From Celeribacter sp. HF31 (lineage in GTDB: Bacteria; Pseudomonadota; Alphaproteobacteria; Rhodobacterales; Rhodobacteraceae), in assembly GCF_011806455.1 (NCBI RefSeq), contig NZ_JAATOT010000008.1, forward strand, positions 1 through 64,000: a DNA stretch of 64,000 nt, read 5' to 3'. This document shows, piece by piece, positions 1 through 64,000 of this stretch (its first letter is position 1; each line of letters begins with the position of its first letter). Below the pieces are notes generated by a model. It was not told the origin of the DNA. It saw only the letters and a program-made list of their open reading frames with translations, and did not search any database. A program made the position numbers and the translations under genes.

Positions 1-590
1 GGCGTGCGACGGCCGCCGCGCGGCGCGGTGTCCGAGGTGATGACGAGCTTGGCGCCACAGTCGTTGATGCGGTTCGCCAGCGCGTCCGGGGAAAAGCCCG
101 CGAAAACAATGGAATGGATCGCACCAATGCGGGCACAGGCGAGCATGGCGTAGGCGGCTTCGGGGATCATCGGCAGGTAGATCACAACCCGGTCGCCGCG
201 CATGACGCCCTGAGACAGGAGCACGTTGGCCATGCGATTCACCTTGTCGGAGAGCTCCTTATAGGTGATGTGCTGGGCGGGTTCGTTGGGATCGTCCGGC
301 TCGAAAATGATCGCGGTTTGCAGGGATTTTTTGGCGAGATGGCGGTCGATGCAGTTGGCGGAGACGTTCAAGACGCCGTCGGAATACCACTTGATATCGA
401 CGCGGCCGAAATCGAAACAGGTCTTTTTGACCTGCGTGTAGGGCTCCATCCAGTCAAGCACTTTGCCCTGTTCCGCCCAGAAAGACACAGGGTCTTCGAC
501 GGATTGTTTGTAAAGCTCTTCGTATTTCTCCTCGGAAATCAAGGCGTTCTCCGCAAACGCGTCGGATGGCGGATAGGATGTGTCGGTCAT
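1..590 (-). CDS. acs: Acetyl-CoA synthetase, N-terminal part (cut by left edge)
   Basis: AMP-forming acetyl-CoA synthetase would activate acetate to acetyl-CoA through acetyl-adenylate in the cytoplasm. Only the first 196 or so residues (of about 650 in the family) are present, because the gene runs off the left edge. The translation starts MTDTSYPPSDAF and contains the family's N-terminal cap (SVEDPVSFWAEQ), the VSANCIDRHL segment, and RVVIYLPMIPEAAYAMLACA followed by GAIHSIVFAGFSPDAL, all typical of Acs. The ATG at 588-590 gives the usual N-terminus. The gene lies upstream of the liv operon on the same strand, and an SLC5-histidine kinase and ScfR-like regulator of the kind linked to acetate metabolism sit about 6-10 kb away. 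The catalytic lysine lies outside the window. Confidence 0.93.
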   Translation of the reverse strand, partial: MTDTSYPPSDAFAENALISEEKYEELYKQSVEDPVSFWAEQGKVLDWMEPYTQVKKTCFDFGRVDIKWYSDGVLNVSANCIDRHLAKKSLQTAIIFEPDDPNEPAQHITYKELSDKVNRMANVLLSQGVMRGDRVVIYLPMIPEAAYAMLACARIGAIHSIVFAGFSPDALANRINDCGAKLVITSDTAPRGGRRT

Positions 591-642
591 GCTGGCTCCT
601 CCCAAAGCTGGCCCGACCCGGCGCTTCGGGAGGGGCAATGTC

Positions 643-1392
643 TTAGATGGCCAGATATTCGGCCCTAAGCGCTTCGTTCTCAAGCACTTCTTTAGCACTA
701 CCGTCATAGACCACGCGCCCGGTGTCCAAAATCACCGCGCGGTCGGCGAGGTTGAGGGCGCGTACGGCGTTTTGTTCGACGAGAACGGTGGTGATGCCTT
801 GCTCCTTGATGATGCGCAGCGTCTTTTCGATCTCGTCGACAATGACCGGCGCGAGGCCTTCGTAGGGCTCATCGAGCAAGAGCACTTTGATGTCACGGGC
901 GAGCGCCCGGGCGATGGCGAGCATCTGTTGTTCGCCACCAGAGAGCGTGATGCCCTCTTGCTTGCGCCGCTCGCGCAGGCGGGGGAAGAGATCGTACAGC
1001 CGATCCAGAGACCAGCCGACGGGTTCGACGATCTGCGCCAGTTGCAGGTTTTCCTCCACCGTCAGGCCGGGGATGATGCGGCGATCTTCCGGCACCAGAG
1101 CGATGCCTTCGACGGCGGCCTCATAGGAGGTTTTCGTGTGCAGATGTTTGTGGTCGAGCCAGATCTCGCCATGGGTCACCGCAGGGCTGTCGAGCCGGGC
1201 CAGCGCGCGCAAAGTAGAGGTCTTGCCCGCGCCGTTACGGCCCAGAAGGGCAAGGATTTCGCCCTCGTGGATGTTAAAGGTGACGCCCTGCACGATGTAG
1301 CTTTCGCCATAGTACGCATGCACATCCCAGGCAGAGAAAAACGCGGGCGCAGTGCTGGCGTGGTTGGCATTCGGGTTAAAATTGTCGCTCAT
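643..1392 (-). CDS. livF: Branched-chain amino acid/amide ABC transporter ATP-binding protein LivF
   Basis: This is one of the two cytoplasmic ATPases of a LivFGMH-type importer. The protein has 249 residues. Walker A (GRNGAGKTS) is at about residues 51-59, the ABC signature LSGGEQQ at 150-156, and Walker B (VLLLDEP) at 170-176. The YYGESYIVQGVTF opening and the IVEPVGWSLDRLYDLFPRL segment are typical of LivF rather than LivG. It is last in an operon ordered receptor-livH-livM-livG-livF and starts 3 bp after livG ends. The substrate class (branched-chain amino acids, or amides/urea) cannot be settled from the ATPase. The N-terminus carries about 17 low-complexity residues before the conserved domain, so a slightly shorter start is possible. 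Confidence 0.93.
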   Translation of the reverse strand: MSDNFNPNANHASTAPAFFSAWDVHAYYGESYIVQGVTFNIHEGEILALLGRNGAGKTSTLRALARLDSPAVTHGEIWLDHKHLHTKTSYEAAVEGIALVPEDRRIIPGLTVEENLQLAQIVEPVGWSLDRLYDLFPRLRERRKQEGITLSGGEQQMLAIARALARDIKVLLLDEPYEGLAPVIVDEIEKTLRIIKEQGITTVLVEQNAVRALNLADRAVILDTGRVVYDGSAKEVLENEALRAEYLAI

Positions 1393-1395
1393 CTT

Positions 1396-2157
1396 TTACA
1401 CCTGCTGCGTTTCGCCCAGATAGGCTTCTTTGACTTTGGGGTTGCCCTTGATATTGTCGGGGGTGTCCTCCACGAGCGGCGTGCCTTGGGCCAGAACGGT
1501 GATCCGGTCGGCCAGGGAAAACACCACATGCATATCGTGCTCGATGATCGCGATGGTGATGTCGCGTTTCTCTTTGATCTCTTTGAGCAATGCGATGGTG
1601 TTATTGGTGTCGGCCCGCGCCATGCCCGCGGTGGGTTCGTCCAGCAACAGGAGTTTCGGTTCCTGCACCAGACACATGGCGATCTCCAACCGCCGCTTGT
1701 CGCCGCGCGACATGGAGGACGCAATCATCTCGCGTTTCTCCAACATGCCGACGTCTGCGAGCATGGCTTCGGCCTTAGCGATCAGCTCGGCCTCTTCTTC
1801 GATGCTCTCGATGGCATGCATCCGAAAGGCGCCGTCGCGTTTGGCGAAACAGGGGATCATCATGTTTTCCATCACCGTGAGATCGCCAAAGATTTCAGGG
1901 GTTTGGAAGACGCGGGAAATGCCCAGCTGGTTGATCTCATGCGGTTTGCGGCCCAGAACCGAGGTGCCCGCGAAGGTGACGGAGCCCTCATCCGGGATGA
2001 GTTTGCCGACGAGACAATTGAGGAGCGTCGATTTCCCCGCGCCATTCGGGCCGATGATGGCGTGGACGGTGTTTTCCTCGATGGAGAGATTGACGTCGCC
2101 CAGGGCCTGAAGGCCGCCGAAGCGTTTGCCGACGCCTTTGACTTCAAGAATTCCCAT
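1396..2157 (-). CDS. livG: Branched-chain amino acid/amide ABC transporter ATP-binding protein LivG
   Basis: Second ATPase of the importer, 253 residues. Walker A (GPNGAGKST) is at about residues 36-44 and Walker B (LLLLDEPTAGM) near 170. The signature is the LivG-type variant SRGDKRRLEIA instead of LSGGQ. The VLGRKPHEINQLGISRVFQTPEIF segment before the signature is characteristic of LivG. It is followed after 3 bp by livF. Upstream, 240 bp of non-coding sequence separate it from livM, an unusual gap for a liv operon (see that entry). The start MGILEVKGVGKRFGG is preceded by a GGAGG-type ribosome site. Confidence 0.93.
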   Translation of the reverse strand: MGILEVKGVGKRFGGLQALGDVNLSIEENTVHAIIGPNGAGKSTLLNCLVGKLIPDEGSVTFAGTSVLGRKPHEINQLGISRVFQTPEIFGDLTVMENMMIPCFAKRDGAFRMHAIESIEEEAELIAKAEAMLADVGMLEKREMIASSMSRGDKRRLEIAMCLVQEPKLLLLDEPTAGMARADTNNTIALLKEIKEKRDITIAIIEHDMHVVFSLADRITVLAQGTPLVEDTPDNIKGNPKVKEAYLGETQQV

Positions 2158-2397
2158 GTGTGGTCCTCCTGACTGTGGTGTCCAAGCCGTGCGGTCGACT
2201 GACCGGGGGCTGGCGATAAGAGGTTTCAGCGGTGTGCTTTATGTTGGCAAAATCCGAAAAACACTGAATCGGTGTGGTGCTTTGCAAATCGCCAGACCGA
2301 GGGACGGGCCATGCTGAAAGCATGCGATTGGCGCATGCCCGATGGCGCGGCGGCCTGCGGCCTTTGTTTCGCGCCGGGGTCGGGAGTGAGGTCATTT
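2158..2397 (-). repeat. 240-bp livM-livG spacer with REP-like nested palindromes
   Basis: No credible gene lies here although the flanking liv genes are co-directional. Read on the minus strand, positions 2345 down to 2310 hold the short palindromes GCATGC-N7-GCATGC and CATGCTGAAAGCATG next to each other, preceded by a G/C-rich GCCGCAGGCCGCC stretch. This looks like a dispersed REP-type element or an intra-operon stem-loop affecting mRNA stability. No T-tract follows, so it is not an ordinary terminator. Whether it occurs elsewhere in the genome cannot be told from this window. Confidence 0.4.
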
Positions 2398-3627
2398 TCA
2401 TTCTCCTGCCACACGTTTGCCGGGGCCGGGGCGGTGCTCCGGGTCCGGGTCATCGTATTTGTCGCGCTTTTGCGAGCCATGTTTGATCCGTTTCGACAGC
2501 CGCCGCAGCCCTTCGATCAGACCGCCCGGCAGGAAGGTCACGACCAGCATGAAGGTCACGCCAAGGGTCAGGTGCCAGCCCTCGCCGGTAAACCGCGCGA
2601 AGATCCAGATCACCACATCTTCCACGCCGTCGGGCAGCCAGTGAAACCAGCCATGGAGCACGCTCTCGTTGATCTTCGAGAAGATGTTCTCGAGATATTT
2701 GATCACGCCTGCGCCCAGAACCGGCCCCATCAGGGTGCCTGCGCCGCCCAAGATGGTCATGATCACGACTTCACCGCTGGCCGTCCAAAGCATCCGGTCG
2801 GCGCCCGCCAGCGGGTCCATCGCCGCCAAAAGCCCGCCCGCAAGCCCGGCATACATGCCGGAAATCACGAAGGCCGCCAAAGTGTAGGGTTTGGGATCAA
2901 GGCCGGTGTAGGTCATCCGCTGCTGGTTCGATTTCACCGCGCGCAGCATCATGCCGAACGGAGACCGGAACAATCGGATTGCGACGTAAAAGGCCAGGAT
3001 CGCGATGAACGCGCAAAAGTAATAGCCAACATTAAAGGTGAACACCCGGCCCAAAGCCTCCAGTTTATAAGAGGAATTCATCGCGAGGCCGAAGATGTTG
3101 GTCACAGGCAGCGAGCTACCCTCGACAGCCCCGTCGAGGATGCGCGGATCATCGAGGGCAAGCTGCAAGCCGGTCTCGCCATTGGTCAGAGGGGTCAGCA
3201 CCGAATAGGCCATCTTGTAGGACATCTGCGCGAAGGCCAGCGTCAGGATGGAGAAATAAATGCCCGACCGGCGCAGCGAGACATAGCCAATGGCGGCGGC
3301 GAAGAGGCCGGACACGAGCATGGCCAAAAGGATCGCGGGGATCACATTCATGGTCAAAAGTTTCATCATCCAGACGGCGGCATAGGAGCCGATGCCTAAG
3401 AATGCCGCGTGGCCAAAGCTGAGATAGCCGGTGAGGCCGAAGAGGATGTTGAACCCGACCGCGAAGATGCCGAAAATGGCGATCTTCTGCATCAGATCGG
3501 GATAGCCGCCGTTGAACTGCGCCAGCTCCGAGCCTTCGGCAAAGGGTTGCAACAGGATCGGTGTCGCGATGGTGAGCGCGATCACGATCAGCAGGAAAGA
3601 GCTGTCTTTTTTGTTAAGCCCGAACAT
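2398..3627 (-). CDS. livM: Branched-chain amino acid/amide ABC transporter permease LivM
   Basis: Inner-membrane permease of the importer, 409 residues, slightly longer than many LivM proteins because of a charged C-terminal tail (after about residue 375, rich in K/R/D). It contains the conserved blocks [18 protein letters not shown] (about 68-85), the [18 protein letters not shown] loop that contacts the ATPase, and [16 protein letters not shown]. Many hydrophobic spans agree with the 8-10 helix topology of the family. It starts 3 bp downstream of livH. The 240-bp gap before livG may lower expression of the ATPases or mark an internal mRNA processing point. Confidence 0.93.
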
Positions 3628-3630
3628 ATT

Positions 3631-4662
3631 TTAGTCCTCCATCACGCCTTTTTTGCCCATCAGACCGCGCGGACGGGTCAGAAGGATCACGATGGCGACG
3701 ACATAGATGATGATCTGGTCGATGCCGGGAAGCACCGACTTGACGGCATTCATCGACGAGAAACTCTCTAAAATGCCCAAGAGGAAGCCTGCCGCGACCG
3801 CACCGGGAAGGCTCCCCATGCCGCCGACCACCACGACGACGAAGCAGAGCACCAGAAAATCCATCCCCATGTGATAGTTTGGCGAGAGGATCGGCGCATA
3901 CATCACCCCCGCCACGCCTGCGACCGCCGAGGCGAGCCCGAACATGATGGTGAACCGCCGGTCGATGTTGATGCCCAAAAGCCCCACGGTCTCGCGATCT
4001 GCCATGCCGGCGCGCACAACCATGCCAAAGGTGGTGAATTGCAAGAATGAGAACACGGCGCCGATGACGACAGCGGCAAAGCCGAAATAGATCAGGCGCC
4101 AGTAGGGATAGATGATCATATTCGGATCGAACCCCAGCATCGCGCCGAAATCGAAGGAGCCCTTGAACGCATCGGGCGCCGGGGTCGAGATCGGGTTGGC
4201 GCCGTAGAAATACTTGATGATCTCCTGCAACACGATCGCCAGACCAAAGGTCACGAGGATCTGGTCGGCATGCGGCCGTTTGTAGAAATGCTTGATCAGC
4301 CCGCGTTCCATGGCAAACCCCACCGCGATCATGATCGGAATGGAAAACAGGATCGCCAGAGGCACCGACCAGTCAATCAAGGCATGGCCAAACTCGGGGC
4401 CGAACCAGGCCTCGACATAGGGCGTCTTGACCTTGGCCGGATTGCCGAGGAAATCGAGTTTCTCCGGGTCAATCGTCTCGAACGACAGGTTCAACAGCTT
4501 GGACAGCGTGACGGCACAAAAAGCGCCGATCATGAAGATCGCGCCATGGGCGAAATTGACCACGCCCAATGTGCCGAAGATCAAGGTCAGCCCCAGCGCA
4601 ATGAGCGCATAGGCCGAGCCCTTGTCCAGCCCGTTGAGCAATTGCAGAAGGATGGTTTCCAT
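3631..4662 (-). CDS. livH: Branched-chain amino acid/amide ABC transporter permease LivH
   Basis: Second membrane permease of the importer, 343 residues from the chosen start. The start METILLQLLNGLDKGSAYAL is preferred over an ATG 24 bp upstream because a GGGGGG ribosome site lies just ahead of it and the family N-terminus aligns there. Diagnostic segments are LIALGLTLIFGTLGVVNFAHG, the REALMSGLL-like loop here written RAGMADRETVGLLGIN, and VVVVGGMGSLPGAVAAGFLLG. An insertion around residues 75-105 (LDFLGNPAKVKTPYVEAWFG) is common in LivH proteins of marine alphaproteobacteria with amide/urea-type relatives. It follows the receptor gene by 173 bp. Confidence 0.92.
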   Translation of the reverse strand: METILLQLLNGLDKGSAYALIALGLTLIFGTLGVVNFAHGAIFMIGAFCAVTLSKLLNLSFETIDPEKLDFLGNPAKVKTPYVEAWFGPEFGHALIDWSVPLAILFSIPIMIAVGFAMERGLIKHFYKRPHADQILVTFGLAIVLQEIIKYFYGANPISTPAPDAFKGSFDFGAMLGFDPNMIIYPYWRLIYFGFAAVVIGAVFSFLQFTTFGMVVRAGMADRETVGLLGINIDRRFTIMFGLASAVAGVAGVMYAPILSPNYHMGMDFLVLCFVVVVVGGMGSLPGAVAAGFLLGILESFSSMNAVKSVLPGIDQIIIYVVAIVILLTRPRGLMGKKGVMED

Positions 4663-4835
4663 GGTTCCCCCCGGGAAGTGCGCCAAACCTCACCCGGTCT
4701 CGCGGGAGAAATCCGCAAGGGGCCCTTTGGTTTGACTGTAGTGTGGAATATGGGCGGCCCGCCGCTCTTACGGTTCGGGCCGCCTCTTGCCTTTAGGGGA
4801 AATTTCCCGAGAGAAATCCCCGCGCGTGAAACGGC

Positions 4836-6176
4836 TTAGCCCGCGTTACAGGCGCCCAGTGCGCCGCCTGCGAACATCGGGTGATCCGGGGCGTAGGTGA
4901 CCTGAGACGCCGGGGTGACCTCGACCACTTCCAAGAGGTCGAACTCGGAGGTCGGGTTCTCTTTGCCGCGCACCACGAGTACGTCTTTGAAGCACTGGTG
5001 ATCCTCGGCGCGGTAGAGCGTCGGCCCGTTGCCCAGCCCGTCGAACTCAAAGCCTTCGAGGGCTTCGACGACGGCACAGGGGTTGAACGACCCGGCACGC
5101 GCCACGGCGTCCGCATAGAGCAGGGTCTGCACATAACAGGTGTGCGCGGCCTGCGACGGCGGGAAGCCGTATTTGGTGCCAAAGCTCTTCACAAAGGCCT
5201 GGGACCCCTCATCCGTGAGCGACCAATGCCAGTTGGTGGAACCAAGGATGCCCTTGATATTCTCACCCGCACCGCGCGCCATCAGACGCGAGAAGAGCGG
5301 CACGACGATCTCGAAATTCTTGCCGTTGACCATCTTTTCACGCAGCCCGAATTGCACCGCGTTGGTCAGCGAATTGACCATATCGCCGCCGTAGTGGTTC
5401 AGGATCAGCACATCCGCATCCGTCTGCAACACCGGCGTGATGTAGGACGAGAAATCGCCCGCGCCCAAGGGCGTGCGGACCTTGTTCACGGTTTCCCAAC
5501 CGAGCGCTTCGGTCGCCGCCGCGATGCTTTCTTCCTGGGTCCAGCCCCATGTGTAATCCGCCGTCAGGTGATAGGCCTTGCGATCCGCACCGTAGCGCGC
5601 CGCCAACACCGGCGCCAGGGCCGCACCCGACATGTAAGCGTTAAAGAAATGACGGAAGCCATTGGCTTTCTTGTCTTTCCCGGTCGTGTCGTTGGAATGC
5701 GTCAGCCCCGACATGAAGATCACGCCCGCCTCCTGACACAGTCCCTGAACCGCGATCGCCACGCCCGAAGACGACCCGCCGGTGATCATCACCGCGCCGT
5801 CTTTCTCGATCATCGACTTCGCCGAGGCGCGTGCGGCATCGGATTTTGTCTGGGTGTCGCCGGTCACATATTCGACCTTGTGGCCCATGATGCCGTTGCC
5901 TTCCAAAACCTTCGAGCTGAAGGTGTTGAGCATGCCGCCGTCGCCCTCGCCATTGAGGTGTTCGACCGCCAGTTGATAGGCGCGCAGCTCGTCGGCGCCC
6001 TCATCGGCATAGGCGCCCGATTGCGGCACGTTGAACCCGAGCGTCACGGTGCCGCCCATCGGTTCATTGGTAAAGGCGCGGGCGCCAGAGGTGAAAATCG
6101 TCGGCAGCGCCAGACCGGCGCCGGCAACGGCTCCGGTTCTCAGGACTGTGCGGCGTGTCAGATCGGTTTTGGACAT
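4836..6176 (-). CDS. ABC transporter substrate-binding protein, branched-chain amino acid/amide type, Tat-exported
   Basis: Periplasmic receptor, 446 residues. Residues 1-34 form a twin-arginine signal (TDLTRRTVLRTGAVAGAG) ending in an AxA-like site, so it should be exported folded. The mature part is a type I periplasmic binding fold: VTLGFNVPQSGAYADEGADELRAYQLAVEHLN, then GGSSSGVAIAVQGLCQEAGV and DYTWGWTQEESIAA. It heads the operon that continues with livH, livM, livG and livF. The family includes receptors for branched-chain amino acids, urea and short amides, and the ligand cannot be chosen from sequence. The leader just upstream is an 11-bp repeat array whose last unit contains the ribosome-binding site. 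Confidence 0.9.
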   Translation of the reverse strand: MSKTDLTRRTVLRTGAVAGAGLALPTIFTSGARAFTNEPMGGTVTLGFNVPQSGAYADEGADELRAYQLAVEHLNGEGDGGMLNTFSSKVLEGNGIMGHKVEYVTGDTQTKSDAARASAKSMIEKDGAVMITGGSSSGVAIAVQGLCQEAGVIFMSGLTHSNDTTGKDKKANGFRHFFNAYMSGAALAPVLAARYGADRKAYHLTADYTWGWTQEESIAAATEALGWETVNKVRTPLGAGDFSSYITPVLQTDADVLILNHYGGDMVNSLTNAVQFGLREKMVNGKNFEIVVPLFSRLMARGAGENIKGILGSTNWHWSLTDEGSQAFVKSFGTKYGFPPSQAAHTCYVQTLLYADAVARAGSFNPCAVVEALEGFEFDGLGNGPTLYRAEDHQCFKDVLVVRGKENPTSEFDLLEVVEVTPASQVTYAPDHPMFAGGALGACNAG

Positions 6177-6180
6177 CTAT

Positions 6181-6263
6181 ATTCCTCCCAGATATTCGGC
6201 CCATAAATTCGGCGCAGGCATTTGGCCCAGATTTGGCCCAGATTTGGCCCAGATTTGGCACAG
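6181..6263 (-). repeat. Seven-unit 11-bp repeat array that includes the receptor gene's ribosome site
   Basis: Read on the minus strand the array runs towards the start codon at 6176. Units in plus-strand form are ATTCCTCCCAG (6181), ATTCGGCCCAT (6194), ATTCGGCGCAG (6207), ATTTGGCCCAG (6220, 6231, 6242) and ATTTGGCACAG (6253). The first three steps are 13 bp and the last three are 11 bp. The unit nearest the gene, CTGGGAGGAAT on the minus strand, contains the Shine-Dalgarno sequence, so the array appears to have grown from, or decayed into, the translation-initiation region. It lies between the divergent receptor gene and the ScfR-like regulator. Confidence 0.8.
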
Positions 6264-6298
6264 ACATGCGTCCCGGGCAGGCCGCCTGCGGTCTTTCG

Positions 6299-6340
6299 GT
6301 GCATCGCCCGGAGTTCCTCCCCGAAGCCCGGGCGATGCAC
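6299..6340. repeat. 13-bp perfect inverted repeat in divergent intergenic region
   Basis: GTGCATCGCCCGG at 6299-6311 is the exact reverse complement of 6328-6340, with a 16-nt loop. No T-tract follows on either strand, so a regulatory hairpin or a dispersed palindromic element is more likely than a terminator. It would lie in the 5' leader of the ABC receptor transcript. Confidence 0.6.
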
Positions 6341-6440
6341 GGATCTCGTCTGTGCCAAGGTGTGAGGCACTCATTGACTGTAAACGAGATGGGGAGAGTA
6401 TCGGGCATTCATCGAAAACCCATCAACAAGTGCTTTTAAT

Positions 6441-6459
6441 TTAACACTTTTTTTGTTAA
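6441..6459. promoter_or_regulatory. Palindrome TTAACA-N7-TGTTAA in the AT-rich divergent promoter region
   Basis: An AT-rich stretch (about 6420-6480) lies between the divergent receptor operon and the ScfR-like gene. It contains the symmetric sequence TTAACA (6441-6446) and TGTTAA (6454-6459), followed by a further ATTAAAC. This is a reasonable operator candidate for the adjacent HTH regulator, but no consensus was matched. Confidence 0.4.
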
Positions 6460-6638
6460 TGATTAAACAATGCCATGGTATGCATTGTAAATCTGTTTTC
6501 CCGCAGGTGCAGAATACAGTGCTTTGCCTGCGCGGAAAAGCCTTGAGAAGACATCGGAATTTTGTGCTGCGTTTGAAAAACGAGTTTCACGGCTCGGGAC
6601 TGTACAAGGCAATACGTAAGGGGGAGTGAGGTCAAACC

Positions 6639-7976
6639 ATGCCGAGATCAGCGTTAACGGGCACGCGCATTCGGGAAAGACGCACACTCAAAGGCGTGAA
6701 ACAGGCCGATCTGGCACGCTCTGTGGGCATCTCTCCGGCCTATCTCAACCTCATCGAACACAACCGGCGTAGAATCGGCGGCAAGCTTTTGATTGATCTG
6801 GCGCGCGAGTTGGGGGTGGAACCGGCCGCGCTCTCAGAAGGGGCCGAACTGCCGCTGATGGAGGGGCTGCAAGAGGCGGCCAGCACCAGCGGGCTGCGGC
6901 CACAGGACGGCAAGCCGGTCAGCCTGCCGGAAACCCAACGCGCCGAGGAATTCGCCGGGCGCTTTCCCGGCTGGGCGGCGCTCGTGGTGGCGCAGCGCAA
7001 CCGGATCACCGCGCTTGAACGCCGGGTCGAGGCGCTGAACGACCGTCTGGCGCATGACCCGTTTCTCTCGGACAGTCTGCACGAGGTGCTCTCCACCGTG
7101 ACGGCGATCCGCTCCACTGCGGGCATTCTCAACAACGCGGGCGAGATCGACCGCGACTGGCAGGCGCGCTTTCACCGCAACCTTTATGAGGACAGCCAAC
7201 GTCTGGCCGACGGCTCGCAGGCGCTGGTGAGCTATCTCGATACGGTGGGCAAATCCGAGGATACGCTGGCTTCGCCGCTCGAAGAGGTCGAGGCTTGGCT
7301 GGCGGCGCGGGATTTCAGTTTGCCGGAGTTGGAGCAGGGCAAGATGCCTGATCTGTCGGGCGAGGGCGGTCTGCGCACGCCCGCCGCCCGCAGTTTGGCC
7401 CGCAAATGGGTGCTGCGCGCCCGCGCCGAGGCCGAGAAAATGCCGCAAGCCATGGTGGAGGCGATCATTTCGCGCCACGGCCCAGACCCTTCAGCGCTGG
7501 CGCAGGCCATGGGGGTGGAACTCTCAGCGGCGATGCGGCGGCTTGCGAGCCTTCCGGCGTCTGAGACGCGCCCGCCGATGGGCTTGGCGATCTGCGACGG
7601 CTCCGGCGCGCTGACCCACCGCAAACCTCTGGACGGCTTCGCGCCGCCACGCTTTGGCGCCGCCTGTCCGCTCTGGCCGCTCTATCAGGCGCTGTTGCGC
7701 CCCATGGTGCCGGTCAGACGTGTGGTCGAACAGCATAGCCAACCACCGCGCCGCTACCTCGCCTACGCCATTGCGCAACCCCAACGCCCGGAAAGCTTCG
7801 ATGCGCCCGAGGTGATCGAGGCGACGATGCTCTTTATGCCTTTGGATCAGCTCGACATGGAGGTGCGCGACGGCGAGGTGCATGGCATCGGCACCTCCTG
7901 CCGAGTCTGCGCCCGCATCGAGTGCCCGGCGCGGCGCGAACCCTCGATGGTGCTGGAGGTGCCGGAGGAGGGGTGA
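6639..7976 (+). CDS. ScfR/RamB-like XRE-family regulator of short-chain acyl metabolism
   Basis: DNA-binding regulator of 445 residues. An XRE helix-turn-helix occupies about residues 9-62 (QADLARSVGISPAYLNLIEHNRRRIGG). The C-terminal half resembles the short-chain fatty acyl regulator domain, ending in a cysteine cluster CRVCARIEC at C421, C424 and C429, which could bind a metal or sense redox. RamB of actinobacteria, in the same broad family, controls acetate metabolism genes including acetate activation. It is divergent from the ABC receptor operon and followed by a response regulator/sensor group, with acs nearby. Its ligand here is an inference. The central part (about 65-250) is poorly conserved and I could not assign a known domain to it. 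Confidence 0.8.
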   Translation: MPRSALTGTRIRERRTLKGVKQADLARSVGISPAYLNLIEHNRRRIGGKLLIDLARELGVEPAALSEGAELPLMEGLQEAASTSGLRPQDGKPVSLPETQRAEEFAGRFPGWAALVVAQRNRITALERRVEALNDRLAHDPFLSDSLHEVLSTVTAIRSTAGILNNAGEIDRDWQARFHRNLYEDSQRLADGSQALVSYLDTVGKSEDTLASPLEEVEAWLAARDFSLPELEQGKMPDLSGEGGLRTPAARSLARKWVLRARAEAEKMPQAMVEAIISRHGPDPSALAQAMGVELSAAMRRLASLPASETRPPMGLAICDGSGALTHRKPLDGFAPPRFGAACPLWPLYQALLRPMVPVRRVVEQHSQPPRRYLAYAIAQPQRPESFDAPEVIEATMLFMPLDQLDMEVRDGEVHGIGTSCRVCARIECPARREPSMVLEVPEEG

Positions 7977-8034
7977 GATCTTTGTGGTGCCCCTAGGCTA
8001 TGACAAGAGACATAACGCAGATTTTATCAATTTT

Positions 8035-8063
8035 TTGACAGACCCCCGACAAAGCGCCATAAA
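8035..8063 (+). promoter_or_regulatory. Sigma-70-type promoter before the response regulator operon
   Basis: A perfect -35 TTGACA (8035-8040), a 17-bp spacer and a -10-like CATAAA (8058-8063) precede the response regulator start at 8093. A GGGGGAGAG ribosome site lies between. Spacing and hexamers fit a housekeeping promoter. It was not tested by scoring. Confidence 0.6.
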
Positions 8064-8092
8064 CTGCATCAACCAGGGGGAGAGAGGCAATT

Positions 8093-8506
8093 ATGGGACA
8101 GCGCGTGCTCCTGATCGAGGACGAGCCGAACATCATCGAGGCGATCCGGTTCATCCTGTCGCGCGATGGTTGGACGGTGGAGACCCATGCGGATGGGGCG
8201 ACGGCTGTGGCTGCGGTGGACCGCAAACGGCCGGATGTGATCATTCTCGACGTGATGCTGCCGAACAAATCCGGCTTCGAGATCCTGCGTGAGCTGCGCG
8301 AGATGCCGGATCACGCCACGCGGCCTGTCTTGATGCTCACCGCGCGCGGCCAGAAAAAGGACCGCGAGATGGCCGAGGCCGCCGGCGTGTCGCATTTCAT
8401 GACCAAGCCGTTTTCCAACACCGAAATGCTTGAGGTTGTGCGGCGTCTGGCGATGCAATCCCCCGATCTGCACCCGGACAATTCCCCGGATACAAGCCAT
8501 GGCTGA
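8093..8506 (+). CDS. Receiver-only response regulator
   Basis: Single-domain two-component receiver of 137 residues. Acidic pocket E9/D10, phospho-acceptor D53 (in VIILDVMLP), T83 and K105 (in MTKPF) are all present, so phosphotransfer should work. There is no DNA-binding or enzymatic output domain; after the receiver only about 20 residues rich in P/S/D remain. It overlaps the next small membrane protein by 8 bp and heads an operon with the SLC5-histidine kinase, so that kinase is the likely partner. Single-domain receivers act by protein contact or as phosphate shuttles, so the output must lie elsewhere. The known CrbR partner of CrbS kinases has a LuxR-type DNA-binding domain, which is missing here. 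Confidence 0.88.
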   Translation: MGQRVLLIEDEPNIIEAIRFILSRDGWTVETHADGATAVAAVDRKRPDVIILDVMLPNKSGFEILRELREMPDHATRPVLMLTARGQKKDREMAEAAGVSHFMTKPFSNTEMLEVVRRLAMQSPDLHPDNSPDTSHG

Positions 8507-8810
8507 GGGCCGCGCGCCGCTCTATCTGGCCCGCGCGTCTTACCGGCGCAGGCGGCTGATCGACGCGCTGAGGCTCTTGCCCTTTCTCATGTTCGGCCTT
8601 TGGCTCTTGCCGCTTTTATGGGGCGGTGAGGGCACGGATCGCCCCGTCGGCGCGGGATCACGGGCGTTTTTGCATGTCTTCGTGGTCTGGGCTTTGGGCC
8701 TTTTGGCGACGATCTGGCTGTCGCGGGCCTTGCGTCGGGCGGAAGGCCCGGTCGAGGCGCTGAAGACCCCGGAAAACCCCGGCGACCTGCCGAATGAGGA
8801 CGCAGGCTGA
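8499..8810 (+). CDS. Small two-span membrane protein coupled to the SLC5-histidine kinase
   Basis: Unrecognised protein of 103 residues. The start MAEGRAPLYLARAS was chosen because it overlaps the response regulator stop by 8 bp, and its own stop overlaps the kinase start (TGATG at 8808-8812). Two hydrophobic segments lie at about residues 27-43 (LLPFLMFGLWLLPLLWG) and 58-76 (FLHVFVVWALGLLATIWLS), with an Arg-rich N-terminus and an acidic proline-rich tail. The double translational coupling suggests it works with the kinase. In the acetate permease system, ActP (also an SLC5 protein) is preceded by the small two-span protein YjcH (DUF485), so an analogous accessory role is a reasonable guess. 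I could not confirm DUF485 homology by eye. Confidence 0.72.
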   Translation: MAEGRAPLYLARASYRRRRLIDALRLLPFLMFGLWLLPLLWGGEGTDRPVGAGSRAFLHVFVVWALGLLATIWLSRALRRAEGPVEALKTPENPGDLPNEDAG

Positions 8811-11509
8811 TGCTGCGGTTCAACATTCTTGTCCTCGCCTGCCTCACCTATGCCACCCTGTTGTTCGTTGTGGCCTTCTGGGCCGAAAAGCGCGCCGAAG
8901 CCGGGCGTTTGGGCTGGCTGCGCTCTCCTTGGGTCTACACGCTGTCGCTGTCGGTCTATTGCACCGCCTGGACCTTTTACGGGGCCGTGGGCTACGCGGT
9001 GCGCTCGGGGTTGGAGTTCGTGACGATCTACCTTGGACCCTCGTTGATGATGATCGGCTGGTGGTGGATTTTGCGCAAACTCGTGCGGATCGGGCGGGTG
9101 CAGCGGATCACCTCTGTGGCTGATCTGATCTCGTCTCGCTACGGCAAATCGACCACTTTGGGTGTCTTGGTAACGCTTTTGGCGGTGATCGGCACGACGC
9201 CCTATATCGCGTTGCAATTGCAATCCGTGGCGCTGTCTTTTGCGGTCTTCGGCGCCAATGATCCGACAGGCGCGGTGCTGCCCGATCTCGACAAAACCGC
9301 GCTTTGGGTGGCTACCGGGCTGGCGTTGTTCACCACGCTTTTTGGCACGCGTAACCTGGACGCCAACGAGCGCCACCATGGCGTGGTGACCGCCATCGCC
9401 TTGGAAGCCATTGTGAAATTCATGGCGCTGGTGGCGGTCGGGGTCTTTGTCGTCTGGGGGCTCTCCGACGGGGTCGGGGACCTGATGGCGCGCATCGACG
9501 CTTCGCCCGTCTCACAGCATCCGATCGTGGGCACGCGCTGGATCGCGCTCACCATGTTGTCGGCGGCTGCCCTCATCACGCTTCCGCGGATGTTTCAGGT
9601 TCTGGTCGTCGAGAACTCCGATGAAAACCATGTGTTCACAGCCGGTTGGGCCTTTCCGCTCTACCTCTTTGGCATGTCGCTTTTCGTAATTCCGATTGCG
9701 GTCGTGGGCCTTCAGGTCCTGCCCGAAGGCTCCAATCCCGACATGTTCGTCCTCACCCTGCCGCTGCACTATGATCACCGCGTCTTGGCGACCCTGTCTT
9801 TCCTCGGCGGCTTTTCTTCGGCCACCTCCATGGTCATCGTCGCGGCCATTGCGCTGTCGACCATGGTGTCGAACCACATCGTCATGCCGATCTGGCTGTC
9901 GTCGCGTTCGGGCGGTGCGATGGTTTCGGGCGATGTGCGCCGCGTCGTGCTCTACGCGCGGCGCCTGTCGATCTTTGGCGTGCTGGCGTTGGGCTACCTC
10001 TACTTCCATTTCTCCGGCGGCTCAGAAGCACTGGCCTCCATCGGCATGATTTCCTTCACCGGCGTGGCGCAGGTCCTGCCCGCCATGTTGGGCGGCATTT
10101 TCTGGCGCGGTGCCACGCGGGTCGGCGCCATCGGCGGGGTGGTCATGGGTTTTGTGGTCTGGGCCTACACGATGTTCCTGCCCTCCTTTGGTGCAGCTTC
10201 CGGGTTTACGCCGGAGCTTTTGGCCCATGGCCCCTTCGGCCTCACCCTTCTGCGTCCGCAGGCCTTGTTCGGTGTCGATGGTGTCGATCCGGTGGTGCAT
10301 GCGATTTGCTGGTCTCTGGCGCTCAACACCGCCATCTTCATCCTCGGTTCGCTCCTGTCCTTCCCGCGCCCGGTCGAACGGCTTCAGGGCGCGCAATTCG
10401 TCAATGTGTTCGAGCATTCCGGCTCGACGCGCGGTTGGTCGCATGGTTTTGCCGAGGCTGAGGACCTCTTGGTCATGGCGCAGCGCATTTTAGGACCCGC
10501 CGAGGCGCAGAGCCTGTTCCAATCTGAGGCGGAGGCGCAGGGCAAGGAAGGCTACCTTCCCGACACCACGCCCGCTTTCATCGAGCGGTTGGAGCGCGAA
10601 ATGGCGGGCTCCGTCGGCGCCGCCACGGCGCATGCGATGCTGGGCCAGATCGCGGGCGGTGTCTTGGTCTCGGTCGAAGATCTGATGGCCGTGGCCGATG
10701 AAACCGCGCAGATGATGGAATATTCGAGCCAGCTTGAGCTGAAGTCCGAAGAGCTCGCGCGCACCGCACGGCAATTGCGTGAGGCCAATGAAAAACTCAC
10801 CGCGCTCTCCATTCAAAAGGACGCGTTTCTCTCGCAAATTTCGCATGAATTGCGCACGCCGATGACCTCGATCCGGGCGTTTTCCGAGATCCTGCGCGAG
10901 GCGGGGCAATCGGGCGAGATGGACGCCGAAAGCCTTGAGCGGTTCTCCACGATCATTCATGACGAGGCGCGGCGTTTGACGCGGCTTTTGGACGATTTGC
11001 TCGATCTTTCCGTGTTGGAAAACGGTCAGGTCAGCCTCAACTGGGCGCGTGCCAACCTGCATGACGTGATCGACCGGGCACTGCATGCCAGTTCCGAGGC
11101 GGGCGGCGGCGTGCGGCTGCTGATCCGGCGCAACGAATTGTCTGAACATATCGCGATTGAGACCGACCCGGACCGTCTGGCGCAGGTCTTCATCAACCTC
11201 ATCGCCAATGTGCGCAAATATTGCGATGCGCCCCGCCCTGAGTTGACGATAAACGTCCGCCGCAAAAGCGACGACCGCCTCCAGATCGATTTCATCGACA
11301 ACGGATCCGGCATTCCGAAAGACAAACAGGCAGTGATTTTCGAGAAATTCTCGCGTCTGACCGATCAGGCCAAAGCAGGCGGCGCGGGGCTTGGTCTTGC
11401 GATCTGTCGCGAGATCATGGCCAATCTGGGCGGCACGATTGCCTATCTGCCGGGGCAGGGCGGCGCGGCCTTCCGGCTTGAGCTGCCTCGGGTACGGGGG
11501 CGCAACTGA
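8810..11509 (+). CDS. SLC5/SSS symporter-histidine kinase fusion (CrbS/CbrA-like)
   Basis: Membrane sensor of 899 residues. Residues 1 to about 520 form a sodium/solute symporter (SSS/SLC5) module with many hydrophobic spans, including SLSVYCTAWTFYGAVGYAVR and the GFSSATSMVIVAAIALSTMV segment typical of the fold. After a coiled linker (about 620-665, ELKSEELARTARQLREANEK) come the phospho-acceptor H box SHELRTPMTSIRAFSEIL with H679 and a HATPase_c domain with the N box (NLIANVRKY), G1 (DNGSGIPKD) and G2 (GGAGLGLAI) motifs. No PAS or receiver domain is evident. In gamma-proteobacteria CrbS kinases of this design control acs, and CbrA controls carbon use. Acs and an ScfR-like regulator close by make acetate or a related short-chain acid a plausible cue, but this is an inference. 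Confidence 0.9.
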   Translation: MLRFNILVLACLTYATLLFVVAFWAEKRAEAGRLGWLRSPWVYTLSLSVYCTAWTFYGAVGYAVRSGLEFVTIYLGPSLMMIGWWWILRKLVRIGRVQRITSVADLISSRYGKSTTLGVLVTLLAVIGTTPYIALQLQSVALSFAVFGANDPTGAVLPDLDKTALWVATGLALFTTLFGTRNLDANERHHGVVTAIALEAIVKFMALVAVGVFVVWGLSDGVGDLMARIDASPVSQHPIVGTRWIALTMLSAAALITLPRMFQVLVVENSDENHVFTAGWAFPLYLFGMSLFVIPIAVVGLQVLPEGSNPDMFVLTLPLHYDHRVLATLSFLGGFSSATSMVIVAAIALSTMVSNHIVMPIWLSSRSGGAMVSGDVRRVVLYARRLSIFGVLALGYLYFHFSGGSEALASIGMISFTGVAQVLPAMLGGIFWRGATRVGAIGGVVMGFVVWAYTMFLPSFGAASGFTPELLAHGPFGLTLLRPQALFGVDGVDPVVHAICWSLALNTAIFILGSLLSFPRPVERLQGAQFVNVFEHSGSTRGWSHGFAEAEDLLVMAQRILGPAEAQSLFQSEAEAQGKEGYLPDTTPAFIERLEREMAGSVGAATAHAMLGQIAGGVLVSVEDLMAVADETAQMMEYSSQLELKSEELARTARQLREANEKLTALSIQKDAFLSQISHELRTPMTSIRAFSEILREAGQSGEMDAESLERFSTIIHDEARRLTRLLDDLLDLSVLENGQVSLNWARANLHDVIDRALHASSEAGGGVRLLIRRNELSEHIAIETDPDRLAQVFINLIANVRKYCDAPRPELTINVRRKSDDRLQIDFIDNGSGIPKDKQAVIFEKFSRLTDQAKAGGAGLGLAICREIMANLGGTIAYLPGQGGAAFRLELPRVRGRN

Positions 11510-11624
11510 GAACCGACGATCAGGCGAATTTTTGTCCTGCTTCAATGATTTGTTTACTTTAAGCGTTGAAAAAGGATCGGGAGTCCATTTGAGCGAAACC
11601 CCTGCCTGAGAGCCTGCCGCCGCC

Positions 11625-12773
11625 ATGTCAGACGCCGACATCATTTCCGCGATGCGCCGCAAGGCGGGCGTGGGCCGTCCGCCCCCGGATGTTCAGCCCA
11701 TGTCACCGGCAAAGGCGCTGCGCCTCGCCATGGCGAAAGCGGCGGAGGACACGATCGGTCTGGTGCTTCAGGTCACGGAGGTTGTTGAAGAACGCTCTGC
11801 GATTTCGCGCCTGCCCGGGCAAGTGCCCGACAATGCGCTTCTGTCGCTTCTGGAGGGGCCGAACAACGCCTATGGGCTGGCCGTCTGGGACAAGAATGCC
11901 GTCTCCGCCATTGTCGAACAACAGACCACCGGCAAGGTTTTGACCCTGCCGCCCGAGGACCGCCCTCCGACGTCCACGGACGCGGTGATGTGTTCGGAAC
12001 TCTGCAATCGGGTGCTGCGTCAGTTCGAAACCCATGTCGCCGAGGTCGCCGATCCGCCGGAGGTTGCGGGGTTTCACGTTGCCGCGCAATTGCGCGAGGC
12101 GCGCTCCATCGCGATTGCCTTCGACGACGTGCCGTACCGGCTTTACCGCGTGTCTGTGAAACTCGGGCGCGGCGGGCGCGAGGGCGAGGTGTTCTTTGTC
12201 TTCCCCTATGCGGCGCCGAAGCCGAAAACCCTGGACGAGGGCGCGGGGGATTTCAGCAGCACGTTCCAGAATGTGGTCATGAAATCCGAAGCGCGTCTCG
12301 ACACGGTGTTGCACCGGGTACGCCTGACGCTCGCCGATGTCACTTCGCTGACCGAGGGCATGATGATCCCGATCCCGCGCGAGGCGCTGTCGCGGGTCGA
12401 GTTGCGGGCCGATGACCGTCTGGTCAGCCGTGGGCGACTGGGACAGATCAATGGAAAACGCGCCCTGCGGGTCGTTCTCTGCGTCGAAGGCGAGGACGAA
12501 GAGGATTTGAACGGCGATATGTTTGGCGCGGGCGATATGGGCGGGCTTTCCGGCCCCTCCGATTTCCCGGCCTTGTCGGGGATGGGCGATATGGCGGGCG
12601 ATGATCTGCCCGATCTCGGCGATCTGCCCGCCATGGGAGACTTGCCCGCGATGGGAGACCTGCCGCCGCTTGGTGGGGGCGACCTTCCTCCGCTGGGGGA
12701 CTTGCCGCCTCTCGGAGGCATGGATGACGGCGAGGGCTTCCCGGCCATGGGCGAGCTTCCGCCACTTGAGTAA
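11625..12773 (+). CDS. FliM/FliN-family C-ring-like protein with GDLP repeat tail
   Basis: Protein of 382 residues that resembles a flagellar switch protein. The region about 230-300 has the surface-presentation (SpoA/FliN) pattern: VRLTLADVTSLTEGMMIPIP, then VELRADDRLVSRGRLGQING and KRALRVV. Residues 60-200 resemble the FliM middle domain. It is not in a flagellar cluster: neighbours are the sensor kinase upstream and a DksA-like operon downstream. From about residue 310 the tail is a run of short near-repeats of the type GDLPAMGDLPPLG (at least six GDLP units), acidic and proline-rich, with no secondary structure expected. Such stand-alone FliM/FliN-like proteins occur in roseobacters, but I cannot state a function. 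A missing N-terminal CheY-binding motif argues against a canonical FliM. Confidence 0.75.
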   Translation: MSDADIISAMRRKAGVGRPPPDVQPMSPAKALRLAMAKAAEDTIGLVLQVTEVVEERSAISRLPGQVPDNALLSLLEGPNNAYGLAVWDKNAVSAIVEQQTTGKVLTLPPEDRPPTSTDAVMCSELCNRVLRQFETHVAEVADPPEVAGFHVAAQLREARSIAIAFDDVPYRLYRVSVKLGRGGREGEVFFVFPYAAPKPKTLDEGAGDFSSTFQNVVMKSEARLDTVLHRVRLTLADVTSLTEGMMIPIPREALSRVELRADDRLVSRGRLGQINGKRALRVVLCVEGEDEEDLNGDMFGAGDMGGLSGPSDFPALSGMGDMAGDDLPDLGDLPAMGDLPAMGDLPPLGGGDLPPLGDLPPLGGMDDGEGFPAMGELPPLE

Positions 12774-12809
12774 ATCGCTCAGATTTTGCCCCGGATTTCG
12801 CACCGTCTG

Positions 12810-12823
12810 TTGATGTGAATCAA
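12810..12823 (+). promoter_or_regulatory. Perfect FNR/FnrL-type box upstream of the DksA-like operon
   Basis: TTGATGTGAATCAA matches the TTGAT-N4-ATCAA consensus of FNR/FnrL exactly. Its centre is 57 bp before the DksA-like start codon. A TTAAAT -10 candidate at 12851-12856 would put the centre near -45 relative to transcription start, close to the class II activator position. A Dnr/CRP-family relative could also bind it. Confidence 0.75.
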
Positions 12824-12873
12824 GGCTTTTCCCGGGATTTGGATTGATCCTTAAATATCAGGGAGGAGCCATC

Positions 12874-13209
12874 ATGAGCACATATGATAAAAGACGCGCG
12901 CAATTGTTGGACCGCAAAGCCGAACTGACCGAGCGTCTCGAAGAGATCGATGCCGAACTGGAGTCCCATCAATCCAAAGACTGGGAAGACCTGGCCACCG
13001 AACGCGAAAGCGATGAAGTTCTCGAAAGCATGGGCGCCTCCGGCAAGGCCGAGATCGCGATGATCAACGCAGCCCTTGAGCGGATGGATGCTGATGAATA
13101 CGGATTTTGCGCCGTCTGCGGAGAAGAAATCAGCGCAGAGCGCCTCGATGTGCTACCCTATACCCCAGTGTGCCGGGATTGCGCCGCCCGCAACGCCGCG
13201 CGTCATTGA
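12874..13209 (+). CDS. DksA/TraR-family zinc-finger protein
   Basis: Small RNA-polymerase-binding candidate of 111 residues. The N-terminal half (6-75) is a predicted helical hairpin (KRRAQLLDRKAELTERLEEIDAEL). The C-terminal half is a four-cysteine zinc finger, C79-x2-C82 and C100-x2-C103, with the family's YGFCAVCGEEI and RLDVLPYTPVCRDC segments. It is shorter than DksA (151 aa) and nearer the TraR/YbiI-like group. The tip of the coiled coil reads ESHQSKDWEDLATERESDEV; the two acidic residues D36 and D39 may correspond to the DksA tip aspartates, but this needs an alignment. The start is fixed by GGGAGGAG 5 bp upstream. It heads a three-gene cluster of small proteins under an FNR-type box, suggesting a low-oxygen role. 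Confidence 0.88.
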   Translation: MSTYDKRRAQLLDRKAELTERLEEIDAELESHQSKDWEDLATERESDEVLESMGASGKAEIAMINAALERMDADEYGFCAVCGEEISAERLDVLPYTPVCRDCAARNAARH

Positions 13210-13290
13210 GAGGTCGCGCTGTCCTGTGAGGAGGATACAGCGAAGCGTGATGTGACCTTGCCAAACACCATGACTTCAGGGAGGAAAGAC

Positions 13291-13479
13291 ATGACCAAAG
13301 TGACGAAAACCGATGCGGAAATCGACAAGATCGTCGATGATCTGGTGAAAGACGAAAAGACGGCAGAGGCCCTGAAAGGCAAGCTGCATCAGTCCTTTGG
13401 GGAGCCGGAGGCACATTTTGCCCACCCGGAGGCCACGAAGGACGACGATGACGACATGTGGGACAATATGCCGGTCTGA
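13291..13479 (+). CDS. Small acidic hypothetical protein (62 aa)
   Basis: Not recognised. The start MTKVTKTDAEIDKIV was chosen because CAGGGAGGAAAG lies directly upstream and the longer reading frame has no ribosome site. The protein is highly charged: residues 9-35 look helical (DKIVDDLVKDEKTAEALKG), and the end is strongly acidic (TKDDDDDMWDNMPV), with two histidines in EAHFAHPEA. It lies 81 bp after the DksA-like gene and 42 bp before another small gene in the same direction, so the three probably share the FNR-boxed promoter. Soluble and cytoplasmic by composition. A protein-binding or metal-buffering role would fit but cannot be supported. Confidence 0.7.
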   Translation: MTKVTKTDAEIDKIVDDLVKDEKTAEALKGKLHQSFGEPEAHFAHPEATKDDDDDMWDNMPV

Positions 13480-13521
13480 GCGCCGCAAAGGCCTGCAAAT
13501 GTCTCAAGAAAGGAGCGCGCC

Positions 13522-13728
13522 ATGGCGTTCGAAGCCCTGAAAACTCAGGTCTATATGATTCTGGACGAAATCGCGGCGCGCCCGGCGGATCGCCATATCT
13601 TGCAGGAGAGCCTGCGCGAAAAACTGGCGGAGCTTTCCGCCTTGGGCCTGCCATTGCCCGATGACCTCGTGCGTCTGGAGGCGGAGCTGGAAGAGAGCGC
13701 CGCCGACAGGATCTACCCACCGGCCTAA
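13522..13728 (+). CDS. Small helical hypothetical protein (68 aa)
   Basis: Not recognised. An AAGAAAGGAG ribosome site precedes the ATG. The sequence reads as one or two amphipathic helices (FEALKTQVYMILDEIAARP and LQESLREKLAELSALGLPLP), then a third (DDLVRLEAELEE). There is no signal peptide or membrane span. It is the last of three small co-directional genes after the DksA-like gene, and a strong hairpin follows 2 bp after its stop codon. That position supports a shared transcript from the FNR-type promoter at 12.8 kb. Composition suggests a small oligomeric cytoplasmic protein. Confidence 0.7.
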   Translation: MAFEALKTQVYMILDEIAARPADRHILQESLREKLAELSALGLPLPDDLVRLEAELEESAADRIYPPA

Positions 13729-13730
13729 GA

Positions 13731-13770
13731 CGTTTCTGCTTAAACCTGACTCCGGGTTGGAGCAGAAACG
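13731..13770 (+). terminator. Long hairpin after the DksA-like operon
   Basis: CGTTTCTGCT (13731-13740) pairs perfectly with AGCAGAAACG (13761-13770), and an inner AACC/GGTT extends the stem. No run of T follows (CTTTAGG), so it may act with Rho or protect the 3' end. Confidence 0.5.
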
Positions 13771-13869
13771 CTTTAGGTCGCAACACCCCGGAGACATCTC
13801 ACACCGTGCGTTGCTCTCTCAAATCATCTTGCCTTAAGGGCATGCCCTCCGCCATGATGTGGAAAAACC

Positions 13870-13889
13870 TGTGGGGAACCTGTGGATAA
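13870..13889 (+). promoter_or_regulatory. Tandem DnaA-box-like sequences upstream of the FadB-like gene
   Basis: TGTGGGGAA (13870-13878) and TGTGGATAA (13881-13889) lie 2 bp apart. The second is an exact DnaA box (reverse of TTATCCACA). The first has one or two deviations. The region 13771-13955 has no gene and no other clear signal. A single perfect box occurs by chance now and then, so function is uncertain. Confidence 0.35.
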
Positions 13890-13955
13890 CTCCGGCGCAG
13901 CGATCGGAGTGTGACGTCAGGTGCCATCCCCGCAGCACGTCAGGGGGCGGTGAGT

Positions 13956-16049
13956 ATGAGTGAAACCAAGCTGGTGGAACCGGGTCAGATTGGACGACAG
14001 AGCGCGGCGCATGAACCCGCCGTGGTCTTGGAGCGCGCGGGCGAGGTCGTGCTTTTGCGCCTGTCGCGCCCACCGCTCAATCTGTTGACCCAAGAGCTGC
14101 GCCAGGCGCTTTGGGACAGCTTGGCCGAGGCGGAGGCGGACCCGGAGGTGAAAGCCATCGTGCTGTCGGGCAGCGGAGCCTCCTTTTGCACCGGTTTTGC
14201 GCCAGACACACTCGAGGCACAGGAGCCCGAGCCCAGCCTCAACGCGCTTTGCGCGCGGATGTCGTCCTGTCCCAAACCTGTCATCGCCTCTTTGCACGGC
14301 TCCACGCTTGAAGGCGGGTTGGCGCTGGCGCTGGCGGCGCATTACCGCGTCATGGGCCGCGCCGCGCGTCTGGGGGCGCCCGAGATCACCTTTGGCCTTG
14401 TGCCGACAGGCGGCGTGACGCAACTCCTGCCGCGCCTCATCGGGGCTGGACCGGCGTTGGACGTGCTGCTCTCCGGGCGCCCGGTCTCAGGGCCGCAAGC
14501 GGCCAAGCTTGGCCTGGTGGACGACTTGGCGCATAAACGCGTGGGCGAGGCGGCGATGGCCTTTGCGAAACGCCTTGTTGCCGCCGGACAAGGCCCGCGT
14601 CCCAGCCAGGATCGCACCGAGGGCCTGCGCGATGGGGCCGGTTATTTCAAGGAAATTACAGCACGGCGCGAAGAAATCCGCGGCGCGCGGATCATTGCGA
14701 CTGCGCGGATCATCGACTGTGTCGAGGCGGCGCTCATGCTGCCCTACGAGGCCGGGGTGCGTCGTGAAATGGTCGCCCGCGAAGAGTGTTTTGCCACCGA
14801 AGAGGCGAAAGCCCTGCGTCATGCGTTTTTCTCCGAACGCCGCGCTTCGCGGTTGATCGGAGCAGAGGGCGCCGTCCCGCGAGAGGTCAAGACGCTGGGC
14901 CTCGTGGGCTCGGGGAATTTCGCGCTCGGCATCGTGATGGCGGCCCTCGATCATGAGATCGAGGTCCGACTGCTGGGCAACTCCGCCGACCAGCTCGTGC
15001 GCGATGAGCAGCGGATCAATTCGGTCTACACCCGCGCGGTGCAACAGGGGCAACTCACGGCCGAGCAACGCGATGCGCGTCTCAAATCCCTGGTCGCGAC
15101 CACGCAAATCAACAGGCTGGCCGAGACCGATCTTGTGCTCGACGCCACCGCCGGTTCGATTGACGCACGCACGCGGCTTTTGGCCCGGATCGAGGAATTC
15201 CTGCCCGAAACCTCTGTTCTGGCGACCGTCGCAGAGCGCGGCTTTGCGCGGATGGCGCAGGATCTGGCCCATCCGGAACGCTTTGTCGGGCTGCATTTCT
15301 TTGCTCCCTCACAGGCGATCCGCGTGGTCGAACTGGCGCGCTGCGACGGCGTCGATCTGACGGCCCTGGCCACCGCGCACGACTTCTTGCAGCGGATCGG
15401 CAAGGTGCCGGTGACCGTCCGCGCCCGCGATGGGTTGATTGCCAATGTCGTGCAGGAGGCGGGTTGGTCCGCCGTCGACGTGCTTTTGCTCATGGGCGCG
15501 CGGCCCGCGCGGATTGATGCGGTGATGCGGTCGTATGGCTGTGCGGCGGGACCCTGTGAAGTCATGGATGCGATCGGTCTCCCGCATATGTCCGGTGCCG
15601 TGGCGCAGTTTTTGGTCAGCGAAGGCCGCAAGGGCAAAGCCGCGGGCCAAGGGTTTTACGACTATCGCGACGACGGTGCGCGCGACGATACGGAAGCCGA
15701 AGCCATTCTGGCCGATCTGCGTCGACAAGGCGGTGTGCCGGACCTGCATCTGACGGATCAGGACATCTACGAACGCATCGTTCTGGCCGAAGCCAACGCG
15801 GGCGCGCGGCTGTTACAATCGGGCCGTGCCGAGCATCCGGTCGACATCGACGTGGTGATGATGTTGGCCAAGGGGCATCCGCGCTATCGCGGCGGTCCGA
15901 TGAAGGCGGTCGATCTCATGGGGCTCTTGCATGCCGAAATGCGGCTGCGCAGCTTTGCCGATCAGGCACCGGAAATTTGGGAGCCTGCGACAATCTGGCG
16001 CGAATTGATCAAAAATGGCGATAATTTCGAAAGTTTGAACCTTCTCTGA
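13956..16049 (+). CDS. FadB/FadJ-like enoyl-CoA hydratase/3-hydroxyacyl-CoA dehydrogenase
   Basis: Bifunctional beta-oxidation protein of 697 residues. Residues 20-210 are a crotonase fold, about 310-490 the NAD-binding hydroxyacyl-CoA dehydrogenase domain (GSGNFALG from G318), and the rest the two C-terminal dehydrogenase domains. Dehydrogenase catalytic features are present: LHFFAPSQAIRVVELAR supplies the His and Glu, and GLIANVVQEA the Asn. In the crotonase part the second catalytic glutamate is kept (E143 in APEITFG), but the first, normally in GGGxE, is replaced: the motif reads LEGGLALAL with alanine at position 123. Hydratase activity may therefore be weak or lost. The start MSETKLVEPG is preceded by GGGGGCGGTGAG. 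No thiolase gene is adjacent, which is unusual for a fadBA pair. Confidence 0.85.
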   Translation: MSETKLVEPGQIGRQSAAHEPAVVLERAGEVVLLRLSRPPLNLLTQELRQALWDSLAEAEADPEVKAIVLSGSGASFCTGFAPDTLEAQEPEPSLNALCARMSSCPKPVIASLHGSTLEGGLALALAAHYRVMGRAARLGAPEITFGLVPTGGVTQLLPRLIGAGPALDVLLSGRPVSGPQAAKLGLVDDLAHKRVGEAAMAFAKRLVAAGQGPRPSQDRTEGLRDGAGYFKEITARREEIRGARIIATARIIDCVEAALMLPYEAGVRREMVAREECFATEEAKALRHAFFSERRASRLIGAEGAVPREVKTLGLVGSGNFALGIVMAALDHEIEVRLLGNSADQLVRDEQRINSVYTRAVQQGQLTAEQRDARLKSLVATTQINRLAETDLVLDATAGSIDARTRLLARIEEFLPETSVLATVAERGFARMAQDLAHPERFVGLHFFAPSQAIRVVELARCDGVDLTALATAHDFLQRIGKVPVTVRARDGLIANVVQEAGWSAVDVLLLMGARPARIDAVMRSYGCAAGPCEVMDAIGLPHMSGAVAQFLVSEGRKGKAAGQGFYDYRDDGARDDTEAEAILADLRRQGGVPDLHLTDQDIYERIVLAEANAGARLLQSGRAEHPVDIDVVMMLAKGHPRYRGGPMKAVDLMGLLHAEMRLRSFADQAPEIWEPATIWRELIKNGDNFESLNLL

Positions 16050-16151
16050 GGGTTGTAAGATTTTTCGGGGCGATTTTTTTGACGAAAAACGCTGGTTTTC
16101 ACTGATTTTTGCCGCTCTGCAGCGTGGTCAATATCTCCTTCGAAGATGCGG

Positions 16152-16165
16152 TTGATCGAGATCAA
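16152..16165 (+). promoter_or_regulatory. Perfect FNR/FnrL-type box
   Basis: TTGATCGAGATCAA matches TTGAT-N4-ATCAA exactly. It lies 103 bp after the FadB-like stop and about 290 bp before the next gene. A CATATT -10 candidate at 16186-16191 puts transcription start near 16198, which places the box centre at about -40, the classical class II activator position. Confidence 0.75.
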
Positions 16166-16197
16166 TGTTTTCACGAATCCTCTGACATATTCCTTAT

Positions 16198-16360
16198 CCC
16201 GAGCGCAGGGTTCCAGTGTCAGCAGTCAGACGAGGCGCCCTGCATTCCTCCCGCGGACTCTCCTTCCGATCGTCCGCGCCGTATCCTGCCTTTTGTGCGT
16301 GGGCAGAATACCATACTGGCGTCACAGGGTTTGCGTTTCTCCTGTGACGCCTCTTTTTTT
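16198..16360 (+). ncRNA. Candidate FNR-controlled small RNA ending in an intrinsic terminator
   Basis: Between the FadB-like gene and the molybdopterin-binding gene there is no credible open frame, but there is a compact transcription unit: an FNR-type box at 16152, a -10-like hexamer at 16186 and a strong terminator at 16318-16360. The predicted RNA is about 160 nt. It holds several pyrimidine stretches that could pair with Shine-Dalgarno regions: CCTCCCGC near 16245, CTCTCCTTCC near 16258, and TTTCTCC in the terminator loop. FNR-induced small RNAs are known (FnrS in enterobacteria). The alternative is a leader of the molybdopterin-binding gene with premature termination. Confidence 0.5.
16318..16360 (+). 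terminator. Strong Rho-independent terminator
   Basis: GGCGTCACAGG (16318-16328) and CCTGTGACGCC (16341-16351) form a perfect 11-bp stem with a 12-nt loop, followed by TCTTTTTTT. This is one of the best terminators in the window and it ends about 97 bp before the next gene. Confidence 0.85.
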
Positions 16361-16456
16361 GCCTGTTCCTGTCCTGTCCGGCTCTCGTTCAGCTCGTGGT
16401 AACCCTTGTCATGCCTCATGGAGCGTGCACTCTGGGGCTGGGAAAGGCAGGTTTGG

Positions 16457-17422
16457 ATGATTTTTGAAAGCCGACCGGTGCGACTGGCGAAAGGGGCTTG
16501 GCTCGCGCGGGACATCACACTGAGCTCTGGTGCGAAAATCGCGCGCGGGCGTCGGATTGGCCCCGAAGACATCGCGGCCTTGACCATGGCCGGGATTGCA
16601 GAGATCCCGGTGGTGGAGGGGGAGACACACGATGTGCCCGCAGATGAGGCCGTCGAGCGGCTGGCCAAGGCGCTTGTGCCGCATCTGGGGGATGCCTTTT
16701 TGCGGCGCGAGCTGAGCCAATACGGCTGTCTCGACCTGATCGCCACGGCCCCCGGCGTGGTCGGTCTCGACACACAGGGCATCACCCGGATGAACCGGGT
16801 CGATGAGGGCATCGCTGTCATCACACGGGGGCAATTTCAACGCGTGTGTGCGGGCGAGCTCGTCGCGCGGCTACGGATCGTGCCGCTGGCGGTGAAACGC
16901 TCTGCCCTGTCGCGGGTGGTGAGCGAGGGCGAAGATATGATCCGCCTGCGGCCCGTGCTGGCGGAGACGGTGACGCTGATCCAGACCATTGAGGGCGGCG
17001 AAGCGGGGCAGGGCGCCGAGGCGGCGATTCGCGCCCGTCTGGCCCTTTTGGGGCTCAAATTGGCCGAGAGCCTCGTGGTTGCCCATCGCGAAGAGGCCCT
17101 CGCCGAGGCACTTTTGTCGGTCACCGGAGATGTCGTCTTGATCCTGCCTGCGCGGGCTACGGTGGACCGTCATGATGTCGCCCCCGAGGCGGTGCGCCGC
17201 GCCGGGGGCGTGATCACGCGCTTTGGCATTCCGGTCGATCCCGGTGCCTCGATGTTCGCAGGTGGGCTTGGCTCCGTGCCCATTCTGGGCCTGCCGGGCT
17301 GTGCCCGCCTGAGCGCTCTGAATGGGACGGATTGGGTCTTTGAACGGCTGGTCTGCGGGGTCAGCATCTCGGATGACGATTTGGCCGACCTGGGCGTCGG
17401 GGGGCTTTTGCCGCGCGGATAA
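16457..17422 (+). CDS. Molybdopterin-binding (MoeA/MogA-fold) protein
   Basis: Protein of 321 residues from the chosen start MIFESRPVRLAKGAWLARD. The N-terminal part (about 1-110) with LSSGAKIARGRRIGPEDIAALTMAGIAEIPVV is the MoeA-like domain seen in molybdopterin-binding proteins linked to xanthine-oxidase-family enzymes. Residues 170-320 resemble the molybdopterin-binding fold, with VTGDVVLILPARATVDRHDV, VPILGLPGCARLSALNGTDWVFERL at the end. Many relatives carry an extra C-terminal nucleotidyltransferase domain (MocA-like), which is absent here. The likely role is handling Moco for a hydroxylase. No molybdoenzyme is adjacent; modA and a ModE-like gene lie 30 kb away. The GGAAAGG upstream supports the start. 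The upstream FNR-box/terminator unit may regulate it. Confidence 0.75.
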   Translation: MIFESRPVRLAKGAWLARDITLSSGAKIARGRRIGPEDIAALTMAGIAEIPVVEGETHDVPADEAVERLAKALVPHLGDAFLRRELSQYGCLDLIATAPGVVGLDTQGITRMNRVDEGIAVITRGQFQRVCAGELVARLRIVPLAVKRSALSRVVSEGEDMIRLRPVLAETVTLIQTIEGGEAGQGAEAAIRARLALLGLKLAESLVVAHREEALAEALLSVTGDVVLILPARATVDRHDVAPEAVRRAGGVITRFGIPVDPGASMFAGGLGSVPILGLPGCARLSALNGTDWVFERLVCGVSISDDDLADLGVGGLLPRG

Positions 17423-17604
17423 TGGCGGATAATTCATGGGCGAAATCCGTTTTCTACGGCAAGGGTCGGGATTTCCCCTTGCATGACCGTTATGCATTTG
17501 CAGAAAATTGACACATATCACTTACTTCTGTGCGTGAGGCGTGCACAGTCGCGCCAAATTCGACTTTACGACAGCCGGGGCTCCTCCCCCAGAAAGCGTG
17601 TCTC

Positions 17605-19287
17605 ATGTCTTTGCCTCTCTCCGATATCGCCCTGACCACCATGGCGCTCTGCCTCGCGGGCGCTCTGGGTCTTTTGCTGGGTAAAATCCAAATCCGAAAG
17701 GTGGGGTTGGGCATCGGCGGCGTGCTGTTTTCCGGCATTCTCATCGGACATCTCGCCTCGCGTGCAGGGATAGAGTTCGATGGCGAGGTGATGCATTTCA
17801 TCCGCGAGCTCGGCCTGATCCTTTTCGTCTACACAATCGGCATTCAGGTCGGCCCGAGTTTTTTCTCCTCCTTCGCCAAATCCGGCCTCAAATTCAACCT
17901 CGCGGCCATTGGCATCGTCTTGGGCGGGGTCGCGATGACCTTGGTGATCTATGCATTGGCCGATCTGCCCTTGCCGGTGCTCGTGGGCGTCATGTCTGGG
18001 GCCGTGACCAACACTCCGGGGCTGGGGGCGGCGCAACAGGTGCTGGGCGATGCGGGCTTTCCGGCTTCCGAGGTGGCGAATTCCGGCACGGGCTACGCGA
18101 TGGCCTATCCCTTTGGGATCCTAGGGATTTTGACATCCATGTTCGTCATTCGGGCTGTGTTCAAAATCGTCCTTGAGCGCGAAGAGGCCGCCTATAAGGC
18201 GGAAAATCAAAGCGGTGAAGAGGCGCTTCCGTCGATGAACATCGCGGTGACCAATGCCAATCTCGATGGTATCAAATTGGGCGATGTGCCGGACCTTTTC
18301 GATCATGGCGTTGTGGCCTCGCGGATGAAACAGGGCGACGAGTTGGTGGTGCCGACCCGTGATGTGATCCTGCATTTGGGCGATTGCCTGCACCTCGTCG
18401 GCCCGAAAGAGAAATTGCAGGCGATGAAGCTCATTCTGGGCCGCGAGATCGACGCCGCGATGACCACGAAAGGCACGCGTCTCACCTGGTCCCGCCTCGT
18501 GGTGACCAAAGAGCGGGTCCTGGGCAAGTCCTTGCGCCAGCTTGCGTTTTTGGAAGGCAACGGGGTCACCGTCTCACGGATCAACCGCGCGGGCGTCGAA
18601 CTTCCGGCGCAGGCCTCTTCGACCTTGGCCTTTGGCGACATCGTGACCGTGGTCGGCTCGCAACCCGACATCGACGCGGTGGCGCATCAACTGGGCAATG
18701 AGAACGCGCGGCTGCAAGAGGTGCATTTCCCGGCGCTGTTTTTCGGCATCGCCTTGGGGGTGCTTTTGGGGTCCATCCCTCTTGCTGTCCCCGGCCTGCC
18801 AGCGCCGTTGAAGCTGGGCCTTGCGGGCGGGCCGTTGATGGCCGCGATCCTTTTGGGGCGTCTGGGCCATTGGGGGCCGTTCACCTGGTACATGCCGCCC
18901 GCGGCCAACCATGCGCTGCGCGAATTCGGCATCGTGTTGTTTCTGGCCGTCGTCGGCATCGTCGCAGGCGATCGGTTCTTTGACACGCTTTTCCACGGCG
19001 ACGGGCTCAGTTGGATGGGCTATGGCATCCTGATCACGCTGGTGCCCCTGCTGGTCGTCGGCGTGATCGCGCGGGTGGTTGGCAAGTTCAATTACCTGAG
19101 CCTCTGCGGTGTTCTGGCCGGCTCCATGACCGATCCGCCCGCGCTGGCCTTTGCCGTCTCGATGAGCAAAACGGGCGCGGCCTCGGTGGCCTATGTCTCC
19201 GTCTACCCGCTGGTGATGTTCCTGCGCATTCTGGCGCCGCAGGTGCTGGTGCTCGTGCTGGCAGGCATGGGGGCAGGGGCGTTCTAA
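17605..19287 (+). CDS. AspT/YidE-family membrane transporter with two RCK_C domains
   Basis: Integral membrane protein of 560 residues. The first hydrophobic block (about 5-170) and the last (about 390-555) are the paired AspT/YidE transporter halves, with GAVTNTPGLGAAQQVLGDAG and the mirror motif LAGSMTDPPALAFA near the end. Between them are two TrkA_C/RCK_C-type ligand domains (about 205-285 and 290-375, for example LGKSLRQLAFLEGNGVTVSRINRAG). AspT of Tetragenococcus exchanges aspartate for alanine, while YidE has no agreed substrate, so the substrate here is open. The chosen start MSLPLSDIALTTM directly precedes the first span. The gene stands alone, convergent with infC, sharing the bidirectional terminator at 19301. 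Confidence 0.85.
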   Translation: MSLPLSDIALTTMALCLAGALGLLLGKIQIRKVGLGIGGVLFSGILIGHLASRAGIEFDGEVMHFIRELGLILFVYTIGIQVGPSFFSSFAKSGLKFNLAAIGIVLGGVAMTLVIYALADLPLPVLVGVMSGAVTNTPGLGAAQQVLGDAGFPASEVANSGTGYAMAYPFGILGILTSMFVIRAVFKIVLEREEAAYKAENQSGEEALPSMNIAVTNANLDGIKLGDVPDLFDHGVVASRMKQGDELVVPTRDVILHLGDCLHLVGPKEKLQAMKLILGREIDAAMTTKGTRLTWSRLVVTKERVLGKSLRQLAFLEGNGVTVSRINRAGVELPAQASSTLAFGDIVTVVGSQPDIDAVAHQLGNENARLQEVHFPALFFGIALGVLLGSIPLAVPGLPAPLKLGLAGGPLMAAILLGRLGHWGPFTWYMPPAANHALREFGIVLFLAVVGIVAGDRFFDTLFHGDGLSWMGYGILITLVPLLVVGVIARVVGKFNYLSLCGVLAGSMTDPPALAFAVSMSKTGAASVAYVSVYPLVMFLRILAPQVLVLVLAGMGAGAF

Positions 19288-19300
19288 ACTGCCCAAAGAA

Positions 19301-19330
19301 AAACCCCGGCGCCTACAAGGCCCGGGGTTT
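19301..19330. terminator. Bidirectional terminator between transporter gene and infC
   Basis: AAACCCCGG (19301-19309) and CCGGGGTTT (19322-19330) form a perfect 9-bp stem. On the minus strand it is followed by TTTTTCTTT, a good U-tract for infC. On the plus strand a weaker TTTGTCATTTC follows. Confidence 0.85.
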
Positions 19331-19353
19331 GTCATTTCAAAAGACTCGAAATC

Positions 19354-19905
19354 TTAGCCCTTGGCAGGCAGCGGCCCGATCATCATGACCATCTGGCGGC
19401 CTTCCATCTTCGGCATGTTCTCGATCTTGCCGATTTCCTTGGTGTCCTCGGCCACGCGTTCCAAAAGCTGACGGCCCAGATCCTGGTGCGCCATCTCACG
19501 ACCGCGGAACCGCAGGGTAACTTTCACCTTGTCGCCATTCTCAAGGAACTTGACCACATTGCGCATCTTGACTTCATAATCGTGAACATCGGTGCCGGGA
19601 CGGAATTTGACTTCCTTGATCTCGATGATCTTTTGTTTCTTGCGGGCTTCGGATTCACGCTTTTGCTGTTCGTATTTGAACTTGCCGTAATCCATGATCT
19701 TGCACACAGGCGGAGTGGCATTCGGAGAAATCTCGACGAGATCCAATCCGGCCTCTGCGGCCATATCCATGGCTTTCGCGGGGTGAACAACCCCCACGTT
19801 TTCACCCTCGGCGCCGATCAGGCGAATTTCCGGTGCGCGGATGCGTTCGTTGATACGCGGTCCGGTGTCACGGGTCGGCGGGGCGTTATGCGGTCTACGG
19901 GCTAT
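19354..19905 (-). CDS. infC: Translation initiation factor IF-3 with a non-standard ATA start codon
   Basis: IF-3 binds the 30S subunit, prevents premature 50S joining and discriminates against incorrect start codons. The protein has 183 residues with the N domain ([21 protein letters not shown]), a basic helical linker ([15 protein letters not shown]) and the C domain ([18 protein letters not shown]). No ATG, GTG or TTG lies at the family N-terminus. The codon before [15 protein letters not shown] is ATA (19903-19905), with AGGAG placed 6 nt upstream. IF-3 genes of many bacteria use AUU, AUC or AUA so that excess IF-3 represses its own translation. The upstream in-frame extension to an ATG at 20058 is not IF-3-like. 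The usual neighbours rpmI and rplT are not here. Confidence 0.93.
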
Positions 19906-20141
19906 GGTAAGCTCCTGTCTGTCATTGCATTTGTGTTGCGGAAAAATAAGGCCAAACGCGCCCGCTTTCAACCCGCATTCGGCGAGTTCTCGCACATCTC
20001 CGCTTGCGGGGAAAAAACCGGCGATGCGGCCCTTACATTCCTGTAACACGCATGTCATATGCCGCAGTGGAGGGGGAGCTTAGACTGCCCCAGTCCGGCC
20101 ACATCCTTCGTGGCCCATGCATTTGGTGAGGAAGACACACA

Positions 20142-20912
20142 ATGACCAAACGTTTTTTGACCGGCGCTCTGATGACCAGCCTCGCGCTTTCCCTGGCAGC
20201 TTGTAAAGAAGAAGAGAAAGCCGCTGAGACGGAAACCACCACCGGCACCGTGATGGAACAGGCCGCTGATGCCGTGACCGACGCCGCCGATACCGCGTCC
20301 GAAGCCGCCGAAGACGCAGCCGAGGCCGCCTCCGACGCTGTTGAGGCCGCGACCGATGCCGTCGAATCTGCTGCCGAAGGCGCAGTCGAAGCCGCCTCTG
20401 ACGCTGCCGAAGCTGCCGTCGATGCCGCAACCGACGCCGCTGACGCAGCCGCTGAGGCCACCGAAGCCGCGACCGAAGCCGCTACGGATGCCGCCGAAAC
20501 CGCTGCCGACACCGCATCTGACGCGGTCGACGCTGCGACAGACACTGCGGCTGACATGGCCGAAGAGGCCGCCGACACCGCCGAAGCCGCAGCCGATGTC
20601 GCAACCGACGCCGCTGCCGATGCTGTCGAATCCGCAGCCGATGCCGCAGAGGCTGCAACGGAAACCGCCACCGACATGGTGACCGAGCCCGCCGCCGAAG
20701 AAGGCACCGCGCCCGCTTTCGACATGGCGACCGCTGCCGAAGTGCTCACCGTGGATGGTTTCGATCTCGACAAAGCCACCGAAGTGGTGAACGCCTCCGG
20801 CCTCTCCGAGACCGCGAAGTCGACCATCATCACCGGCATGACCCAGGCTCAGAACAACCCGGAAATCCTGACCGCGATCTTGGAAAAGGCCCGCACCCTT
20901 CTGGGCATGTAA
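20142..20912 (+). CDS. Alanine-rich heptad-repeat lipoprotein
   Basis: Protein of 256 residues with a lipoprotein signal: TKRFLTGALMTSLALSLAAC, lipobox LAAC with lipidation at C21. After a charged KEEEKAAETE spacer, residues about 36-190 consist of near-heptad repeats such as AASDAVE, AATDAVE, AASDAAE, AADTASD, about twenty units made almost entirely of A, D, E, T, S and V. This predicts one long, negatively charged, weakly amphipathic helix or coiled coil. The last 65 residues (FDMATAAEVLTVDGFDLDKATEVV onward) form a separate small helical domain. It is probably a periplasmic, envelope-anchored spacer or stress-tolerance protein, in the way LEA-like and Lpp-like proteins are, but no family can be named. 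It is followed by a strong terminator. Confidence 0.85.
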   Translation: MTKRFLTGALMTSLALSLAACKEEEKAAETETTTGTVMEQAADAVTDAADTASEAAEDAAEAASDAVEAATDAVESAAEGAVEAASDAAEAAVDAATDAADAAAEATEAATEAATDAAETAADTASDAVDAATDTAADMAEEAADTAEAAADVATDAAADAVESAADAAEAATETATDMVTEPAAEEGTAPAFDMATAAEVLTVDGFDLDKATEVVNASGLSETAKSTIITGMTQAQNNPEILTAILEKARTLLGM

Positions 20913-20941
20913 GCCTCAGGATATCCCGAACAAAATGGAAG

Positions 20942-20969
20942 CCGCGCAAGATCATCTTGCGCGGTTTTT
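20942..20969 (+). terminator. Terminator of the lipoprotein gene
   Basis: CCGCGCAAGA (20942-20951) and TCTTGCGCGG (20955-20964) form a 10-bp stem with a 3-nt loop, followed by TTTTTG. Confidence 0.88.
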
Positions 20970-20998
20970 GTCTTTTTCTTGGGGCAAATACTCAAAAG

Positions 20999-21022
20999 AA
21001 AACCCCGCGCAAGGCGGGGTTT
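20999..21022 (-). terminator. Terminator of fpr
   Basis: On the minus strand AAACCCCGC pairs with GCGGGGTTTT around a 5-nt loop, followed by CTTTTGAG. It lies 25 bp after the fpr stop codon and faces the lipoprotein terminator. Confidence 0.8.
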
Positions 21023-21046
21023 GTCTCGTTTCGCCTGTAAGGCTGA

Positions 21047-21898
21047 TCAGTCCACGAAGGCCTTCTCGACCACATATTCCTTGGGCTCGGAATTGGCGCC
21101 CTCGCGCAGACCGAAGCCGTCGAGAATGGCCATGATGTCCTTGTTGAACGCCAGGTTGCCGCAGACCATGCCGCGATCGGTTTCCGGGTTGATCGGCGCG
21201 ATGCCCAGATCCTCGAACACCTTGCCGGAGTTGAGGTTGTCGGTCACGCGGCCCATGTGGTGGAACTCTTCGCGGGTCGTGGTCGGGTAATAGCGCAGCT
21301 TGCCCTGTTCGATTTCCGACAGAATCTCATCCGATTTGATGTGCTCGACCAGTTGCCGCCCATATTCCAACTCGGAGACCTCACGACAGGTGTGCATCAG
21401 GATCACCTCGTCGAATTTCTCGTAAACCTCCGGCTCACGCATCAGCGAGGCGAAAGGCGCGATCCCTGTGCCGGTGGCAAAGAACCAAAGACGCTTGCCC
21501 GGCAAAAGCGCATCGACCACCAGGGTGCCGACGGGTTTCGGACGCAGGATGATTTCATCCCCCGCTTCGATATGCTGCAAACGCGAGGTCAGCGGACCGT
21601 CCTGCACCTTGATCGAATAGAATTCCAGATGCTCTTCCCACGACGGCGACGCGATGGAATAGGCGCGCAGCAAAGGTTTCGCCTTGCCCGTCGCCGCGTT
21701 CGGTTCCCCCATCAGCCCGATCATGACGAATTCGCCGGAGCGAAACCGCAGGCTCGCCGGGCGTTCGACCTTGAAGGAAAACAGCCGGTCGTTCCAGTGC
21801 TTGACCTCCAGAACTTTGGCGGCATCGGGCAGGGTGGGGACGGGTTTGGACTTTACTTCGTTCACGGTATTTTCTGTCACAGGGCTCAACTCGGTCAT
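21047..21898 (-). CDS. fpr: Ferredoxin/flavodoxin-NADP+ reductase
   Basis: FAD enzyme of 283 residues that passes electrons between NADPH and ferredoxin or flavodoxin. The FAD-binding barrel includes RSGEFVMIGL and LLRAYSIASPSWEEHLEFYSI (the RxYS motif). The NADP domain includes LWFFATGTGIAPFASLMRE and GRVTDNL, and the C-terminus EYVVEKAFVD closes over the flavin. The start MTELSPVTEN was chosen because the preceding 18 codons are not conserved. It is last in the cluster on the minus strand after DUF934, 103 bp downstream. In this context it probably supplies reduced ferredoxin for sulfite reductase, which here has no CysJ flavoprotein partner. Confidence 0.92.
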   Translation of the reverse strand: MTELSPVTENTVNEVKSKPVPTLPDAAKVLEVKHWNDRLFSFKVERPASLRFRSGEFVMIGLMGEPNAATGKAKPLLRAYSIASPSWEEHLEFYSIKVQDGPLTSRLQHIEAGDEIILRPKPVGTLVVDALLPGKRLWFFATGTGIAPFASLMREPEVYEKFDEVILMHTCREVSELEYGRQLVEHIKSDEILSEIEQGKLRYYPTTTREEFHHMGRVTDNLNSGKVFEDLGIAPINPETDRGMVCGNLAFNKDIMAILDGFGLREGANSEPKEYVVEKAFVD

Positions 21899-22001
21899 GT
21901 TCTGTCTCGCGCCATTTTTATAGGGTATCGTGGATACATCTTTGATCCACATCAGGTGAGATCACGTCTGGCGCAGGCTGGAGTGCGCCCTTTGTGACCG
22001 C

Positions 22002-22400
22002 TTAGGCCTCGGTATGCAAGCCGCTGCTGATGCTACCACGCACCCGCGACTGATAGTCATGCGCCCGCCAATCGGCGCGCGTCAGCCAAAGCTCTTCGGG
22101 TTGACGCGCGGCGAGGGTCTCGCTGATCTCCACCTCGTCAAAGCCAGAGCGCCGCGCCATGGCGTATTGCTCACAGATCACATGACCCTCGGCGCGCAGA
22201 CGGCCTTGAAAGCCCTGAAGCCGCAGAAGACGCGCGAGCGTAAAGCCGCGCCCGTCCGTGTGGCTCGGAAACGCGATGCGGATCGCTGCCGCATTGCCGT
22301 GCTGCGCAAGGCTTTCGGGATCGGTGTCGGAGGGCAGGTCGACCCACTCTCCGGCGTAATCCTCGGTCACAAATCCGGTGTCGCGTACAATCACGCTCAT
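22002..22400 (-). CDS. DUF934 protein of the sulfur assimilation operon
   Basis: Protein of 132 residues belonging to the DUF934 family that accompanies assimilatory sulfite reductase in proteobacteria. Conserved blocks are IRIAFPSHTDGRGFTLARLLR and GHVICEQYAMARRSGFDEVEI. It starts inside the end of cysH (ATGA overlap at 22397-22400), showing translational coupling. Its biochemical role is not established in the literature I know. Genomic linkage points to electron transfer to, or maturation of, the sulfite reductase. No metal-binding cluster is seen (only one cysteine, in VICEQY). Confidence 0.87.
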   Translation of the reverse strand: MSVIVRDTGFVTEDYAGEWVDLPSDTDPESLAQHGNAAAIRIAFPSHTDGRGFTLARLLRLQGFQGRLRAEGHVICEQYAMARRSGFDEVEISETLAARQPEELWLTRADWRAHDYQSRVRGSISSGLHTEA

Positions 22401-23185
22401 GATGCATCTCCTGTGATGGGGCCGCCGATGGGACCGCGCACGATCTTGCCGTTGACGAAGTGAATCCCGCATTCCGTTTTGTCTTCGCCCCGCCAGCGGC
22501 CCGCGCGCGGGTCTTCGCCGTCTTTGACCGGGCTGGTGCAGGGCGCACAGCCGATTGAGGGGTAGCCCTTCGCGACCAAAGGATGGCGCGGCAGGCGGTT
22601 GTTGATCATATAGTCTTTCAGATCCTCGGGCGCCCAATAGGCCAGCGGGTTGATCTTGATCCGCGTGTTCTCCTCGTTCTCGAAGAAATCGAGCGTGGCG
22701 CGGGTCGCGCCCTGAAAGCGTTTGCGTCCGGTGATCCAGGCGTCGAAATTGCCAAGCGCGTTTTGCAGCGGCACAGTCTTGCGCAGATCGCAGCACGCGT
22801 CTTTGTTCGACAGGTGCAACAAGCCGTCGGGATCATGCGCCGCCACACGCGCCGGAGACGGCGAAATCCGCCGCACATCGCGCAGGTCGAGCTTGTCGAT
22901 CAGGTCGAGCTGATACTGGATCGTCTCTTCGAACAACATTTCCGTGTCGATGAAAATCACCGGCGTGTCCGGTTTCATCACCGAAATCATGTGCAAAAGC
23001 ACAACGCTTTCGGCGCCAAAAGACGACACAAGCGCGATCCGCCCCAACTCCCGGTCCCGCAGTGCGAGTTCCAGCACCGAGGTCGCGGAATGGTTGGCGT
23101 AGCGCGCGTTGAGGCGGGCGACACGGTCGTCGACCGAGCCGAACTCCTCACGCAAAGAGAGGGCTTCCGCCAGATTATGCGGCAT
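22397..23185 (-). CDS. cysH: Adenylyl-sulfate (APS)/PAPS reductase
   Basis: Protein of 262 residues that reduces activated sulfate to sulfite using thioredoxin or glutathione. The P-loop-like segment LVSSFGAESVVLLHMIS and FIDTEMLFEETIQYQ are typical. It has the pair KDACCDLRK and, about 85 residues later, SIGCAPC. This CC...CxxC pattern binds a [4Fe-4S] cluster and marks the enzymes that use APS directly, so no APS kinase is needed. The start MPHNLAEALSLRE overlaps the end of the sulfite reductase gene by 11 bp, and the stop overlaps DUF934. No cysND genes are present in the window. Confidence 0.92.
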   Translation of the reverse strand: MPHNLAEALSLREEFGSVDDRVARLNARYANHSATSVLELALRDRELGRIALVSSFGAESVVLLHMISVMKPDTPVIFIDTEMLFEETIQYQLDLIDKLDLRDVRRISPSPARVAAHDPDGLLHLSNKDACCDLRKTVPLQNALGNFDAWITGRKRFQGATRATLDFFENEENTRIKINPLAYWAPEDLKDYMINNRLPRHPLVAKGYPSIGCAPCTSPVKDGEDPRAGRWRGEDKTECGIHFVNGKIVRGPIGGPITGDAS

Positions 23186-24845
23186 TCGCTTTTTCCTCTT
23201 TCGGAGGATAGAGCGCGTCCTTGAACGGCGCCATGCCGAGGCGGCGATAGGCCATGAGGAAGGTTTCCTCGGGGGCCTCGCGCAGCTCCAGATAGGTCGC
23301 AAGGATGCGCTCGATTGCGGGAATGATTTCGTCATAGGCAAAGCCCGGTCCGGTGCGTTCACCGATCACCATATCCTCGGTGCCATCGCCGCCGAGCGTG
23401 ATCTGGTAGTTCTCCACACCGGCGCGGTCGAGGCCCAGAATGCCGATGTGACCGACATGGTGGTGCCCGCAGGCGTTGATGCAGCCGGAGATCTTGATCT
23501 TGAGCGGGCCGATCTCATGTTCGAGTTTCAGCTCATCGAACCGCGTCGCAATGCCCTGCGCCACGGGGATCGACCGGGCGGTGGCCAGCGCGCAGTAGTC
23601 CATACCGGGGCAGGCGATGATGTCGCTCACCAGACCGATGTTGGCCGCGGCAAGCCCGGCCTCTTTGAGTGCTGCGTGGATCGCCGGCAGGTCGGATTTA
23701 TGGACGTGCGGCAGGATGACGTTCTGTTCGTGCGAGATGCGCAACTCGTCATGGCCATAGTCGCGCGCCAGCTGCGCCAGCACTCGCATCTGATCGGCGG
23801 AAGCATCCCCCGGCGTCTGGCCCGGCGTCTTGATCGACACGGTTGCGATGGCATAGCCCGGCGCCTTATGTGCGCTCAGGTTGGTGTCGGCCCAGGCACG
23901 AAACACCGGGTCGGTCGCATAAGCGCGGTCATAGGCCTCGGTCGCAGCCTCGCGGAAGGCGGGGGGTGCAAAGGCGGCTTTGATCTCTTCGAGCATCGCC
24001 ATGTCGATGCCGCCGAAAAGCGGTTTGACTTGGGTAAAACGCGCTTCGACGCGGGCACGGATGTCCTCGATTCCATGCTCATGCACGGTGATCTTGATCC
24101 GGGCTTTGTATTTGTTGTCGCGACGGCCCAGGAGGTTCCACACCGACACGGTGGCCTCGAGATAGGGCAAAAGGTCTGCGAGAGAGACGAAGTCTTTCAA
24201 CACCTTACCCACCATCGGCGTGCGGCCAAGGCCGCCACCGACGATGATCTGAGCGCCGATCTCGCCGTCCTGCTCGCGCAGGTAGAGCCCGATGTCATGC
24301 GCCTTGATCACGGCGCGGTCGGCTTTGGCGCCGGAGACGGCGATTTTGAATTTGCGCGGCAGGAACTGGAATTCCGGGTGATCGGTGGACCACTGACGCA
24401 CCAGCTCGGCCACAGGGCGCGGATCGGCGACCTCATCGGCGCTCGCACCCGCGAAATGGTCGGCGGTCACGTTGCGGATCGTGTTGCCGGAGGTCTGGAT
24501 CGCATGCATTTCGACATCCGCGAGATCCGAGAGGATCGCGGGCACGTCGGGCAGTTTCGGCCAGTTGTACTGAATATTCTGCCGCGTGGTGAAATGGCCG
24601 TAGCCGCGATCATAGGTCTCGGCGATATGGGCAAGTTGATCCATTTGGCCACTGTTGAGCGTGCCATAGGGGATCGCCACCCGCAGCATATAGGCGTGAA
24701 GTTGCAGATAGAGGCCGTTCATCAGGCGCAGGGGACGGAATTCCTCCTCCGTCAGGCTGCCGTCGATGCGGCGGGCCACCTGAGCGGAGAACTGAGCGAC
24801 ACGGGCGCGGACAAAGGCTTCGTCGAAGTCGTTGTACTTATACAT
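23175..24845 (-). CDS. cysI: Ferredoxin-type nitrite/sulfite reductase, hemoprotein subunit
   Basis: Siroheme-[4Fe-4S] enzyme of 556 residues for six-electron reduction of sulfite to sulfide. The ligand motifs are CPGMDYC (C-x5-C) and GCINACG (C-x3-C) in the C-terminal half, followed by HHHVGHIGI. The N-terminal half contains YGHFTTRQNIQYNWPKL and TSGNTIRNVTAD, which shape the substrate site. By composition it belongs to the nitrite/sulfite reductase superfamily, and the linked cysH decides for sulfite. There is no cysJ, which fits use of ferredoxin reduced by Fpr at the end of the operon. It overlaps both DUF2849 (8 bp) and cysH (11 bp). The usual siroheme synthase cysG is not at the head of this operon. 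Confidence 0.92.
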   Translation of the reverse strand: MYKYNDFDEAFVRARVAQFSAQVARRIDGSLTEEEFRPLRLMNGLYLQLHAYMLRVAIPYGTLNSGQMDQLAHIAETYDRGYGHFTTRQNIQYNWPKLPDVPAILSDLADVEMHAIQTSGNTIRNVTADHFAGASADEVADPRPVAELVRQWSTDHPEFQFLPRKFKIAVSGAKADRAVIKAHDIGLYLREQDGEIGAQIIVGGGLGRTPMVGKVLKDFVSLADLLPYLEATVSVWNLLGRRDNKYKARIKITVHEHGIEDIRARVEARFTQVKPLFGGIDMAMLEEIKAAFAPPAFREAATEAYDRAYATDPVFRAWADTNLSAHKAPGYAIATVSIKTPGQTPGDASADQMRVLAQLARDYGHDELRISHEQNVILPHVHKSDLPAIHAALKEAGLAAANIGLVSDIIACPGMDYCALATARSIPVAQGIATRFDELKLEHEIGPLKIKISGCINACGHHHVGHIGILGLDRAGVENYQITLGGDGTEDMVIGERTGPGFAYDEIIPAIERILATYLELREAPEETFLMAYRRLGMAPFKDALYPPKEEKANAA

Positions 24846-25152
24846 GGGCTTCGGCCTCCTTGCTTTCCTGTTTTCCGTGGAAATAGTTGGACGGTCCGGT
24901 GCGGCGGAATTCCTCGCGGAAATGCGTGGGTTCCGGCCCGTGTTCGCCCAGTTTGACGTCGGTCAGATAGGCCCCGACCACCATGCCGTCTTTCGCGGCC
25001 TCGGCCAGAGCGGCCTCGGCCACCTCGGCCTCGGTGAATGCGCGGGCCTGACGCAGGTCGCGGACCCACTGGCCACTGTGGTCGAGATAGATCACATCGC
25101 CCTCCAAAAGGGCGTTGGCGGTGATGGCTTTGGGCGTAAACGGGCGCGGCAT
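24838..25152 (-). CDS. DUF2849 protein, first gene of the sulfur operon
   Basis: Protein of 104 residues of the DUF2849 family, found next to sulfite reductase in alphaproteobacteria. Recognisable blocks are ITANALLEGDVIYLDHSGQWV and DLRQARAFTEAEVAEAALAEAAKDGMVVGAYLTDV, ending in REEFRRTGPSNYFHG. It overlaps the sulfite reductase start by 8 bp. The function is unknown, and the linkage is the only clue. Related operons usually begin with cysG; here DUF2849 is first, facing the divergent Lrp-type gene across about 140 bp. Confidence 0.87.
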   Translation of the reverse strand: MPRPFTPKAITANALLEGDVIYLDHSGQWVRDLRQARAFTEAEVAEAALAEAAKDGMVVGAYLTDVKLGEHGPEPTHFREEFRRTGPSNYFHGKQESKEAEAHV

Positions 25153-25293
25153 GGCTTTTCCAACTTGCGATTTCTTGCCGTTAATTTAGAACATTGTCCC
25201 AATATCTGGCCATATGCGCGGAGAGATAAGGATGATTGTTCCTTTCCCTAGCGGCAGGAAGGCCGGAATTCCGATATGCAAAGGAAAATCGAA

Positions 25294-25755
25294 ATGGTGG
25301 ACCAGATCGACGCGATGGACCGGAAAATTCTGGCCGAGCTGCAACGCGATGCGAGCCAGTCTCTGGACGAAATTGCCCGAAAAGTCGGCTCTTCAAAGAC
25401 GCCGGTGTGGAATCGCATCCGCAAAATGAAGGACGCCGGCGTCATCGGTCAGCAGACGGTGATTTTGGACCCGGAAAGCCTCGGCCTTGAGGCCTGTTTC
25501 TTTGTGCTGGTCCGCACCAGCGCGCATGAGGCGGGATGGCAGGAGAAGTTCCTGAAGGTGCTGCAAAAACGCCCCGAAGTTTTGGAGGCGCACCGGCTGG
25601 CAGGCGAGATCGACTATATCCTCAAGGTCCGGGTGAAAAACGCCAAGGCCTATGACGACTTCTATCAGGCGCTGATCGGGGAGGTGTCGATCTATAATGT
25701 GACAGCGCTTTTGTCGATGGAAGAGATCAAGTCGACGACGATGTTGCCGCTTTGA
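25294..25755 (+). CDS. Lrp/AsnC-family regulator, likely control of the sulfur operon
   Basis: Regulator of 153 residues from the chosen start. The N-terminal HTH (LDEIARKVGSSKTPVWNRIRKMKDAGVI) and the C-terminal ligand/oligomerisation domain (LAGEIDYILKVRVKNAKAYDDFYQAL) are complete. The start MVDQIDAMDRKILAEL has AAAGGAAAA 6-12 nt upstream. A start 18 bp earlier is possible but lacks a good ribosome site. It is divergent from the DUF2849-cysI-cysH-DUF934-fpr cluster, the usual position for a pathway-specific Lrp protein, so it probably responds to cysteine or a related amino acid. That is inferred from position only. Confidence 0.88.
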   Translation: MVDQIDAMDRKILAELQRDASQSLDEIARKVGSSKTPVWNRIRKMKDAGVIGQQTVILDPESLGLEACFFVLVRTSAHEAGWQEKFLKVLQKRPEVLEAHRLAGEIDYILKVRVKNAKAYDDFYQALIGEVSIYNVTALLSMEEIKSTTMLPL

Positions 25756-25762
25756 GAGGATG

Positions 25763-25783
25763 CCGGGGGTTTTGAACCCCCGG
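25763..25783. repeat. GC-rich hairpin after the Lrp-type gene
   Basis: CCGGGGGTT (25763-25771) and AACCCCCGG (25775-25783) form a perfect 9-bp stem with a 3-nt loop, 8 bp after the stop codon. There is no T-tract, but a second, complete terminator follows at 25828. Confidence 0.6.
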
Positions 25784-25827
25784 ACCCCCGCAGGATATTT
25801 CTAGACAGAAGAAGATCTGGCAAAAGA

Positions 25828-25857
25828 AAAGGCGCGCCAGATCGTGGGCGCGCCTTT
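25828..25857. terminator. Bidirectional terminator between Lrp-type gene and trpE
   Basis: AAAGGCGCGCC (25828-25838) and GGCGCGCCTTT (25847-25857) form a perfect 11-bp stem. On the minus strand it is followed by TCTTTTG, giving trpE a terminator 20 bp after its stop. Confidence 0.85.
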
Positions 25858-25876
25858 GATGTGAGTGCATTTCGGC

Positions 25877-27403
25877 TCAGCGGTTGCCGGACCGCGTGAA
25901 CAGGCCCGCATCCTCCGCGGCTTTCCTGAGCGCGTTGGATTTGTTGACGGTTTCCTGATATTCGCCCTCGGGCGAGCTGTCGTAGACCACGCCGCCGCCC
26001 GCCTGGATGTAGAGCTTTTCGTCTTTGAGGACGGCGGTGCGCAGCGCGATGCACATGTCCATGTCGCCACCCGCGGAAAAATAGCCCACGCCGCCGCCAT
26101 AGACGCCGCGTTTTTCCGGTTCCAGCTCGTCGATGATCTCCATCGCGCGGACTTTCGGCGCGCCGGAGACGGTGCCTGCGGGCAGGCCTGCGAGCAGGGC
26201 GGAGAGCGCGTCTTCGTCGTCGCGCAGCTCGCCCACCACGTTGGAGACAATGTGCATGACGTGGGAATAGCGCTCGATGATGAACTCTTCGGTCGGATGC
26301 ACCGTGCCGATTTTCGAGACCTTGCCGGTGTCGTTGCGGCCCAGATCCAGAAGCATCAGGTGTTCGGCCAGTTCTTTTTCATCGGATAGCAGGTCCTCTT
26401 CGAGGGCCTTGTCCTCGGCGGGTGTGAGCCCACGTTTGCGGGTGCCGGCGATGGGGCGGATGGTGACCTCGCCATCGAAAACGCGCACGAGAATCTCGGG
26501 CGAAGCCCCGATGATCTGGAAGCCGCCGAAGTTAAAGAAGAACATGAAGGGCGACGGGTTCGTGCGGCGCAGGCTCCGGTAGAGCGAGAAGGGCGGGAGA
26601 GGAAACTCCTGCGTCCAGCGCTGCGCGGGCACGACTTGGAAGATGTCGCCTGCGGTGATGTATTCCTTGGCCTTCTCGACGGCGGCTTTGTAGCCGTCGT
26701 GCGTGAAGTTCGAGGTGGCGGGCGGCGCCACGTAAGCCTCGCCCATCTCATGGCTGGCCTCGGAGGGCGCACGTTCGAGATCGCGCAGCGCGTCCATCAC
26801 GCGTTCGGCGGCCTGGGCATAGGCGGCTTTGGCGGAGAGCCCTGAGGAGGCCCAGGCGGGGGACACCAGGATCACATCGCCTTTGACCCCATCGAGGATC
26901 GCCACCAAGGATGGGCGCATCAGCACCGCATCGGGCAGGCCGATGGGATCGGGGTTCACATTGGGCAGATGTTCCACCAGACGGATCATGTCGTAGCCCA
27001 GATAGCCAAAGAGACCGGCGGCAGCCCCCGGCAATTCGTCGGGGATGTCGATGCGGCTCTCGTCAATCAGTGCGCGGATCGAGGACAAAGGGTCTTTGTC
27101 GTCCACGACATAGCTGTCGTCGTCAAAGCGCGCGTTGCGGTTGATCGAGGCCTTCGCCTCACCGCCGGTGCCCTCGCACTTCCAGATCAGGTCAGGCTTC
27201 ATGCCGATGATCGAATAGCGCCCGCGCACCTCGCCGCCGGTGACGGATTCGAGGATGAAACTGTCGGTGCGGGCGCCCGCGAGTTTGAGCATGATCGACA
27301 CCGGCGTGTCGAGATCGGCGGCCACCTTGGCGTAAACCAATTGGTTTTTGCCCTCGGCATAACCTGTTTCAAACTCGGAATAGGTCGGAATGAGCGTGGC
27401 CAT
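25877..27403 (-). CDS. trpE: Anthranilate synthase component I
   Basis: Chorismate-using enzyme of 508 residues, the first step of tryptophan synthesis. The C-terminal chorismate-binding domain is complete: DIFQVVPAQRWTQEF, PSPFMFFFNFGGFQIIGASPEILVR, PIAGTRKRGLTP, LLDLGRNDTGKV and the TVSGAPKVRAMEIIDELEP signature. The N-terminal domain contains the LAGARTDSFILESVTGGEVRGRYS segment around the tryptophan feedback site. It starts 9 bp after the PpiD-like gene and is followed at once by a terminator, so the glutaminase subunit trpG and trpDC are not co-transcribed here. No tryptophan leader peptide can exist in the 9-bp gap. Confidence 0.95.
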   Translation of the reverse strand: MATLIPTYSEFETGYAEGKNQLVYAKVAADLDTPVSIMLKLAGARTDSFILESVTGGEVRGRYSIIGMKPDLIWKCEGTGGEAKASINRNARFDDDSYVVDDKDPLSSIRALIDESRIDIPDELPGAAAGLFGYLGYDMIRLVEHLPNVNPDPIGLPDAVLMRPSLVAILDGVKGDVILVSPAWASSGLSAKAAYAQAAERVMDALRDLERAPSEASHEMGEAYVAPPATSNFTHDGYKAAVEKAKEYITAGDIFQVVPAQRWTQEFPLPPFSLYRSLRRTNPSPFMFFFNFGGFQIIGASPEILVRVFDGEVTIRPIAGTRKRGLTPAEDKALEEDLLSDEKELAEHLMLLDLGRNDTGKVSKIGTVHPTEEFIIERYSHVMHIVSNVVGELRDDEDALSALLAGLPAGTVSGAPKVRAMEIIDELEPEKRGVYGGGVGYFSAGGDMDMCIALRTAVLKDEKLYIQAGGGVVYDSSPEGEYQETVNKSNALRKAAEDAGLFTRSGNR

Positions 27404-27412
27404 GATCTTCTC

Positions 27413-29266
27413 TTATTGCATCTGGCTGTGAACGGCGGAGAGCGCCGTCTGGTTGATCGTCACCCCCTCGCGGGCCCGAAGCGCCGCCGAGAAGGCGTCG
27501 ATCACATCGGTGGCCGCACCCTGGGCTGCGGAGGTGATATAGCTCTCGGCGATGGAGGTGTTCTCATCGGTGCTGGCGGGCGGCTCGATCGTGTCGATCT
27601 TGGCGATGACAACGCGGTTGTCGCCCGGGATCAGCGTGGTGCCGCCGGTTTGAAGACCCGGCGCAAAGACCGCATCCATGAAGCCCTCGGGCATGGTCGA
27701 CAGAAAATCCTGACGCGTGATGGCGGAGAAGGTCTCGGACGGCAGGCCCAGATCGGTGATCAGCTTGCCGGTGGCAACCTCGGTCTCCAGCGCTTCGGCG
27801 CGCTCGGTCAGGCGCTGTTGCAACGCATCGGCTTCCCAATCGGCGGCGACCTGATCGCGCACCTCGTCCAAAGGCATCCGTGTCGCGGGCACGATCTCAT
27901 CGAGGCGCAGCGCGAAAATGCCACCGTCGGACAATTCGATGATCTCCGGGTAATCGTCCAAAGTCACCTCAGAGGCGGCCTGTTTGAAGGCGGTGTAGGC
28001 GGCGATGCCCCCCTCGCTCGATGGCGTCCAGTCCATCGTGCCGAGCTCCATTTTGGTCTCATTGGCGAGGTCTTCGAGCGTGTAGCCTTCGGCCAGATCG
28101 TTGTCGAACTCTTCCAGCAGACCGGAGATCAGACGTGCGGCGGCGTCAGTCCCCATCACGGCGGCCAATTCGTCGCGCGCCTCTTCGAAGGACACTTCGG
28201 AGCCCGCCAGCGTGCCGTTGACGCGGTAAAGCGCCGGGCCCAGATCTGACATCGCGGGGCCGACGACGCCGGTGCCGTCCAACGCAAAGACCGCAGGGCC
28301 GGCCTCGGACGACAGATCGTCCTCGGAGACATCGCCCATATCGACATCGATAAGCTCAAGTCCGCGCGCGGCGACCTCATCCTCATAGCTCGTCTCGCCC
28401 GCCGCGATGCGGTCGGCAGCGGCTTGGGCCTCCTCTTCGGTGCCATAGACCAGACGTTCGACCAGACGGCGCTCCGGCTGGATGTAGCTGTCGATGTTCT
28501 CGTCATAGAGTTTGCGCAGCGCGTCCTCATCGAGATCGACCTCATCCATGATCATCGCGGGCGTGAGCCAGGCGTAGGTGATGCGACGGGCCTCGGGCGC
28601 TGTGTAGGCGTCGGGGTGGGCGTCGTACCAGGCCTGAATATCGCTGTCGGAGGCAATCGGGGCGCCGGTCTCAAGCGCATCGGCCTCGAGCGTGGCGACA
28701 GAGACGGTGCGGCGTTCGCCCAACCAATCCACCACGACCTGACCGTAGGACGGCGGCATGGTGATGCCGGTGGCCAAAGCGCCGGTCAAAAGCGACCGCG
28801 CCGCCTCTTTGCGCAGATCGTCTTCGAAGGTCTTGTCGGTCATGTTGTTGCGCGCCAGAAGCTGCTTGTAGGCTGCGGTGTCGAACTTGCCGTCGAGACC
28901 TTTGAACGCGTCGATGTTGAGCAGCTCGCGGCGCACGGCATCATCCCCCACGGAGAGGCCGACGCGCGCGGTTTCCGCATCCAATGCGGCCTGCGACAAA
29001 AGCTGGTCGAGCACCTGTTGCGACAGGCCGAAGTCCTGCGCTTGGGCGACGGAAAACGGTTGGCCGGTCTGGGCTTCGATGGCACGCATCTGGTTTTGCA
29101 GCGCCGTTGCATAGGCATTGGTGGAGACATCTTCATCGCCCACAGAGGCGACACGCGTCACGCCACCGCCGAAATTTGCCGTGCCAAAACCGCCCAAACC
29201 GACGATCAGGAGGCCCATCAGGCCCCACACCACCATTTTCGTGCCAGAACCCTTGCCGCTCGCCAT
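27413..29266 (-). CDS. PpiD/SurA-like membrane-anchored peptidyl-prolyl isomerase
   Basis: Periplasmic folding factor of 617 residues. A cytoplasmic KGSGTK segment and one transmembrane span (about 10-30, MVVWGLMGLLIVGLGGFGTA) anchor the protein. The SurA_N/PpiD chaperone region follows (VASVGDEDVSTNAYATALQ; VLDQLLSQAALDAET). The parvulin-type PPIase domain lies in the middle (about 230-350) and is divergent, so isomerase activity is not certain. The start was placed at MASGKGSGTKMV, after a GGAGAC ribosome site; longer upstream sequence is not conserved. It is co-directional with trpE, a gene pair common in Rhodobacteraceae. Confidence 0.88.
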   Translation of the reverse strand: MASGKGSGTKMVVWGLMGLLIVGLGGFGTANFGGGVTRVASVGDEDVSTNAYATALQNQMRAIEAQTGQPFSVAQAQDFGLSQQVLDQLLSQAALDAETARVGLSVGDDAVRRELLNIDAFKGLDGKFDTAAYKQLLARNNMTDKTFEDDLRKEAARSLLTGALATGITMPPSYGQVVVDWLGERRTVSVATLEADALETGAPIASDSDIQAWYDAHPDAYTAPEARRITYAWLTPAMIMDEVDLDEDALRKLYDENIDSYIQPERRLVERLVYGTEEEAQAAADRIAAGETSYEDEVAARGLELIDVDMGDVSEDDLSSEAGPAVFALDGTGVVGPAMSDLGPALYRVNGTLAGSEVSFEEARDELAAVMGTDAAARLISGLLEEFDNDLAEGYTLEDLANETKMELGTMDWTPSSEGGIAAYTAFKQAASEVTLDDYPEIIELSDGGIFALRLDEIVPATRMPLDEVRDQVAADWEADALQQRLTERAEALETEVATGKLITDLGLPSETFSAITRQDFLSTMPEGFMDAVFAPGLQTGGTTLIPGDNRVVIAKIDTIEPPASTDENTSIAESYITSAAQGAATDVIDAFSAALRAREGVTINQTALSAVHSQMQ

Positions 29267-29330
29267 GTTTTTAGTCTCCTTCAAGGTTGGGAAACTGTGT
29301 AGGGGCAAGCGAAACCGAGGGCAAGGCAGA

Positions 29331-30515
29331 TCAGGGCGCGATTTGGGCCAATCTGGTGAAAAGCTCCGTGATCCCGGCTTGATCGATATTGGCAAAGGCG
29401 ATGCGGAGCTGATGCTCGGCGCGTTTGTCGCCGTCGGGCATGAAAGTCGTGCCCGGCAACAAGAGCACTCCAGCTTCGCGCACCAGCCATGGAGCAAGTT
29501 CTGACGACGGCATATCGAACGGATGGCTGACATAGGCAAAGAACGCGCCACAGCCCAAGAGACGCCAGCCTTTGGCCTCCAGCCGCGGGAATCCATCTAT
29601 AATGGCCTGGCGCCGCGACAGAATTTCGGCCCGCTCCCCCGCGACCCAGTCGCTGAGGTTTTGCAGTCCCCAAAGCGCCGCCTTCTGGCCGATCTGATTG
29701 GGGCAGATCGAGACGGTGTCGAGGTATTTCTCCACCTGTTCGAGCCGTTCCGCGGAGGCGATCACGGCGCCGACGCGATGGCCGGTGAGGCGAAAGGCTT
29801 TCGAGAAGGAATAGAGATGCACCAGCGTGTCTTGCCAGCCCTTTTGCCGGAACAGGTAATGCGGCACCTCATCGCGGCTGTCGAAATCGCGATAGGTCTC
29901 ATCCAAGATCAACATGATGCCCCGATCACGGGCCAGCGCGTAGAATTTCGTCAAAAGCTCCGGCGGATATTCCACGCCGCCCGGGTTGTTCGGCGTGATC
30001 AAGACCATGGCGCGGGTGCGCGGGCCGATCAGACGCGCGGCCTCTTCGAGATCGGGCAAAAGATCACCGCCCGCGACCAAAGGCACGGCGGTGACGCCCG
30101 ACATATCGCACCACATTTTATGGTTGAAATACCACGGCGCGACCAGAATGACCTCGTCTCCCGGCGCCGCTATCGTGCTCATCACAGAGGTAAACGCCTG
30201 ATTGCAGCCGGCGGTGATGGCGACCTGATCGGCGGTGATTTCGGCATGATAGGCGGATGACCAATCCTTGGCGATCTGGCTGCGCAGCTCCGGCAGGCCC
30301 AGAACCGGCCCGTAAAGATGCGCGCTGGTGTCTTCCACGGCCATGCGGGCAATCTCTTCGCGGAGCGGCAGAGGCGGCGCCTCCATCGGCGCGGCCTGGC
30401 TCACGTTGATCAACGGGCGCTCGGGCGGGAAACTGACACCTTCTGCCCATTTGCGAGAGGCCACGATGGGGGAGGCAAAGGTGCGGGCCATGGGAGCGGA
30501 AAGGGGCGTCAGCAT
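29331..30515 (-). CDS. Class I/II PLP-dependent aminotransferase
   Basis: Fold-type I aminotransferase of 394 residues. The substrate/PLP region shows LYGPVLGLPELRSQIA, VAITAGCNQAFTSVM, ITPNNPGGVEYPPELL (PLP-binding Asn), ILDETYRDFD (Asp and Tyr) and YSFSKAFRLTGHRVGAVI with the Schiff-base lysine in SFSKAF. The start MLTPLSAPMARTF follows a GAGGA ribosome site. It stands alone upstream of ppiD, 64 bp apart. Specificity cannot be fixed. Relatives are annotated as aspartate/aromatic or other aminotransferases, and a link to the neighbouring trp gene is possible but unproven. Confidence 0.88.
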   Translation of the reverse strand: MLTPLSAPMARTFASPIVASRKWAEGVSFPPERPLINVSQAAPMEAPPLPLREEIARMAVEDTSAHLYGPVLGLPELRSQIAKDWSSAYHAEITADQVAITAGCNQAFTSVMSTIAAPGDEVILVAPWYFNHKMWCDMSGVTAVPLVAGGDLLPDLEEAARLIGPRTRAMVLITPNNPGGVEYPPELLTKFYALARDRGIMLILDETYRDFDSRDEVPHYLFRQKGWQDTLVHLYSFSKAFRLTGHRVGAVIASAERLEQVEKYLDTVSICPNQIGQKAALWGLQNLSDWVAGERAEILSRRQAIIDGFPRLEAKGWRLLGCGAFFAYVSHPFDMPSSELAPWLVREAGVLLLPGTTFMPDGDKRAEHQLRIAFANIDQAGITELFTRLAQIAP

Positions 30516-30870
30516 TCGGAGATCCTCGGTCTTGAAGTTGTCACAGTAGGGGGCGGCTGCGGGGGATGCAATCGCCTCTCTCGCAGGGGGTATGCTAGAT
30601 GCAATCGGATCAAAACGCAGGCAAGGTGCTGAAAAAAAAGACATTCACGCTTGCTGTGCAGTTTCGAACAGGCATCTTCAAGCTTTGTTTACCTCTTTTG
30701 TCTCACTCTTGGATGACTTTGAAGAAAAACGGCCCCATGTGCCTTTTTATAGAGGAGCCTTTCATAAGAGGCGCATCCGATTTTGAAACGGGGCGCGCGC
30801 ACGAGGGACGAAAGCAGACATGCTCCGGGGAACACCCCGGCGCCACAACAGGATGAATGAGGTTCCAGAA
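30516..30870. other. 355-bp intergenic region without a recognisable gene
   Basis: Divergent promoter region between the aminotransferase (minus) and a small protein (plus). It holds an AT-rich stretch near 30630-30760 and a short GC palindrome CCGGGGaacaCCCCGG at 30816-30831 just ahead of the small gene. No RNA gene or operator consensus was recognised. Confidence 0.5.
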
Positions 30871-31173
30871 ATGGCATATGGTTTCGCCGCGCCGAACGGA
30901 TATGACACATTGATTGACGCGCTCCAGGCCGCTTTGACAGCCGCGCGTGAGGGCGATCAAGCCCGCGAAGAGGAGATGACGGAGGACATCCGCGACGCCT
31001 CTTATGAGATGATGCCGCGACAGGCGGGCTATCTGGTGCGCTCGGCTTGCGGCGCGATCGATGCGGCAATGCGTGGGTTTGATCGTGAAAACAGCCTCGC
31101 GATTGCCGAACATGCGATTCAAAACGTTCAGGATATGCTCTGGCGGTCGCAAAGTACGGCGTCTGCGGCCTGA
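30871..31173 (+). CDS. Small hypothetical protein (100 aa)
   Basis: Not recognised. The start MAYGFAAPNGYDTLID was chosen because GAGG lies 8 nt upstream; an ATG 18 bp earlier lacks a ribosome site. The protein is probably helical throughout: DALQAALTAAREGDQAREEEMTEDI, then a central MMPRQAGYLVRSACGAIDAAMRGFD, then SLAIAEHAIQNVQDMLWRS. One cysteine, no signal peptide, no membrane span. It is convergent with the TetR gene, with only 6 bp between the stop codons. A short four-helix cytoplasmic protein is the most that can be said. Confidence 0.7.
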   Translation: MAYGFAAPNGYDTLIDALQAALTAAREGDQAREEEMTEDIRDASYEMMPRQAGYLVRSACGAIDAAMRGFDRENSLAIAEHAIQNVQDMLWRSQSTASAA

Positions 31174-31179
31174 ACCGCC

Positions 31180-31770
31180 TTATTCCGGACAGAGCCAGGC
31201 GTCGAGATAGCTGGACAGCCGGCTCTCCAGCGCCTGACGGCTGTTCAGAGCGCAGAAGTTTAGTGCGATGGCCTGAATGAAAAAGGCGCTGATGCCTTCG
31301 CCAACCAGCTCTGGCGCGATGTCGGGGCGGTAGGGAACCTCTTGGGCCCAACGCGCGAAGAGGGCGATCTGCACGTCGAATTGTGCGGCGATGGGGCCAA
31401 TGTCGGAAATGGCCGCCGCGCCTGAGTGCCGGACGATCACATCGAAGACATAGCGCTCCGACGTCATGAAATGGATCAGCGGTAACAGCAGCTCGACCAT
31501 CGCCGGAATGTCCTTCGGCGTCGGCGCTTTTGCGGTCTCCGCGATCAAATCGGCCATGTGTGCGCCGATGATCTGCTCCATCAGCGCGTCTTTATCCTTG
31601 AAATGCGCAAAAAACGTGCCCTTGGCGACCCCTGCCGCGCGCACCACATCCTCGACGCGCAGGGCCTCGAAACTTTCTTTTGCAATCAGATCTTTCGCTG
31701 CCGTCAGCAGCTTTTCCCGGGTCGCGAACGCGCGTTTCTGGATCGGTTTGGTCATGTGGGGAGTGTGCAT
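31180..31770 (-). CDS. TetR-family repressor of the adjacent quinone-reductase-like gene
   Basis: Regulator of 196 residues. The N-terminal TetR HTH (about 15-60) reads TREKLLTAAKDLIAKESFEALRVEDVVRAAGVAKGTFFAHFKDKDALMEQII, matching the family well in the recognition helix. The C-terminal ligand domain is variable. It is divergent from the flavodoxin-fold oxidoreductase gene across 91 bp that contain three copies of a TGACC-N2-GGTCA operator, one of which overlaps its own start region. The arrangement predicts autorepression plus repression of the oxidoreductase, relieved by a small, perhaps quinone-like or electrophilic, inducer. Confidence 0.9.
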   Translation of the reverse strand: MHTPHMTKPIQKRAFATREKLLTAAKDLIAKESFEALRVEDVVRAAGVAKGTFFAHFKDKDALMEQIIGAHMADLIAETAKAPTPKDIPAMVELLLPLIHFMTSERYVFDVIVRHSGAAAISDIGPIAAQFDVQIALFARWAQEVPYRPDIAPELVGEGISAFFIQAIALNFCALNSRQALESRLSSYLDAWLCPE

Positions 31771-31776
31771 GTTTTC

Positions 31777-31842
31777 TGACTTTGGTCAAATTTAATTGTT
31801 GACCGTGGTCATTTTTTAGTTTTATAAATTTGACCGTGGTCA
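31777..31842. promoter_or_regulatory. Three operator copies between TetR gene and oxidoreductase gene
   Basis: TGACCGTGGTCA occurs exactly at 31800-31811 and 31831-31842, and a variant TGACTTTGGTCA at 31777-31788. Each is an inverted repeat TGACC-N2-GGTCA (the first copy has one mismatch). Centres are 23 and 31 bp apart. The last copy sits 19 bp before the oxidoreductase start. Confidence 0.85.
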
Positions 31843-31861
31843 CTTTTGTCTGGGGGACACC

Positions 31862-32455
31862 ATGTCCAAGAAACATATCTACATCCTGAACGGTCATCCG
31901 GCCGAGACGTCTTTGTCGAAAACGCTCGCCGAAACCTACGCGAAGGCTGCCAAATCCGCAGGGTTTGAGACGCGGTTGCAGCACCTGCATGGCTTGAATT
32001 TCGACGTGGATTTCGAACGCGCGGGCTATAAGGACGTCAAGCCGCTGGAACCTGATCTCGAAGTGGTCATGGCCAACATCGAATGGGCCGAGCATGTGGT
32101 GATCGTCGCGCCGATGTGGTGGGGCGGGTTGCCCGCCAAGCTCAAGGGGCTCTTTGATCGCGCCTTCTTGCCGGGGCGGACGTTTGACACCCGAAACCCG
32201 AACCGGTTCGGCATGCCCGCGCCGATGCTGACAGGGCGCAGCGCGCGGGTGGTGCTGACGTCAGATACGCCAACGTGGTTTCTCTGGCTGGCCTACCGCA
32301 ACCCGATTGCTTCGACGATTAAGGGCCATATTCTGGGCTTCGTCGGCATCAAACCGGTGCGGCTGACGCAATTCGCGGGCGCCACCGATGCGACGCCCAA
32401 AACCGTGTCGCGCTGGCTCAAAAAAGTTGAGGCTCTTGGTGCCCAGGGCGCATGA
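31862..32455 (+). CDS. NAD(P)H dehydrogenase (quinone)-like flavodoxin-fold protein
   Basis: FMN/FAD oxidoreductase candidate of 197 residues of the Flavodoxin_2 family (MdaB/KefF/NQO1-like). The N-terminal YILNGHPAETSLSKTLAETYAKAAKSAG, then WAEHVVIVAPMWWGGLPAKLKGLFDRAFLPG (flavin-binding loop and helix) and LTGRSARVVLTSDTP are typical. The start has GGGGGA upstream. Transcription is probably controlled by the divergent TetR protein through three operator copies. The role is likely two-electron reduction of quinones or related electrophiles in the cytoplasm. Confidence 0.88.
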   Translation: MSKKHIYILNGHPAETSLSKTLAETYAKAAKSAGFETRLQHLHGLNFDVDFERAGYKDVKPLEPDLEVVMANIEWAEHVVIVAPMWWGGLPAKLKGLFDRAFLPGRTFDTRNPNRFGMPAPMLTGRSARVVLTSDTPTWFLWLAYRNPIASTIKGHILGFVGIKPVRLTQFAGATDATPKTVSRWLKKVEALGAQGA

Positions 32456-32472
32456 ACAAGGGCGCATGAAAA

Positions 32473-32490
32473 AGGGGCCTCGTGGCCCCT
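32473..32490 (+). terminator. Terminator of the oxidoreductase gene
   Basis: AGGGGCC (32473-32479) and GGCCCCT (32484-32490) form a 7-bp stem with a tetraloop TCGT, followed by CTTTG. It lies 18 bp after the stop codon. Immediately before it GGGCGCATGAA is repeated in tandem (one copy spans the stop codon). Confidence 0.7.
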
Positions 32491-32504
32491 CTTTGACCTC
32501 TCGA

Positions 32505-32560
32505 TCAATCGCGCCCGCGATAGGGTTTGACGTATTGCATCGCCATATCCCAAGGGATGA
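32505..32560 (-). pseudogene. Duplicated 3' end of gpt
   Basis: On the minus strand this stretch encodes [16 protein letters not shown] followed by a stop, the same last residues as the intact gpt at 32663-33166, whose end lies about 160 bp upstream. At the DNA level about 50 bp match with a handful of differences (for example TAGGGTTTGACGTATTGC against TACGGCTTCACATATTGC). The rest of the gene is missing from this copy. The differences are mostly synonymous, so the copy is not brand new. Confidence 0.8.
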
Positions 32561-32569
32561 GGGTCCCAG

Positions 32570-32592
32570 AAAACGCCGTGGGGCGGCGTTTT
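32570..32592. terminator. Hairpin between the two gpt ends
   Basis: AAAACGCCG (32570-32578) and CGGCGTTTT (32584-32592) form a perfect 9-bp stem with a 5-nt loop. Its flanking A and T runs allow termination in either direction. It lies between intact gpt and the duplicated fragment, so it may end the gpt transcript. Confidence 0.6.
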
Positions 32593-32662
32593 CCGATCCG
32601 AACAGCTCGGCGCAAGCCGAGGCGGACACAGGTGTTTGGATGTCGTTGCGGACAGGTGCCGA

Positions 32663-33166
32663 TCAATCGCGCCCGCGATACGGCTTCACATATTGCATCG
32701 CCATATCCCAAGGGAAAAAGATCCACGTATCCTGCGACACTTCGGTGATATAGCTGTCGACCTGCGGACGGCCTTTCGGCTTGGCGTAGACCGTGGCGAA
32801 ATGGGCCTTGGGGTACATCGAACGCACCAACTCAAGTGTTTTGCCGCTGTCCACCAGATCGTCGATCACCAGAATGCCGGTGCCGTCGCCCATCATCTCT
32901 TCGTTGGGCGCGTTGAGCACCACGGCGTCGCTCTGGCTTTGGTGGTCGTAGGATTTCACCGAAATCGTATCGACCGTGCGGATGTCCAGCTCGCGCGCGA
33001 TGATCATCGCAGGCGCCATGCCGCCACGGGTGATCGCCACGATGGCACGCCACGCGCCGTCATCCGGCCCCTTGCCGTCAAGCCGCCACGCCAGCGCCCG
33101 GCTGTCGCGGTGAATCTGATCCCAACTGATGTGAAAGCCTTTTTCATGGGGCAGGCGGTCGGACAT
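32663..33166 (-). CDS. gpt: Xanthine (guanine) phosphoribosyltransferase
   Basis: Purine salvage enzyme of 167 residues that transfers phosphoribose from PRPP to xanthine, guanine or hypoxanthine. The PRPP motif [15 protein letters not shown], the [22 protein letters not shown] segment and the C-terminal [20 protein letters not shown] all match Gpt. The start [17 protein letters not shown] was chosen after AAAGGATC. The last 50 bp of the gene are repeated about 100 bp downstream. It is co-directional with the LysE-type gene upstream, 55 bp away. Confidence 0.93.
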
Positions 33167-33221
33167 CTCTTTTGATCCTTTCATCGAAGTGGCGGGCCGG
33201 AAGGGCGGTTAAGAAGGACGG

Positions 33222-33836
33222 TCAACTGGTCGCGATCCGGGCTCCGAAAAGGGCGATGAGGCCCCCCAGAGCGCGGTCGGTCCAAAGCTTGGCCCGGCCA
33301 TAGGCTTGTCGTGCTTTTTGCCGCGAAAAAAGCCGCGCGACAATCACATACCACAGTGTTTCGTCAAAAAAGACGAAAAACAATAAAATGGCCTTAATGA
33401 CGACCGAGGTCTCGGGCGGGATCAGCCCGGCAAAGACCGCCCCGAAGAACACCGCAGGTTTCGGGTTCGACAATTGCGTCATGAGACCGAGGCGAAAGGC
33501 ATTGGCGAGCGACCGCGGGCTTGCGATTGTACTGGCCTCGGGCAGCAGATCGCGGGCATGACGGATGGTTTTGTATCCGATCCAGATCAGGAACAGCCCG
33601 CCCGCGATTTTAAAGGCGAGATAGGCGCGGGGGAAAAGCTCGAACAGGATCGAAAGGCCGGACATAGCCGCCAGCGCCCAGATCACCGCACCCAATCCAA
33701 AGGCCACAGCAAGGCCGAAAGCGGGGCGAAACCCCTCGGAGGCGGCGGTGCGTACGGAGACCACAAAAGAGGGGCCGGGCGACATGGCGGCGACGAAATG
33801 CAGGCTTAAAATAGAGAGAAAAATCGCGAGGGTCAT
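33222..33836 (-). CDS. LysE/RhtB-family amino acid exporter
   Basis: Inner-membrane exporter of 204 residues with about six hydrophobic spans. The family signature PGPSFVVSVRTAASEGFRPAFGLAVAFGLGA is near the N-terminus, followed by FKIAGGLFLIWIGYKTIR and FRLGLMTQLSNPKPAVFFGAVF. The start MTLAIFLSILSLHFVAAM follows GGGAGGAGAC. The substrate (threonine, homoserine or another amino acid) is not readable. It is followed by gpt and lies after fabI on the same strand, 48 bp before the fabI terminator region. Confidence 0.9.
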   Translation of the reverse strand: MTLAIFLSILSLHFVAAMSPGPSFVVSVRTAASEGFRPAFGLAVAFGLGAVIWALAAMSGLSILFELFPRAYLAFKIAGGLFLIWIGYKTIRHARDLLPEASTIASPRSLANAFRLGLMTQLSNPKPAVFFGAVFAGLIPPETSVVIKAILLFFVFFDETLWYVIVARLFSRQKARQAYGRAKLWTDRALGGLIALFGARIATS

Positions 33837-33863
33837 GTCTCCTCCCAAAGACATCTGTAACAC

Positions 33864-33889
33864 AAAACGGGAGCCGAAGCCCCCGTTTT
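33864..33889 (-). terminator. Terminator of fabI
   Basis: On the minus strand AAAACGGG pairs with CCCGTTTT over a 10-nt loop. It lies 22 bp after the fabI stop and 27 bp before the LysE-type start, ending in TTTTGTG. Confidence 0.75.
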
Positions 33890-33911
33890 CAAAGCGTTTC
33901 TTCCGGAGGGA

Positions 33912-34715
33912 TCAGCCCTTGGTGATGTCCGGGGCGTCGACCGCTTTCATGCCAACGACGTGATAGCCCGCGTCGACGTGGTGGGTTTCGCCCGACACGC
34001 CCGCCGAGAGATCGGACAACAGGTAAAGCGCAGAGCCGCCCACATCGTCGATGGTCACATTGCGACGCAGCGGCGAGTTGTATTCGTTCCATTTCATGAT
34101 GTAGCGGAAGTCGCCGATGCCGGAAGCGGCGAGCGTCTTGATCGGACCGGCGGAGATCGAGTTGACGCGGATGCCGTCCTTGCCGAGATCTTCGGCGAGG
34201 TAGCGCACGGAGGCCTCCAAAGCGGCCTTGGCCACACCCATCACATTGTAATGCGGCATCACGCGCTCGGCGCCGTAATAGGTCATGGTCAGCATCGAGC
34301 CGCCCTCTTTCATCAGCTTCGCGGCACGCTGTGCGACCGCGGTGAAGGAGAAGACGGAGATGTCCATGGTCAGGTTGAAATTGTCGCGGGTGGTGTCGAC
34401 ATAGCGGCCGCGCAGCTCGTTTTTGTCGGAGAAACCGATGGCATGCACGATGAAGTCGAGCTTGCCCCATTTTTCCTCTATATCTTCGAAAAGAGCATCC
34501 ATAGAGGCCTCGTCGGAGACGTCGCATTCCACGACGAAATCGGAGCCAAGACGTTCCGCCAGCGGATCGACCCGTTTCTTAAGCTGTTCACCCTGATAGG
34601 AAAAACACAGCTCAGCGCCATGATCGGAGAGTGCTTTGGCAATGCCCCAGGCGATTGATTTGTCGTTGGCAAGGCCCATGATCAGCCCGCGTTTGCCGTC
34701 CATCAGTTTCGTCAT
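33912..34715 (-). CDS. fabI: Enoyl-[acyl-carrier-protein] reductase (NADH)
   Basis: Last reductive step of each fatty acid elongation cycle, 267 residues, short-chain dehydrogenase fold. The cofactor region is GLIMGLANDKSIAWGIAKAL. The FabI catalytic pair Tyr-x6-Lys is visible in PHYNVMGVAKAALEASVRYLAEDLG. SAGPIKTLAASGIGDF follows at the substrate loop, with the conserved Ser/Thr-Leu-Ala motif. Length and motifs match proteobacterial FabI. It is divergent from pdxH across 237 bp without a recognised signal, and ends in a terminator before the LysE-type gene. Confidence 0.95.
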   Translation of the reverse strand: MTKLMDGKRGLIMGLANDKSIAWGIAKALSDHGAELCFSYQGEQLKKRVDPLAERLGSDFVVECDVSDEASMDALFEDIEEKWGKLDFIVHAIGFSDKNELRGRYVDTTRDNFNLTMDISVFSFTAVAQRAAKLMKEGGSMLTMTYYGAERVMPHYNVMGVAKAALEASVRYLAEDLGKDGIRVNSISAGPIKTLAASGIGDFRYIMKWNEYNSPLRRNVTIDDVGGSALYLLSDLSAGVSGETHHVDAGYHVVGMKAVDAPDITKG

Positions 34716-34952
34716 GGCGTGTCTTCGTCCGCTTATTATTGGATGTTGAAACGTGCTTTAGGGGTTTTGCGCAAAGCGATCAAGTCTGGCCCCGGTAAAT
34801 TCGCGACGTAGGGTCATATGGCCGCTGCAAACCGCTTGTGCGTCTCTGTTTTAGCAGGGGGCAGGCGGGGTTTGCGCGGGGTTTTCCTTGTCGCTCGGTC
34901 GCAATAGGACTATCCCGAATGCCATGAAGAAAGCCGCCAGAGGAGAGCCGCC

Positions 34953-35570
34953 ATGGTGTCAGCAGATGTCCCCCGCAAAGGCATTTTCGCCGGAGACGAC
35001 CCCTTCGAGATTTCGCGACGCTGGTTGAAAGAGGCCGAGGCCAAGGAGATCAACGATCCCAACGCCATGGCCATCGCCACGGTGGACGAGGACGGCCTAC
35101 CGAATGTGCGGATGGTGCTCTTGAAAGAGATCGCCGACGACGCCTTTGTGTTTTTCACCAATTATGAGAGCGCGAAGGGGCAAGAGATTGAAACTGCTGG
35201 AAAAGCTGCTTTTGTCCTGCATTGGAAATCCCTGCGCCGTCAGGTCCGTGTGCGCGGCCTGGTCGCCCGCGAAACGCCGGAAGCCTCCGACGCCTATTAC
35301 AAATCCCGCGCGCTCGGATCGCGGATCGGCGCCTGGGCCAGTCAGCAATCGCGGCCACTTGTGTCAAAGACTGCGCTGATGGAAGCCGTGGCCAAAGAGG
35401 GCCTCAAACACGGCCCCAATCCGAAACGCCCGCCGTTCTGGGGCGGCTATCGGATCACGCCCTTGGAGATCGAATTTTGGGCCGATGGCGAGTTCCGTCT
35501 GCACGACCGGTTCCGCTGGCGCCGTGCCAGCCCGGAGGCCGCTTGGGAAATTTTGCGACTTAATCCCTGA
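34953..35570 (+). CDS. pdxH: Pyridoxamine 5'-phosphate oxidase
   Basis: FMN enzyme of 205 residues that makes pyridoxal 5'-phosphate from the pyridoxine or pyridoxamine phosphates. Characteristic segments are [65 protein letters not shown] and the C-terminal [26 protein letters not shown] precedes the ATG. PLP is a cofactor for the aminotransferase nearby, but no operon link exists. Single gene, divergent from fabI. Confidence 0.95.
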
Positions 35571-35748
35571 CATATGGCCTGAAAAAAAGGTTGACGCCGG
35601 GTCATTCGAACAACTGGTCAAAAAGACAGGGGGAAGGGGGCTTGCACCTTTGGCTCGTTTGTCTCAGGTTCAGAGCGGGATGAGGGGTGCGTACCCCCTG
35701 TTATGGGCCAGTCGAAATGCGCATTGGCCCTTATGAGTAAATGAGAGA

Positions 35749-36288
35749 ATGAACGACACAGACTTGGGGAAGGTCGTTTCGGGCCATGTAAAATGGTTCG
35801 ATCCGACTCGCGGCTTTGGCTTTGTGATCGCCGATGACGGCGGTCCGGATATTTTGTTGCATGCGAATGTTTTGCGCAACTTCGGGCAAAGCTCCGTAGC
35901 GGATGCCGCTATGGTGCGTCTCGTGGTGCAAAGCACGGATCGCGGTGTGCAGGCGGTCGAGGTGCTCGAAATTGCACCTCCGGCGCCGGGCACGGGGACG
36001 ATGCTGGAAGACCTCGAGGAGGTCGATGAGGAAAGCCTGTCTTTGCCGCTCGAGCCCGCGCGTGTGAAGTGGTTCGACAAGGGCAAGGGCTTTGGGTTTG
36101 CCAATGTTTTCGGGCGCCCAGAGGATGTGTTCATCCATATTGAAGTGCTGCGCCGATCGGGTTTGGCCGATTTGATGCCGGGAGAGGCCGTCGGGCTTCG
36201 TGTCATCGACGGGCGTCGGGGCCGGATGGCCGCGCATGTCACCGCTTGGGACATCGCGCTGCGTGAGGCGCAAGAGGCGGAGGCCTGA
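35749..36288 (+). CDS. Double cold-shock-domain protein
   Basis: RNA/single-stranded DNA-binding protein of 179 residues with two cold-shock domains. The first (about 9-75) has GHVKWFDPTRGFGFVIAD and DILLHANVL. The second (about 106-170) has ARVKWFDKGKGFGFANV and EDVFIHIEVLRRSG. Each keeps the aromatic RNP1 (GFGF) and a variant RNP2. An acidic, proline-containing linker joins them. Duplicated cold-shock proteins of this length are typical of alphaproteobacteria. The gene is followed after 1 bp by the DUF192 gene, so both are probably translated from one mRNA. Confidence 0.9.
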   Translation: MNDTDLGKVVSGHVKWFDPTRGFGFVIADDGGPDILLHANVLRNFGQSSVADAAMVRLVVQSTDRGVQAVEVLEIAPPAPGTGTMLEDLEEVDEESLSLPLEPARVKWFDKGKGFGFANVFGRPEDVFIHIEVLRRSGLADLMPGEAVGLRVIDGRRGRMAAHVTAWDIALREAQEAEA

Positions 36289-36289
36289 G

Positions 36290-36781
36290 ATGCGCCGCCG
36301 CTCGCGTTTCTCCGCGAGGCTGTTGAGCGCGATCCTCTGTGTCGCAGCTTTGCCTGCGCTGGCGCAAGAGGCCTGCCGCAGGGATGAGGTTCTGATCTCG
36401 GGGCCAGAGACGCAGGCGCGTTTTTCCGTCGAGATTGCAGATGACGCGGGTGAACGCGCCCTCGGTTTGATGAACCGCGCCGAGATGCCGCGCTCGCATG
36501 GCATGTTGTTCGTCTATGAAAAACCGCAGCCGGTGTCGTTTTGGATGGCCAACACCTTGATCCCGCTGGATATGATCTTTGTCGACCGGCAGGGCGTCGT
36601 GACCCGGGTTCATGACGAGGCCGTGCCTCTGGACCGGACCCCGATTGCGGGCGGCGATGCGGTCTATGCGGTGCTTGAAATCAATGGCGGTCTGGCCCGC
36701 GCCTTGGGCATTCGTCCCGGCGATCACCTGCGCCATCCGGCCTTTGGGCCCGAGGCGGCTGATCCTTGTCTCACGGAGTGA
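36290..36781 (+). CDS. DUF192 secreted protein
   Basis: Protein of 163 residues with a Sec signal (MRRRSRFSARLLSAILCVAALPALA, cleavage near AQE). The rest is a DUF192 domain: FSVEIADDAGERALGLMNRAEMPRSHGMLFVYEKPQPVSFWMANTLIPLDMIF, with GRALGIRPGDHL-like ending ALGIRPGDHL. The start codon lies 1 bp after the cold-shock stop and a GGCGGAGG ribosome site is inside the preceding gene. The domain is widespread in bacteria and archaea without an agreed function. It should be periplasmic. Confidence 0.88.
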   Translation: MRRRSRFSARLLSAILCVAALPALAQEACRRDEVLISGPETQARFSVEIADDAGERALGLMNRAEMPRSHGMLFVYEKPQPVSFWMANTLIPLDMIFVDRQGVVTRVHDEAVPLDRTPIAGGDAVYAVLEINGGLARALGIRPGDHLRHPAFGPEAADPCLTE

Positions 36782-36837
36782 GCGCATAAATAAGTGCTTT
36801 TCAACCGCGCGTTTGCACGGTAGGAGAGGCGCACGGT

Positions 36838-36914
36838 CGGGGCGTGGCGCAGTCTGGTAGCGCACCTGTTTTGGGTACAGGGGGTCGTGAGTTCGAATCT
36901 CGCCGCCCCGACCA
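36838..36914 (+). tRNA. tRNA-Pro (anticodon TGG)
   Basis: A 77-nt cloverleaf with encoded CCA. The acceptor stem is CGGGGCG/CGCCCCG, the D arm GCGC/GCGC, the anticodon arm CCTGT-TTTGGGT-ACAGG giving anticodon TGG, and the T arm GTGAG-TTCGAAT-CTCGC. C1-G72 and the A73 discriminator agree with bacterial tRNA-Pro. It is followed by the trmO gene 133 bp downstream. Confidence 0.97.
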
Positions 36915-37047
36915 CTTTCTCCCCCTGAGATATTTTAAGCTTTCTGTCGCTTTCGGCTGTGACGGTCGAGACCGTTCGCGCCCCGCGTCCTTTTGTCCGG
37001 CTGATCTCGGGCCACTTTCTCCTATCTCGACCGGAAAGGAGATCGCC

Positions 37048-37440
37048 ATGACAGAGATGACCCTCACCCCCATCGGACGGATTCACACGCCTTACAAAAC
37101 CTTAGCCGACTGCCCGAGTGCGCCGTCGCCTGAACAAGAGGCGCGGATCGAGATCGACCCGGCGTTTGCGCCGGGGCTCAAGGGGCTGAGCGCCGTGGAG
37201 GTCGATGTGCTCTATTGGTTTGATCGGGCGGCGCGCGATGTCCTGCACTCGGTGCGGCCCCATGATGGGGTGCATTGCGGTGTCTTTGCCATGCGCTCGC
37301 CACATCGCCCGAACCCGATTGCCCTGTCGCGGGTCAGGGTCTTGTCGGTCGATGAAACGGGTCTGACCGTCTCGGGGATGGATTGCCTTGATGGCACGCT
37401 TCTGGTCGATCTGAAACCGGTGCCGCGCGCGGCAACTTGA
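37048..37440 (+). CDS. TrmO/TsaA-like tRNA t6A methyltransferase
   Basis: Short TsaA-family protein of 130 residues. TrmO uses SAM to N6-methylate t6A37 in tRNA-Thr. Family segments are IGRIHTPYKTLADCPSAPSPEQEARIEI, LKGLSAVEVDVLYWFDRA, GVFAMRSPHRPNPIALSRVRVL and DCLDGTLLVDLKP. The length matches the core domain without the C-terminal extension of E. coli TrmO (235 aa). The start MTEMTLTPIGRI follows AGGAGA. Some single-domain relatives may act on other substrates, so I leave the symbol open. The adjacent gene is a tRNA. Confidence 0.85.
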   Translation: MTEMTLTPIGRIHTPYKTLADCPSAPSPEQEARIEIDPAFAPGLKGLSAVEVDVLYWFDRAARDVLHSVRPHDGVHCGVFAMRSPHRPNPIALSRVRVLSVDETGLTVSGMDCLDGTLLVDLKPVPRAAT

Positions 37441-38206
37441 GGTTGCGTCACAAAATTGATTCGAGCGCTCAGATCACTGTCACATATGTGGTGTATGTGC
37501 GTAAATCAGGGGAGCTTGAGGCGCTAACTCTGCCGGTTTTCAGGGGTTTTCCTGAGAAAGCCGGTGTTTTCCCTCCGGTTTTGCCAAAGCCTTGTCCACT
37601 AGATGTAGTATGCTGAGGAAATGTGCAAACCTGCCACACATGGGCTGCACCTGCTGATTTTTCGGTGCGGCCACTTATCCACACCGGCTTGTGCAAAATC
37701 TTAACGAATTTCACGAAACCCATAGGAAACAAAGAAAAAAGTATTAACGCGGGGGACTTCGAATCGTGGGGGCCTGTGGGCAATTTTCGTCAAACGATTT
37801 TTGCGTCTCAAAAGAGTAAATTTTGCGTTGACCACGAGGGCTCAGCCGCTGCACATTGTGGAGGCCGGATGAGAGACACACTACATTTAGTTGTTCTTGG
37901 ACGGCGAGGGACAAGGGTCTCGGGGGACATATCCGCGTTGGGATCGCACCGGTTTTCAGGTCGAAAGGCTTGAAAACAAGGGATGCGACCGGGGTGAGAA
38001 CGGATTTGCCACCGAGGATCAGCTTGAGGACCAAAGACGAATCTGTGACGCATCCGGGGGCCAAGGCCGCACCGGTCTGGTCGAGATTTGTCTGTGAGCC
38101 GGGCGCGTTTCTTGCCGTAACGACAACACAAGATGTGGAGGAGGTCGACGGGTCGCCGGTGACGGAAATTTGGCGGTAAAGCAAAACAACGCGAGAGTTG
38201 AGGCAG
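37441..38206 (+). promoter_or_regulatory. 766-bp region upstream of nrdJ with NrdR-like and DnaA-box-like sites
   Basis: No credible gene is present. CCACTAGATGTAGTAT (37596-37611) and ACACTACATTTAGTTG (37878-37893) each match 12 of 16 positions of the NrdR box written as ACACTATATCTAGTGT. TTATCCACA at 37675-37683 is an exact DnaA box, and TTGTCCACT at 37592-37600 is near one. CACATATGTG at 37482-37491 is a perfect 10-bp palindrome. NrdR boxes usually come in pairs about three helix turns apart, whereas these are 282 bp apart, so the case is suggestive only. No cobalamin riboswitch B12-box was found. Confidence 0.4.
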
Positions 38207-41200
38207 ATGAAAATCGAACGCAAATTCACGACGGCAGGCAAAGACGCATATGCGGAACTGGAGTTCACCAAGACCTCCTCGGAAATCCGCAACCCGGACG
38301 GCACGGTGGTGTTTCATCTCGACGATTGCGAAGTGCCCTCGAAGTGGTCGCAGGTCGCCTCCGACGTCATCGCGCAGAAATATTTCCGCAAGGCTGGCGT
38401 GCCGGCGGCACTGAAAAAAGTCCGTGAAAAAGGCGTTCCGTCTTTCCTTTGGCGGTCTATTCCCGACGAAGACAAGCTTGTAAAACTGCCCGAGGAGGCG
38501 CGGTTTGGTGGCGAGACCTCTGCGAAACAGGTGTTCGACCGTCTCGCAGGCGCCTGGGCCTATTGGGGCTGGAAGGGCGGCTATTTCACGTCTGAAGATG
38601 ACGCCAAAGCCTATTACGACGAGATGCGGTTCACGCTGGCGGCCCAGATGGGCGCGCCGAACAGCCCGCAGTGGTTCAACACCGGCCTGCACTGGGCCTA
38701 CGGCATCGACGGTCCGGGGCAGGGGCATTATTATGTGGATTATCAATCCGGTGAGCTGACGCGCTCGTCCTCCGCCTATGAGCATCCGCAGCCGCATGCC
38801 TGTTTCATCCAATCCGTCGCCGACGATCTGGTGTCTGACGGTGGCATCATGGATCTCTGGGTGCGCGAGGCGCGCCTGTTCAAATACGGTTCCGGCACCG
38901 GCACCAACTTTTCCTCGCTGCGCGCCGCCAATGAGAGCCTCTCGGGTGGGGGCAAATCCTCCGGCCTCATGGGCTTTCTGAAAATCGGCGACCGGGCAGC
39001 GGGCGCGATCAAATCCGGCGGCACCACGCGCCGCGCGGCGAAGATGGTGATCTGCGACATGGATCACCCGGACATCGAGGATTTCATCAACTGGAAAGTG
39101 ATCGAAGAGCAGAAAGTGGCGTCCATCGTCGCGGGCTCTAAGATGCACGAACGCCAGCTCAATGCGATTTTCGATGCGATTGGCACTTGGGACGGCGCGG
39201 AAGCCGATGCTTTCGACCCAAGCAAGAACCCGGCGCTGAAGGCCGCGGTCAAATCCGCGAAACAGGTCGCCATTCCGGAAACCTACGTCAAACGCGTGCT
39301 GGATTACGCGAAACAGGGCTATTCCTCGATCGAATTCCCGACCTATGACACGGATTGGGACAGCGAGGCCTATGCCTCCGTCTCCGGTCAGAACTCCAAC
39401 AACTCCGTGCGCGTCACCGATGCTTTCCTCAAGGCCGTGAAAGACGATGCCGAATGGGAGCTTTTGCGCCGCACCGACGGGAAGGTCGCGAAGACCGTCA
39501 AGGCGCGCGATCTTTGGGAACAGGTCGGCCATGCCGCCTGGGCCTGTGCCGATCCGGGCATCCAGTTCCACGACACGATCAATGCCTGGCACACCTGCCC
39601 GGAAGACGGCGAAATTCGCGGTTCCAACCCCTGTTCGGAATATATGTTCCTCGATGACACGGCTTGTAACCTCGCTTCGATGAACCTTCTGACCTTCTTG
39701 CACGATGGCGTGTTCGATGCGGAAAGCTACATGCACGCGACCCGCCTCTGGACGCTGACGCTTGAAATTTCCGTGATGATGGCGCAATTCCCGTCGCAAG
39801 AGATCGCGCAGCGCTCCTATGATTTCCGCACGCTGGGCCTGGGTTACGCCAACATCGGTGGCTTGCTGATGAACATGGGCTTTGGCTATGACAGCGATGA
39901 GGGGCGCGCGCTGGCCGGTGCTCTGACCGCGATCATGACCGGTGTGTCCTATACGACCTCCGCCGAGATCGCAGGCGAGCTGGGGGCCTTCGACAAGTTC
40001 GAGAAGAACCGCGAGCATATGCTCCGCGTCATCCGCAACCACCGCACCGCCGCCTATGGCAAGACCACGGGCTACGAAGGCCTTGAGGTCAAGCCGGTCG
40101 CTTTGGATCACGCCAACTGCCCCGACGCCCATCTCGTCGAGCTGGCGAAATCCGCTTGGGACGAGGCGCTGAGCCTTGGCGAGAAAAACGGCTACCGCAA
40201 CGCGCAGGTCTCTGTGATTGCGCCCACCGGCACCATCGGTCTGGTGATGGATTGCGACACCACGGGGATCGAGCCGGACTTTGCGCTGGTGAAATTCAAG
40301 AAACTCGCAGGCGGTGGCTATTTCAAAATCATCAACCGCTCCGTGCCGGCCGCGCTTGAGAAACTCGGCTATTCTTCGTCGGAGATCGAAGAGATCGTGT
40401 CCTACGCTGTGGGTCATGGCACCATCGGCAATGCACCGGGGATCAACCACACGGCTCTCATTGGCCACGGCTTCGGTCAGGCGCAGATCGACAAGATCGA
40501 GGCCGCGCTGCCGTCCGCCTTCGACATCCGCTTTGTGTTCAACCAATGGACACTGGGCGAAGAGTTCTGCACCGGCACGCTCGGCATTCCGGCGGCGAAA
40601 CTCAATGATCCGTCTTTCGACCTGCTGCGCAGCCTCGGCTTTACCGCCAAAGACATCGCGGCGGCCAATGACCATGTGTGCGGCACGATGACCCTCGAAG
40701 GTGCGCCTTTCCTCAAGGAAGAGCATTACAACGTCTTTGATTGCGCCAATGCCTGCGGCAAAAAAGGCAAGCGGTATCTGTCGGTTGAGAGCCACATCAC
40801 CATGATGGCCGCGGCGCAGTCCTTTATCTCCGGCGCGATCTCCAAGACGATCAACATGCCGAATGACGCCACCATCGAGGATTGTCAGGCCGCCTATGAG
40901 CTGTCCTGGTCCTTGGGCACGAAAGCCAATGCGCTCTACCGTGACGGCTCGAAACTGTCGCAGCCGCTGGCGACCGCTTTGATCGAGGATGACGAAGAGG
41001 CCGAGGAAATTCTCGCAACCGGCACCGCGCAGGAAAAAGCCGCCGTGCTGGCCGAGAAGATCGTCGAGAAGGTCATCATTAAAGAGGTCGCCCGCGGCCG
41101 CGAAAAGATGCCCGATCGTCGCAAGGGCTACACCCAGAAATCCATCGTCGGCGGGCATAAGGTCTACCTGCGCACCGGCGAGTACGAAGACGGTTCTCTG

Positions 41201-41887
41201 GGCGAAATCTTTATCGACATGCACAAAGAGGGCGCCGGTTTCCGGGCGATGATGAACAACTTCGCCATCGCGGTCTCTGTCGGTCTGCAGTACGGCGTGC
41301 CGCTCGAAGAATTCGTCGATGCCTTCACCTTCACCAAATTTGAACCGGCGGGCATGGTGCAGGGCAATGACTCGATCAAAAACGCCACCTCGATCCTCGA
41401 CTATATCTTCCGCGAGTTGGCCGTGTCGTACCTCGACCGCACCGATCTGGCGCATGTCAAACCGCAGGGCGCGGCCTTTGACGATCTCGACAAGGATGCC
41501 GCCGAAGGCGTGTCCAACATCAAGACTCCGTCAGAAAGTGCCTCTGCGAAATCCATCGAGGTGCTGAAACAGATTTCCTCGACCGGCTATCTGCGCAAGC
41601 GCCTGCCGCAGGAACTCGTTGTTTTGCAAGGCGGAATGCAGTCGGGCGCCGTGGCGCTGGATGGCTCCATCGACCCGCAAGTCGCGCTTCAGACGCTGGT
41701 GCCTGAGACCAAGGCAACCTCGGAAACGGCGCTCTCCACCGGCACCGTGTCGATGACCGCACGCGACAAGGCAAAGATGCAGGGCTACGAGGGCGATCCT
41801 TGTGGCGAATGCGGCAACTACACGCTGGTGCGCAACGGCACCTGCATGAAATGCAACACCTGCGGCGGCACGTCCGGCTGTAGCTGA
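38207..41887 (+). CDS. nrdJ: Vitamin B12-dependent (class II) ribonucleotide reductase
   Basis: Adenosylcobalamin enzyme of 1226 residues that makes deoxyribonucleotides with or without oxygen. The catalytic ten-stranded barrel shows [65 protein letters not shown] and [20 protein letters not shown]. The C-terminus carries the reducible cysteine cluster [23 protein letters not shown]. The N-terminus [20 protein letters not shown] is preceded by GAGG. Length agrees with the long alphaproteobacterial NrdJ. A long upstream region contains possible NrdR and DnaA sites. A small unknown gene follows after 11 bp. Confidence 0.95.
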
Positions 41888-41898
41888 GGAGCATGAGA

Positions 41899-42159
41899 AT
41901 GGAATTGGTTTTCGACATCGCCGGACAGCTTTGCGCGGCAGATCGCGTGACGATGCGCGGCAACACTTTGGAGGCGGAGTTCGACCGCAACGTCGTGGGC
42001 GCGCTGGCCGATGCCTATGACGGCAGTCATGCGGTCTCTGTCTTGGGCGTTCCGTCGCTGTCGGTGACCTATTCGGTGCAGACCTACCGCACAGAGGGCG
42101 AGCGCGGATGCCGCGCGACGTTTTCGGTCAACAGCTCTGCGGGGCAGATGCTGCACTAA
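41899..42159 (+). CDS. Small hypothetical protein downstream of nrdJ (86 aa)
   Basis: Not recognised. The ATG at 41899 is preferred because GAGGAG lies 7 nt upstream; an ATG 6 bp earlier would sit on top of that ribosome site. The sequence looks like a small beta-rich fold (LVFDIAGQLCAADRVTMRGN, then VSVLGVPSLSVTYSVQTYRT), with two cysteines and no signal peptide. The 11-bp spacing after nrdJ suggests co-transcription and perhaps a role linked to the reductase. Two hairpins follow, the second with a T-tract. Confidence 0.7.
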   Translation: MELVFDIAGQLCAADRVTMRGNTLEAEFDRNVVGALADAYDGSHAVSVLGVPSLSVTYSVQTYRTEGERGCRATFSVNSSAGQMLH

Positions 42160-42168
42160 ATAGAATAC

Positions 42169-42195
42169 GGATCACCCGCCTCATATGGGTGATCC
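42169..42195 (+). terminator. Hairpin after the nrdJ operon
   Basis: GGATCACCC (42169-42177) and GGGTGATCC (42187-42195) form a perfect 9-bp stem starting 9 bp after the stop codon. There is no T-tract. The strong terminator at 42367 lies further on. Confidence 0.55.
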
Positions 42196-42366
42196 GGGGT
42201 GGGGATGCTTTGCGCGATGCTATGTGTCGCAATGAAGCATCCAGAGTGAGGGGTTCTTTTAGAATTCCTTTTCCGGGGCGGATGCGTTCGCCCCTGACGC
42301 GGATCAGGCCGCAGGCAAAAAAACTTACCGGGCGGTATCAATGATGAGCCTGATCAGCGAACCTCA

Positions 42367-42393
42367 GGGGGGCCATTATGGTCCCCCTTTTTT
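42367..42393 (+). terminator. Rho-independent terminator
   Basis: GGGGGGCC (42367-42374) pairs with GGTCCCCC (42380-42387), one G-U pair, 5-nt loop, followed by TTTTTTC. It faces the end of the small minus-strand gene at 42465 and probably ends nrdJ readthrough. Confidence 0.85.
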
Positions 42394-42464
42394 CTTGTCT
42401 TTTATCGGATTTATGGCGATCCGCCGCGCGAAAACGCCGCGTTTCCCAACCTGTCAAACTGGGG

Positions 42465-42731
42465 CTAGGCCGCAATCAGGCTCGCTGCGAAGTCGCGCAA
42501 AGCCTGGGCCAGTTCAGGGGCCACATCGCGCTGTAGAGGGGTCAGATGGGAGCAAATGCGCACACCGTTTTCCATCCGCGTCTTGAAAGAAACCATGGTC
42601 CCGGAGGCCGGCATGGCAAAGGACCCAAGCATGGCCTCCGCGCCGGAGGCGTAGACCAAATCGGCATGGTCACTGCACCAGATCACGGCCTTATGCGTGT
42701 CAGGGTCGGACCAAATAACAATTCCATCCAT
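42465..42731 (-). CDS. Small hypothetical protein (88 aa)
   Basis: Not recognised as a named family. The start MDGIVIWSDPDTHKAVIWCSDHADLVY was chosen because AGAAGAG lies at the right distance; a longer reading frame adds 19 unlikely residues. It reads as a short beta-rich domain (IVIWSD, AVIWCSD, MVSFKTRMENGVRICSHL) followed by a helix (APELAQALRDFAASLIAA). The pattern, with repeated VIWC/D elements, suggests a small cytoplasmic protein common in Rhodobacteraceae. The gene stands alone, with an AT-rich upstream region shared with the divergent XRE-type regulator. Confidence 0.7.
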   Translation of the reverse strand: MDGIVIWSDPDTHKAVIWCSDHADLVYASGAEAMLGSFAMPASGTMVSFKTRMENGVRICSHLTPLQRDVAPELAQALRDFAASLIAA

Positions 42732-43104
42732 TTGAATACTCTTCTGAATACTCTCAACACTCGATATCTCGTAACATTTTGCGAGCATTCATTTATAGCA
42801 CGAGCAGATATTGCGAAATATTCCGATTTATGTGTCACAACCGAACGCGACGTGACGCTAAAGCGCGTCATTTTTCGAGAAATTCTGAATGTTGAAACAA
42901 AACCGTATCAAAACGGGCGCCAAAGGCGCATAATCATCCTATTCCATTGAAGGACAACGTTTGCATAATCCCGGATACGACATTTGCCTGGCGCGGATGT
43001 AGGGGATGCTCTCTGTCCTTGGTGGTCCGTTGTCCATCTCGAAATATCCCGGGATATCTGGAAAGACCTGGGGCGGTTTTGAGGAATTTCGGAAGGGGGG
43101 ACCC
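42732..43104. other. AT-rich divergent intergenic region
   Basis: This 373-bp region separates the small minus-strand gene from the XRE regulator. The segment about 42770-42910 is clearly richer in A+T than its surroundings. Besides the palindrome at 43044 no gene or RNA could be recognised. Confidence 0.5.
43044..43057. promoter_or_regulatory. Perfect 14-bp palindrome, possible XRE autoregulatory operator
   Basis: ATATCCCGGGATAT is perfectly symmetric and its end lies 47 bp upstream of the GTG start of the XRE-type regulator, where a promoter would be expected. Autoregulation would be typical of such genes. Not matched to a known consensus. Confidence 0.5.
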
Positions 43105-43899
43105 GTGCAGCAAGGGGAATTATCTCCCGCGCAGTTGCGCCATATTTTTGGAACCAATTTGAGACAGCTCTCGCGGCGAGCGTCCTCGATTTCGCAGCTT
43201 TGTCGCGATCTCGGCATCAATCGGACCCAGTTCAACCGTTACCTCAAAGGCGAGGCTTTTCCGCGGCCTGACGTGCTTCATAAGATCTGCCAGTATTTCG
43301 ACGTCGATGCACGGATTTTGCTGGAGCCTCTGGACTGTTTGCGGGACCGGGCCAACAAGGAACGCATCTCGCGCGTTCTGTCCTCCTTTCTCTTCGACAT
43401 CGATGCGCTCAAAATCGCGCCCGAGGCCTTTCCCGCGGGGTGTTACCTGCACCACCGCGTCTCCTATTTCGTGCCCGATCACATCAGCACGACGCTTTTG
43501 AAATTCTATTACGACGGCAATGGCAACCTGCGCATTCGGGGCTATATGCCCTATGCCTCCAGCGCGCGGATCGGCCTGCCACGGGCCGCGCAGGCCCGGC
43601 TGTTTCACGGGTTGGTGTTTCGTCAATTGGTGGGATTTGCCTTCATGGTGACGATGGATCAGGTGCCTTTGATGGTGCTGGGCGGCTTTGAGCCGAATTA
43701 CCTTGGCAATCCGAACTTCTATTTCGGCAGTTCGGTCTCGACCCAAGACGTCATCGCACCGTCGCCGATCCTATTGGAGCGCTTGGAGCCAAAGCTCTCC
43801 GTGCTCCTCGCTTCGAGGCACAAGCTCGGTATTCGCGAGCGCAAAATCTATTCGCCACTGGTGCGCGGTTTCTTCGACAAATTCGCGCCCCTCAGATAA
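43105..43899 (+). CDS. XRE-family transcriptional regulator with unknown C-terminal domain
   Basis: Regulator of 264 residues from a GTG start. The GTG at 43105 has GGAAGGGGGGA upstream; an ATG 99 bp earlier lacks a ribosome site and would read through the palindrome. Residues about 12-70 are a helix-turn-helix (SISQLCRDLGINRTQFNRYLKGEAFPRPDVLHKICQYFDV). The C-terminal 170 residues (FVPDHISTTLLKFYYDGNGNLRIRGYMPY and FMVTMDQVPLMVLGGFEPNYLG) look like a sensory or oligomerisation domain that I cannot name. It is convergent with ilvH, sharing a terminator. Confidence 0.8.
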   Translation: MQQGELSPAQLRHIFGTNLRQLSRRASSISQLCRDLGINRTQFNRYLKGEAFPRPDVLHKICQYFDVDARILLEPLDCLRDRANKERISRVLSSFLFDIDALKIAPEAFPAGCYLHHRVSYFVPDHISTTLLKFYYDGNGNLRIRGYMPYASSARIGLPRAAQARLFHGLVFRQLVGFAFMVTMDQVPLMVLGGFEPNYLGNPNFYFGSSVSTQDVIAPSPILLERLEPKLSVLLASRHKLGIRERKIYSPLVRGFFDKFAPLR

Positions 43900-43915
43900 A
43901 TCACGAAGAGAGGCA

Positions 43916-43938
43916 AAAGGGCCCGCGCGGGGCCCTTT
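43916..43938. terminator. Bidirectional terminator between XRE gene and ilvH
   Basis: AAAGGGCCC (43916-43924) and GGGCCCTTT (43930-43938) form a perfect 9-bp stem with a 5-nt loop. TGTTTCTTTTGG follows on the plus strand and TGCCTCTCTTC on the minus strand. Confidence 0.8.
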
Positions 43939-43956
43939 GTTTCTTTTGGTCCGGGG

Positions 43957-44523
43957 TCAGATGTGGCTGCCGCGCGCCAGGGCGGCAACACCCGTGCGGG
44001 CGGTTTCCACCAGACCTAAAGGCCGCATCAGCTCGGCAAAGGCATCGATTTTCTCCGACGTGCCGGTCATCTCGAAAACAAAGCTTTCCAGCGTGCTGTC
44101 CACCACATTGGCCCGGAAAATCTCCGCGAGGCGCAGCGCCTCGATGCGGTTGTTGCCGGTGCCTTCGACCTTGAACAGCGCCAATTCGCGCTCGATCGAG
44201 GGGCCTTCGACGGTCAGGTCGTGAACCTCGTGGACGGGCACGATGCGGCCCACCTGCGCCTTGATCTGTTCGATCACATCGCGGGTGCCGGTGGTCACCA
44301 CGGTGATGCGCGACAGGTGGCTTTGGTGGTTCACTTCGGCCACCGTCAGGCTTTCGATGTTATAGCCGCGGCCCGAAAACAACCCGATGACACGGGCCAG
44401 AACCCCCGCCTCGTTGTCGACCAGAACGGCCAGCGTGTGTTTCTCGATCACTTCGGCGTGGTAGTCGCGAAGGTCATAGGCGGAATGGCTCGTGGAGCCT
44501 TGTTGGATACGTAGGGCGGACAT
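43957..44523 (-). CDS. ilvH: Acetolactate synthase small (regulatory) subunit
   Basis: Regulatory subunit of acetohydroxyacid synthase, 188 residues. The ACT domain (about 27-100) shows HTLAVLVDNEAGVLARVIGLFSGRGYNIESLTVAEV with the valine-binding glycine region. The C-terminal domain includes DLTVEGPSIERELALFKV and VVDSTLESFVFEMTGTSEKIDAF. It lies 11 bp downstream of a small lipoprotein gene that is itself coupled to ilvI, all under the attenuator at 46.6-46.7 kb. Valine feedback is expected. Confidence 0.95.
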   Translation of the reverse strand: MSALRIQQGSTSHSAYDLRDYHAEVIEKHTLAVLVDNEAGVLARVIGLFSGRGYNIESLTVAEVNHQSHLSRITVVTTGTRDVIEQIKAQVGRIVPVHEVHDLTVEGPSIERELALFKVEGTGNNRIEALRLAEIFRANVVDSTLESFVFEMTGTSEKIDAFAELMRPLGLVETARTGVAALARGSHI

Positions 44524-44534
44524 GGCTTTCTCCC

Positions 44535-44834
44535 TTATGACGCACAGTCAAGCGTGGCGTCGAATGTGTTGATCTCACTGCGTTTCGCAAGCGTGCGCAC
44601 AGCACAGCCCGACGCGGTTTCAATGGCGGAGCGGGCGGCCTCTTCGAGCGCGGCGAAATTGAGGCGACCCGTGTGATAATTGCGCGCGACGGCGGTGTCG
44701 CCCGCGACCTCGACCGCAAAGTCGAAGCCACCGGAGGACACCTCAACGGCATCCGGGGACATACAGCCCGCAAGGCCCCAGGTCGCGATCAACGCGGCCA
44801 GGATGTTGCGGAGTGCTTTCCCGACCCGTTTCAT
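44535..44834 (-). CDS. Small lipoprotein between ilvI and ilvH
   Basis: Protein of 99 residues with a lipoprotein signal (RNILAALIATWGLAGC, lipidation at C24). The remainder (VEVSSGGFDFAVEVAGDTAVARNY, then LNFAALEEAARSAIETASGCAVRTL) is a small alpha/beta domain with two cysteines, so a disulfide is possible in the periplasm. The ATG overlaps the ilvI stop (44834), so it is translationally coupled to a cytoplasmic biosynthetic gene, an odd placement. Function unknown; it could use the amino-acid-responsive promoter for an unrelated purpose. Confidence 0.8.
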   Translation of the reverse strand: MKRVGKALRNILAALIATWGLAGCMSPDAVEVSSGGFDFAVEVAGDTAVARNYHTGRLNFAALEEAARSAIETASGCAVRTLAKRSEINTFDATLDCAS

Positions 44835-46582
44835 CAGACCAGCACCGCGCCGTCGGATTTGATCGCGCCTTCGACGGAAGCATCGCCCAACAGCATCTCA
44901 TTGTGCGCCTTGCCCGAGGGGATCATCGGGAAACAGTTTTCGTGCTTCTCGACGAGGCAGTCAAAGATCACCGGACCGTCGTAGTTGATCATCTCCATGA
45001 TCGCATCGTCCAGATCTTTCGGATCGGAACATTGGATGCCCTTGGCGCCAAAGGCTTCGGCCAATTTCACGAAATCGGGCAGGCTCTCGGACCAGGACGA
45101 GGAATAGCGCTCGCCGTGCAGGAGTTGCTGCCACTGACGCACCATGCCGAGGCGTTCGTTGTTCAGGATGAACTGTTTCACCGGCGCGCGATACTGCATT
45201 GCCGTGCCCATTTCCTGCATGTTCATCAGCCAGGAGGCCTCACCCGCGACGTTGATCACGAGGCTCTCAGGATGCGCCAGTTGCACACCGATGGAGGCCG
45301 GGAAACCGTAGCCCATGGTGCCCAGACCACCAGAGGTCATCCAGCGGTTCGGATCCTCGAAGTTCAAAAACTGCGCGGCCCACATCTGGTGCTGGCCGAC
45401 TTCGGTGGTGACGTAGCGGTCCATGCCCTTGGTCAGCGCTTCGAGACGCTCCAGCGCATATTGCGGTTTGATCACCGTTTCGGACGGCTTGTAGGTCAGG
45501 CAGCGAACTTTGCGCCATTCCTCGATCTGTTCCCACCACGCGGAGGTGTCGGCCACCTTGCGGCCACGCGATTTCCAGACCTTGAGCACGTCTTCCAAGA
45601 CATGGCCCACATCGCCGATCACCGGCAGGTCAACGCGAATGATCTTGTTGATCGAGGAGGGGTCGATGTCGACATGCACCTTGGTGGAGTTCGGTGAGAA
45701 ATCCTGAATCCGGCCGGTGATCCGGTCGTCGAACCGCGCGCCGATGTTGATCATCAGATCGCACCCATGCATCGCCATATTGGCCTCATAGAGACCATGC
45801 ATGCCGAGCATGCCCAGCCAGCCTTTGCCCGACGCCGGGTAGGCGCCCAGACCCATCAGGGTCGAGGTGATCGGGAAGCCCGTGGCATCGACCAGCTCGC
45901 GCAGCAACTGCGACGCGCCGGGACCGGAGTTGATCACGCCACCGCCGGTGTAGAACACGGGACGCTCGGCCTTCTCGATGAGCGCGACCAGATCGGTGAT
46001 CTCCTCTATGGAGGCTTTCACGCGCGGTTGATAATGGCTCACCTTGGCTTTCGCGGGGGGCGTATATTCGCCATCGGCGAACTGCACATCTTTCGGCAGG
46101 TCGATCAGAACCGGACCGGGGCGGCCGGAGGTGGCGACGTGGAACGCCTGATGGATCGTCTCCGACAGCTTGTCGGTGTCTTTCACCAGCCAGTTGTGTT
46201 TCGTGCAGGGCCGGGTGATGCCGATGGTGTCGGCCTCCTGAAACCCGTCTGTGCCAATCATGAAGGTCGGCACCTGACCGGAGAACACCACCAGCGGGAT
46301 CGAGTCCAAGAGCGCGTCCGTCAGACCCGTCACCGCATTGGTCGCACCAGGACCCGAGGTCACCAGCGCCACACCGGGCTTGCCGGTCGAGCGCGCATAG
46401 CCTTCGGCGGCGTGGATCGCGGCCTGCTCATGGCGCACCAACACGTGTTTGATGTCGTTCTGCTGGAAAATTTCGTCGTAGACCGGAAGGACAGCGCCCC
46501 CCGGGTAGCCAAATACCGTGTCCACACCCTGATCCTTCAGGGCCTGAACCACCATTTTTGCTCCGGTCATCTGACGTGTCAT
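44834..46582 (-). CDS. ilvI: Acetolactate synthase large (catalytic) subunit
   Basis: ThDP/FAD enzyme of 582 residues making acetolactate and acetohydroxybutyrate for valine, leucine and isoleucine. The N-terminal ThDP-binding domain has VFGYPGGAVLPVYDE with the catalytic Glu region HVLVRHEQAAIHAAEGYAR; the FAD-like middle domain has FYTGGGVINSG; the C-terminal domain has FVSTEVGQHQMWAAQFLN-type sequence and GEASWLMNMQEMGTA for the ThDP/Mg site. The start MTRQMTGAKMVVQAL follows GGAGAG. A leader peptide and terminator lie 41-145 bp upstream. Confidence 0.96.
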   Translation of the reverse strand: MTRQMTGAKMVVQALKDQGVDTVFGYPGGAVLPVYDEIFQQNDIKHVLVRHEQAAIHAAEGYARSTGKPGVALVTSGPGATNAVTGLTDALLDSIPLVVFSGQVPTFMIGTDGFQEADTIGITRPCTKHNWLVKDTDKLSETIHQAFHVATSGRPGPVLIDLPKDVQFADGEYTPPAKAKVSHYQPRVKASIEEITDLVALIEKAERPVFYTGGGVINSGPGASQLLRELVDATGFPITSTLMGLGAYPASGKGWLGMLGMHGLYEANMAMHGCDLMINIGARFDDRITGRIQDFSPNSTKVHVDIDPSSINKIIRVDLPVIGDVGHVLEDVLKVWKSRGRKVADTSAWWEQIEEWRKVRCLTYKPSETVIKPQYALERLEALTKGMDRYVTTEVGQHQMWAAQFLNFEDPNRWMTSGGLGTMGYGFPASIGVQLAHPESLVINVAGEASWLMNMQEMGTAMQYRAPVKQFILNNERLGMVRQWQQLLHGERYSSSWSESLPDFVKLAEAFGAKGIQCSDPKDLDDAIMEMINYDGPVIFDCLVEKHENCFPMIPSGKAHNEMLLGDASVEGAIKSDGAVLV

Positions 46583-46622
46583 GTTTCTCTCCGTCTCACG
46601 CGTCACTTACGTTTTTGGCAAT

Positions 46623-46650
46623 AAAAAAGCCCCCGGTTTCAATCGGGGGC
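46623..46650 (-). terminator. Attenuator terminator of the ilvIH operon
   Basis: On the minus strand GCCCCCG and CGGGGGC form a 7-bp stem (46650-46644 with 46635-46629) with an 8-nt loop, followed by a run of six T (46628-46623). It lies between the leader peptide and ilvI. A second, mutually interfering hairpin, GCGCATGGG/CCCATGCGC (46691-46683 with 46657-46649), overlaps the terminator stem by two bases. Confidence 0.85.
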
Positions 46651-46675
46651 GCATGGGTTCCATTCTGGTTAACCG

Positions 46676-46726
46676 TCACCGGCCCATGCGCGTTTTCCCT
46701 ACGACTACAAGAATAATGCCTGACAT
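46676..46726 (-). CDS. ilvIH leader peptide MSGIILVVVGKTRMGR
   Basis: A 16-codon frame with an AAGGA ribosome site upstream. Codons 4-9 are Ile-Ile-Leu-Val-Val-Val, the products of the pathway. The end of the frame (codons CGC ATG GGC) forms the 5' arm of the hairpin GCGCATGGG/CCCATGCGC. This is the classic layout of a branched-chain-amino-acid attenuator: a ribosome that stalls at the Ile/Leu/Val codons leaves the first hairpin free to form and hinders the terminator. A ribosome that reaches the stop codon covers the 5' arm and allows termination. The peptide itself needs no other function. Confidence 0.9.
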   Translation of the reverse strand: MSGIILVVVGKTRMGR

Positions 46727-46756
46727 GGCTTGGGGTCCTTCATTGCGTGCCGGGAC

Positions 46757-46783
46757 ATTATGTGCACCCGCAGCAGGCGTCAA
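46757..46783 (-). promoter_or_regulatory. Likely promoter of the ilvIH leader
   Basis: On the minus strand TTGACG (46783-46778) and CATAAT (46762-46757) are separated by 15 bp. With the -10 at 46757 transcription would start near 46750, about 24 nt before the leader-peptide ATG. The spacer is short of the 17-bp optimum. Confidence 0.5.
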
Positions 46784-46899
46784 CTGCAAAACCGCTGTTT
46801 CGTGAATAAAATGTCGTGGGGCGGGGTGTGCGCGAAATAATGTTAAAAGTGCTGACCTATTTTCAGGCCAGCCCCCAAATCCTTCAAGCGGCGCAGCCC

Positions 46900-47607
46900 T
46901 CACTCCTGAAGCACAAGCTCCACCCGGCGGTTCTTGGCGCGTCCGGCGTCCGTGGCATTGCTCGTGACCGGCGCCACAGGCCCGTCTTTCTCCAAGTCGT
47001 CGGTCTGGCTGATGTCGAGCACGATGCTGGCCGGGAACGTCATCGCCGTTTGCTGGGCCACCAGAAGCGAGATGATATAGGTGCCACCCTCGGCCTCGCC
47101 GGTGCCGGACCAGTAGAAATAGGTTTCGTCGTCGCCAAGCCGGTTCGACGCGTCCAGATAGGGGGGGTGCCCCCGACGTTGAGGGTCGCCATACCAATAG
47201 AGTTGCCGCACGAAGCGATCGCCACATTCGGCGTCGGATTTGCAGGTGAACACCGGCTCGAATCCGGCCTGCTCAAAAGCCTTCTTGAAATTGCGAAAGA
47301 TCGCCAGAGCCGAGAGGGACCTTTTCTCAGCCCGGTAGGTCAGGGTGGTCGATGTGCCCTCGAACCGCTCCACCGGCGGAAGCTCTTCCCCCGGTGTGAT
47401 CCGCCCGGTGGCGATCATGAATTCCTGACAATCCGAGGTGTGGTCGCCTACAATATCGGTGCCGGGCATGCGCGAAATCAGCGGGTGGTCATGAGCGCCT
47501 TTGACGTCATTTTGCGCCAGAAGAGGCTGCGCGAGGCTGAGACAGAGGGTGGCAGTGGGGGAGAGAGCGGGATCATCGCGCTTGTGCAAAACGACGCGGC
47601 GCGGCAC
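46900..47607 (-). CDS. DUF4892/OmpA-family outer-membrane-associated protein with internally deleted OmpA domain
   Basis: Exported protein of about 235 residues. From a GTG at 47607 the N-terminus MPRRVVLHKRDDPALSPTATLCLSLAQPLLAQ reads as a signal peptide, although it overlaps the start region of the divergent ModE-like gene and the true start is uncertain. Residues about 35-190 resemble DUF4892 (DCQEFMIATGRI, ALAIFRNFKKAFEQAGFEPVFTC, RFVRQLYWYGD). The end APVTSNATDAGRAKNRRVELVL is the last segment of an OmpA peptidoglycan-binding domain, but the about 75 residues that should precede it (the GHTD motif region) are missing: ASIVLDISQTDDLEKDGPVAPV joins the two parts in frame. Cell-wall binding is therefore probably lost. 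Confidence 0.7.
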   Translation of the reverse strand: MPRRVVLHKRDDPALSPTATLCLSLAQPLLAQNDVKGAHDHPLISRMPGTDIVGDHTSDCQEFMIATGRITPGEELPPVERFEGTSTTLTYRAEKRSLSALAIFRNFKKAFEQAGFEPVFTCKSDAECGDRFVRQLYWYGDPQRRGHPPYLDASNRLGDDETYFYWSGTGEAEGGTYIISLLVAQQTAMTFPASIVLDISQTDDLEKDGPVAPVTSNATDAGRAKNRRVELVLQE

Positions 47608-47616
47608 AGTCCCTTT

Positions 47617-48042
47617 ATGCAGGATAGTCAAACACCGCCCGCCCCAGAAATGTCCCCGGACATGTCCCCGGACATACCCGAAGAGTCGCCCCGATCCGCC
47701 GCCCCGATCCGCCTTCGGCTCAGGCTGCATTTCGGCGATCTCTTGATGCTGGGGCCGGGCAAGGCCGATCTGTTGGAGGGCATTCGCGACACCGGCTCCA
47801 TCGCCGCCGCAGGGCGCGGCATGTCGATGAGCTACAAACGTGCCTGGTCTCTGGTCGAGGACATGAACACGGCCTTTCGCGCGCCTTTGGTGCATTCCAG
47901 CCGTGGCGGTGCCCATGGCGGCGGGGCATCTTTGACGGAGATGGGGGAGGTGGTGTTGGCGCATTATCGTCGCCTTGAAGAGATCACCTTGCAGGCCGGA
48001 CAAGACGACATCGCCGCGATTGAGGCGCTTTTGGCGCCGTAA
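47617..48042 (+). CDS. ModE-like winged-helix regulator without molybdate-binding domains
   Basis: Regulator of 141 residues. Residues about 30-140 are the LysR/ModE-type N-terminal winged helix: LRLHFGDLLMLGPGKADLLEGIRDTGSIAAAGRGMSMSYKRAWSLVEDMN, with the recognition segment SYKRAW typical of ModE. There are no TOBE/MopI molybdate-binding domains, so it is a short form. The first 28 residues contain a duplicated MSPD motif and look unstructured. The start codon has no good ribosome site, so a downstream ATG (47653 or 47665) is possible. It is upstream of modA with a palindrome between them, which supports control of modA. Confidence 0.82.
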   Translation: MQDSQTPPAPEMSPDMSPDIPEESPRSAAPIRLRLRLHFGDLLMLGPGKADLLEGIRDTGSIAAAGRGMSMSYKRAWSLVEDMNTAFRAPLVHSSRGGAHGGGASLTEMGEVVLAHYRRLEEITLQAGQDDIAAIEALLAP

Positions 48043-48096
48043 TTCCTCGATGTGTCGGCCGGGAAATAACGCTTGCCTTTGACCCGCTGCCTTGCA

Positions 48097-48116
48097 ATAT
48101 GTTTTGTGAAACATAT
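48097..48116 (+). promoter_or_regulatory. Palindrome upstream of modA, probable ModE-like operator
   Basis: ATATGTTT-TGTG-AAACATAT is a perfect 8-bp inverted repeat with a 4-nt spacer, 22 bp before the modA start. ModE sites elsewhere are AT-rich inverted ATAT elements, so a role for the ModE-like product just upstream is reasonable. Confidence 0.65.
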
Positions 48117-48138
48117 CGAACGAAAATTGGAAACCTTC

Positions 48139-48885
48139 ATGCTTGCTCGTACCCTGGCCGCCGCGCTCTTCGTCGCGCCCGCCACGCTTTACGCCGATCC
48201 GATCACGGTCTTCGCCGCCGCCAGCATGACCAACGCCTTGGGCGAGATCGAAACCGCTTTCGAGGCAGAAACTGGCCATGATTTGGCAATCTCCTACGCG
48301 GGCTCCTCGGCGCTTGCGCGGCAAATTCAACAGGGGGCCCCCGCCGACATCTTCATCTCCGCCAATCCCGGATGGATGGATGTGCTCGAAGAAGACGGTC
48401 TCTTGGCCGAAGGCACGCGGCGCGATTTGGTGACCAATGACCTCGTGCTCATCGCAACAGGCGACGCCGACGCGATGGAGATCGACACCTTGCCCGAGGC
48501 TTTGGGCGATGACCGCCTTGCCATGGCACTGGTCGATGCGGTGCCTGCGGGCCTCTATGGCAAAGCTGCGCTGACGCATCTCGGTCTTTGGGACACTGTC
48601 GCGCCGCAGGTCGCCCAGGCCGACAACGTCCGCGCCGCACTGGCGCTCGTCGCCCTGGGCGAGGCGCCCTACGGGATCGTCTATGCCACGGATGCCGTTG
48701 CCGAAGAGCGTGTCAGCGTCGTCGCCACCTTTCCGGCCGACAGCCACCCGCCCATCGTCTACCCGATGGCCATGATCGCAGGCCACAATGGAGAGACGGC
48801 AGCAGAGTTTATGCGCTATCTGGACGGCGAGACCGCGCGAGAGGCTTTTGCGGGTCAGGGGTTTGGGGTGTCTGCGAGTAACTGA
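48139..48885 (+). CDS. modA: Molybdate ABC transporter substrate-binding protein
   Basis: Periplasmic molybdate/tungstate receptor, 248 residues. Signal peptide MLARTLAAALFVAPATLYA, cleavage before DPITV. The ModA core is complete: VFAAASMTNALGEIETAFEAETG, SYAGSSALARQIQQGAPADIFISANPGWMD and YGIVYATDAVAEERVSVVATFP; oxyanion-binding serines lie in AAASM and AGSSA. The start was placed after the palindrome. No modB or modC follows: a terminator comes 33 bp after the stop, then a gene on the other strand. The permease and ATPase must be elsewhere, or this receptor serves another transporter. Confidence 0.93.
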   Translation: MLARTLAAALFVAPATLYADPITVFAAASMTNALGEIETAFEAETGHDLAISYAGSSALARQIQQGAPADIFISANPGWMDVLEEDGLLAEGTRRDLVTNDLVLIATGDADAMEIDTLPEALGDDRLAMALVDAVPAGLYGKAALTHLGLWDTVAPQVAQADNVRAALALVALGEAPYGIVYATDAVAEERVSVVATFPADSHPPIVYPMAMIAGHNGETAAEFMRYLDGETAREAFAGQGFGVSASN

Positions 48886-48917
48886 GCGCAAAATATTGAT
48901 TTAATTTCGGAATTAAG

Positions 48918-48948
48918 AAAGGGCGCCCCGCTGAGGACGCCCTTTTGT
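48918..48948 (+). terminator. Terminator after modA
   Basis: AAAGGGCG (48918-48925) and CGCCCTTT (48938-48945) form an 8-bp stem with a 12-nt loop, followed by TTTGTG. It also faces the end of the minus-strand YbjN-like gene. Confidence 0.8.
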
Positions 48949-48970
48949 GACATTCAAAGACGCGTTTCGC

Positions 48971-49465
48971 TTATTCGAAATGCTCTTCTGCCTCTTCCAA
49001 AATCACCCGCCACCAATCGAAGGTGTCGTCCAAAGCGACCCGCGTGATGCCACCTTTGAAGGCGAAGGAGTAGTTGATCTCCAGATCGCCGTCGCTGTCG
49101 ACAGAGGCTTTGCCGAAGCGGTAGCTGTTGTTGTAGTCGTTGATCACAGCCGCATCGGTGGAATAGTCGTCACCGTCGAAATAGGCCACGAAGGTGCCGT
49201 TGTTGCAGTCGGTGTGGTTGTCGCAGCCGTAGAAATAGAGCGCGTAGCGCGTGCCGCTGATCCGGCCGCGGAACATCGGGTCGTCTTCGCCATCGGTGTC
49301 GGCCTCGACCGAGCCAAAACCGCTCAGAAGCTCTTCGAAGACATCGAGATCGTCAAAGGTCAAAATCTCCGGCTCGGCGGCGGCGGGCAGGGCGGTGAGG
49401 CCCAGAACGGCGGCGGTGGCCAGAGGGCGCAGGGAATGTGTCAGAGCATTTTTCAGCGACAACAT
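48971..49465 (-). CDS. YbjN-domain exported protein
   Basis: Protein of 164 residues with a Sec signal (MLSLKNALTHSLRPLATAAVLGLTALPAAA, cleavage before EPE). The mature part resembles YbjN-type domains: ILTFDDLDVFEELLSGFG, RISGTRYALYFYGCDNHTDCNNGTFVAYFDG, then AVINDYNNSYRFGKASVDSDGDLEINYSFAFKGGI. Two close cysteines (CDNHTDC) may form a disulfide. The AAAAGGAT ribosome site supports the start. YbjN proteins have been tied to regulation and stress in enterobacteria, but this exported form has no assigned role. Confidence 0.8.
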   Translation of the reverse strand: MLSLKNALTHSLRPLATAAVLGLTALPAAAEPEILTFDDLDVFEELLSGFGSVEADTDGEDDPMFRGRISGTRYALYFYGCDNHTDCNNGTFVAYFDGDDYSTDAAVINDYNNSYRFGKASVDSDGDLEINYSFAFKGGITRVALDDTFDWWRVILEEAEEHFE

Positions 49466-49599
49466 CGGAACATCCTTTTCGTTTCGGAGCGACAAAACCC
49501 CGGTAGTCACAATCGCGAGGACTGTGACCTGAGAGGCGCGTGACGGAAAGGGGTAAAGAAAGACAAATCTTCCCTGTTGTCATTTTTTCGTATGGGTAA

Positions 49600-49628
49600 G
49601 ACCGCCGGAGCTTTGTCCCCCGGCGGTC
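49600..49628 (-). terminator. Hairpin after the alcohol dehydrogenase gene
   Basis: GACCGCCGG (49600-49608) and CCGGCGGTC (49620-49628) form a perfect 9-bp stem, 18 bp after the stop codon. The downstream T content is weak (TTACCC). Confidence 0.6.
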
Positions 49629-49645
49629 GTGGTCTCGGAGGTTGC

Positions 49646-50683
49646 TCAGGCGGTCAGAATGATCTTCATCGCCTTCTCGCGCGCCGCATTGCCGAAGATC
49701 TCATAGGCCTCCATGATCTCATCCAACTTGAGCCGATGGGTCACAAGCCGCGCCGGATCGACCTTGCCCGAGTTCAGGGTTTTCAACAGCATCGGCGTGG
49801 TGTTGGTGCTGACCAAGCCCATGGAAATATTGATGTTCTTGATCCAGAGCTCTTCGATATGCAGCTCCACGGATTTGCCGTGTACGCCGACGTTGGCGAT
49901 GGAACCACCGGCGGAGACGATCTTTTGACAGGTGTCAAAGGTCGCGGGCACGCCGACCGCCTCGATCGCGACATCGACACCAAGCCCGCCGGTCATCTTC
50001 ATGATCTCCTCGACCACATCGACCGAACCGACCTGAAGCGTATCGGTCGCGCCGAATTGTTTCGCAAGCTCCAACCGCGCCGGGTCCATGTCGATCATCA
50101 CGATCCGCCCCGGCGAATAGAATTGCGCGGTCAAAAGCACCGACATGCCCACAGGCCCCGCGCCAACGATGGCCACCGTGTCGCCGGGTTTCACGCGCCC
50201 GTATTGCACGCCGATCTCAAGCCCCGTCGGCATGATGTCGGAGAGCATCACCAATGCTTCCTCGTCGGCGCCTTCGGGGATCGGATAGAGCGAATTGTCG
50301 CCATGCGGGATGCGGACGTATTCGGCCTGTGTGCCGTCGATCAGATGGCCCAAAATCCAGCCACCGTCATCGCAATGGGCGTAGAGCTGACGTTTGCAAT
50401 TCGGACATTTGCCACAGGACGTCACACAGGAAATCAACACCGGATCGCCCGGTTTGAAATTGGCGACCGCATCGCCCACGGCCTCGACCACACCGACACC
50501 TTCATGGCCCAGCGTCCGGCCCGGTGTGACAGCGGGCACATCGCCCTTGAGGATGTGCAAATCCGTGCCGCAGATCGTCGTCTTTGTGACTTTGACGATC
50601 ACGTCGGTGGGTTTCTCGATGCCGGGTTTGTCTTTTTCGATCCAGTCCTTTTGACCGGGGCCTTGGTATACGAGCGCTTTCAT
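49646..50683 (-). CDS. Zinc-dependent alcohol dehydrogenase
   Basis: Medium-chain dehydrogenase of 345 residues. Catalytic zinc ligands are C38 (TTICGTDLH) and the His/Glu of GHEGVGVVE. The structural zinc site is the cysteine group SCGKCPNCKRQLYAHC, and the NAD domain has VGAGPVGMSVLL. The start MKALVYQGPGQKDW follows GGAGGAG. Close relatives are annotated as formaldehyde-type or secondary alcohol dehydrogenases; the substrate is not readable. Single gene between the YbjN-like gene and the TIR gene. Confidence 0.92.
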   Translation of the reverse strand: MKALVYQGPGQKDWIEKDKPGIEKPTDVIVKVTKTTICGTDLHILKGDVPAVTPGRTLGHEGVGVVEAVGDAVANFKPGDPVLISCVTSCGKCPNCKRQLYAHCDDGGWILGHLIDGTQAEYVRIPHGDNSLYPIPEGADEEALVMLSDIMPTGLEIGVQYGRVKPGDTVAIVGAGPVGMSVLLTAQFYSPGRIVMIDMDPARLELAKQFGATDTLQVGSVDVVEEIMKMTGGLGVDVAIEAVGVPATFDTCQKIVSAGGSIANVGVHGKSVELHIEELWIKNINISMGLVSTNTTPMLLKTLNSGKVDPARLVTHRLKLDEIMEAYEIFGNAAREKAMKIILTA

Positions 50684-51086
50684 TGCGGGTCTCCTCCTCA
50701 TGGGGTTGCGTGAGGCGAGGGCAGGGCCTCGCGTCAGAGGAGAGCCTAATCTTCTCAACGATAGAGGGTAGACCGCGGCATACCGTTGCCCGATCCAAAT
50801 CGGAAATTCGCGCTCGATTGCGGAAGGAAAGCGTGCTGCGATGCGGGAATGGGGTTGCAAAGATATGTGATGTTATATCATATTTTATATTCGTCGAGAT
50901 GATGTGCGACAGGTAAGCGAAAACTTTCGCGCCTTTGGTCCAACTCGGGTTTGGGGCGGTCACATCTGCTATGCGGACAAAGCGGGCGTTTGCCGCACCT
51001 TTTCCTATGGCAGCCTTCGAGAAGGCGAAGAGATATTCACTGTGCTTCTTCCAGTACCAACTTTGGTGCGGCGTTGGCGGCGCCTG
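50684..51086. other. 403-bp junction between the core gene and the TIR insert
   Basis: No gene recognised. It contains an AT-rich stretch (about 50865-50900, with TGATGTTATATCATA) and then sequence of unusual composition leading into the TIR gene. Two overlapping short plus-strand frames (50904-51092 and 50935-51147) show no family features. The region may be the left boundary of a small genomic insert. No direct repeats typical of integration were found. Confidence 0.45.
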
Positions 51087-52121
51087 TCATAGTTTGAGAT
51101 GGAATTCGAAAAACTCGCGGTCCGCGATTTCCATTGGCACATCTTGATCCTCCCTTGCTGAAATGAATTTTTCATTTTCAGGATCTTCCAAGAAAGCCGA
51201 CAATGCCTTTAACGCGGTTTCGACCTTCTTCAGCTTTTTGGTGCCCCACAAAACCGGGTGTCCAGCATCTTCAGATATTAGCTTGTATTGTATAGCAGTT
51301 GTGAATTCATTTTTGTCATTAAACCAATCAATCTGACCGGATAAATCGAAGTAATCCAACAGTATGTGCAGATAGACGCCTGACCAAACTCCTGAAGGTC
51401 TAGCGTCCGAGAGATTTTCAAGAAGTTGTTCAAATTCTTCGTTCTTCGAGTGGTCTGAAAATTCTTTCAGGATATCCTTGACCTGCTCTGCGTCCTTACA
51501 GGCTTTCAAAGCGTCGATTTGAGAACTCGCTCGATCAAGTTGCCCTTCCAAGTCCGAGATTATCTCTCTTAGGCTTGAAGCGACATCGTTGGCTTTGTCT
51601 AGCTCTTGCCTAGTTGCCATCGTCCCCTTGGGCAGTTTCGGCAAGGTTTTCGAGAGCTTAGCCCGCCATTCGGTACGCTTGTCGTCCCATACATGCGGTC
51701 CGCGTTGTTCGAGCTCAATTCCTGTGTCTACAATCAATTTTTTGAAATCGTTTAGACCTGAATGGTTTGAAATTTTCCACGCCTGTTTTAATCCGATGGT
51801 ATTCGTAACCGTCTCAAAAGGGACATCACCTACAACAATAGGGCAAGCGTTCAATGACCTCGCCCAAGCAGCGCCCAGTTCCATCAAGCAAAAATGACGT
51901 TCCAGATATGTTTCGGTGATGAGTAGAATAACAAGTTTTGGTTTTTGAATTTTACCTTTCATGTAATCATTGAAATCAGCACCGAGTGGAATGCCATGCC
52001 CTTCAACGCTTGAGCAGAAGATACTCTTTTCAGGCACCCCAATCGCTTCTTTCAGAAATGACACAAGGGCTTTTGCAAGTATTTTGTCGGCTACCGCGTG
52101 ACTGATGAAAATTTCTGACAT
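51087..52121 (-). CDS. TIR-domain protein, putative NAD+-cleaving immune effector
   Basis: Protein of 344 residues. Residues 1 to about 130 are a TIR domain: EIFISHAVADKILAKALVSFL, GIPLGADFNDYMKGKI, VILLITETYLERHFCLMELGAAWA. E81 in CLMELG sits where the catalytic glutamate of NADase TIR domains lies. A charged coiled-coil segment follows (about 175-235, TRQELDKANDVASSLREIISDLEGQLD). The C-terminal third (VYLHILLDYFDLSGQIDWF and onward) is unlike any family I recognise. Base composition is clearly richer in A+T than all neighbours, indicating recent transfer. It stands alone; a separate sensor partner such as ThsA is not present. Immune or toxin function is an inference from the domain. Confidence 0.85.
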   Translation of the reverse strand: MSEIFISHAVADKILAKALVSFLKEAIGVPEKSIFCSSVEGHGIPLGADFNDYMKGKIQKPKLVILLITETYLERHFCLMELGAAWARSLNACPIVVGDVPFETVTNTIGLKQAWKISNHSGLNDFKKLIVDTGIELEQRGPHVWDDKRTEWRAKLSKTLPKLPKGTMATRQELDKANDVASSLREIISDLEGQLDRASSQIDALKACKDAEQVKDILKEFSDHSKNEEFEQLLENLSDARPSGVWSGVYLHILLDYFDLSGQIDWFNDKNEFTTAIQYKLISEDAGHPVLWGTKKLKKVETALKALSAFLEDPENEKFISAREDQDVPMEIADREFFEFHLKL

Positions 52122-52375
52122 AAGCTACCTTTGCGAATTATTTGTGGCTAAGCGTCTACTAGTGATGTGCTAGCAGGCCAGTAGTCAAGTCACTGCTGTA
52201 CTTTCGAACCGTGCATCCAAAACATTGCCGCACTAGCCTCAGGAAGTTCTTACGTCCTCGTAAAGCGCGTTAGAGCCATTTTGGGATGCGCAGCAATCTA
52301 CAAAATGGGCTCAAACCGGACTTTCGCTCGGGTATCGCAAATCTCCGAGCGTCGAACCTCAGAACGCCCTCACCC

Positions 52376-53386
52376 TCAATGCCGCCCGCGCCGCAAAGTC
52401 TGCGCAGGGCTTTCACCGAACCTCTCCCGATAGCGCGCCGTCATCGCGCCCATGTTCACATAGCCGCGTGCCCGCGCGATGGCGGCGACGGTGTCTCCCG
52501 GGCGCGCCTGTTTCAAAGCGCGGTGCAGGCCGTCAAGCCGTTCCTGGGTCAGGAATTCATGTGGGGTGAGGCCGCGAAACCGCCGAAACCCTTCGGAAAG
52601 GCTGCGCGCGGTGATGCCAAGTTGCGTGGCGATCTCGGCAATCGTCGGCGCGTCTTCGGCGGTGCGGCGCATCAGCCGTTCGGCCTCGCGCACATAATGG
52701 GGCGCTGCGGCGCGGGCCCCTGTTTCGAGGTTCAGCCCCGCGCTGTCCGCCCAGTTGCGCAGGAGATCGAGGCAGATCATCTCTTCGATCCGCTTTTCCG
52801 TCAAAGCATCGCTCACTCGGTCATGCCGCGCGTCAATCGAGCGGGTGGCATAGTCCAGAAGCGACAGCCAGGCCGACTGACCCGCGCCAAAGATCAGGCG
52901 CTTTTTCCAAAGATCGTCCTCCGGCACAAAGCCGTACCACCGTGCGGCGGTCTCCTCCATCAGCTTATGCGGAATGGTGAGGTTGAGTTGCAGGTCGTGC
53001 CCGTCGGCGAGGTTCCAATAGTCGGTGCGGCTGCAATCGACGACGTAGCTGTCGCCGGGGCGGGTGTCGATGGCGTCATTGCCGCCCAAAGGGTGCCGCA
53101 CGGAGCCGCGCAGGGTGTTGACCACGATGATATTGCCGCTGTCCGGGTCGAACTCATCGGCGCGGGTCGGCGTGCCGAAACAAAAGCGGCTAAAGGTGAT
53201 CCGCCCGATGCCCAGCATGCGGATCGTGGCATTCGGATCGGTGCCGGCAACCAGCGGCCGGGTCGAGAGCGGCATATAGGCCCGGTGACAGAAGTCGTTC
53301 ACCACGGACCATTCGCGCGTGCTGTTCAATTTGTCCTGCAATAAAGGCGTGCCTTGCCCGTCCTGCAAAAGCGCCGTTTCCAACAT
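52376..53386 (-). CDS. AraC-family transcriptional regulator
   Basis: Regulator of 336 residues. The C-terminal AraC-type double HTH (about 245-335) shows APTIAEIATQLGITARSLSEGFRRFRGLTPHEFLTQERLDGLHRAL and DTVAAIARARGYVNMGAMTARYRERFG. The N-terminal half is of the AraC-binding-domain-like type (TFSRFCFGTPTRADEFDPDSGNIIVVNTLRG). The start MLETALLQDGQGT follows GGGAGGAT. It is divergent from phoX, 330 bp apart, with a Pho box near phoX. Its target and inducer are unknown. Confidence 0.88.
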   Translation of the reverse strand: MLETALLQDGQGTPLLQDKLNSTREWSVVNDFCHRAYMPLSTRPLVAGTDPNATIRMLGIGRITFSRFCFGTPTRADEFDPDSGNIIVVNTLRGSVRHPLGGNDAIDTRPGDSYVVDCSRTDYWNLADGHDLQLNLTIPHKLMEETAARWYGFVPEDDLWKKRLIFGAGQSAWLSLLDYATRSIDARHDRVSDALTEKRIEEMICLDLLRNWADSAGLNLETGARAAAPHYVREAERLMRRTAEDAPTIAEIATQLGITARSLSEGFRRFRGLTPHEFLTQERLDGLHRALKQARPGDTVAAIARARGYVNMGAMTARYRERFGESPAQTLRRGRH

Positions 53387-53592
53387 CGCGGATCCTCCCA
53401 GTCCTGCGTCGCCGTATATGACGTTTCGACTGTGCCCAACTCCTGCCGTTACGGCAAGGGGGTGGGCATGCTGTGGGGAAATGCACGGTCTCATGCAGAG
53501 ATGCGAAAGCCCTATGGGTTTTGCGCACAGATGGCTGATATTAAAAGGTTTTCATCGGCGAAGATCGGCCCAAATGGGGCGGCTTCACAGAG

Positions 53593-53621
53593 CTGTCATA
53601 GAGCGGTCACAGAACTGTTGC
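53593..53621 (+). promoter_or_regulatory. Pho box upstream of phoX
   Basis: Three 7-bp repeats with 4-bp spacers: CTGTCAT (53593-53599), CGGTCAC (53604-53610) and CTGTTGC (53615-53621). The first is an exact PhoB half site and the spacing of 11 bp per unit is the PhoB pattern. It ends 94 bp before the phoX start codon. Confidence 0.85.
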
Positions 53622-53715
53622 GAAGACTTGGCACTTGTCGCGGCAAAGGGACGGGCCTCCGCACGGGGCCGCACCTTGTTCTTTTCAGCAACGCACAAAA
53701 GCGATGGAGCTAAAC

Positions 53716-55599
53716 ATGAAAGATCAGGATATCACCGACCTGTCTTGGGACGATTTCGACGAGATGCGCGACCCGCGTCCGAACACCAATGAGTTCGACG
53801 CGGTCGTCGAACGTGCGATCTCGCGCCGCGGTTTCCTGGGCGGCGCTTTGGCCTTTGGCTCTGGCGCTCTGGCCATGGGGACCGCGGGCCTGATGTCCTC
53901 CACCACGGCGGCTCGCGCCGAAGGAATGGGCTTCAACTTCAAGCCGATCGGCATTTCCACCGACCACGAGATCCATGTGCCGGAAGGCTACCAGTGGAAA
54001 GTCCTCGTCCGTTGGGGTGACGCTCTGTTCTCCGAAGCCGAAGGCACCTATTCCGCCGAGACCGGCGTGCCGGTCGCGATGTCCGACAAGGTCTTCGGCG
54101 AGAACACCGACGGCATGGAGACCTTTGTCGATGGCGACAAAACCATCCTGACGATCAACTCCGAATACGTGAACCCGAAAATCAACCTGCCTGCCGCTTC
54201 CGAAGGCACGCCGCAGACCGCCGACGAAGTCATGCTTCTGAAGAACATGCAGGGCGTGACCGTGATGGAAGTCGCGGACAATGGCAACGGCTTCGAGGTT
54301 GTCGTCGACAGCCCCTACAACCGCCGCATCACCCATGAAACTCAGATGACCATGGACGGCCCGGCGGCTGGCTCCGATCTGGTGAAAACCAATGCCGACC
54401 CGGAAGGCATGTCGCCCAAAGGCACGATGAACAACTGTGGCTCCGGCAAAACGCTTTGGGGCACTTATCTGACCTGCGAAGAGAACTTCAACGGCTACTT
54501 CGGTGCGACCGGCGACTACGCCGAGACCGACGAGTTCAAGCGCTACGGCATCGGTGGCGAAGGCCGCTATGCCTATGAGAAATTCGATGAGCGCTACGAT
54601 CTGTCGAAAGAGCCGAACGAGCCCCATCGTCACGGCTGGGTCACCGAGATCAACCCGCTCGACCCGACCTCGACCCCGGTGAAACACACCGCTCTGGGCC
54701 GTTTCAAGCACGAGAATGCCGAGATGGTGCAGGCCGCTGACGGTCGTGTGGTTGTCTACATGGGCGACGACGAGCGCGGCGAATTCATGTATAAATTCGT
54801 CTCCAACGGTGTGTACACCGAAGGCGGCTCGACCGAGGGTCTCTTGTCCGACGGTACGCTTTACGTGGCCAAGTTCAACGACGACATGACCGGCGAATGG
54901 CTGCCGCTCACGCCCGAGACCACCGGCATGTCGATGGACGAGATCCTCGTGTTCTCCCGTATGGCTGGTTCCAAAGTCGGCGCGACCACCATGGACCGTC
55001 CGGAATGGATCGCCGCCAACCCGCTCAAAGCCGAGGCCTATTGCGCGCTGACCAACAACAAGAACCGCGGCGTGAAACCGAACGCCGGTGGCGATGCGAC
55101 CCCGGCTTCCGGCCCGAACCCGCGTGAGACCAACAACTTCGGTCAAATCGTGCGCTGGCGCCCGGAAGGCGAAGATCACGGTGCGGACAGCTTCGCCTGG
55201 GATCTCTACGTCATGGCCGGCAACCCGACGGTCTACGACAATGCCTACGGCGGCTCCGAGAACGTCAACGAAGGCAACATGTTCAACTCGCCCGACGGCA
55301 TGGCGTTCTCGTCCGATGGCTACCTCTGGATCCAGACCGACGGCGACGACAGCAACGAAGGCGAGTTCGAAGGCCAGGGCAACAACCAGATGCTAATCGG
55401 CAACACGGACACCGGCGAGATTGCCCGCTTCCTGACCGCGCCGAACGGCGCTGAGGTCACGGGCCTTACCTGGTCCCCGGACAAGAAAGTCGCTTTCGTC
55501 GGCATCCAGCACCCGGGCGGCTCCTGGCCCGATGGTGCGGGCAAACCGCGTTCGTCCGTGATCGCCGTGTGGCGTGAAGATGGCGCTCTGATCGGGTAA
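53716..55599 (+). CDS. phoX: PhoX-type alkaline phosphatase, Tat-exported
   Basis: Calcium-dependent phosphomonoesterase family protein (DUF839/PhoX) of 627 residues, exported through Tat: the N-terminus contains ISRRGFLGGALAFGSGALAMG followed by SSTTAARA cleavage. Core motifs include GTMNNCGSGKTLWGTYLTCEENFNGYFG, VTEINPLDPTSTPVKHTALGRFKHENAEMV, EGLLSDGTLYVAKF, and SPDGMAFSSDGYLWIQTDGDDSNEGEFEG with the acidic calcium-binding segment. The start MKDQDITDLSW follows GGAG. A Pho box upstream predicts induction at low phosphate. It releases phosphate from organic esters in the periplasm, common in marine roseobacters. Confidence 0.93.
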   Translation: MKDQDITDLSWDDFDEMRDPRPNTNEFDAVVERAISRRGFLGGALAFGSGALAMGTAGLMSSTTAARAEGMGFNFKPIGISTDHEIHVPEGYQWKVLVRWGDALFSEAEGTYSAETGVPVAMSDKVFGENTDGMETFVDGDKTILTINSEYVNPKINLPAASEGTPQTADEVMLLKNMQGVTVMEVADNGNGFEVVVDSPYNRRITHETQMTMDGPAAGSDLVKTNADPEGMSPKGTMNNCGSGKTLWGTYLTCEENFNGYFGATGDYAETDEFKRYGIGGEGRYAYEKFDERYDLSKEPNEPHRHGWVTEINPLDPTSTPVKHTALGRFKHENAEMVQAADGRVVVYMGDDERGEFMYKFVSNGVYTEGGSTEGLLSDGTLYVAKFNDDMTGEWLPLTPETTGMSMDEILVFSRMAGSKVGATTMDRPEWIAANPLKAEAYCALTNNKNRGVKPNAGGDATPASGPNPRETNNFGQIVRWRPEGEDHGADSFAWDLYVMAGNPTVYDNAYGGSENVNEGNMFNSPDGMAFSSDGYLWIQTDGDDSNEGEFEGQGNNQMLIGNTDTGEIARFLTAPNGAEVTGLTWSPDKKVAFVGIQHPGGSWPDGAGKPRSSVIAVWREDGALIG

Positions 55600-55642
55600 G
55601 CCGATCCTGTCTTAGGATTTTATCAGGTACGAAAAGAGAATG

Positions 55643-55674
55643 GGGGTGCGGTGAAAGCCGCGCCCCTTATTTTG
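55643..55674 (+). terminator. Terminator of phoX
   Basis: GGGGTGCGG (55643-55651) pairs with CCGCGCCCC (55658-55666), one G-U pair and a 6-nt loop, followed by TTATTTTG. It lies 44 bp after the stop codon. The rest of the 350-bp gap to the MFS gene holds no recognised feature. Confidence 0.8.
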
Positions 55675-55949
55675 TTTGAGCAGGGAGTGTTCAGTTTTGA
55701 AACACCCAATTCCAGCGCGACGGAGCTGCCGTTCGGACGAAGCGCAACCGCCCGGAATGAAGCCGAAGGCGCCGGGCGTGCGCCGGACCGTCCCGGCGGT
55801 CAGGCGCATTGCAATCCTCGCGCAACGATCTGATCTTTCTCGGATTTTACCATCATAAAGCACATCGTTCAGCTGTTTCAGCGCCTGTCCACGGCCCGGC
55901 GCCCCCCTTTTGGCCGAGTCCTCTCTGGGCTCAAAGCAGCCTTTCGCCG

Positions 55950-57221
55950 CTATGTTGCGGGGCCTAAGTCCTCATCCTCCTCCATCCCCCCATGTTCCGC
56001 CGACCACACCCCGGCGGCTTCGACGGCGACGGTGGAGCTGGACGGAAGCACGTTGAGGTAGCTCTCTGTTTCCTCCTGCGGCAGTGGCGCGCGTTGCATG
56101 ATCCGGTAGGCCGCATAGAGCGCGATCACCACGAACGTCACCCCGGTCACAAGCCAGAACCCGTAGGGGCCGAGCGCTTCCATTACAGCACCCGTCACCA
56201 GCGGTCCGGCAATCGCACCGACGCCAAAGGTAAAGACCAAGCCCCCGGAGGCGGCGGGCATGTCTTCGGGGGTGAGCGTGTCATTGGCATAGGCGAGGAA
56301 GAGCGCGTAGAGCGGCGTCGTGACCCCGCCCGCGACAAAGGCCGTCGCCATCAACAGCCAGAGGTTGTCCGCCATGACCCAGCCAAAGCCGCTTGCTGCG
56401 GTGCCGATCACGGCCGCGCCAAAGATGACCTTGCGCCGGTCGATCTTGTCCGAGAGCCAGCCGATCGGATATTGAAACGCCAACACCCCGGCAAAGAGCA
56501 TGGCGACGAACAGCGCGATTTGCGACGCGCCGAGGCCGATCTGGGTGCCAAACACAGCGCCCATGCCGGACTGGGTGGCGTAAATGCTGCCCAAAAGGAA
56601 AATCCCGACCGTGCCCAGAGGCGAGCGCTTGAAAAGGGTTCTGAGCGGCATCGGCGGCGCGACCTCGACGGCGGGCACGGGGGTGACGGACAACAGAATG
56701 GGCGCGAAAGAGATCGACACAAGGATCGACGCCCCGATGAACAGCGCCGAAGTGGCCGCGTCTCCCAGCGTCAAAAGCGCCTGTGCGCCGATGATGCCGA
56801 TGGTCTGCGCCAGCATATAGGCGGACAACACCTTGCCCCGCGTTTCATTCGTCGCGGCGTCATTGAGCCAGCTTTCCGCCGTCACATAGATGCCGGACAT
56901 GCAGAACCCGATCAGGATGCGCAACAGCGTCCAGGCCCAGGGCTCCGCCAACAGGGGCAGGGCGATCAACCCGGCCGACATGAAACTGCCAAGCGCCGCG
57001 AAGACCCGAACATGCCCCACGCGCCGGATCATCTTCGGCGTGAGGCGCGCGCCTGACAGGAAGCCAACGAAATAGCCGGAGGTGACCACGGCCAATTCGG
57101 TCGCCGAAAACCCCTCGATCGCGCCGCGCAGGCCGATCAGGGTGAACTGCATCCCGTTGCCGAGCATGACCAACACGATGCCGAGGAGCAGGGCCCAGAT
57201 GCCAGACAGGACAGAAATCAT
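55950..57221 (-). CDS. MFS transporter, YcaD-like
   Basis: Twelve-span major facilitator of 423 residues. It starts MISVLSGIWALLLGIVLVMLGNGMQFTLIGLRGA and shows the MFS motif region GYFVGFLSGARLTPKMIRRVGHVRVFA between spans 2 and 3 and YPIGWLSDKIDRRKVIFGAAV after span 8. The pattern resembles the YcaD/UmpA-like group, whose substrates are unknown. A long soluble C-terminal tail (after about residue 385, EETESYLNVLPSSSTVAVEAAGVW) is unusual. The upstream reading frame has no ribosome site. It is divergent from a TRAP receptor gene. Confidence 0.85.
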   Translation of the reverse strand: MISVLSGIWALLLGIVLVMLGNGMQFTLIGLRGAIEGFSATELAVVTSGYFVGFLSGARLTPKMIRRVGHVRVFAALGSFMSAGLIALPLLAEPWAWTLLRILIGFCMSGIYVTAESWLNDAATNETRGKVLSAYMLAQTIGIIGAQALLTLGDAATSALFIGASILVSISFAPILLSVTPVPAVEVAPPMPLRTLFKRSPLGTVGIFLLGSIYATQSGMGAVFGTQIGLGASQIALFVAMLFAGVLAFQYPIGWLSDKIDRRKVIFGAAVIGTAASGFGWVMADNLWLLMATAFVAGGVTTPLYALFLAYANDTLTPEDMPAASGGLVFTFGVGAIAGPLVTGAVMEALGPYGFWLVTGVTFVVIALYAAYRIMQRAPLPQEETESYLNVLPSSSTVAVEAAGVWSAEHGGMEEDEDLGPAT

Positions 57222-57630
57222 GAGAGGTGCTTTCGTTGTGAGGTGGCAGGCGCGGTCGCGAAACCCTGTTTTCGGCTGTCCCGGACCAAATCGTCTGGCC
57301 AGATGTTTGGCGTCGTTGGGATGTCCTGTTGGGCTTTCGACTCTGCACCGAATGTGCCGCGATGGATGTGTGACGATGAGCTGAGCACTCTTTTTGTGCT
57401 GAGGCAAGACGTCTGATGCGACCCGCCGCGACGATTGGGGTGAAATGTCTTTGGCATAAAACGTCAGATAGATGGCGCTCTGAGCAACAATGCATCCCCC
57501 CTTGCGCATCCCTGCGCAATTTCAGGCCGATATGTCGCGTCTCATCCCCTTCAATCTTCCGCAGCCGCTCTCTATGGTGCGCGCGATTTGGCGCGGGGCT
57601 CCCCCTCGCGCGCCTGATGGAGACTACACA
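57222..57630. other. 409-bp divergent promoter region before the first TRAP receptor
   Basis: No gene recognised. It contains AAATGTCTTTGGCATAAAACG around 57442-57462, a possible promoter, and a short stem AGCAC-N7-GTGCT near 57383. A GGAG ribosome site ends the region. The region differs from that upstream of the paralogous receptor at 63546, so the two are probably regulated differently. Confidence 0.4.
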
Positions 57631-58725
57631 ATGGATCGCCGCTCTTTTCTGAAAACTTCCGCCCTGGGTGGCTCTGCCGCCGCCGCCTCGACGCTCGCTG
57701 CGCCGATGTATGCGCAGGGCAAGCGCACGCTGACCATGGTCTGCTCTTGGCCGCGTGGTCTGGCGGGCGTCTGGGACGCGGTTGAGCGGTTCGTCGAGAG
57801 CGTCAACACCATGTCTGACGGTCAGATCACCGTCGAGGCCCGCGCGGCTGGCGAGCTCGTTGGCGGTCTTGAGGTGTTCGACGCCGTGACCTCCGGTCAG
57901 GCCGACATCTACCACTCCGCCGAGTATTATTTCACTGGCCAGCACCCGGCGATGGCGTTCTTCACCACCTCGCCCTTCGGCATGACGGCGCCTGAAATGA
58001 TGGTCTGGTATTACGGCATGGGCGGGCAGCAACTGCACCGCAATCTCGGCGAAATCTTTGGCCTGCACACCAACATCGGCGGCCAGACCGGCGCGCAAGG
58101 TGGCGGTTGGTATCGCAAGGAAATCACCTCTGTCGCCGACTTCCAGGGCCTGAAACTGCGCATGCCGGGTCTCGGTGGCGAAGTGGTCGGCAAGCTGGGC
58201 GCCTCCGTTCAGGTCATGCCCGCGGGCGACATCTATCAGGCGCTCTCCTCCGGCGCTTTGGATGGCACCGAGTGGGTCGGTCCCTGGTCGGATGAGCGTC
58301 TCGGCCTGCAAGAGGTCTGTGATTATTTCTACCCGGCGGGCTTCCACGAACCGGGCTCGGCGCTGTCTGTCAACACCAACCTCGAGGTGTTCCAGTCGCT
58401 GACACCCGCGCAACAGCGGATCATCGACAACGCCGCCGCCGAGAGCAACCAGTTCGACTATGCCCTCTTCCTCGCCAACAACGGCCCGGCGCTTCAGCGC
58501 CTGATCGCGGGTGGCACGCAGATCAAGCAATTCCCGGACGACGTTTGGGAGGCCTTCGGACGCGCCTCGAAAGAGGTTCTGGACCAATATATGGACGACG
58601 ATCTTTTCGTCGAAATCCGGACCTCGGTCGAAGAGTCGATGAAAGCCACCTCCGCCTGGATGGGGCAATCCGACAGCTTCTACACCGAACAGCGCAACCG
58701 CGTTCTGGCGATGATCGGCGAATAA
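57631..58725 (+). CDS. TRAP transporter receptor (DctP/TakP-like), Tat-exported
   Basis: Periplasmic receptor of 364 residues for a tripartite ATP-independent transporter. The N-terminus MDRRSFLKTSALGGSAAAASTLAAPMYA is a twin-arginine signal. The mature part follows the TakP (2-oxoacid) type: RAAGELVGGLEVFDAVTSGQADIYHSAEYY, LKLRMPGLGGEVVGKLGASVQVMPAGDIYQAL, SGALDGTEWVGPWSDERLGL. The Arg in KLRMPGLGG would bind the carboxylate. No membrane subunits (DctQ, DctM) are adjacent: a terminator and cytochrome b561 follow. It is a close paralogue of the receptor at 63546. Confidence 0.9.
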   Translation: MDRRSFLKTSALGGSAAAASTLAAPMYAQGKRTLTMVCSWPRGLAGVWDAVERFVESVNTMSDGQITVEARAAGELVGGLEVFDAVTSGQADIYHSAEYYFTGQHPAMAFFTTSPFGMTAPEMMVWYYGMGGQQLHRNLGEIFGLHTNIGGQTGAQGGGWYRKEITSVADFQGLKLRMPGLGGEVVGKLGASVQVMPAGDIYQALSSGALDGTEWVGPWSDERLGLQEVCDYFYPAGFHEPGSALSVNTNLEVFQSLTPAQQRIIDNAAAESNQFDYALFLANNGPALQRLIAGGTQIKQFPDDVWEAFGRASKEVLDQYMDDDLFVEIRTSVEESMKATSAWMGQSDSFYTEQRNRVLAMIGE

Positions 58726-58749
58726 GCCACTGTCCTGAAAGACAATTTG

Positions 58750-58784
58750 AAACGCGCGGGAGGCATCTTTCGCGCGTTTTTCTA
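58750..58784 (+). terminator. Terminator of the TRAP receptor gene
   Basis: AAACGCGCG (58750-58758) and CGCGCGTTT (58771-58779) form a perfect 9-bp stem followed by TTTCT. This end makes the receptor gene monocistronic. Confidence 0.8.
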
Positions 58785-58789
58785 TGCGG

Positions 58790-59269
58790 TCACCCGCGGA
58801 TGATCTTGCCCAACATATCGGTGCGCCAAAGAAACTGATGCGCCAGCGCCAGGCCGACGTGCACCGGGATCAACATCCAGAACAGCGCGGGCAGGAGGGT
58901 GCGATGGAGCCTAAGCACCTGCGCATCGCCGGTCTGATAGGCCCAGATCCCGAGGATCGGCGTGGCAAAGAACAGCGCGTAGAACATCCATTGGCCGAGA
59001 CGCGCGAGCCCGCGAAAGAACCGTGGCGCGCCCAAGGGTTCGTTCGGCACGCCAAAGCCCAGCCGGATGAAGAACCGCAACACGGCGAGGAGGAATATCA
59101 CGGTGCCGATCGCCATATGGCCCGACATGGACCGCCCCCAGAGCGTCATTTCCATTGCCCACATGCGTTGCGGCACGATCAGGTTCAGCGCCAAAAGCGC
59201 CACCATGCTCCAATGCAACAGGCGTTGCAGGAGAGAGAAGCTGTCCGGGGTAGCTTGCGGGTTTTGCAT
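58790..59269 (-). CDS. Cytochrome b561-type membrane protein
   Basis: Four-helix membrane cytochrome of 159 residues. Histidines at plausible heme positions appear in LLQRLLHWSMVAL (H19), GRSMSGHMAIGTVIF (H51) and the C-terminal PVHVGLALAHQFLWR. It belongs to the YceJ-like cytochrome b561 family, which shuttles electrons between ubiquinone and periplasmic acceptors. It ends in LGKIIRG, typical of the family. It is convergent with the TRAP receptor and divergent from the arsR-type operon. Confidence 0.9.
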   Translation of the reverse strand: MQNPQATPDSFSLLQRLLHWSMVALLALNLIVPQRMWAMEMTLWGRSMSGHMAIGTVIFLLAVLRFFIRLGFGVPNEPLGAPRFFRGLARLGQWMFYALFFATPILGIWAYQTGDAQVLRLHRTLLPALFWMLIPVHVGLALAHQFLWRTDMLGKIIRG

Positions 59270-59363
59270 AAAGATGCCTCATAGATACATCTTTTAGATA
59301 TGTCTTTTGCAGCCTGCGCGGCAGGGGACATCCTGTCACATGGTGTGGCCGCCTCAAAAGGTA

Positions 59364-59381
59364 TATGCGTTTAGGCGCATA
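59364..59381 (+). promoter_or_regulatory. ArsR-type operator before the arsR operon
   Basis: TATGCG-N6-CGCATA (59364-59369 and 59376-59381) is a perfect inverted repeat directly ahead of the AAGGAGG ribosome site of the ArsR-type gene, where repressor binding would block transcription. A second AT-rich half-symmetry lies at 59283-59303. Confidence 0.65.
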
Positions 59382-59394
59382 AGGAGGCCCAGCC

Positions 59395-59688
59395 ATGTTG
59401 CCCATCCTCTCCGCCCTGTCCGACCAAACCCGCTTTGCCGCCATGCGCCTGTTGTATGACGGCGATGAGCATTGCGTTTGCGAGCTGATGCGCGTCATCG
59501 GTGCCACGCAAAGCCGGATGTCGCGGCATATGCAGGTGCTGAAACAGGCAGGCTTGGTGGTGGATCGGCGCGATGCGCAATGGGTGCGCTACCGCATGAA
59601 CCCCGATCTGTCGCCAGACCTCAAAGCCCTGCTCGACGCCGTGTTCCGGGCCGAGACGCAGCTGAACAGGGAAAGGAACGCCGCATGA
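59395..59688 (+). CDS. ArsR-family repressor with CVC metalloid-binding motif
   Basis: Winged-helix repressor of 97 residues. The pair C27-x-C29 (EHCVCELM) sits at the start of the recognition region, as in the arsenite-responsive type I ArsR proteins (CVCDL). The HTH is MRVIGATQSRMSRHMQVLKQAGLVVDRRDAQWVRYRM. It overlaps the downstream permease gene by 4 bp (ATGA) and is preceded by a palindromic operator. A response to trivalent arsenicals or antimonite is likely but unproven. Confidence 0.9.
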   Translation: MLPILSALSDQTRFAAMRLLYDGDEHCVCELMRVIGATQSRMSRHMQVLKQAGLVVDRRDAQWVRYRMNPDLSPDLKALLDAVFRAETQLNRERNAA

Positions 59689-60746
59689 GCACGATCCAGA
59701 CACACCCGACCCATCCGACACGCCCTGACTGGCTTTGGCACTTCGGCGTTGTGGCCTTTGTCGCGCTCTGGTGGGGCCTCTATCATCAACTGCAACCGCT
59801 GGCGGAATGGCTCACCGCACAGCTTCCGGTCGAACGCCACAGCCATACCGGCGAGGCCATCGCGTTCTTTCTTTATGACGTGCCGAAGGTGATGATGCTT
59901 TTGACGCTCATCGTCTTTGCCATGGGTGTGGTGCGCAGTTTTTTCTCGCCGGAGAAAACCCGTGCGCTCCTGTCCGGCAAACGCGAGGGCGTCGGCAATG
60001 TGCTTTCCGCGGGGCTCGGCGTGTTGACGCCGTTCTGCTCCTGTTCCGCTGTGCCGCTCTTCATTGGTTTCGTCTCTGCAGGCGTGCCTTTGGGCGTCAC
60101 ATTCTCCTTCCTGATCGCGGCCCCGATGGTCAACGAAGTGGCGCTTGTGCTGCTTTTCGGCTTGGTCGGCTGGCAGGTTGCGGCGACCTATCTCGCCTTT
60201 GGTCTCGGCCTCGCCGTGGTCGCCGGTTTTGTCATCGGAAAGCTCAAACTCGAAGGCTGGTTGCAGGACTGGGTGCGCGAGATCCATTCCGGGGCAGGGA
60301 CCGCCGAAATGCCCGAAGGCGAAGGCCTGACGATGGTCGACCGCTATCGCCTCGGCATCGCTGCCGTCAAAGAGATTTTCGCCAAGGTTTGGGTCTGGAT
60401 TCTCCTGGGCATCGCCATGGGCGCGCTGATCCACGGCTATGTGCCCGAAGATCTGATGGTCACGATCATGGGCGCGGACGCCTGGTGGTCGGTGCCCGCC
60501 GCCGTGGTGCTGGGCATTCCGATGTACACCAATGCCGCCGGTGTGATCCCCATCGTCGAGGCGCTTCTGGGCAAGGGGGCCGCGCTCGGTACGGTGCTGG
60601 CCTTCATGATGAGCGTCATCGCTCTGAGCCTGCCCGAAATGATCATCCTCAAACAGGTGCTGACCTACCGCCTGATCGCCGTCTTCATCGGCGTCGTCGG
60701 CAGCGGCATTCTGGCTGTCGGCATCCTGTTCAACCTGATCTTCTGA
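59685..60746 (+). CDS. DUF318/ArsP-type permease
   Basis: Membrane permease of 353 residues with about eight to ten spans (UPF0718/DUF318 family). The family core LGVLTPFCSCSAVPLFIGFVSAGVPLGVTFSFLIAAPMVNEVAL carries the two cysteines of CSC, and PMYTNAAGVIPIVEALLGKGAALGTVLAFMMS repeats the fold. ArsP of Campylobacter, in this family, exports trivalent organoarsenicals. Coupling to an arsR gene with a CVC site supports a metalloid efflux role here. The start overlaps arsR and a small thioredoxin-like gene follows. Confidence 0.88.
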   Translation: MSTIQTHPTHPTRPDWLWHFGVVAFVALWWGLYHQLQPLAEWLTAQLPVERHSHTGEAIAFFLYDVPKVMMLLTLIVFAMGVVRSFFSPEKTRALLSGKREGVGNVLSAGLGVLTPFCSCSAVPLFIGFVSAGVPLGVTFSFLIAAPMVNEVALVLLFGLVGWQVAATYLAFGLGLAVVAGFVIGKLKLEGWLQDWVREIHSGAGTAEMPEGEGLTMVDRYRLGIAAVKEIFAKVWVWILLGIAMGALIHGYVPEDLMVTIMGADAWWSVPAAVVLGIPMYTNAAGVIPIVEALLGKGAALGTVLAFMMSVIALSLPEMIILKQVLTYRLIAVFIGVVGSGILAVGILFNLIF

Positions 60747-60758
60747 AAGGAGACCGTC

Positions 60759-60995
60759 ATGACAACTGTCAAAGTCTATGGCCCCGGCTGCAAACGCTGT
60801 GAAACCACCGCTGAGATGGTGCGGGAGGCGGCGGGCAAACTCGGCCTCGAGGTTGAGGTGGAAAAAGTCACCGATCCGAAATCCATCGCCATGGCGGGCG
60901 TGATGTCGACGCCGGGAATTTCTATCGATGGCAAACTCGTCCATGCGGGTGGTCTGCCGGATAAGGCGAAGCTCGAAACCTGGCTCTCTGCCTGA
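60759..60995 (+). CDS. Thioredoxin-fold redox-active disulfide protein
   Basis: Small thioredoxin-fold protein of 78 residues with an active-site pair C11-x2-C14 (GPGCKRCETTAEMV) and the cis-proline in VMSTPGISIDGKLVHAG. Such proteins (redox-active disulfide protein 2 type) commonly follow DUF318 permeases. It starts 13 bp after the permease with AAAGGAGA upstream. It may reduce or deliver the thiol-reactive substrate of the permease in the cytoplasm. The operon ends here. Confidence 0.9.
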   Translation: MTTVKVYGPGCKRCETTAEMVREAAGKLGLEVEVEKVTDPKSIAMAGVMSTPGISIDGKLVHAGGLPDKAKLETWLSA

Positions 60996-61032
60996 AAGCC
61001 TCTCAAAACCGAGCTTCTTAAAACCGCCCCGT

Positions 61033-61677
61033 TTAAAACCGACCCGTGCCCTGCAACACACCATGTTCCATCGCGTAGCGCGTGAGACCTGCGGTCGAGG
61101 AAATTCCCAGCTTGCGCTTGATGTTCTTGCGATGGGTCTCGACCGTGCGCACGGAAATATCGAGTGCTGCGGCAACTTCCTTATTCGATTTGCCCTGTGC
61201 CAGTTCCAACAGGATCGTCTGTTCGCGCTCGGTCAATGGCTCGCGCCCGTCGCGGATTTTCGGACCCATCGCCGCCTGCGCCCCGTTGCAGAGGAACTGC
61301 TCGCCGCGCATCACCGCGTCAATCGCCTCTTTCACATCCTCCGTCGGCACGTCTTTCAAGACATAGCCCATGGCGCCATGCGACAAAGCCGCGCCGATAT
61401 ATTCTGGGCTGTCATGCATCGAGAGGATCAGAATGCGAGTCTCCGGGCGACGCTCCAAAAGCAATTCGGTGGCGGTCAGCCCGCCCATCTGCGGCATGTT
61501 CAAATCCAACAAAACCACATCGGGCGCCAGCTCTTCGATCTGATCCACCGCCTCGCGCCCGTTACACAATGTGCCCACGACCTCGATGTCGTCAAAGCTT
61601 TCCAATAGCGCGCGAATACCCTCGGCCACCATCGGGTGATCGTCCACGATCAGGACACGCGTCGGTTTCTGTGTCAT
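61033..61677 (-). CDS. NarL/FixJ-family response regulator
   Basis: Two-component transcription factor of 214 residues. The receiver has acidic residues D12 and D13, phospho-acceptor D58 (VVLLDLNMPQ) and the conserved S/T and K (YVLKDVP) positions. The C-terminal LuxR HTH (about 145-205) reads LTEREQTILLELAQGKSNKEVAAALDISVRTVETHRKNIKRKL. It overlaps the sensor kinase gene by 4 bp (ATGA), so the two are coupled. Adjacent to a TRAP receptor gene, which it may control. Confidence 0.93.
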   Translation of the reverse strand: MTQKPTRVLIVDDHPMVAEGIRALLESFDDIEVVGTLCNGREAVDQIEELAPDVVLLDLNMPQMGGLTATELLLERRPETRILILSMHDSPEYIGAALSHGAMGYVLKDVPTEDVKEAIDAVMRGEQFLCNGAQAAMGPKIRDGREPLTEREQTILLELAQGKSNKEVAAALDISVRTVETHRKNIKRKLGISSTAGLTRYAMEHGVLQGTGRF

Positions 61678-63155
61678 CGGGCATTTCCTATCTCGGAACG
61701 GGGGCGGTTGGAGCCTGCGGGGGGTAGGATATGCTTCAACGGCACGGTGGCGTCAATGGAAGTGCCGGGAGACCGTGGCGTGATCGTCAGCGTGCCGTCC
61801 AATTGCTCCATCCGCTCCGCCATGTTGCGAAGCCCGATGCCATGCCCCGCCATGCCGCGTGCGGAGACGTCAAAGCCGCGCCCGTTGTCGCAAATCAAAA
61901 GCGTCGCTCCGGTGCGGTGACCGGCGAGTTTGATCGACACTTCGGTGGCGCCCGCGTGGCGTTCGATGTTGGTCAGCGCCTCCTGCGCGATCCGGAACAA
62001 TGCGATCCGGGCCTCCTCATCAAGCCGGTTACGGAACACCACGGTTTCCAACTCCGTCCTGATCCCGGTGCGTTTCTCGAACTCTTCCGCCAGCGCCTGA
62101 AGCGCGGGCCCAAGGCCCAGATCGTCCAACACCCCCGGCCGCAGATCGCGCGAGATGCGGCGCACTTCGGTCAAGGCGCCGCCCAGCATGTCGAAACTGC
62201 GATCCAGACTGGCGGGCGCCTTCGGGTCGCCGGCTTTCAACTGCCGCCGCGCCAGCTCCATCGCGTAACGCACACCGACCAGAATCTGGCTGATCCCGTC
62301 ATGCAATTCGCGCGCGACGCGGCCGCGCTCTTCTTCTTGCGTGTCGAAAATCCTCTGGGTCAGTTCCTTGAGTTTCGCGTCGGCCAACCGTCGTTCGCGG
62401 ATCGTGATCGTCACACCGGACATGAAAACCAACAGGACCGCCGCCATGGTGATCGCACCGATATAGGCAAAGGTCCGGCGCACGCGGGTCTGGACTTCGG
62501 CGCGGGCGGCGGCGACGGATCTCAGCACATCGTCGATGAACACGCCCGTGCCGATCGCCCATTGCCAGTCCTGCAAGCCGATCACATAGCTGATCATCTG
62601 TGCCTCCTCATTGGTCGAGGGTTTCGGCCAGAGAAACTCGTGGTAGCCGCCGCCTTGGCGCGCCAGGCGGATCAACTCATCGACGATGGGCGTGCCTGCG
62701 CTGTCGGTGAGACCGGCCCAGTTGCGGGTGATCAGATCGGTCTGGCGGGGGGCGACGAGATTGGTGCCGTCATAGTCATAGACGAAAAAATACCCCTCCG
62801 TGCCATAGGTCATCGCGGCGAGCGTCTGCGTGACCTTGAGCTTGGCCGCTTCGTCATCGGGAGGGGCGGGGCTATAGTCCGCCGTGATCGAGTTGCGTGC
62901 CAGTTGCAGGTAATTCTGAAGCTCTTGACGCTTGGCTTTGAGGATTTGATCCTCCAGTTCCGCGATTTCGCGTTCGGCCATGGTTTTGGACTGATGCGCC
63001 ACCACAAGCGCGATCGCGGCCACCGAGAGGATCAGCGGCAGCGTGGCGAGCAGGAACAATTTGTGCGCGTAGGTCAACTCGGGTCGCAGTCGCATCATCG
63101 GGTCGGTGTCGGGCTTTCGGGGGTTGATAGCAGAGGAGCGTGAAGGCTTTTGCAC
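61674..63155 (-). CDS. Membrane sensor histidine kinase with Cache-type periplasmic domain
   Basis: Sensor of about 493 residues. Two membrane spans (about 30-50 and 228-250) enclose a periplasmic Cache-type domain (GTEGYFFVYDYDGTNLVAPRQ, then ISYVIGLQDWQWAIGTGVFIDDV), the kind that binds small organic acids or amino acids. A linker with RRLADAKLKELTQRIFDTQEEERGR leads to the HisKA_3 motif RELHDGISQILVGVRYAME with H285, and a HATPase domain of the NarX/DegS type (CDNGRGFDV). The reading frame begins with a GTG at 63155; an ATG at 63098 is also possible. It is coupled to the response regulator and divergent from the TRAP receptor at 63546. Confidence 0.9.
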   Translation of the reverse strand: MQKPSRSSAINPRKPDTDPMMRLRPELTYAHKLFLLATLPLILSVAAIALVVAHQSKTMAEREIAELEDQILKAKRQELQNYLQLARNSITADYSPAPPDDEAAKLKVTQTLAAMTYGTEGYFFVYDYDGTNLVAPRQTDLITRNWAGLTDSAGTPIVDELIRLARQGGGYHEFLWPKPSTNEEAQMISYVIGLQDWQWAIGTGVFIDDVLRSVAAARAEVQTRVRRTFAYIGAITMAAVLLVFMSGVTITIRERRLADAKLKELTQRIFDTQEEERGRVARELHDGISQILVGVRYAMELARRQLKAGDPKAPASLDRSFDMLGGALTEVRRISRDLRPGVLDDLGLGPALQALAEEFEKRTGIRTELETVVFRNRLDEEARIALFRIAQEALTNIERHAGATEVSIKLAGHRTGATLLICDNGRGFDVSARGMAGHGIGLRNMAERMEQLDGTLTITPRSPGTSIDATVPLKHILPPAGSNRPRSEIGNAR

Positions 63156-63545
63156 CTGCGGAGGATAGCGGCGACTGGGGGCGCGTCAATCATAGGATAT
63201 AGGCATAGGATATGGGATGGCTGCACAGTCGTTCCGTAGTAAAGTTACAATATTGACCGCTAACGGAACATAAAAAATGCGGAACTGCGTAAAGTTGGGT
63301 ATTTCCTCGCGGCATCGTGAGCGGTAACGTTAACCCACGATCTGGTCCGGTTTTGGCCTGTCCTTTGACGTGTGCATGCTGATTTGCCCAAATATTTCCA
63401 AGGGTTTTGTCTCTGCCGACGTCGTATTCGTGTCGAGAGGCGAAAGATGCAGGAGGCGTCTTGCGCCTTTTGGACCGGGTGAGGGGGGAAGGGGCTGCGG
63501 GATCGGTATAAGAAAACCATAGACCATCTTGGGAGGAAATTATCT
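63156..63545. promoter_or_regulatory. 390-bp divergent region before the second TRAP receptor
   Basis: No gene is present. Possible binding sites are the inverted repeat GTTCCGT (63231-63237) and ACGGAAC (63263-63269), two direct GTAAAGTT elements (near 63238 and 63289) and a doubled ATAGGATAT (63192-63213). The region is a fair place for the NarL-type response regulator to bind. The receptor gene start is preceded by GGGAGGAAA. Confidence 0.5.
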
Positions 63546-64000
63546 ATGGATCGTCGTTCTTTTCTGAAAACGTCCGCTCTGGGCGGGGCCTCTGCCGCTG
63601 CTGCGTCCACTTTGGCGGCGCCGATGTATGCACAGGGCAAGCGGACCCTGACCATGGTCACCACCTGGCCGCGCGGTCTGGCGGGCGTTTGGGATTCCGT
63701 TGAGCGTTTTGCCGCCAATGTCGATGCGCTGACCGATGGCCAGCTGACCATCGACGCGAAAGCTGCGGGCGAGCTCGTCGGCGGGCTTGAGGTGTTTGAT
63801 GCCGTGACCGCCGGTCAGGCCGATCTCTATCATGGTTGCGAATATTACTTCACCGGCCAACACCCGGCGCTGGCCTATTTCACCACCGTGCCCTTCGGCA
63901 TGACCGCGCCCGAGATGATGGTGTGGTACTATTCCATGGGCGGTATGGAGCTTCATCACAAACTGGGCGAAATCTTTGGTCTCAAAGGCTTTATTGCCGG
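63546..64000 (+). CDS. TRAP transporter receptor (DctP/TakP-like), cut by right edge
   Basis: First 151 residues of a receptor closely related to the one at 57631. The signals MDRRSFLKTSALGGASAAAAS and the following AAPMYAQGKRTLTMV are nearly identical in both. Later differences include AGQADLYHGCEYYFTGQHPALAYF against SGQADIYHSAEYYFTGQHPAMAFF, so the ligands may differ. Tat export is expected. The gene is divergent from a Cache-type two-component system, a common arrangement for TRAP transporters controlled by their own substrate. Membrane subunits, if linked, would lie beyond the edge. Confidence 0.9.
   Translation, partial: MDRRSFLKTSALGGASAAAASTLAAPMYAQGKRTLTMVTTWPRGLAGVWDSVERFAANVDALTDGQLTIDAKAAGELVGGLEVFDAVTAGQADLYHGCEYYFTGQHPALAYFTTVPFGMTAPEMMVWYYSMGGMELHHKLGEIFGLKGFIA

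Follow-up and report, generated by a model that had tools for sequence, protein, structure and literature searches.

The stretch of Celeribacter sp. HF31 DNA analysed here (the window, 64,000 nucleotides) contains, at 16152-16360 between a fadB-like and a molybdopterin-binding gene, an FNR box, a weak -10 hexamer and a terminator that, on direct reading of the sequence, frame about 160 nt (Table 1). Pfam supports the fadB-like, AspT-type and infC genes of the window; the molybdopterin-binding gene scores 22 bits, under the cut-off of 26.6. An initial annotation of this DNA had claimed a perfect FNR box, a -10-like hexamer, an 11-bp terminator with seven T's, and three CU-rich stretches. Direct reading bears out the box, and the other features are there as well, though the hexamer is weak. 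An RNA start at about 16200 is expected if the centre of the FNR box corresponds to -41.5. The GAG at the 5' end of hairpin 1 is invariant in the 19 same-genus copies described below. The CU-rich loop of hairpin 2 is kept only in the Celeribacter-type copies, and Pacificibacter retains a C-rich linker. A TCAAT element upstream of the box is present in all 15 Celeribacter-type loci (L001-L015) and absent from L018 and L019.

Table 1. Features of the predicted small RNA gene, in window coordinates
Feature	Position	Strand	Basis and remarks
TCAAT element	16128..16132	+	begins 24 nt before the FNR box
FNR/FnrL box (putative), TTGATCGAGATCAA	16152..16165	+	direct reading; perfect TTGAT-N4-ATCAA, in 19/19 same-genus loci
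-10-like hexamer TATTCC	16188..16193	+	weak; only T-A-T matches TATAAT
Small RNA (predicted)	16200..16360	+	start inferred at 16199-16203; end is the T run
Hairpin 1	16201..16247	+	fold and alignment; GAG at 5' end
Linker CCTCCC	16247..16252	+	CU-rich; partly single-stranded, anti-Shine-Dalgarno-like
Hairpin 2	16252..16278	+	loop contains TCCTTCCGAT, without variation across the 15 Celeribacter-type copies
CU-rich stretch CTCCTTCC	16260-16267		in the loop of hairpin 2
Hairpin 3	16281..16311	+	loop region TTGTGCGTGG at 16293-16302
Intrinsic terminator	16318..16360	+	11-bp stem (arms GGCGTCACAGG, 16318-16328, and CCTGTGACGCC, 16341-16351), then TC and TTTTTTT (16354-16360)
CU-rich stretch TTTCTCC	16336-16342		in the terminator loop and stem

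A DNA search of 61 genomes returned 20 matches. One is the window itself, 18 come from as many of the 19 same-genus relatives, and the last, from a further genome (G026), spans only 28 bp (L020) and was dropped before alignment. The sole same-genus miss is a genome that is 85% complete (G006). Thirteen of the 18 relatives are 9 Celeribacter and 4 Pacificibacter. Beyond the same-genus set, copies were found in Aquimixticola soesokkakensis (G085, L034, identical in sequence to L063) and in G132 (L035). Covariance model R1 was applied with strict filters, under which distant copies may be missed, to 394 genomes representing 393 genera and gave 15 matches at E ≤0.01. In four of these matches the hallmark loop was accompanied by an FNR-type box (the window's own genome, Pacificibacter maritimus G002, G085 and G132), a narrow distribution of 4 in 394 genomes. 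Eleven R1 matches (L036-L046) were rejected, as their loci had no FNR-type box and no hallmark loop was seen in them; model R2 gave them weak scores of 10.9 to 32.9 bits, with L037 at the top. In the genome of L036 (G334), no match to a loose hallmark pattern was found. The loose pattern was present in 75 of the 394 genomes, and in the 30 loci examined the R2 copies were L109, L115 and L116; the G132 copy lay outside these 30 and is represented by L035. Four loci from other genera (L039, L040, L041 and L043) have in common an element, CTTCCTGTTGGC(T/G)ACAGG, in front of a GGCGTCGC-like terminator, perhaps another small RNA family.

When named records were scanned, 24 stretches were obtained, and the family among them comprised 9 Celeribacter, 4 Pacificibacter and 1 Aquimixticola. 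A Roseovarius albus stretch, which lies within a coding frame, and nine unrelated records scored at most 9.2 bits and were not counted as family. Searches of plasmids and of viral contigs gave no match to the RNA. The upstream gene provided another route: a fadB-like match at E ≤1e-50 was present in 139 of 198 genomes, and among 28 of 30 fadB-like loci, two truncated ones being set aside, a perfect box within 700 nt downstream was found solely in the window's own. Imperfect box-like sites lay about 500 nt away in L073 and L076, and the other loci had none; the places downstream of the fadB-like gene in the 27 other examined loci were taken as not orthologous.

The sequence TTGAT-N4-ATCAA is the FnrL/FNR consensus, and FNR activates from about -41.5. 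The distance from the centre of the box to the conserved GAG is 42.5 nt in 15 same-genus loci and 41.5 nt in 4, which would place the box about at the activating position. When rows were anchored on the box, the half-sites were identical in both same-genus lineages, Celeribacter-type and Pacificibacter-type; identity between the lineages beside it was 26% in the 45 nt upstream and 35% in the 22 nt downstream. Since anchoring itself demands the half-sites, what matters is that no locus lacks a box of this kind at this position. The copies from Aquimixticola and G132 have TTGAC variants of the box, which in G132 sits closer to the modelled RNA start. A TAT core at the -10 distance is kept in many copies and is missing from L010 and L017. 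Consensus scans of 13000-20000 revealed no σ70-type promoter at the element and 9 terminator-like sites versus a shuffle mean of 7.8, i.e., no excess; of the terminator's 11 stem pairs the scan recovered just 5, because its loop limit was 8. The box is not exceptional within the window, where 3 sites with at most one mismatch were found (1.67 expected; equalled in 28 of 100 shuffles). Genome-wide (3.6 Mb), there were 11 perfect boxes versus none for a reversed control pattern.

The RNA folded with its terminator has a z-score of -4.6, and without it one of -3.16; in neither case did any of 200 shuffled sequences fold as well. Trimmed single-sequence folds of four relatives were unexceptional (z -0.7 to -1.4). 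Alignment of the 19 copies gave three main hairpins and the terminator, with 97.5% of cells paired in the consensus structure. With a structure derived from this same alignment, and relative to shuffles that ignore relatedness, changes on both sides were seen at 16 of 41 pairs and in 51 cells (8.0 and 11.2 in shuffles; 0 of 500 as high), while structures slid by 1-3 columns gave at most 6 pairs and 10 cells. Four of five covariation measures beat all 500 shuffles, and the fifth, further pair types, was equalled by 14 of 500. Because the structure came from its own alignment and the shuffles were blind to kinship, a separate model was built from the 15 Celeribacter-type copies. In 38 sources, some of them identical places under two identifiers, it detected six distinct held-out loci, the four Pacificibacter copies, Aquimixticola and G132, with E values from 1.4e-20 to 1.5e-9 (next best, 1.2). 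The most conserved piece, the loop of hairpin 3, is identical in 21 copies, two of which (L034 and L035) were accepted partly because of it. Thus box-to-RNA spacing, structure and compensatory changes, which the initial annotation had named for comparison among relatives, proved to be conserved or present.

The element could encode something other than an independent RNA. Two open frames cross it, one of 97 aa starting at 16109 and one of 104 aa starting at 16146, and a 43-codon GTG frame lies within the RNA, so the earlier statement that the roughly 160 nt hold no open frame is not literally correct; what stands is that no start-to-stop frame is common to all 19 copies. A short protein made from the GTG frame, or a dual-function RNA, would accord with the frame being intact in L001-L004 and with its middle reading alike in several other copies, the latter a consequence of the DNA being nearly identical there. 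Given the lack of a shared frame, its absence from Pacificibacter and the co-varying base pairs, we regard a coding role as exceedingly improbable. A terminated 5' leader of the molybdopterin-binding gene, attenuator- or riboswitch-like, with hairpins that control read-through, was the alternative offered by the initial annotation; the next gene is indeed on the same strand, its listed frame beginning at 16406, 45 nt past the T run. However, the RNA stays while the downstream gene, named by eye in the relatives, changes: it is molybdopterin-binding in L001-L003, L006 and L010, an AspT-type permease in L004, L005, L007, L008 and L014, XdhC-like in L009, L011, L012, L015 and also L035, and a convergent infC in L016-L019 and L034 (in L018 via an antisense frame), a grouping that leaves out L013. 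This variability disfavours a leader of one particular gene, and no matching leader was found in Rfam; we consider the leader reading very unlikely. A fadB-like gene, for its part, is the immediate upstream neighbour in all 19 same-genus loci and in L034, in keeping with an sRNA that arises mainly from the mRNA of this gene, through 3' UTR processing, but a conserved FNR box at a near-constant distance separates gene and RNA, making such an origin highly improbable.

An independent RNA might also be switched by a regulator other than FnrL. The genome encodes FnrL (NF045989, 456.8 bits versus a cut-off of 300), and two further clear HTH_Crp_2 regulators, one with N-terminal cysteines (L205) and one without (L206). 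The same sRNA could answer to another CRP/FNR paralogue, for instance one that senses nitric oxide, an idea to which L205 and L206 lend some weight; yet the box has the FnrL/FNR consensus, and a perfect box also precedes the uspA-like gene that adjoins fnrL. Control by a paralogue is, in our estimate, unlikely, and its probability overlaps that of the main reading and is not to be added to it. Other perfect boxes are near genes resembling, by eye, uspA, ccoP and ctaC. One of the perfect boxes (L027, G000:C10:230942) is followed, about 0.13 kb downstream, by a frame resembling by eye subunit II of an aa3-type oxidase, which suggests FnrL control of the aerobic oxidase.

A second perfect FNR box in the window (12810-12823) precedes a DksA-like gene (12844-13209), and such a box is present in all four Celeribacter loci having the gene (L056, L061, L064 and L065). 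Of 14 family loci examined, 4, all of them Celeribacter, have the dksA-like gene with its conserved FNR box at a distance of 3.1-3.25 kb from the RNA; three Pacificibacter loci with enough upstream DNA (L050, L053 and L070) gave no dksA-like match. A connection of the gene with the RNA is a lead without statistical support.

To look for targets, complements of three candidate seeds were searched. The exact complement of loop 3 occurred at 56 sites in five genomes versus 30 for the control (30 inspected, some of which fell in the gene of the RNA), that of loop 2 before an ATG at 13 sites versus 5 (all 13 inspected), and that of the linker before an ATG at 35 sites versus 6 (26 inspected, 4 rRNA-like ones skipped). 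When mismatches were allowed, in four genomes and with RNA genes counted, there were 51 sites versus 14 for the linker, 20 versus 23 for loop 2 and 55 versus 51 for loop 3; 65 of these loci were inspected and 6 loop-2 loci left out. The only orthologue pair among the sites (L224 and L244) lies inside a coding frame. Among the loci inspected, in four or five genomes per seed, no conserved target was found, and complementarity conserved at the inspected starts was no more than a good Shine-Dalgarno sequence would provide. Linker-type sites include genes of solute-binding proteins, three by Pfam (L179, L181 and L194) and two TctC-like by eye (L192, which has no Pfam match, and L197). In the window, GGGAGGAAT, complementary to the linker, is at the start of a periplasmic binding protein gene (Peripla_BP_6; 4860-6176, minus strand); the ranking of start sites in the window relied on roughly placed gene starts, among which that of the dksA-like gene was missing. 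Since the complement of the linker is a good Shine-Dalgarno sequence anyway, the solute-binding-protein start sites are only leads to targets, without statistical support.

AbcR-type rhizobial sRNAs and the CcsR/Cuckoo RNAs have C-rich anti-Shine-Dalgarno segments, and AbcR acts on mRNAs of solute-binding proteins. Compared through Rfam only, the RNA described here differs from them in having no Rfam match, and it has an FNR box. Rfam yielded only a tRNA elsewhere in the whole window, two weak chance matches to eukaryotic families in the element region up to E 10, nothing in the loci of seven relatives, and no covariance-model match to FnrS, as an Rfam-type family, at the gathering score. Enterobacteria provide the best-known FNR-controlled sRNAs. 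FnrS of Escherichia coli is a short FNR-driven RNA that represses genes dispensable without oxygen (PMC8139620); FNR control is predicted here too, and the role proposed is the same. Unlike FnrS, the present RNA has no Rfam match, and three hairpins precede its terminator. PcrZ of the related bacterium Rhodobacter sphaeroides is likewise a low-oxygen sRNA, dependent on PrrA and FnrL; its FnrL control may be indirect, and it acts on photosynthesis genes (PMC8139620, PMC8307010). For RSs0019 and RSs2461 of R. sphaeroides, ChIP-seq is reported to show FnrL bound at their putative promoter regions; we liken them to our RNA, copies of which are in 4 of 394 sampled genomes, by description (PMC4263372). 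Another paper lists sRNAs of Paracoccus for which Celeribacter has sequence matches (PMC5107571). No description of the present RNA was found in the PMC literature, a scope that most subscription papers fall outside.

We conclude that the stretch very probably holds the gene of a small regulatory RNA, conserved among close relatives and matching no Rfam family. The initial claim of an FnrS-type regulator architecture, and not a protein gene, is supported by the conservation of box, spacing and structure and by the lack of a shared frame. The apparent gene, its promoter anatomy and terminator, the conserved structure and the presence of FnrL are read from DNA. It is highly likely that 16200-16360 is an independent, non-coding sRNA gene, activated by FnrL at low oxygen and acting in trans by pairing with mRNAs to lower their translation. 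We infer transcription, dependence on oxygen and FnrL, use of Hfq, pairing and the direction of regulation from these features, as follows. Low oxygen would let FnrL keep its iron-sulphur cluster, bind the box centred near -41.5 and activate transcription; the RNA would end at its own terminator, with a U tail that would suit Hfq. Exposed C-rich segments (the linker CCUCCC and loop CUCCUUCC) and the invariant loop UUGUGCGUGG would be the parts that pair with mRNAs, at ribosome-binding sites for the most part, and translation of genes unwanted at low oxygen would be lowered. The best reading is that the RNA works like FnrS, which does not imply kinship with it.

A more specific proposal is possible, if on balance doubtful: that the RNA represents a new, directly FnrL-driven family of marine roseobacters, the post-transcriptional arm of their oxygen switch, in which the invariant UUGUGCGUGG loop and the C-rich linker pair at the starts of mRNAs for nutrient uptake (solute-binding proteins) and aerobic metabolism. 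In this proposal the dksA-like gene with an FNR box, 3.3 kb upstream, might be one of the targets and so form an incoherent feed-forward loop. For cultivable marine Rhodobacteraceae, a conserved sRNA with a perfect FNR box would open a post-transcriptional layer of oxygen adaptation to testing, with a covariance model and named strains to start from.
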